NCBI GenBank assembly: GCA_900314345.1 | Contig: OMUX01000175.1 | Coordinates: forward strand, 1-10,023 | DNA length: 10,023 nt | Reading direction: 5' to 3' | From: an uncultured Erysipelotrichaceae bacterium | GTDB taxonomy: Bacteria; Bacillota_I; Bacilli_A; Erysipelotrichales; Erysipelotrichaceae | Part shown: piece after piece, positions 1 to 10,023 of the stretch | Position numbering within the stretch: the first letter of the stretch is position 1 | Layout: every line of letters starts with the position of its first letter | The notes under the pieces: generated by a model | The model's input: only the letters and a program-made list of their open reading frames with translations | Told to the model about the DNA's origin: nothing | Database searches by the model: none | Made by a program: the position numbers and the translations under genes

Positions 1-647
1 GGATCGCTGACCTCTTCATCACTCATGTTTGCCACATAGATCACCGGCTTGTATGTTAACAATGAATAGTTCTTCAGATACTCTTTATCCTTGTCATTGA
101 GTTCAATGAGTCTGACCGGTGTGCCTGCTTCCAGGGCAGCCTTCAGCTTCTGCAGTGTTTCATTCTCAGCCACCGCATCCTTTTCCTTGGTCTGTGCCTT
201 GCGGATGACCTTGGACAGACGGTTTTCAACGGTATCCAGATCCGCCATGCAGAGTTCCAGATTGATTTCCTCAATATCCCTGACAGGATCCACGGAGCCT
301 TCCACATGCTCGATATCCGGATCGTCAAAGCATCTGACAACATGGATGATGGCATCTGTCTGACGGATGTTTGCCAGGAACTGGTTGCCAAGTCCTTCGC
401 CCTTGGATGCACCCTTGACAAGACCTGCAATATCCGTGAATTCAAATGTCGTATAGATCGTCTTCTTCGGCTTGAAAGCCTCCACAAACGTATCCATTCT
501 CTCATCCGGAACCTCAACCACGCCGACATTCGGCTGAATGGTTGCGAACGGATAATTCTCAGCCAGCACCTGGCTGTTTGTAATTGCATTGAACAATGTG
601 GACTTGCCGACGTTCGGAAGTCCGACAATACCTGCTGTTAAAGACAT
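1..647 (-). CDS. ychF: Ribosome-associated ATPase YchF/OLA1 (N-terminal part)
   Basis: Only the first 215 codons lie in the window; the gene runs off the left edge, and family members are about 365 residues. YchF is an Obg-family P-loop protein that prefers ATP, binds ribosomes and is linked to stress responses. Visible: the P-loop GLPNVGKST at residues 9-17, the G3 region DIAGLVKGASKGEGLGNQFL at 72-91, a helical coiled-coil insertion at roughly 120-170 (ADLDTVENRLSKV), and NMSD at 207-210 where the nucleotide-base motif is expected (NxxE in many relatives). The start MSLTAGIVGLPNVGKS matches the family; AAAGGA lies about 12 bases upstream. It follows the DUF951 gene after 46 bases and is probably cotranscribed with it. 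Identification is essentially certain. Confidence 0.96.
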   Translation of the reverse strand, partial: MSLTAGIVGLPNVGKSTLFNAITNSQVLAENYPFATIQPNVGVVEVPDERMDTFVEAFKPKKTIYTTFEFTDIAGLVKGASKGEGLGNQFLANIRQTDAIIHVVRCFDDPDIEHVEGSVDPVRDIEEINLELCMADLDTVENRLSKVIRKAQTKEKDAVAENETLQKLKAALEAGTPVRLIELNDKDKEYLKNYSLLTYKPVIYVANMSDEEVSD

Positions 648-693
648 TTCTCAAAAGATTCCTTTCCCATTGCAAAAGTATACACCTTTGCGC

Positions 694-912
694 TCAGTTT
701 GCATTCTCACCCGGCACTGCATGCTCAATGACCTTCTTGAGCTTGTGCTCAAACTCATGTCTTGGAAACATGACCACTGCGCCGCATCCCTGGCACTTGA
801 TCTTGATATCCGCGCCCATGCGGATCACCTTCCAGTACTTTGATTTATGACAAGGGTGTTCCTTCTTCATCTCCACGATATCGTTGAGATCATAGTTCTT
901 ATCGGGTTCCAT
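694..912 (-). CDS. DUF951 family small protein
   Basis: This 72-residue protein matches the DUF951 family, common in Bacillota and often next to ychF; its function is not established. The core YDLNDIVEMKKEHPC...IRMGADIKIKCQGCG...MFPRHEFE is typical. C21, C40 and C43, plus nearby histidines, could bind a metal such as zinc, but that is inference. I start it at the ATG at 912, not at the in-frame ATG at 933. The shorter form has AGAGAGG at a good distance, fits the usual family length, and overlaps the end of folD by 14 bases instead of 35. The overlap implies translational coupling to folD. The basic, compact protein may bind nucleic acid or ribosomes, but nothing in the sequence shows this. 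Confidence 0.88.
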   Translation of the reverse strand: MEPDKNYDLNDIVEMKKEHPCHKSKYWKVIRMGADIKIKCQGCGAVVMFPRHEFEHKLKKVIEHAVPGENAN

Positions 913-1765
913 GCCTTGCCTCTCTTTCTTCATAGGCCTTCATCGTATTCATTAACAGCATCGTGATCGTCATCGGTCCGACACCTCCCGGAACCGGTGT
1001 GATGGCTGTGCAGTGTGCCTGCACGCCTTCAAAATCCACATCCCCGCAAAGATGTCCGTTACTCAGACGGTTCACACCGACATCCACCACATAGGCGCCT
1101 TCCTTGATGTAGTCCTCCGTGATGAACTTCGGCTTTCCCACAGCCGCAATCAGGATGTCCGCTTCCCGGCAGATATACTTCAGATCATGGGTCTGGCTGT
1201 GGCATACCGTCACTGTGGCATTGGCATTCTGCAATAACCTTGCCACAGGGGTGCCCACAAGCTTGCTCCTGCCGACAACGACCGCTCTTCTTCCCGCCGG
1301 ATCACAGTGCATCTTCTTCAGCACTTCCATCACACCCAATGGTGTGCATGGCGCAAAGCCGGGATTGTTGAGATACAGTCTTCCCACATTGATCGGATGC
1401 AGGCCATCCACATCCTTGGAAGGATCAATGCACATGATGGCAGAGAATTCATCCAGTCCCTTCGGCAGAGGAAGCTGTACCAGAATACCGTCAATGTCCG
1501 GATCTTCATTGCATTTCCGGATCATATGCTCCAGCTCTTCCTGTGTTGTATTCTCCTTGAGATGAAACATCCGGTTATCCATGCCAAGGGAGGCACATGC
1601 CTTCTCCTTTCCCTTGACATAGGAAAGGGATGCAGGGTTCTCACCGACAAGGATCACCGCCAGGCACGGGGTTCTTTTTCCTGCCATGCGCAGTGCATCA
1701 ATCCTGTCCTTCAGTCCCGCCTTCAGTTCCCTGGAAAGTTCATTTCCGTTGACGACCATTGCCAT
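899..1765 (-). CDS. folD: Bifunctional methylenetetrahydrofolate dehydrogenase / methenyltetrahydrofolate cyclohydrolase
   Basis: FolD interconverts 5,10-methylene-, 5,10-methenyl- and 10-formyl-tetrahydrofolate in the cytoplasm, supplying one-carbon units for purines and formyl-Met-tRNA. The 288-residue length is normal. Catalytic residues are present: Y49 and K53 in SYVKGKEKAC, Q97 in ILVQLPLP, and D120 in KDVDGLHPIN. The NADP-binding Rossmann signature GRSKLVGTP spans 165-173, and PVPGGVGPMT spans 257-266. The ATG at 1765 lies two bases after the dtd stop, with GGGAG about 11 bases upstream; a second ATG two codons in is also possible. The 3' end overlaps the DUF951 gene. The dtd-folD-DUF951 spacing suggests one transcript. 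No key residue is missing. Confidence 0.97.
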   Translation of the reverse strand: MAMVVNGNELSRELKAGLKDRIDALRMAGKRTPCLAVILVGENPASLSYVKGKEKACASLGMDNRMFHLKENTTQEELEHMIRKCNEDPDIDGILVQLPLPKGLDEFSAIMCIDPSKDVDGLHPINVGRLYLNNPGFAPCTPLGVMEVLKKMHCDPAGRRAVVVGRSKLVGTPVARLLQNANATVTVCHSQTHDLKYICREADILIAAVGKPKFITEDYIKEGAYVVDVGVNRLSNGHLCGDVDFEGVQAHCTAITPVPGGVGPMTITMLLMNTMKAYEEREARHGTR

Positions 1766-1767
1766 AT

Positions 1768-2217
1768 TCAGAACATCTCCCTTGAATCAAGAAGGATTGT
1801 CACAGGCCCGTCATTGAGAAGACGCACCTTCATGTCCGCACCGAAGATGCCCTCTTCCACCTGTACACCCTGATCTCTCATATATGCATTGAAATACAGA
1901 TACAGCGGCTTTGCATGGTCCGGCTTCCCCGCATTGCTGAAGCTCGGCCGGTTGCCCTTCTTCGCATCCGCAAACAACGTGAACTGGGAAATGGAAAGCA
2001 CAGCACCTTCCACCTGTCCAAGCGACAGATTCATCTTGCCGTTTTCATCCTCAAAGATCCTGAGATGAATGATCTTGTCTGCCATTTTCCGGACAACAGC
2101 CTCATCATCTTCATCCGATATTCCGACCAGCAGAAGATATCCCCTGCCGATCTTTCCATGCACATCTCCGTCAATCGTGACAGATGCTTCGCTGACTCTC
2201 TGAACAACCACTTTCAT
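1768..2217 (-). CDS. dtd: D-aminoacyl-tRNA deacylase
   Basis: Dtd hydrolyses D-amino acids, and also mischarged glycine, from tRNA, as chiral proofreading in translation. The 149-residue protein is full length. The two family signatures are intact: SQFTL at 77-81, and NDGPVT at 135-140 containing the Gly-cisPro pair G137-P138. The N-terminus MKVVVQRVSEASV is canonical, so the ATG at 2217 is secure. There is no convincing Shine-Dalgarno sequence before it, only GAG close to the start. In many Bacillota dtd follows relA; here it follows a leucine-rich-repeat gene after 32 bases and precedes folD by two. A terminator-like hairpin and a TATACT hexamer in the upstream gap suggest it may begin a separate transcription unit. 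Confidence 0.97.
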   Translation of the reverse strand: MKVVVQRVSEASVTIDGDVHGKIGRGYLLLVGISDEDDEAVVRKMADKIIHLRIFEDENGKMNLSLGQVEGAVLSISQFTLFADAKKGNRPSFSNAGKPDHAKPLYLYFNAYMRDQGVQVEEGIFGADMKVRLLNDGPVTILLDSREMF

Positions 2218-2226
2218 ATCTCAGTA

Positions 2227-2232
2227 AGTATA
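2227..2232 (-). promoter_or_regulatory. Possible -10 element for dtd
   Basis: TATACT on the minus strand lies nine bases before the dtd ATG. A weak -35 candidate (CTGACT) lies about 15 bases upstream. If used, the transcript would begin within about three bases of the start codon, which would agree with the missing Shine-Dalgarno sequence. The -35 is poor and the assignment is tentative. Confidence 0.25.
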
Positions 2233-2275
2233 ACCAAGAAAAGCAGGAGTCAGAGCTCAAAGCTGTCTTCCTGCT
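2233..2275 (-). terminator. Possible intrinsic terminator at the end of the LRR gene
   Basis: In the minus-strand RNA, AGCAGGA (2275-2269) can pair with TCCTGCT (2248-2242). An inner AGCT-TTG-AGCT hairpin lies between them, and TTTCTT follows. The structure spans the stop codon of the LRR gene. The stem is short and interrupted by internal loops, so it may only partly terminate transcription before dtd, or be chance. Confidence 0.35.
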
Positions 2276-3536
2276 GTCCTGATGATGCCTTGATGATTCT
2301 TGCCGTACATTCCCGGCTGCCTGCCTCTTCACAGATCCTGAGACACGCATCAATAGCTTCTGTCTGTATGATGTCAAGATCCAGCATACCCTGCACACTG
2401 TCCGCATCATCCAGCGCCGCGCTTTCCTTCACGCACTCTTCCAGATGTTCCTTCAGGATCGCACGGAATGCCTCTGCATGTTCTTCCTTCAGATCCTTCG
2501 GTTCCAGAAGCCTGTGCACCATCATCCGCACACGGTCTGCTGTAATCAGTCCCACGGACAGCTTCCGGTCATATTCCTCAATGTCATACCGCTTCCCGTT
2601 CCTGCCAAAGCCGCTGACAAGATCCGGTCCCAGAACCGTGCCGCTTCTTGGAAACAGAAGATGGTATCCGTCAATCCACGCTTCCTTCATGGGGTTTCCA
2701 TAGAAGGCATCCGGATGAATCCGCTTCACGGTTTCATTTATCACAAGACTTTCAATGCCACAGCAGCGGCAGGCACCTGTTCCGATTTCAGTGATGTCTG
2801 AGGGAACACTCAGATGAACATCATGTCCGCCATAAAGGACCAGCTCCAGACCGTCCTCCTTCTTCTGCAGAAGACTGCCATCCACAAGGAAGACATGATC
2901 ATTGTCATGTGCCTCAAAGACCATGGCGTTTCTTCTTGCCATCATGCCAAGACCGGATGCCTGCAGGGCATTCTCTTCAATCTCCTTCAAGGAAGCCGGA
3001 AGGATGACATGCTTCAGAGAAGAGGCGTTATGAAATGCCTCTGTCCTGATAGTCACGGTTCCTTCCTTGACTGCATAGCGTTCTTCTTGATGATGTCCGC
3101 ATACACCGCAGAGTTCATATCCATCCTCTGCCTTATGGTAAATACCGTATCCATCGCTGAAATAGTACGGATTGGCTTCATCAATATCCAGATCCGGCTC
3201 CATCACACCGATGCCTTCCATCTGTCTGACACCGGCAGGAACATGCACGGTTTCAAGATCTGTCATAGCCGCAAATTCACGTCCAAGGAATTCCAGGGAC
3301 TCTGAAAGCACAAGTTCATGCAAGGCAAAGCAGCCTTCAAAGCATGCCTCTTCAATGACCTTCACACCTTCCGGAACAACAACCCGCTCCAGTGCCATGC
3401 CATGATCAAAGAACATACGCTTTCCTAGACAGCGTACCTTCTTCCCTTCCATGGCTTCCGGAATCAGAAGGTCTGTCTCTTCTCCCTCATAGCCTGTAAG
3501 ACGGATCCCGTCTTCATACGGTTCAAAGGAGAACAT
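2250..3536 (-). CDS. Cytoplasmic BspA-type leucine-rich-repeat protein of a MoxR/VWA cassette
   Basis: This 428-residue protein has two parts. Residues 1 to about 310 carry irregular LRR_5 (BspA/TpLRR-like) repeats, for example LERVVVPEGVKVIEEACFEG, LKHVILPASLKEIEENAL and IESLVINETVKRIHPDAFYG. Two intervening NPYYFSDGYGIYHK / FLVDGSLLQKK segments are typical of such arrays. From about 315 to the end the sequence becomes acidic and helical (LLEPKDLKEEHAEAFRAIL...), resembling a helical-repeat tail. There is no signal peptide, anchor or sorting motif, unlike secreted BspA proteins, so it is probably cytoplasmic. Its ATG shares one base with the ATPase stop (TGATG), and GGAG lies five bases upstream. 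This implies translational coupling, and a role as partner, adaptor or target-recognition subunit of the ATPase/VWA pair is an inference. Exact function is unknown. Confidence 0.85.
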   Translation of the reverse strand: MFSFEPYEDGIRLTGYEGEETDLLIPEAMEGKKVRCLGKRMFFDHGMALERVVVPEGVKVIEEACFEGCFALHELVLSESLEFLGREFAAMTDLETVHVPAGVRQMEGIGVMEPDLDIDEANPYYFSDGYGIYHKAEDGYELCGVCGHHQEERYAVKEGTVTIRTEAFHNASSLKHVILPASLKEIEENALQASGLGMMARRNAMVFEAHDNDHVFLVDGSLLQKKEDGLELVLYGGHDVHLSVPSDITEIGTGACRCCGIESLVINETVKRIHPDAFYGNPMKEAWIDGYHLLFPRSGTVLGPDLVSGFGRNGKRYDIEEYDRKLSVGLITADRVRMMVHRLLEPKDLKEEHAEAFRAILKEHLEECVKESAALDDADSVQGMLDLDIIQTEAIDACLRICEEAGSRECTARIIKASSGQQEDSFEL

Positions 3537-5071
3537 CAGATCTCCATGGATCCCTGGTTCAGGGCATTGAGTTCCTGCACACGCTGGGTCAGTGTTTCAG
3601 AACGTCTGGAAAGCATCAGGGATTCACTGTACTTCTCATAAGCTTCGTTCGGATGCAGGGCAAGGAACCTTGCGGAGGAAAGGCTTGCCGTTAACTGTGT
3701 CACAGCCACAAGCATCTCCTGGTCCCCATAGTATGCACTGATATAGTCAAACATCGCATCCAGTTCATCACTGATGTGCTTCACTTCAGACTTCATGGCA
3801 AGAACACTGCCGTCAAAGGACTTCTTCAGCACCGCAAACTGTTTCTTTCCGCTTCTTGCATTCTCTGCCTTGAAGCCATGCAGGTTCTGATGAATGAATG
3901 ACTGCTGCAGCTGGATGATGCGCTTCGACTCTGTGGAAAGACCTCTGCTGCTTTCCCGCTTTGCCATCTCATTCTTCATCCAGTCACTGTATTCCTGCAG
4001 TCTTCCTTCCACATCACAGTCAGGATTGCCCTGTACCTCTGCCTTGATCTTCCTGAGCTGCTTCAATAACAGAGACAGTCCGTCATTCCATGTCATGACA
4101 TCACTGATCTCCGGCATGACGGAGGAAAGCATCAGGGATACAACACTGACCTTTTCATCAAAGGCAGCCTTTGTGCTTCTCTCCTTGATCTCCTGTGACA
4201 CATTGCCCTTGAGAATCTCCGGAATCTGATAGTCGCTCCGGTACTTCACAAACAGGTCATAGTAGGCAGAGAAATCCGCCGCAATCTCTTCATCAGCGAT
4301 ATATTCACCGATCAATGTTTCTGTCACCGGATAGTCCTTTTCCTCATACAGATACAGGGTTTCGGAAAGATCCTCCCAGCCTCTGGCCGTGACATAGCTT
4401 CTTCCTTCCAGTGTTGTCTGAATGACATAGAAGTCCTCTTCATGCAGATCAAGGAATGTCTGGATGGAAGGATGGAGATGATTGCTCTCTGCATATGTCT
4501 TCCATACCTTGTAGTCCGGCTTGACGTTCAGTACCTTGAGACGGTCCAGGGTTGCCACATCAAACTCATGCACGGAACGGTTGAACTCCGGCGGGTTTCC
4601 TGCTGTTACCACAACCCACCCGTCCGGCAGCCTGTGGTTGCCGAAGGTCTTGTACTGCAAAAACTGCAGCATGCTTGGTCCTAATGTTTCAGAGACACAG
4701 TTGATCTCGTCCAGGAACAGGATGCCTTCCTTATTGCCGCTTTTTTCCATGTTTTCATACACGGAAGCCAGGATCTCGGACAGTGTGTACATACTGACAT
4801 CAAAGCTCTGTCCCTGATATTCCTTGTGCACGATATAAGGAAGACCAAGGGCTGACTGTCTTGTATGGTGCGTCATGGAATAGGATACCAGCGACAGGTT
4901 CAGTTCCTCGGCAATCTGCTTCATGATTGCGGTCTTGCCGATGCCCGGAGCACCGACCATGAACAAAGGTCTCTGCTTCTCCAGCGGAATCCTGTAGTTC
5001 CCGTATTCATCCTTCATCAGATATACGCTGACAGAACGCTTGATCTCTTCCTTCGCTTCCTGAATATTCAT
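3536..5071 (-). CDS. MoxR-type AAA+ ATPase with long helical C-terminal extension
   Basis: This 511-residue AAA+ protein is of the MoxR/dynein-related type; such ATPases remodel or load cofactors into partners together with VWA proteins. Visible: Walker A GAPGIGKT at 40-47, Walker B ILFLDE at 117-122 followed by IN, sensor 1 AGNP at 157-160, and the arginine-bearing ATLDRLK at 173-179. All look active. A lid domain follows to about 260. The remaining ~230 residues are predominantly helical and charged and have no recognised motif; classic MoxR proteins are only about 320 residues. Its ATG overlaps the VWA stop as ATGA and has a strong GGAGG seven bases upstream; its stop overlaps the LRR start. 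This arrangement argues that the three proteins act together. The substrate is unknown. Confidence 0.93.
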   Translation of the reverse strand: MNIQEAKEEIKRSVSVYLMKDEYGNYRIPLEKQRPLFMVGAPGIGKTAIMKQIAEELNLSLVSYSMTHHTRQSALGLPYIVHKEYQGQSFDVSMYTLSEILASVYENMEKSGNKEGILFLDEINCVSETLGPSMLQFLQYKTFGNHRLPDGWVVVTAGNPPEFNRSVHEFDVATLDRLKVLNVKPDYKVWKTYAESNHLHPSIQTFLDLHEEDFYVIQTTLEGRSYVTARGWEDLSETLYLYEEKDYPVTETLIGEYIADEEIAADFSAYYDLFVKYRSDYQIPEILKGNVSQEIKERSTKAAFDEKVSVVSLMLSSVMPEISDVMTWNDGLSLLLKQLRKIKAEVQGNPDCDVEGRLQEYSDWMKNEMAKRESSRGLSTESKRIIQLQQSFIHQNLHGFKAENARSGKKQFAVLKKSFDGSVLAMKSEVKHISDELDAMFDYISAYYGDQEMLVAVTQLTASLSSARFLALHPNEAYEKYSESLMLSRRSETLTQRVQELNALNQGSMEI

Positions 5072-6429
5072 GCCTGTTCCTCCATCTCATCGCTGTCCAG
5101 CATCAGCCGGATTGCCCATGGCGGCACCGGCATCGGTGCCTGCCCGTTGTCCATCATGATAAATGCTGTTTTATATGCCGGCATCTTCGCAGGATAGATG
5201 CCTTTTCCATCCGTAAAGTAAATCAATCCCCGCAGACGATGGATCTTCTTCCTTGCAATCTCATCATCCACCCTGGCAAACACCGGACGGAAATCCGTCC
5301 CGCCGAACCCCTTCAGCTCCAGGTCCTGCATATAGACATCAAACTCCTGTCTGCTGTGAATCACATCTTCCTTCTGGATCTTCGCATCACACTGAATGAT
5401 ATGAAGATTCATCCGGTCCGCAAAGGCATGTTCCGTATGCAGGATCTCCCATGTCTTCCTCAGGAAGTTCCTGACCAGTCTTCCCTGTACGGAACCGCTG
5501 GTGTCAATCGCCACCACAAAGTCAGAAATCAATGTATCATCACGGTATTCCAGAGGTTCAATCAACGGCATGTTTCCATAGAGTTCCATGCCATAGGTAT
5601 AGTACACAAGATCAAACTCATCCGGCGAGATCCGCATCACCTCATGCGGTGCGGCAAACTTCCGCAGGAATTCACTGTAATCCACACGCTTGTGTCTTCC
5701 AAGATGAAACTTCTCCGTGATTTCACCCGGCTGATATCCCTGTGTCTTCTCATAGGAACGGATCTCGTTCTTCACGGAGTTCTCCATTCCTTCCCATTTG
5801 TGCTTGTATTTGGTATGTGCTTCGCTTCTGGCAGACTGATCCTTGCGGTGCGTGAGCTTTCCTTCCGGATCATTGCCGAACCAGAAGTAATGCAGATCCT
5901 GATGGAACAGATCCGCCTGTTCCATGATGCCTTGTTTTTCATCCGGATGTGCCATCATCCACTGGTAGATATGATCCGCTCTTAAATCCTTCACCTTGTC
6001 CTGGATCCTGGATACAGCATTCCGGATATTCTCTTCTTCCTTTGTCTCGCAGCACTTCAGCTTCAATGAGGCAATCACAGACTCCACGGCAATATCACAG
6101 GCGCAGTTCCATTCATCCGGCTTCATGGCTGTATAGGAAAACATATGCATGTACAGACAGTGCAGGATGGCATGCAGATGCAGATGAACCAGTGCTGCAG
6201 GATCCTTCTGCCAGGTGTCCAGAACAATCTGCGGCATGGCATGGATATACTGCCCGTCCGTACCAAAGCCTACGGTCTCTTCACTCTTTCCGTTTTCCTC
6301 TCCATACCAGCGCACCGGCATCTCCACCAGCGCACGCGTAAGAAAAGGAAGCTCCGCAATCAGGGCAGACTGAGACCACTGCATCAGTTCCCCTGCCAGC
6401 TTCGCTTTCTGTTCCTTCAGATCATCCAT
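5068..6429 (-). CDS. VWA-domain protein with degenerate metallopeptidase-like N-terminus (DUF2201 type)
   Basis: This is the partner VWA protein of the adjacent MoxR ATPase. The C-terminal VWA-like domain has a metal-ion-dependent adhesion site: DTSGS at 309-313, GGTD at 376-379 and YFTDG at 404-408. The N-terminal half matches the putative metallopeptidase domain of DUF2201 proteins, but the usual HExxH(x4)H reads H86-A-I-L-H90(x4)H95, so the catalytic Glu is Ala. Peptidase activity is therefore doubtful, though metal binding may survive. The family role is thought to be an adaptor or chaperone paired with MoxR ATPases. Start choice: ATG at 6429 has no ribosome site but a TATAAT six bases upstream. 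An in-frame TTG at 6477, with GGGA seven bases upstream, would add 16 residues and is a real alternative. The protein is 453 residues from 6429. Confidence 0.9.
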   Translation of the reverse strand: MDDLKEQKAKLAGELMQWSQSALIAELPFLTRALVEMPVRWYGEENGKSEETVGFGTDGQYIHAMPQIVLDTWQKDPAALVHLHLHAILHCLYMHMFSYTAMKPDEWNCACDIAVESVIASLKLKCCETKEEENIRNAVSRIQDKVKDLRADHIYQWMMAHPDEKQGIMEQADLFHQDLHYFWFGNDPEGKLTHRKDQSARSEAHTKYKHKWEGMENSVKNEIRSYEKTQGYQPGEITEKFHLGRHKRVDYSEFLRKFAAPHEVMRISPDEFDLVYYTYGMELYGNMPLIEPLEYRDDTLISDFVVAIDTSGSVQGRLVRNFLRKTWEILHTEHAFADRMNLHIIQCDAKIQKEDVIHSRQEFDVYMQDLELKGFGGTDFRPVFARVDDEIARKKIHRLRGLIYFTDGKGIYPAKMPAYKTAFIMMDNGQAPMPVPPWAIRLMLDSDEMEEQA

Positions 6430-6435
6430 GGCACA

Positions 6436-6441
6436 ATTATA
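6436..6441 (-). promoter_or_regulatory. Possible internal -10 element for the VWA gene
   Basis: A perfect TATAAT on the minus strand lies six bases before the ATG at 6429, so transcription would start at the A of the start codon. No good -35 is seen 16-18 bases upstream. It may be chance, or may give the cassette its own promoter within the larger run of genes. Confidence 0.3.
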
Positions 6442-6495
6442 TCCGTACTCATGAATTCCATGTTCTGTGATGATCAAGACAATTTCCCTGTACCG

Positions 6496-6840
6496 TCAAT
6501 TCCTGGCAAACAAGGATCCAAGAGCACTGTTCAGCAGCGCAAGAATCAATGAAGCAATCAAAGCTGTTCCAAAACTGCTGAGATAGGAACCGGAAGACAT
6601 ATGAAAGGCAATGGAGAGTACCGCACCGTTAATGATCCAGGAGAAAAGACCAAACGAAAGAATTGTGATCGGCAATGACAATACCTTCAGTATCGGCTTG
6701 ATCGTCATATTCAGTACGGTCAGAGCCAGTGCAGTTGCAATCAAGGAACCGGAATCCGAAAAGCCAATGCCGGACATCAGGGCATCCACAACCCACAGAG
6801 AGATGCCGTTGACAAGCCACAGTCTCAGGAAATTCTTCAT
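6496..6840 (-). CDS. Holin-like four-helix membrane protein (Phage_holin_4_2 / YvlD type)
   Basis: This 114-residue, very hydrophobic protein has about four membrane segments (roughly 5-25, 33-50, 56-80 and 88-110). It carries the family's conserved features: NMTIKP at 44-49, LPITILSFGLF at 56-66 and N71. The family is named after mycobacteriophage holins but is widespread on bacterial chromosomes, where most members (such as YvlD) are not lytic and have no clear function. No endolysin or other phage gene is near, so I do not call it a phage holin. AAAGGAG lies seven bases before the ATG, which is four bases after the carboxypeptidase stop, so the two are almost certainly cotranscribed. A role in the envelope is likely from location only. 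Confidence 0.88.
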   Translation of the reverse strand: MKNFLRLWLVNGISLWVVDALMSGIGFSDSGSLIATALALTVLNMTIKPILKVLSLPITILSFGLFSWIINGAVLSIAFHMSSGSYLSSFGTALIASLILALLNSALGSLFARN

Positions 6841-6844
6841 AAAT

Positions 6845-8125
6845 TCACTCCTTTGGCGGACGCATGCCGCTCATGATCTTCATCACAGGTCTTGTCAAAA
6901 GGAACAAAGCCAGTACGATCAGGCAGAACAGATCAAACCGTTCTCTTCCCGTATTGAACTGCGGCACCTTGCTTTCAATCACTTCCACACTCTTCACCGC
7001 TTCCGAGGAACCGATCTGTTCATCATTCAGCGTAAAGATCACCTGTGCCTTTGCCTCTTCCACAGAGGAAGGCTTTTCATTCTCCACCACAATCTCAGCC
7101 TTGAGGCTGGAGGCATCCATGGATGACGGCAGCATCACCGAGAAATCACTGTCGCTGCTGAATGTGACATCAGCAGTATGTTTCCTGCCTTCATAAACCT
7201 CTACGGTCTTCGTGCCGATCTGACTCTGGGTGATCGTCACCGTCTGGAAGTGATCAAACGTCCAGTTCATGACCGTCTGCAGATCATTGTTGATGGTATC
7301 TTCGCTCTCACCGCCAAGCACCACAGCATACACACTGGTGCCATCGGAAATCCCCGAAGCTGCTGCACTGTATCCGCCCTCTGCAGTACTGCCGATCTTG
7401 ATACCGTTCAAAGGCGCGTAGCTTTCCTCCTTGAACATCGTGCTGTCCGTAGTAATGACACGTTCCTGTGCCTGCATGTTGGTTGCTGGCAGCGTATACC
7501 GCTTTGCCGTGAATACCTTGGCAAACTCTTCATTGCCCATCGCCTTCTGCAGCAACAGACAGAGATCATGCGCACTGGAATAGTTCTCTTCAGAGTGCGT
7601 TCCGAAAGGATTGTCAAAATGCGTATTGGCCATGCCAAGCTCTGATGCCGTTTCATTCATCAGGGCAACGAAGGAATCAACATCATTGCTTACAGCCTCC
7701 ACAAGCATGGCTGTCGTGTCATTGGCACTTGCCAGCATGCTGGCATTGACACAGTCCTGCACCGTGAGTGTTTCACCATTCTGAATCCACATGACACCGG
7801 ATTCATGGTCATACCAGTTGAAGGCTGTATCCGACATGGTCAGCTGCTGGTCCATGGTGAGATTCTCACAGGCAAGATAAATGGTCATCAGCTTCGTCAG
7901 AGAAGCCGGATCCATCTTGTTGTCCGCATCCTTCTGAAACAGCAGGCTGCCGCTGTTCTTGTCCATGACAGCACCGGTTCCTGCATTCAGCACAACCTCT
8001 GCCGCCTCCTCCGCAGGAGCAGTCGGAACAGGCGTAGGCTCGCCCTCCTCAGCAGACACAAAAACCATATTGATATTTATGAACACTGTGAGCACCGCAC
8101 ACAGAATCTGAAGAATCTTCCTCAT
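6845..8125 (-). CDS. D-alanyl-D-alanine carboxypeptidase, DacF/PBP5-like (peptidase S11)
   Basis: This 426-residue low-molecular-weight penicillin-binding protein trims the terminal D-Ala from peptidoglycan stem peptides outside the membrane. It has a signal peptide (residues 1-25, likely cut at VSA|EE), a short Pro/Thr/Glu-rich linker, then the S11 domain with the catalytic SLTK (S75, K78) and SAN at 133-135. The third motif, normally KTG, reads K243-I-G-S-T. A beta-rich C-terminal domain follows (about 295-385), then a membrane segment near 400-415 (FCLIVLALFLL) and a short basic tail. This layout matches DacF/DacA-type enzymes. The ATG at 8125 is fixed by the signal peptide and an in-frame stop just upstream, yet no ribosome-binding site precedes it. 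A terminator separates it from the hydrolase gene, so it probably starts an operon. Confidence 0.94.
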   Translation of the reverse strand: MRKILQILCAVLTVFININMVFVSAEEGEPTPVPTAPAEEAAEVVLNAGTGAVMDKNSGSLLFQKDADNKMDPASLTKLMTIYLACENLTMDQQLTMSDTAFNWYDHESGVMWIQNGETLTVQDCVNASMLASANDTTAMLVEAVSNDVDSFVALMNETASELGMANTHFDNPFGTHSEENYSSAHDLCLLLQKAMGNEEFAKVFTAKRYTLPATNMQAQERVITTDSTMFKEESYAPLNGIKIGSTAEGGYSAAASGISDGTSVYAVVLGGESEDTINNDLQTVMNWTFDHFQTVTITQSQIGTKTVEVYEGRKHTADVTFSSDSDFSVMLPSSMDASSLKAEIVVENEKPSSVEEAKAQVIFTLNDEQIGSSEAVKSVEVIESKVPQFNTGRERFDLFCLIVLALFLLTRPVMKIMSGMRPPKE

Positions 8126-8132
8126 GTTTTAG

Positions 8133-8138
8133 ATTATA
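8133..8138 (-). promoter_or_regulatory. -10 element for the carboxypeptidase gene, apparently leaderless
   Basis: A perfect TATAAT on the minus strand is separated from the ATG by seven bases (CTAAAAC). Normal spacing puts the transcript start at, or one base before, the start codon. No Shine-Dalgarno sequence exists, and TAA lies in frame two codons before the ATG. The -35 region overlaps the preceding terminator hairpin and is poor. Confidence 0.5.
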
Positions 8139-8170
8139 CAACAAAGGAAGAGGCCTTTTGAGCCCCTTCC
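8139..8170 (-). terminator. Intrinsic terminator of the nucleoside hydrolase gene
   Basis: Eleven bases after the hydrolase stop, the minus-strand RNA forms a nine-pair stem, GGAAGGGGC (8170-8162) with GCCTCTTCC (8154-8146), including one G-U pair. The loop has seven bases and TTTGTTG follows. The T run is short, so termination may be incomplete. It isolates the hydrolase from the carboxypeptidase operon. Confidence 0.65.
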
Positions 8171-8180
8171 TGCATACTGG

Positions 8181-9110
8181 TCAGTCCAGATTCCTGAGTG
8201 CCTGTTCCACCAGATTCCAGAAGCCTTCCAGATCCGTATCCATGCCGACATTCACATTCTTCGGCAGGTGGAATCTGTCATAGATGTCGCATACCGTCCT
8301 TCCATAGCAAGGACCATGGCTGATGTCGATCTCCACATGCATCTGCTGCATCCTGAACAGCTGCGGTGCCACAAGGTATGCCACTGCCGTCACATCATGC
8401 ACCGGGCCTGCAGACAGACCGTTGACTGCCTGGGAGTGCAATGTGAAGCTCATGATATCCGCAAACAGGTTTCCTGCCTTGTTGCCGATGTTCCGCATCC
8501 TTGCAATGATCTGTGGTGTTGCAAGCACCCGGTTTGTCAGGTTCAGACCCATCATGTTCATCTCAACGCCCGAACGGAACACGATGTCTGCTGCTTCCGG
8601 ATCCACATAGATGTTGAATTCCGCTGCCGGTGTCGTATTGCCAAGATCCAGGCTTCCGCCCATCAGGGAGATATGTCTGATCTTCTTCACGATCCTTGGT
8701 TCCATGCGCATGGCCATGGCAATGTTTGTCAGCGGACCTGTCGGTACCAGCACGACATCACCATCGCTTTCCATGATCGTGCGGACGATGAAGTTCACGG
8801 CATGTTCCTGTTCTGCAGAGATGGTCAGCGGTTCAAACACAGGGCCGTCCAGACCGCTCTTTCCATGCACGTCATCTGCCACGACCTGTTCCTTCACAAT
8901 CGGCCTGTCGCATCCGGCATATACCTTCACCGGAAGATTGAGATGCTGAACGACATGCAGGGTATTCGGCACGGTATGCTGCAAACCTGCATTGCCCGCC
9001 ACACACGTCACACCCAGAAGTTCAATGTCCAGATTTCCGCACGCAAGCATCAGTGCAATCGCATCATCATGTCCGGTATCACAGTCCAGAATCATCTTCA
9101 CTTTGTTCAT
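8181..9110 (-). CDS. rihB: Ribonucleoside hydrolase, RihB-like (pyrimidine-specific type)
   Basis: This cytoplasmic enzyme splits the N-glycosidic bond of ribonucleosides to free base and ribose, for nucleoside salvage. The 309-residue protein is full length (E. coli RihB is 313). The calcium-binding signature DCDTGHDDA spans 9-17. H82 sits in VHGKSGLDGPVFEPLT, as in the E. coli enzyme; VPTGPLTNIAMAMRM, LMGG and AEFNIYVDPEAA follow; and GPVHDVT at 235-241 supplies H238 and D239. Resemblance runs along the whole length to E. coli RihB (YeiK), which prefers cytidine and uridine; substrate preference here is inferred from that. The ATG at 9110 has AAGGAG eight to nine bases upstream. It is divergent from a YeiL-type regulator, the same pairing as in E. 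coli, so local regulation is likely. No transporter gene adjoins it here. Confidence 0.94.
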   Translation of the reverse strand: MNKVKMILDCDTGHDDAIALMLACGNLDIELLGVTCVAGNAGLQHTVPNTLHVVQHLNLPVKVYAGCDRPIVKEQVVADDVHGKSGLDGPVFEPLTISAEQEHAVNFIVRTIMESDGDVVLVPTGPLTNIAMAMRMEPRIVKKIRHISLMGGSLDLGNTTPAAEFNIYVDPEAADIVFRSGVEMNMMGLNLTNRVLATPQIIARMRNIGNKAGNLFADIMSFTLHSQAVNGLSAGPVHDVTAVAYLVAPQLFRMQQMHVEIDISHGPCYGRTVCDIYDRFHLPKNVNVGMDTDLEGFWNLVEQALRNLD

Positions 9111-9139
9111 ATTGTCTTCTCCTTGTTTCCTACACGCTC

Positions 9140-9145
9140 AGTATA
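9140..9145 (-). promoter_or_regulatory. -10 element of the rihB promoter
   Basis: TATACT on the minus strand predicts a transcript start near 9133, leaving a leader of about 22 bases that contains the AAGGAG ribosome site. The -35 position (TATTGG, 9168-9163) is far from consensus, as expected of an activator-dependent promoter, and abuts the palindrome at 9168-9181. Confidence 0.45.
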
Positions 9146-9152
9146 GGCAATG

Positions 9153-9161
9153 TGCTATGAT
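9153..9161 (+). promoter_or_regulatory. Extended -10 promoter of yeiL
   Basis: TGCTATGAT is an extended -10 (TGn plus TATGAT). It predicts a transcript start near 9168 and a short leader of about 16 bases to the ATG at 9184. No good -35 is seen, which extended -10 promoters tolerate. It lies between the rihB -10 and the palindrome, so the two divergent promoters overlap face to face. Confidence 0.45.
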
Positions 9162-9167
9162 GCCAAT

Positions 9168-9181
9168 AGGAAATATTTCCT
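9168..9181. promoter_or_regulatory. Perfect 14-bp palindrome, probable Crp/Fnr-type operator
   Basis: AGGAAATATTTCCT is a perfect palindrome. Its layout, two 5-base half-sites AGGAA and TTCCT separated by four bases, is the geometry of Fnr sites (TTGAT-N4-ATCAA) with a different half-site. It is centred at about -41.5 from the predicted rihB start, the classical class II activator position, and at the predicted start of the yeiL transcript, where bound protein would repress. Binding by the YeiL-like product is inferred. Confidence 0.55.
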
Positions 9182-9183
9182 GT

Positions 9184-9846
9184 ATGAAAAAAATCGAAAA
9201 CAAAAAGATCATCGCTGCTGATCAGAAGAAGATCACATTGTTCCGTTGCTTCCCCAGAGAGCTTCTGGAACAGGGGCAGCTTCTGGAATATGAACCCGCT
9301 GAAGTGATCATTGCCCAGGGGCAGCCTGTACCGTATCTCTGTTTCCTGACAGAAGGCAGATGCCGCATCCAGGGAAACCTTGCCAACGGCAATGTCATCA
9401 TCCTGGACACAAACAATGCCCCCTGCATTCTCGGAGAGATGGAATTCCTGGATGAACAGGACTCCGCCTTTGCCGTCATTGCAATCAATGAATGCCGGCT
9501 GTTTGCCTTTCCCATGGAACTGAGCAGAGCCATGCTCAATGACAATGCCGTATTCCTCCATGAACTATGCCTCACCATCCGCCGCAAGGAGAACAGCAAG
9601 GCAGTCAGGATTGTGGAAACCTATGGCTATACCTTTGAACACAGACTGGCATCTTTCCTGCTGGAAAACGCAAACGGCAATACCGTGCTGATTCCCAAGA
9701 CCATCATTGCCCAGTCGCTCGGAATTTCCTACCGGCAGCTCAACAACGTGCTGAATGATCTGGAACAGAAAGGCTTAATCCAGAAGAAAAGACGCAGCAT
9801 CATGATCACTGCGCCGGAACTGCTTCATAAACTGTCTGAAGGCTGA
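9184..9846 (+). CDS. yeiL: Crp/Fnr-family transcriptional regulator, YeiL-like
   Basis: This 220-residue regulator has an N-terminal cyclic-nucleotide-binding-fold domain (about 20-115, with FLTEGRCRI at 54-62 and APCILGEMEFLD at 79-90), a linking helix, and a C-terminal winged helix (172-210). The recognition helix is near SYRQLNNVL (182-190). The stretch around LANGNVIILDTNNAPCILGE closely resembles E. coli YeiL, which also neighbours rihB. The phosphate-contacting Arg of cAMP-binding Crp proteins is absent (DEQDSAFAV), so another signal is likely. Six cysteines (22, 53, 60, 81, 104, 129) are scattered; no Fnr-like N-terminal cluster is seen. The start is placed at the ATG at 9184, since upstream in-frame ATGs fall inside the probable -10. 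It likely controls rihB and itself through the adjacent palindrome. Confidence 0.9.
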   Translation: MKKIENKKIIAADQKKITLFRCFPRELLEQGQLLEYEPAEVIIAQGQPVPYLCFLTEGRCRIQGNLANGNVIILDTNNAPCILGEMEFLDEQDSAFAVIAINECRLFAFPMELSRAMLNDNAVFLHELCLTIRRKENSKAVRIVETYGYTFEHRLASFLLENANGNTVLIPKTIIAQSLGISYRQLNNVLNDLEQKGLIQKKRRSIMITAPELLHKLSEG

Positions 9847-9850
9847 TTCA

Positions 9851-9914
9851 CTTCTGAAAGGAATATAAACCACACAAGCGGATTCCCGGATCTGAAGTTT
9901 ATCCTTCGCAGAAG
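9851..9914. repeat. Imperfect long hairpin between convergent genes
   Basis: Three paired blocks share one axis: CTTCTG (9851-9856) with CAGAAG (9909-9914), AAGG (9858-9861) with CCTT (9903-9906), and ATAAAC (9865-9870) with GTTTAT (9897-9902). The loop is 26 bases. It begins five bases after the yeiL stop and could form in the yeiL transcript 3' end, but lacks a following T run on the plus strand. Confidence 0.4.
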
Positions 9915-9936
9915 AAAAAACAGGCACAGTGCCTGT
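9911..9936 (-). terminator. Intrinsic terminator of the gene at the right edge
   Basis: In the minus-strand RNA, ACAGGCA (9936-9930) pairs with TGCCTGT (9926-9920) around a three-base CTG loop. This runs directly into TTTTTTCTTC. It starts 13 bases after the stop of the edge gene. The same hairpin may also slow plus-strand transcription from yeiL, which is followed by a T-rich but interrupted stretch. Confidence 0.85.
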
Positions 9937-9949
9937 CATTTCTGTATTG

Positions 9950-10023
9950 TTATGCCTGCTTGCGGAAAGAATCCGGATCTTCGCCCTGTGCTTTCAGGAA
10001 GGCTTCCAGCTGATGCTTCATCT
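9950..10023 (-). CDS. C-terminal end of an unidentified protein (partial)
   Basis: The last 23 codons and TAA stop of a minus-strand gene enter from the right edge; the readable tail is MKHQLEAFLKAQGEDPDSF plus RKQA. It is hydrophilic and helix-prone, with no recognisable motif. The clear intrinsic terminator just downstream supports a genuine gene end. The fragment is too short to name; whether it belongs to nucleoside uptake or salvage, like its neighbours, cannot be told. Confidence 0.6.
   Translation of the reverse strand, partial: MKHQLEAFLKAQGEDPDSFRKQA

Follow-up and report, generated by a model that had tools for sequence, protein, structure and literature searches.

A MoxR-like ATPase, a VWA protein and a leucine-rich-repeat protein as a candidate three-part machine with an exchangeable adaptor

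On contig OMUX01000175.1 of an uncultured Erysipelotrichaceae bacterium, a leucine-rich-repeat (LRR) protein is encoded directly after a MoxR-like ATPase and a VWA protein. What would such a pair do with a third protein? How MoxR-VWA pairs choose their targets is poorly understood. In the available part of one account, MoxR-type ATPases typically pair with VWA partners and work by a mechanism that is itself poorly understood (PMC13036017). Here, we describe the cassette in the window (by which we mean the whole 10,023-nucleotide stretch analysed) and weigh what the LRR protein may contribute.

The three genes and their proteins

All three ORFs of the trio are intact and lie on the minus strand, as do all features given below. 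First comes the VWA gene (5068..6429; 453 aa from an ATG start), whose product combines an N-terminal zincin-like DUF2201_N domain with a C-terminal VWA-like DUF2201 domain, followed by the gene for the MoxR-like AAA+ ATPase of the AAA_5 type (3536..5071; 511 aa) and that for the third component, the LRR protein (2250..3536; 428 aa). A TTG at 6477 is a possible alternative, longer start of the VWA gene. The ATGA and TGATG junctions by which the first-pass annotation had linked the genes were both located, the former as a 4-nt overlap of the VWA and ATPase genes (5068..5071) and the latter (3534..3538) as a 1-nt overlap of the ATPase and LRR genes. Rfam at gathering thresholds gave no matches in the window, which also holds no tRNA. 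The trio as a described system was not found in the open-licence PMC papers searched, and within those papers the earlier statement that it has no described function stands.

In the ATPase, AAA_5 passes the Pfam cut-off (3.6e-9) and AAA_3, at 17.0 bits, does not reach its cut-off of 27, for which reason we prefer "MoxR-like" over "MoxR"; the AAA_5-type core and the Walker motifs are those of the MoxR clade of AAA+ ATPases. As first reported, these motifs are intact. Walker A (GAPGIGKT, residues 40-47; 4931..4954) was found in all 105 ATPases compared, and so was Walker B (LFLDE at residues 118-122; 4706..4720) when a loose pattern was used. Moreover, the subfamily signature THHTRQS (residues 67-73; 4853..4873) is invariant in 16 of 16 sequences and present in 103 of the 105 ATPases of the wider set. 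A comparison of solved structures with the ATPase, VWA and C-terminal-module profiles gave AAA+ P-loop or weak matches only.

The VWA protein matches DUF2201_N (1.1e-7) and the VWA-like DUF2201 (1e-13) in Pfam, the latter domain spanning residues 305-444 of 453, with no Pfam effector domain after it. Its MIDAS motif DTSGS (residues 309-313; 5491..5505) is completed by T378 and D407, and all five residues (D309, S311, S313, T378 and D407) are invariant across 32 aligned VWA proteins, which agrees with the intact metal site noted before; the DxSxS pattern occurs in 97 of 100 family members. The N-terminal domain matches a putative metallopeptidase domain, though with HAILH where HExxH would be expected. 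Here, in the HxxxHxxxxH pattern (residues 86-95; 6145..6174), the first histidine has no glutamate after it. The residues H86, H90, H95, D112, E116, D178 and H180 are invariant in all 32 aligned proteins, and among 100 family members HxxxHxxxxH occurs in 98 and HExxH in one. Judged by these residues, the zincin-like domain retains its histidines without having the catalytic glutamate of a peptidase. MDN1-MIDAS/NLE1 is among the weaker fold matches of the VWA structure model.

Linkage of the third component to the pair

The LRR protein carries an LRR_5 (BspA-type) solenoid over residues 2-300 (2637..3533; 8.9e-20), the only Pfam domain above cut-off in this protein. Its AlphaFold2 model has a mean pLDDT of 90.5 over the whole protein, and the solved folds that match it best are BspA-type LRR proteins. 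By a simple hydropathy rule it has no hydrophobic stretch, at the N-terminus or elsewhere, in keeping with the signal peptide's reported absence; among 74 third components, such a stretch is N-terminal in one and present anywhere in three. Behind the repeats lies a helical module (residues 333-419; 2280..2540), common to third components, whose helices run from H333-344 to H408-419 in the AlphaFold2 model, and then a short tail (residues 422-428; 2253..2273) that ends in EDSFEL and is predicted to be disordered (pLDDT below 50) and acidic. Third-component tails are net acidic (+2.5 versus -0.2 in other ORFs), and a tail motif devised post hoc from the tails themselves occurs in 63 of 74 third components versus 47 of 710 ORFs no shorter than 250 aa, a comparison set that includes ORFs possibly not genes. 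The remaining 11 tails, the window's included, fail this strict motif.

A profile built from the C-terminal modules of 74 third components, the window's included, matches 69 of 80 loci, 60 of which had themselves contributed to it. Ten of 84 candidates were excluded as lacking the module, being cut off or being large upstream LRR proteins (two each from loci L077, L143 and L149, and one each from L092, L095, L159 and L161). L077 and L161 have adjacent LRR proteins without the module, and at L149, L150 and L178 a weak module is followed by LRRs. The third component is defined more by the C-terminal helical module with its flexible acidic-hydrophobic tail than by the LRRs.

How firmly the third component belongs to the pair was gauged in 80 named loci, mostly of Lachnospiraceae and Clostridiales, gathered with the ATPase profile alone. 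Sixteen third components, taken from the window and from relatives, served as queries; two of them (L070 and L084) had been chosen by eye as lying beside a pair with no match to the window protein. A match lies inside the same-strand gene chain, at gaps of at most 150 bases, in 65 of the 80 loci, and wider gaps bring adjacency to 69; among ORFs outside gene chains, 8 of 674 match the same queries, three of these being adjacent copies just beyond the gap limit. Across the whole locus set, which includes the loci that supplied the queries, 95 of 108 have a third component. The first-pass annotation had taken the LRR protein for a dedicated third component, and the gene-neighbourhood check bears this out, adjacency being the rule in relatives rather than rare. 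Seven loci (L120, L125, L140, L151, L154, L162 and L166) show no third component, and in L151, L162 and L166 the contig begins inside or just ahead of the VWA gene.

With T for the third component, V for the VWA protein and M for the ATPase, three gene orders occur, T-V-M, V-T-M and V-M-T, and a quick tree has six changes among them with the linkage retained; fewer rearrangements are required if only the well-supported branches are counted (VMT 3, TVM 1, VTM 2). The tree kept 104 of 108 rows, omitting two duplicates (L074 of L106 and L233 probably of L148), L125, whose orientation had been misread, and L175, whose ATPase is shorter than 400 aa. Seven rows were given their arrangement label manually, namely TVM for L177, VMT for L106, L091, L130 and L143, and TM for L149 and L159. 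Of these, L106 is labelled VMT because its ATPase end and LRR gene sit on contig L073 of the same genome, the joining of the two contigs being assumed, and L091 and L130 are so labelled despite having no recognised VWA gene.

Divergence, exchange and viral relatives

The third component is the fastest diverging of the three proteins. Median pairwise identity over 57 triples is 57.2 percent for the ATPase, 47.0 percent for the VWA protein, 31.7 percent for the LRR part and 29.4 percent for the last 95 aa, and the ranking of ATPase over VWA protein over third component holds in every bin. A slower divergence of the C-terminal module than of the LRRs held only partly, since the module is kept somewhat better among closer pairs, leading in the two middle bins (36.2 versus 34.6 and 45.3 versus 39.6 percent), and trails in the overall medians just given.

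Front parts are also exchanged. The window's third component has LRRs alone, that of L144 has an ankyrin front part without LRRs, and those of L070, L084 and L270 combine LRRs with DUF4132; beside the pair, this domain is above cut-off in L070 and at 24.1 versus 27 bits in L084, and in L270 it occurs in two LRR proteins. Altogether, the domains seen in other third components are LRR_5, Ank, DUF4132 and DUF6273. When the C-terminal module was searched for across 41 genomes, picked from loci already having a third component, only 54 match rows were obtained. In all 41, one match lies at most 3.5 kb from the ATPase, with 14 of these loci absent from the C-terminal model, the compared match not being the best-scoring one in G064 and being one of two equal matches in G097. 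There are twelve second copies: six lie within second complete systems, five have no pair on the approximately 10 kb fetched, and that of G097 adjoins a pair and may be on a duplicate contig. Moreover, G004 has three tandem LRR-module genes, and the 12 kb fetched there contains no pair.

Sequence relatives of the ATPase and VWA protein are found in PHROG 1297 and 1314 (2.3e-43 and 1e-37). These families probably correspond to the MoxR and metallopeptidase-VWA pair of jumbo phages, in which, as far as the available part of the source goes, an N-terminal metallopeptidase-type domain precedes the VWA domain as it does in the window (PMC7824862). The two differ in that HExxH is present in 34 of 52 VWA-profile matches in viral contigs versus 1 of 100 in the bacterial family. 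A viral origin of the whole trio was considered and is not supported: 54 viral loci have distant ATPases and, in 40 cases, a VWA match, but neither the LRR queries nor the C-terminal module profile finds a third component in any of them. Among 499 phage records matched by the ATPase, the five fullest, which are short records labelled Bacteriophage sp. from human faeces, do contain a pair and an adjacent third ORF; four of the third ORFs match the C-terminal module (one being only 119 aa) and one matches the third-component queries only. These records, unannotated and flagged UNVERIFIED, could be DNA of bacteria.

A candidate adaptor and its comparison with known systems

Our preferred reading, for and against which we find the scales about level, is that the LRR protein serves as the dedicated, exchangeable adaptor of one cytoplasmic, ATP-driven remodelling machine made by the three genes. 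The MoxR-like protein would assemble as an AAA+ ring, and the VWA protein, with its MIDAS metal site and zincin-like domain, would be its coupling partner. The LRR repeat domain would bind a target protein, as the first-pass annotation had tentatively proposed, the C-terminal helical module and acidic-hydrophobic tail would dock on the VWA-ATPase pair, in the simplest case by an acidic tail side chain ligating the MIDAS metal, and ATP hydrolysis would then remodel the bound target. For NorQ/NorD, the available parts of two sources describe a MIDAS that is required for the target enzyme, probably via acidic residues, and a VWA finger that inserts into the ATPase pore (PMC9976466, PMC13036017). 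Only tentatively do we extend this adaptor reading to a single MoxR-VWA motor that is served by several interchangeable adaptors, encoded in the operon and elsewhere in the genome, that share a docking module at the C-terminus, its flexible acidic tail being the MIDAS ligand, and differ in swapped, fast-diverging recognition parts (LRR, ankyrin or DUF4132); the VWA zincin domain would then be a pseudo-enzyme derived from a phage-type peptidase. If true, the modular third protein would offer a handle on target choice, with one motor working for different receptors, and the C-terminal profile already locates copies without a pair in other genomes (here, five regions and G004).

Alternatively, though we think this rather unlikely, the LRR protein could be a client, to be matured, activated or taken apart by the ATPase and its VWA partner. 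A dedicated client would account just as well for the linkage and for the C-terminal module held in common, copies lacking a pair would follow if each pair had several related clients, and NorQ/NorD act on one dedicated target enzyme, as the available parts of the sources have it (PMC9976466, PMC13036017). However, unrelated front folds on one C-terminal module resemble interchangeable recognition parts. Moreover, we know of no obvious need of BspA-type repeat proteins for cofactor insertion or assembly.

Clearly improbable, in our estimate, is an immune-like ternary conflict system with the LRR protein as sensor of an invader and the MoxR-VWA pair determining the threshold of the response, a role of the kind proposed for VMAP and iSTAND systems in the available part of one source, which also has a core pair of the same kind (PMC7159879). 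The fast divergence and swapped front part of the third component are consistent with such a role, as are the patchy distribution (13 of 60 relatives) and, on the quick tree, several lineages inside one genus. Two neighbours are suggestive, too: in G004 a TIR_2 protein adjoins LRR-DUF4132 genes, and in G040 a pair has a gene of the GmrSD type next to it. Yet the window's three proteins have no effector domain in Pfam, and PADLOC gives no matches for the LRR and VWA proteins and only weak ones, over the P-loop part, for the ATPase. Furthermore, among 110 genes at most 2.5 kb from the cassette no more than 5 have a PADLOC match, to 2 families, and an equal number of genes from beyond 4.5 kb match more families, namely 58, the commonest in 4 genes and many matching the same few proteins (random samples of ORFs 160-420 aa long, 110 of 185 near and 110 of 188 far). 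A defence-island reading is not supported, there being no enrichment of defence genes near the cassette.

Chance neighbourhood in genomes where LRR_5 genes are merely common is hardly credible, for although 33 of 60 relatives have some LRR-protein match, the census places adjacency far above background, the linkage survives the changes of order, and the module is scarce across the 41 whole genomes.

Among known systems, the E. coli cluster yehI-yehL-yehM-yehP-yehQ likewise brings together a MoxR, a VWA and a DUF4132 protein, the last of these domains being present in some third components as well. Close kinship with YehL/YehP was nonetheless rejected (hhalign probability of 32 percent for the ATPase and 0.6 percent for the VWA protein); YehP is a VWA_CoxE protein and the window's VWA protein belongs to DUF2201, nothing was found when the LRR proteins were compared with YehI by profile, and the window's LRR protein, unlike the YehI-type cluster, lacks DUF4132 in Pfam. 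What is left of the DUF4132 link is the presence of this domain in some third components. LRRs joined to DUF4132 have been noted before, in the LRR-WGR-DUF4132 protein LIC_12901 of Leptospira, according to the available part of that source (PMC11674859). With BspA-type LRR proteins the window's protein shares its LRR_5 repeats and fold; several solved relatives are named cell-surface proteins, whereas the window's protein lacks a hydrophobic N-terminus and has the helical module and tail in addition.

ATPase and MIDAS-bearing VWA couples also include RavA/ViaA and CbbQ/CbbO. NorQ/NorD, compared by description, is likewise such a remodelling couple, but the available parts of its sources make no mention of an LRR protein that has a shared C-terminal module (PMC9976466, PMC13036017). 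By Pfam, which gives only LRR_5 above cut-off in the window, the third component is not a VMAP, iSTAND, FtsH or beta-propeller protein, and the string LRR appears once in PMC7159879, within a reference title. A further comparison is with the MoxR-vWA ternary conflict systems, whose third proteins include those four kinds (PMC7159879) and to which iSTAND2 and TERNS3 have been added (PMC8195603). As far as the available parts of these sources show, they resemble the trio in placing a MoxR-type ATPase and a VWA protein side by side with a dedicated third protein, whereas that of the trio is an LRR, ankyrin or DUF4132 protein with a C-terminal module of its own.

The VWA-ATPase-LRR cassette and linkage of its third component

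The first-pass annotation had described a trio of genes joined by ATGA and TGATG overlaps, and this was confirmed by three intact minus-strand ORFs encoding a VWA protein (5068-6429; 453 aa), a MoxR-like AAA+ ATPase (3536-5071; 511 aa), and an LRR protein (2250-3536; 428 aa), with the ATGA overlap at the VWA/ATPase junction and the TGATG overlap at the ATPase/LRR junction. In Pfam, these proteins correspond to DUF2201_N plus DUF2201, AAA_5, and LRR_5, respectively. None of the three reaches the cut-off of an NCBIfam model, and PADLOC gave nothing for the trio beyond weak P-loop matches to the ATPase. The minus-strand gene run comprises a D-Ala-D-Ala carboxypeptidase-type gene, a small Phage_holin_4_2 protein, the VWA, ATPase, and LRR genes, dtd, folD, and DUF951, with the trio lying between the holin-type gene and dtd-folD-DUF951 (2217-6840). 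The window comes from an incomplete genome bin with 425 contigs totalling 2.28 Mb.

An ATPase-profile scan of named genome contigs gave at least 586 confirmed relatives, the best 80 of which were kept as named loci. Here, a match to 16 third-component queries, taken from the window and its relatives, lies within the same-strand chain (gaps of up to 150 bases) at 65 of the 80, while the same queries matched 8 of 674 background ORFs (non-overlapping, outside the chains, and 150 aa or longer), three of these eight being adjacent copies barely beyond the gap limit (L088, L107, and L138). With wider gaps and a C-terminal profile, a third component is found at 69 of the 80 loci, and set against the background of 8/674 ORFs this linkage is not chance. 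Thus, such a gene commonly adjoins the pair, and there is good support for the earlier proposal that the LRR protein is a third component dedicated to it. Across all 108 loci (the window, 15 loci of relatives, the 80 named loci, six second systems, one probable duplicate, and five phage-collection records), the third component is present with 95 and missing from 13, query-source loci included. Among the 13, L074 and L106 (one and the same locus) and L136 break off within 93 bases past the ATPase, L150 carries three such genes, divergent and upstream, L163 has one about 7 kb off on the opposite strand, and in L177 the gene precedes the VWA gene on its upstream side, two antisense genes displacing the ATPase. 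A third component was not found at L120, L125, L140, L151, L154, L162, and L166, the contig starting in or just before the VWA gene in L151, L162, and L166.

Among 60 relatives, the ATPase and the VWA protein were found in one and the same set of 13 genomes, which includes the window's own. At an E-value of 0.001, the C-terminal module hit 10 of these 13 genomes versus one (G010) of the 47 without the ATPase. The three ATPase genomes without a hit include G005, in which the adjacent LRR protein was missed by the profile, and in G015 the module hit and the pair are on different contigs. As a side observation, G010, which lacks an ATPase of this family, has two LRR-type ORFs with weak module matches (L271:327-4377). 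In 295 genomes drawn from the window's phylum, two contain the ATPase and these two also contain the only module hits, adjoining at 3/3 loci, and the system is therefore rare in that sample; the window's genome is among the two, and each had fed the profiles. Taken alone, this co-occurrence in the phylum sample is weak evidence.

A C-terminal module behind exchangeable front parts

While the LRR proteins vary in length and repeats, they have in common a helical stretch of about 85 residues followed by a short acidic-hydrophobic tail, and it is this C-terminus that defines the third component. The C-terminal profile (74 ends, with 10 of 84 candidates left out) matches ORFs at 69 of the 80 named loci, 60 of the 80 having contributed a sequence, and six of its 73 hits are on the strand opposite to the ATPase or at a distance from it. 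A model of 42 ends, searched against 41 genomes picked because their loci have a third component, gave 54 match rows; with one hit taken per genome, its distance to the ATPase was at most 3.5 kb in 41/41, and 14 of the 41 loci were absent from the model. Of 12 second copies examined, six are second complete systems (L172, L173, and L175-L178), five are LRR proteins without a pair on the roughly 10 kb covered (L168-L171 and L174), and one (G097) adjoins a pair and possibly represents a duplicate contig. Moreover, G004 holds three LRR-module genes in tandem (L269:342-4204), and the 12 kb covered there contain no pair.

The front part of the third component is exchangeable, being LRR alone, ankyrin repeats without LRR (L144), or LRR plus DUF4132, with or without DUF6273 (L070, LRR_5 match below cut-off; L084, DUF4132 match below cut-off; L270, both above). 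As exceptions, the LRR proteins adjoining the pairs of L077 and L161 are without the module, and in L149, L150, and L178 the module is weak and followed by LRRs. Separately, a 1578-aa third component (L175:2150-6886) has an internal module match. In the AlphaFold2 model of the window LRR protein (17 sequences; mean pLDDT of 90.5), an LRR solenoid runs to about residue 300, helices span residues 302 to 419, and the end (422-428) is disordered; the top Foldseek matches are BspA-type LRR proteins.

In 57 complete triples, median pairwise identity was highest for the ATPase (57.2%), followed by the VWA protein (47.0%), the LRR part (31.7%), and the last 95 residues (29.4%), with the order ATPase > VWA > third component kept in every ATPase-identity bin, and by these values the third protein is the fastest-diverging of the three. 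In the bins of 45-55, 55-65, 65-75, and 75-90%, identity was 21.4, 34.6, 39.6, and 59.9% for the LRR part and 20.0, 36.2, 45.3, and 60.0% for the C-terminal part. Since the two diverge about equally, a slow-evolving docking surface in the module is not borne out by this comparison. The third-component tails are net acidic (+2.5 per 16 residues versus -0.2 in other ORFs), and a tail motif, written after the tails were inspected, fits 63/74 tails versus 47/710 controls; the window tail, EDSFEL, does not fit it.

Gene order, transfer, and neighboring genes

With VWA, ATPase, and third component as V, M, and T, raw order labels at the 108 loci were VMT (68), TVM (18), VM (12), VTM (4), MT (2), TM (2), TMT (1), and M (1). 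A quick maximum-likelihood tree of 104 ATPases (93 labeled rows) needs six changes among the three main orders, and as well-supported branches alone, each label against the rest, force fewer (VMT, 3; TVM, 1; VTM, 2), six is what this tree needs and no firm minimum. The window and L106 fall in V-M-T sets of 14 and of 20 rows (SH-aLRT 97), whose other members belong to genomes with Lachnospiraceae, Eubacterium, or Clostridiales in the title. By contrast, eight loci from other genomes of the window's genus form a separate T-V-M group (support 100). This grouping suggests transfer between lineages. In a dtd search of 30 loci of the window's genus (flanks up to about 1.5 kb), no trio gene match was found beside dtd in 29/29 other loci, and the cassette is therefore missing from the window's site in the relatives examined; in seven of those 29, which lack the trio, the region 0.5 to 1.3 kb upstream of dtd contains a DacA-type or holin-type gene.

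For defence context, 110 of 185 eligible genes within 2.5 kb of the cassette at the 80 named loci, and 110 of 188 genes beyond 4.5 kb, were compared using PADLOC (E-value of 1e-20). Near the cassette, two families matched at most 5/110 genes, and four of these matches are to PDC-S33, the only one of them displayed in full being of the RelA/SpoT type. The far sample matched 58 models, many on the same few proteins; among the 25 models listed, the commonest family was mad3 (four genes), with BREX, AbiLi, and methyltransferase models on others. With few matches near and more far, no defence-gene enrichment was thus found beside the cassette in this sample. In G004, two LRR-DUF4132 proteins adjoin a TIR_2 protein (L270:1033-7050), with a VWA-ATPase pair on the same contig, this TIR protein being a single case of a defence-like neighbor. 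In G040 (L084:1275-6804), also a single case, a GmrSD-type restriction gene adjoins the pair, and the VWA frame is split in two ORFs.

The zincin-like domain, a possible adaptor, and known systems

For the VWA protein, a model built from 32 sequences (mean pLDDT of 81, pTM of 0.59) resembles VWA domains, with NLE1-bound human MDN1-MIDAS ranking 32nd at a low TM-score. In its N-terminal domain, H86, H90, H95, D112, E116, D178, and H180 are kept in 32/32 aligned proteins, and the Glu after H86 is absent from all 32. In a wider set of 100 bacterial family members, HxxxHxxxxH (window site 6145-6174) occurs in 98 and HExxH in one, so that by pattern 99 lack the catalytic Glu, versus HExxH in 34 of 52 VWA-profile hits (at least 250 aa) on viral contigs. 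Given the retained histidines and this difference, the zincin-like domain is probably now metal-binding but inactive. In jumbo phages, a protein combining an N-terminal metallopeptidase domain with a vWA is described (PMC7824862). PHROG 1314, a phage family matching the VWA protein, is labeled as an HNH endonuclease, and this label looks wrong. Five short records labeled Bacteriophage sp., unverified and derived from human faeces (L234-L238), carry the pair with a third ORF next to it; their DNA may be bacterial.

In NorQ/NorD, as described in PMC9976466 and PMC13036017, the VWA domain is seated in the ATPase ring with a finger inside the pore, MIDAS substitutions in NorD abolish target-enzyme activity while NorQ binding persists, and the MIDAS ligands are proposed to be acidic target residues. 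By analogy, the LRR protein would be an adaptor, its tail or module docking onto the VWA protein and its repeats holding the target, a mechanism we regard as about as likely as not. The pairless copies, the three genes in tandem, and the exchange of front domains fit an adaptor better than a single client; alternatively, the third components may be a set of related clients.

MoxR-vWA systems are described with VMAP, iSTAND, FtsH, or beta-propeller components (PMC7159879), and in the text available from that source LRR occurs once, in the title of a reference, while leucine and DUF4132 are absent. To these systems, PMC8195603 adds iSTAND2 and TERNS3. A Leptospira LRR protein with WGR and DUF4132 domains is listed in PMC11674859. 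At the level of titles and abstract openings, no description of this trio was found in the open-licence literature. The E. coli yeh cluster has the MoxR-VWA-DUF4132 theme in common with some loci here, though its ATPase and VWA protein are only distant relatives of the window's pair. The trio belongs with the MoxR-VWA systems, as a variant and not as a separate type.
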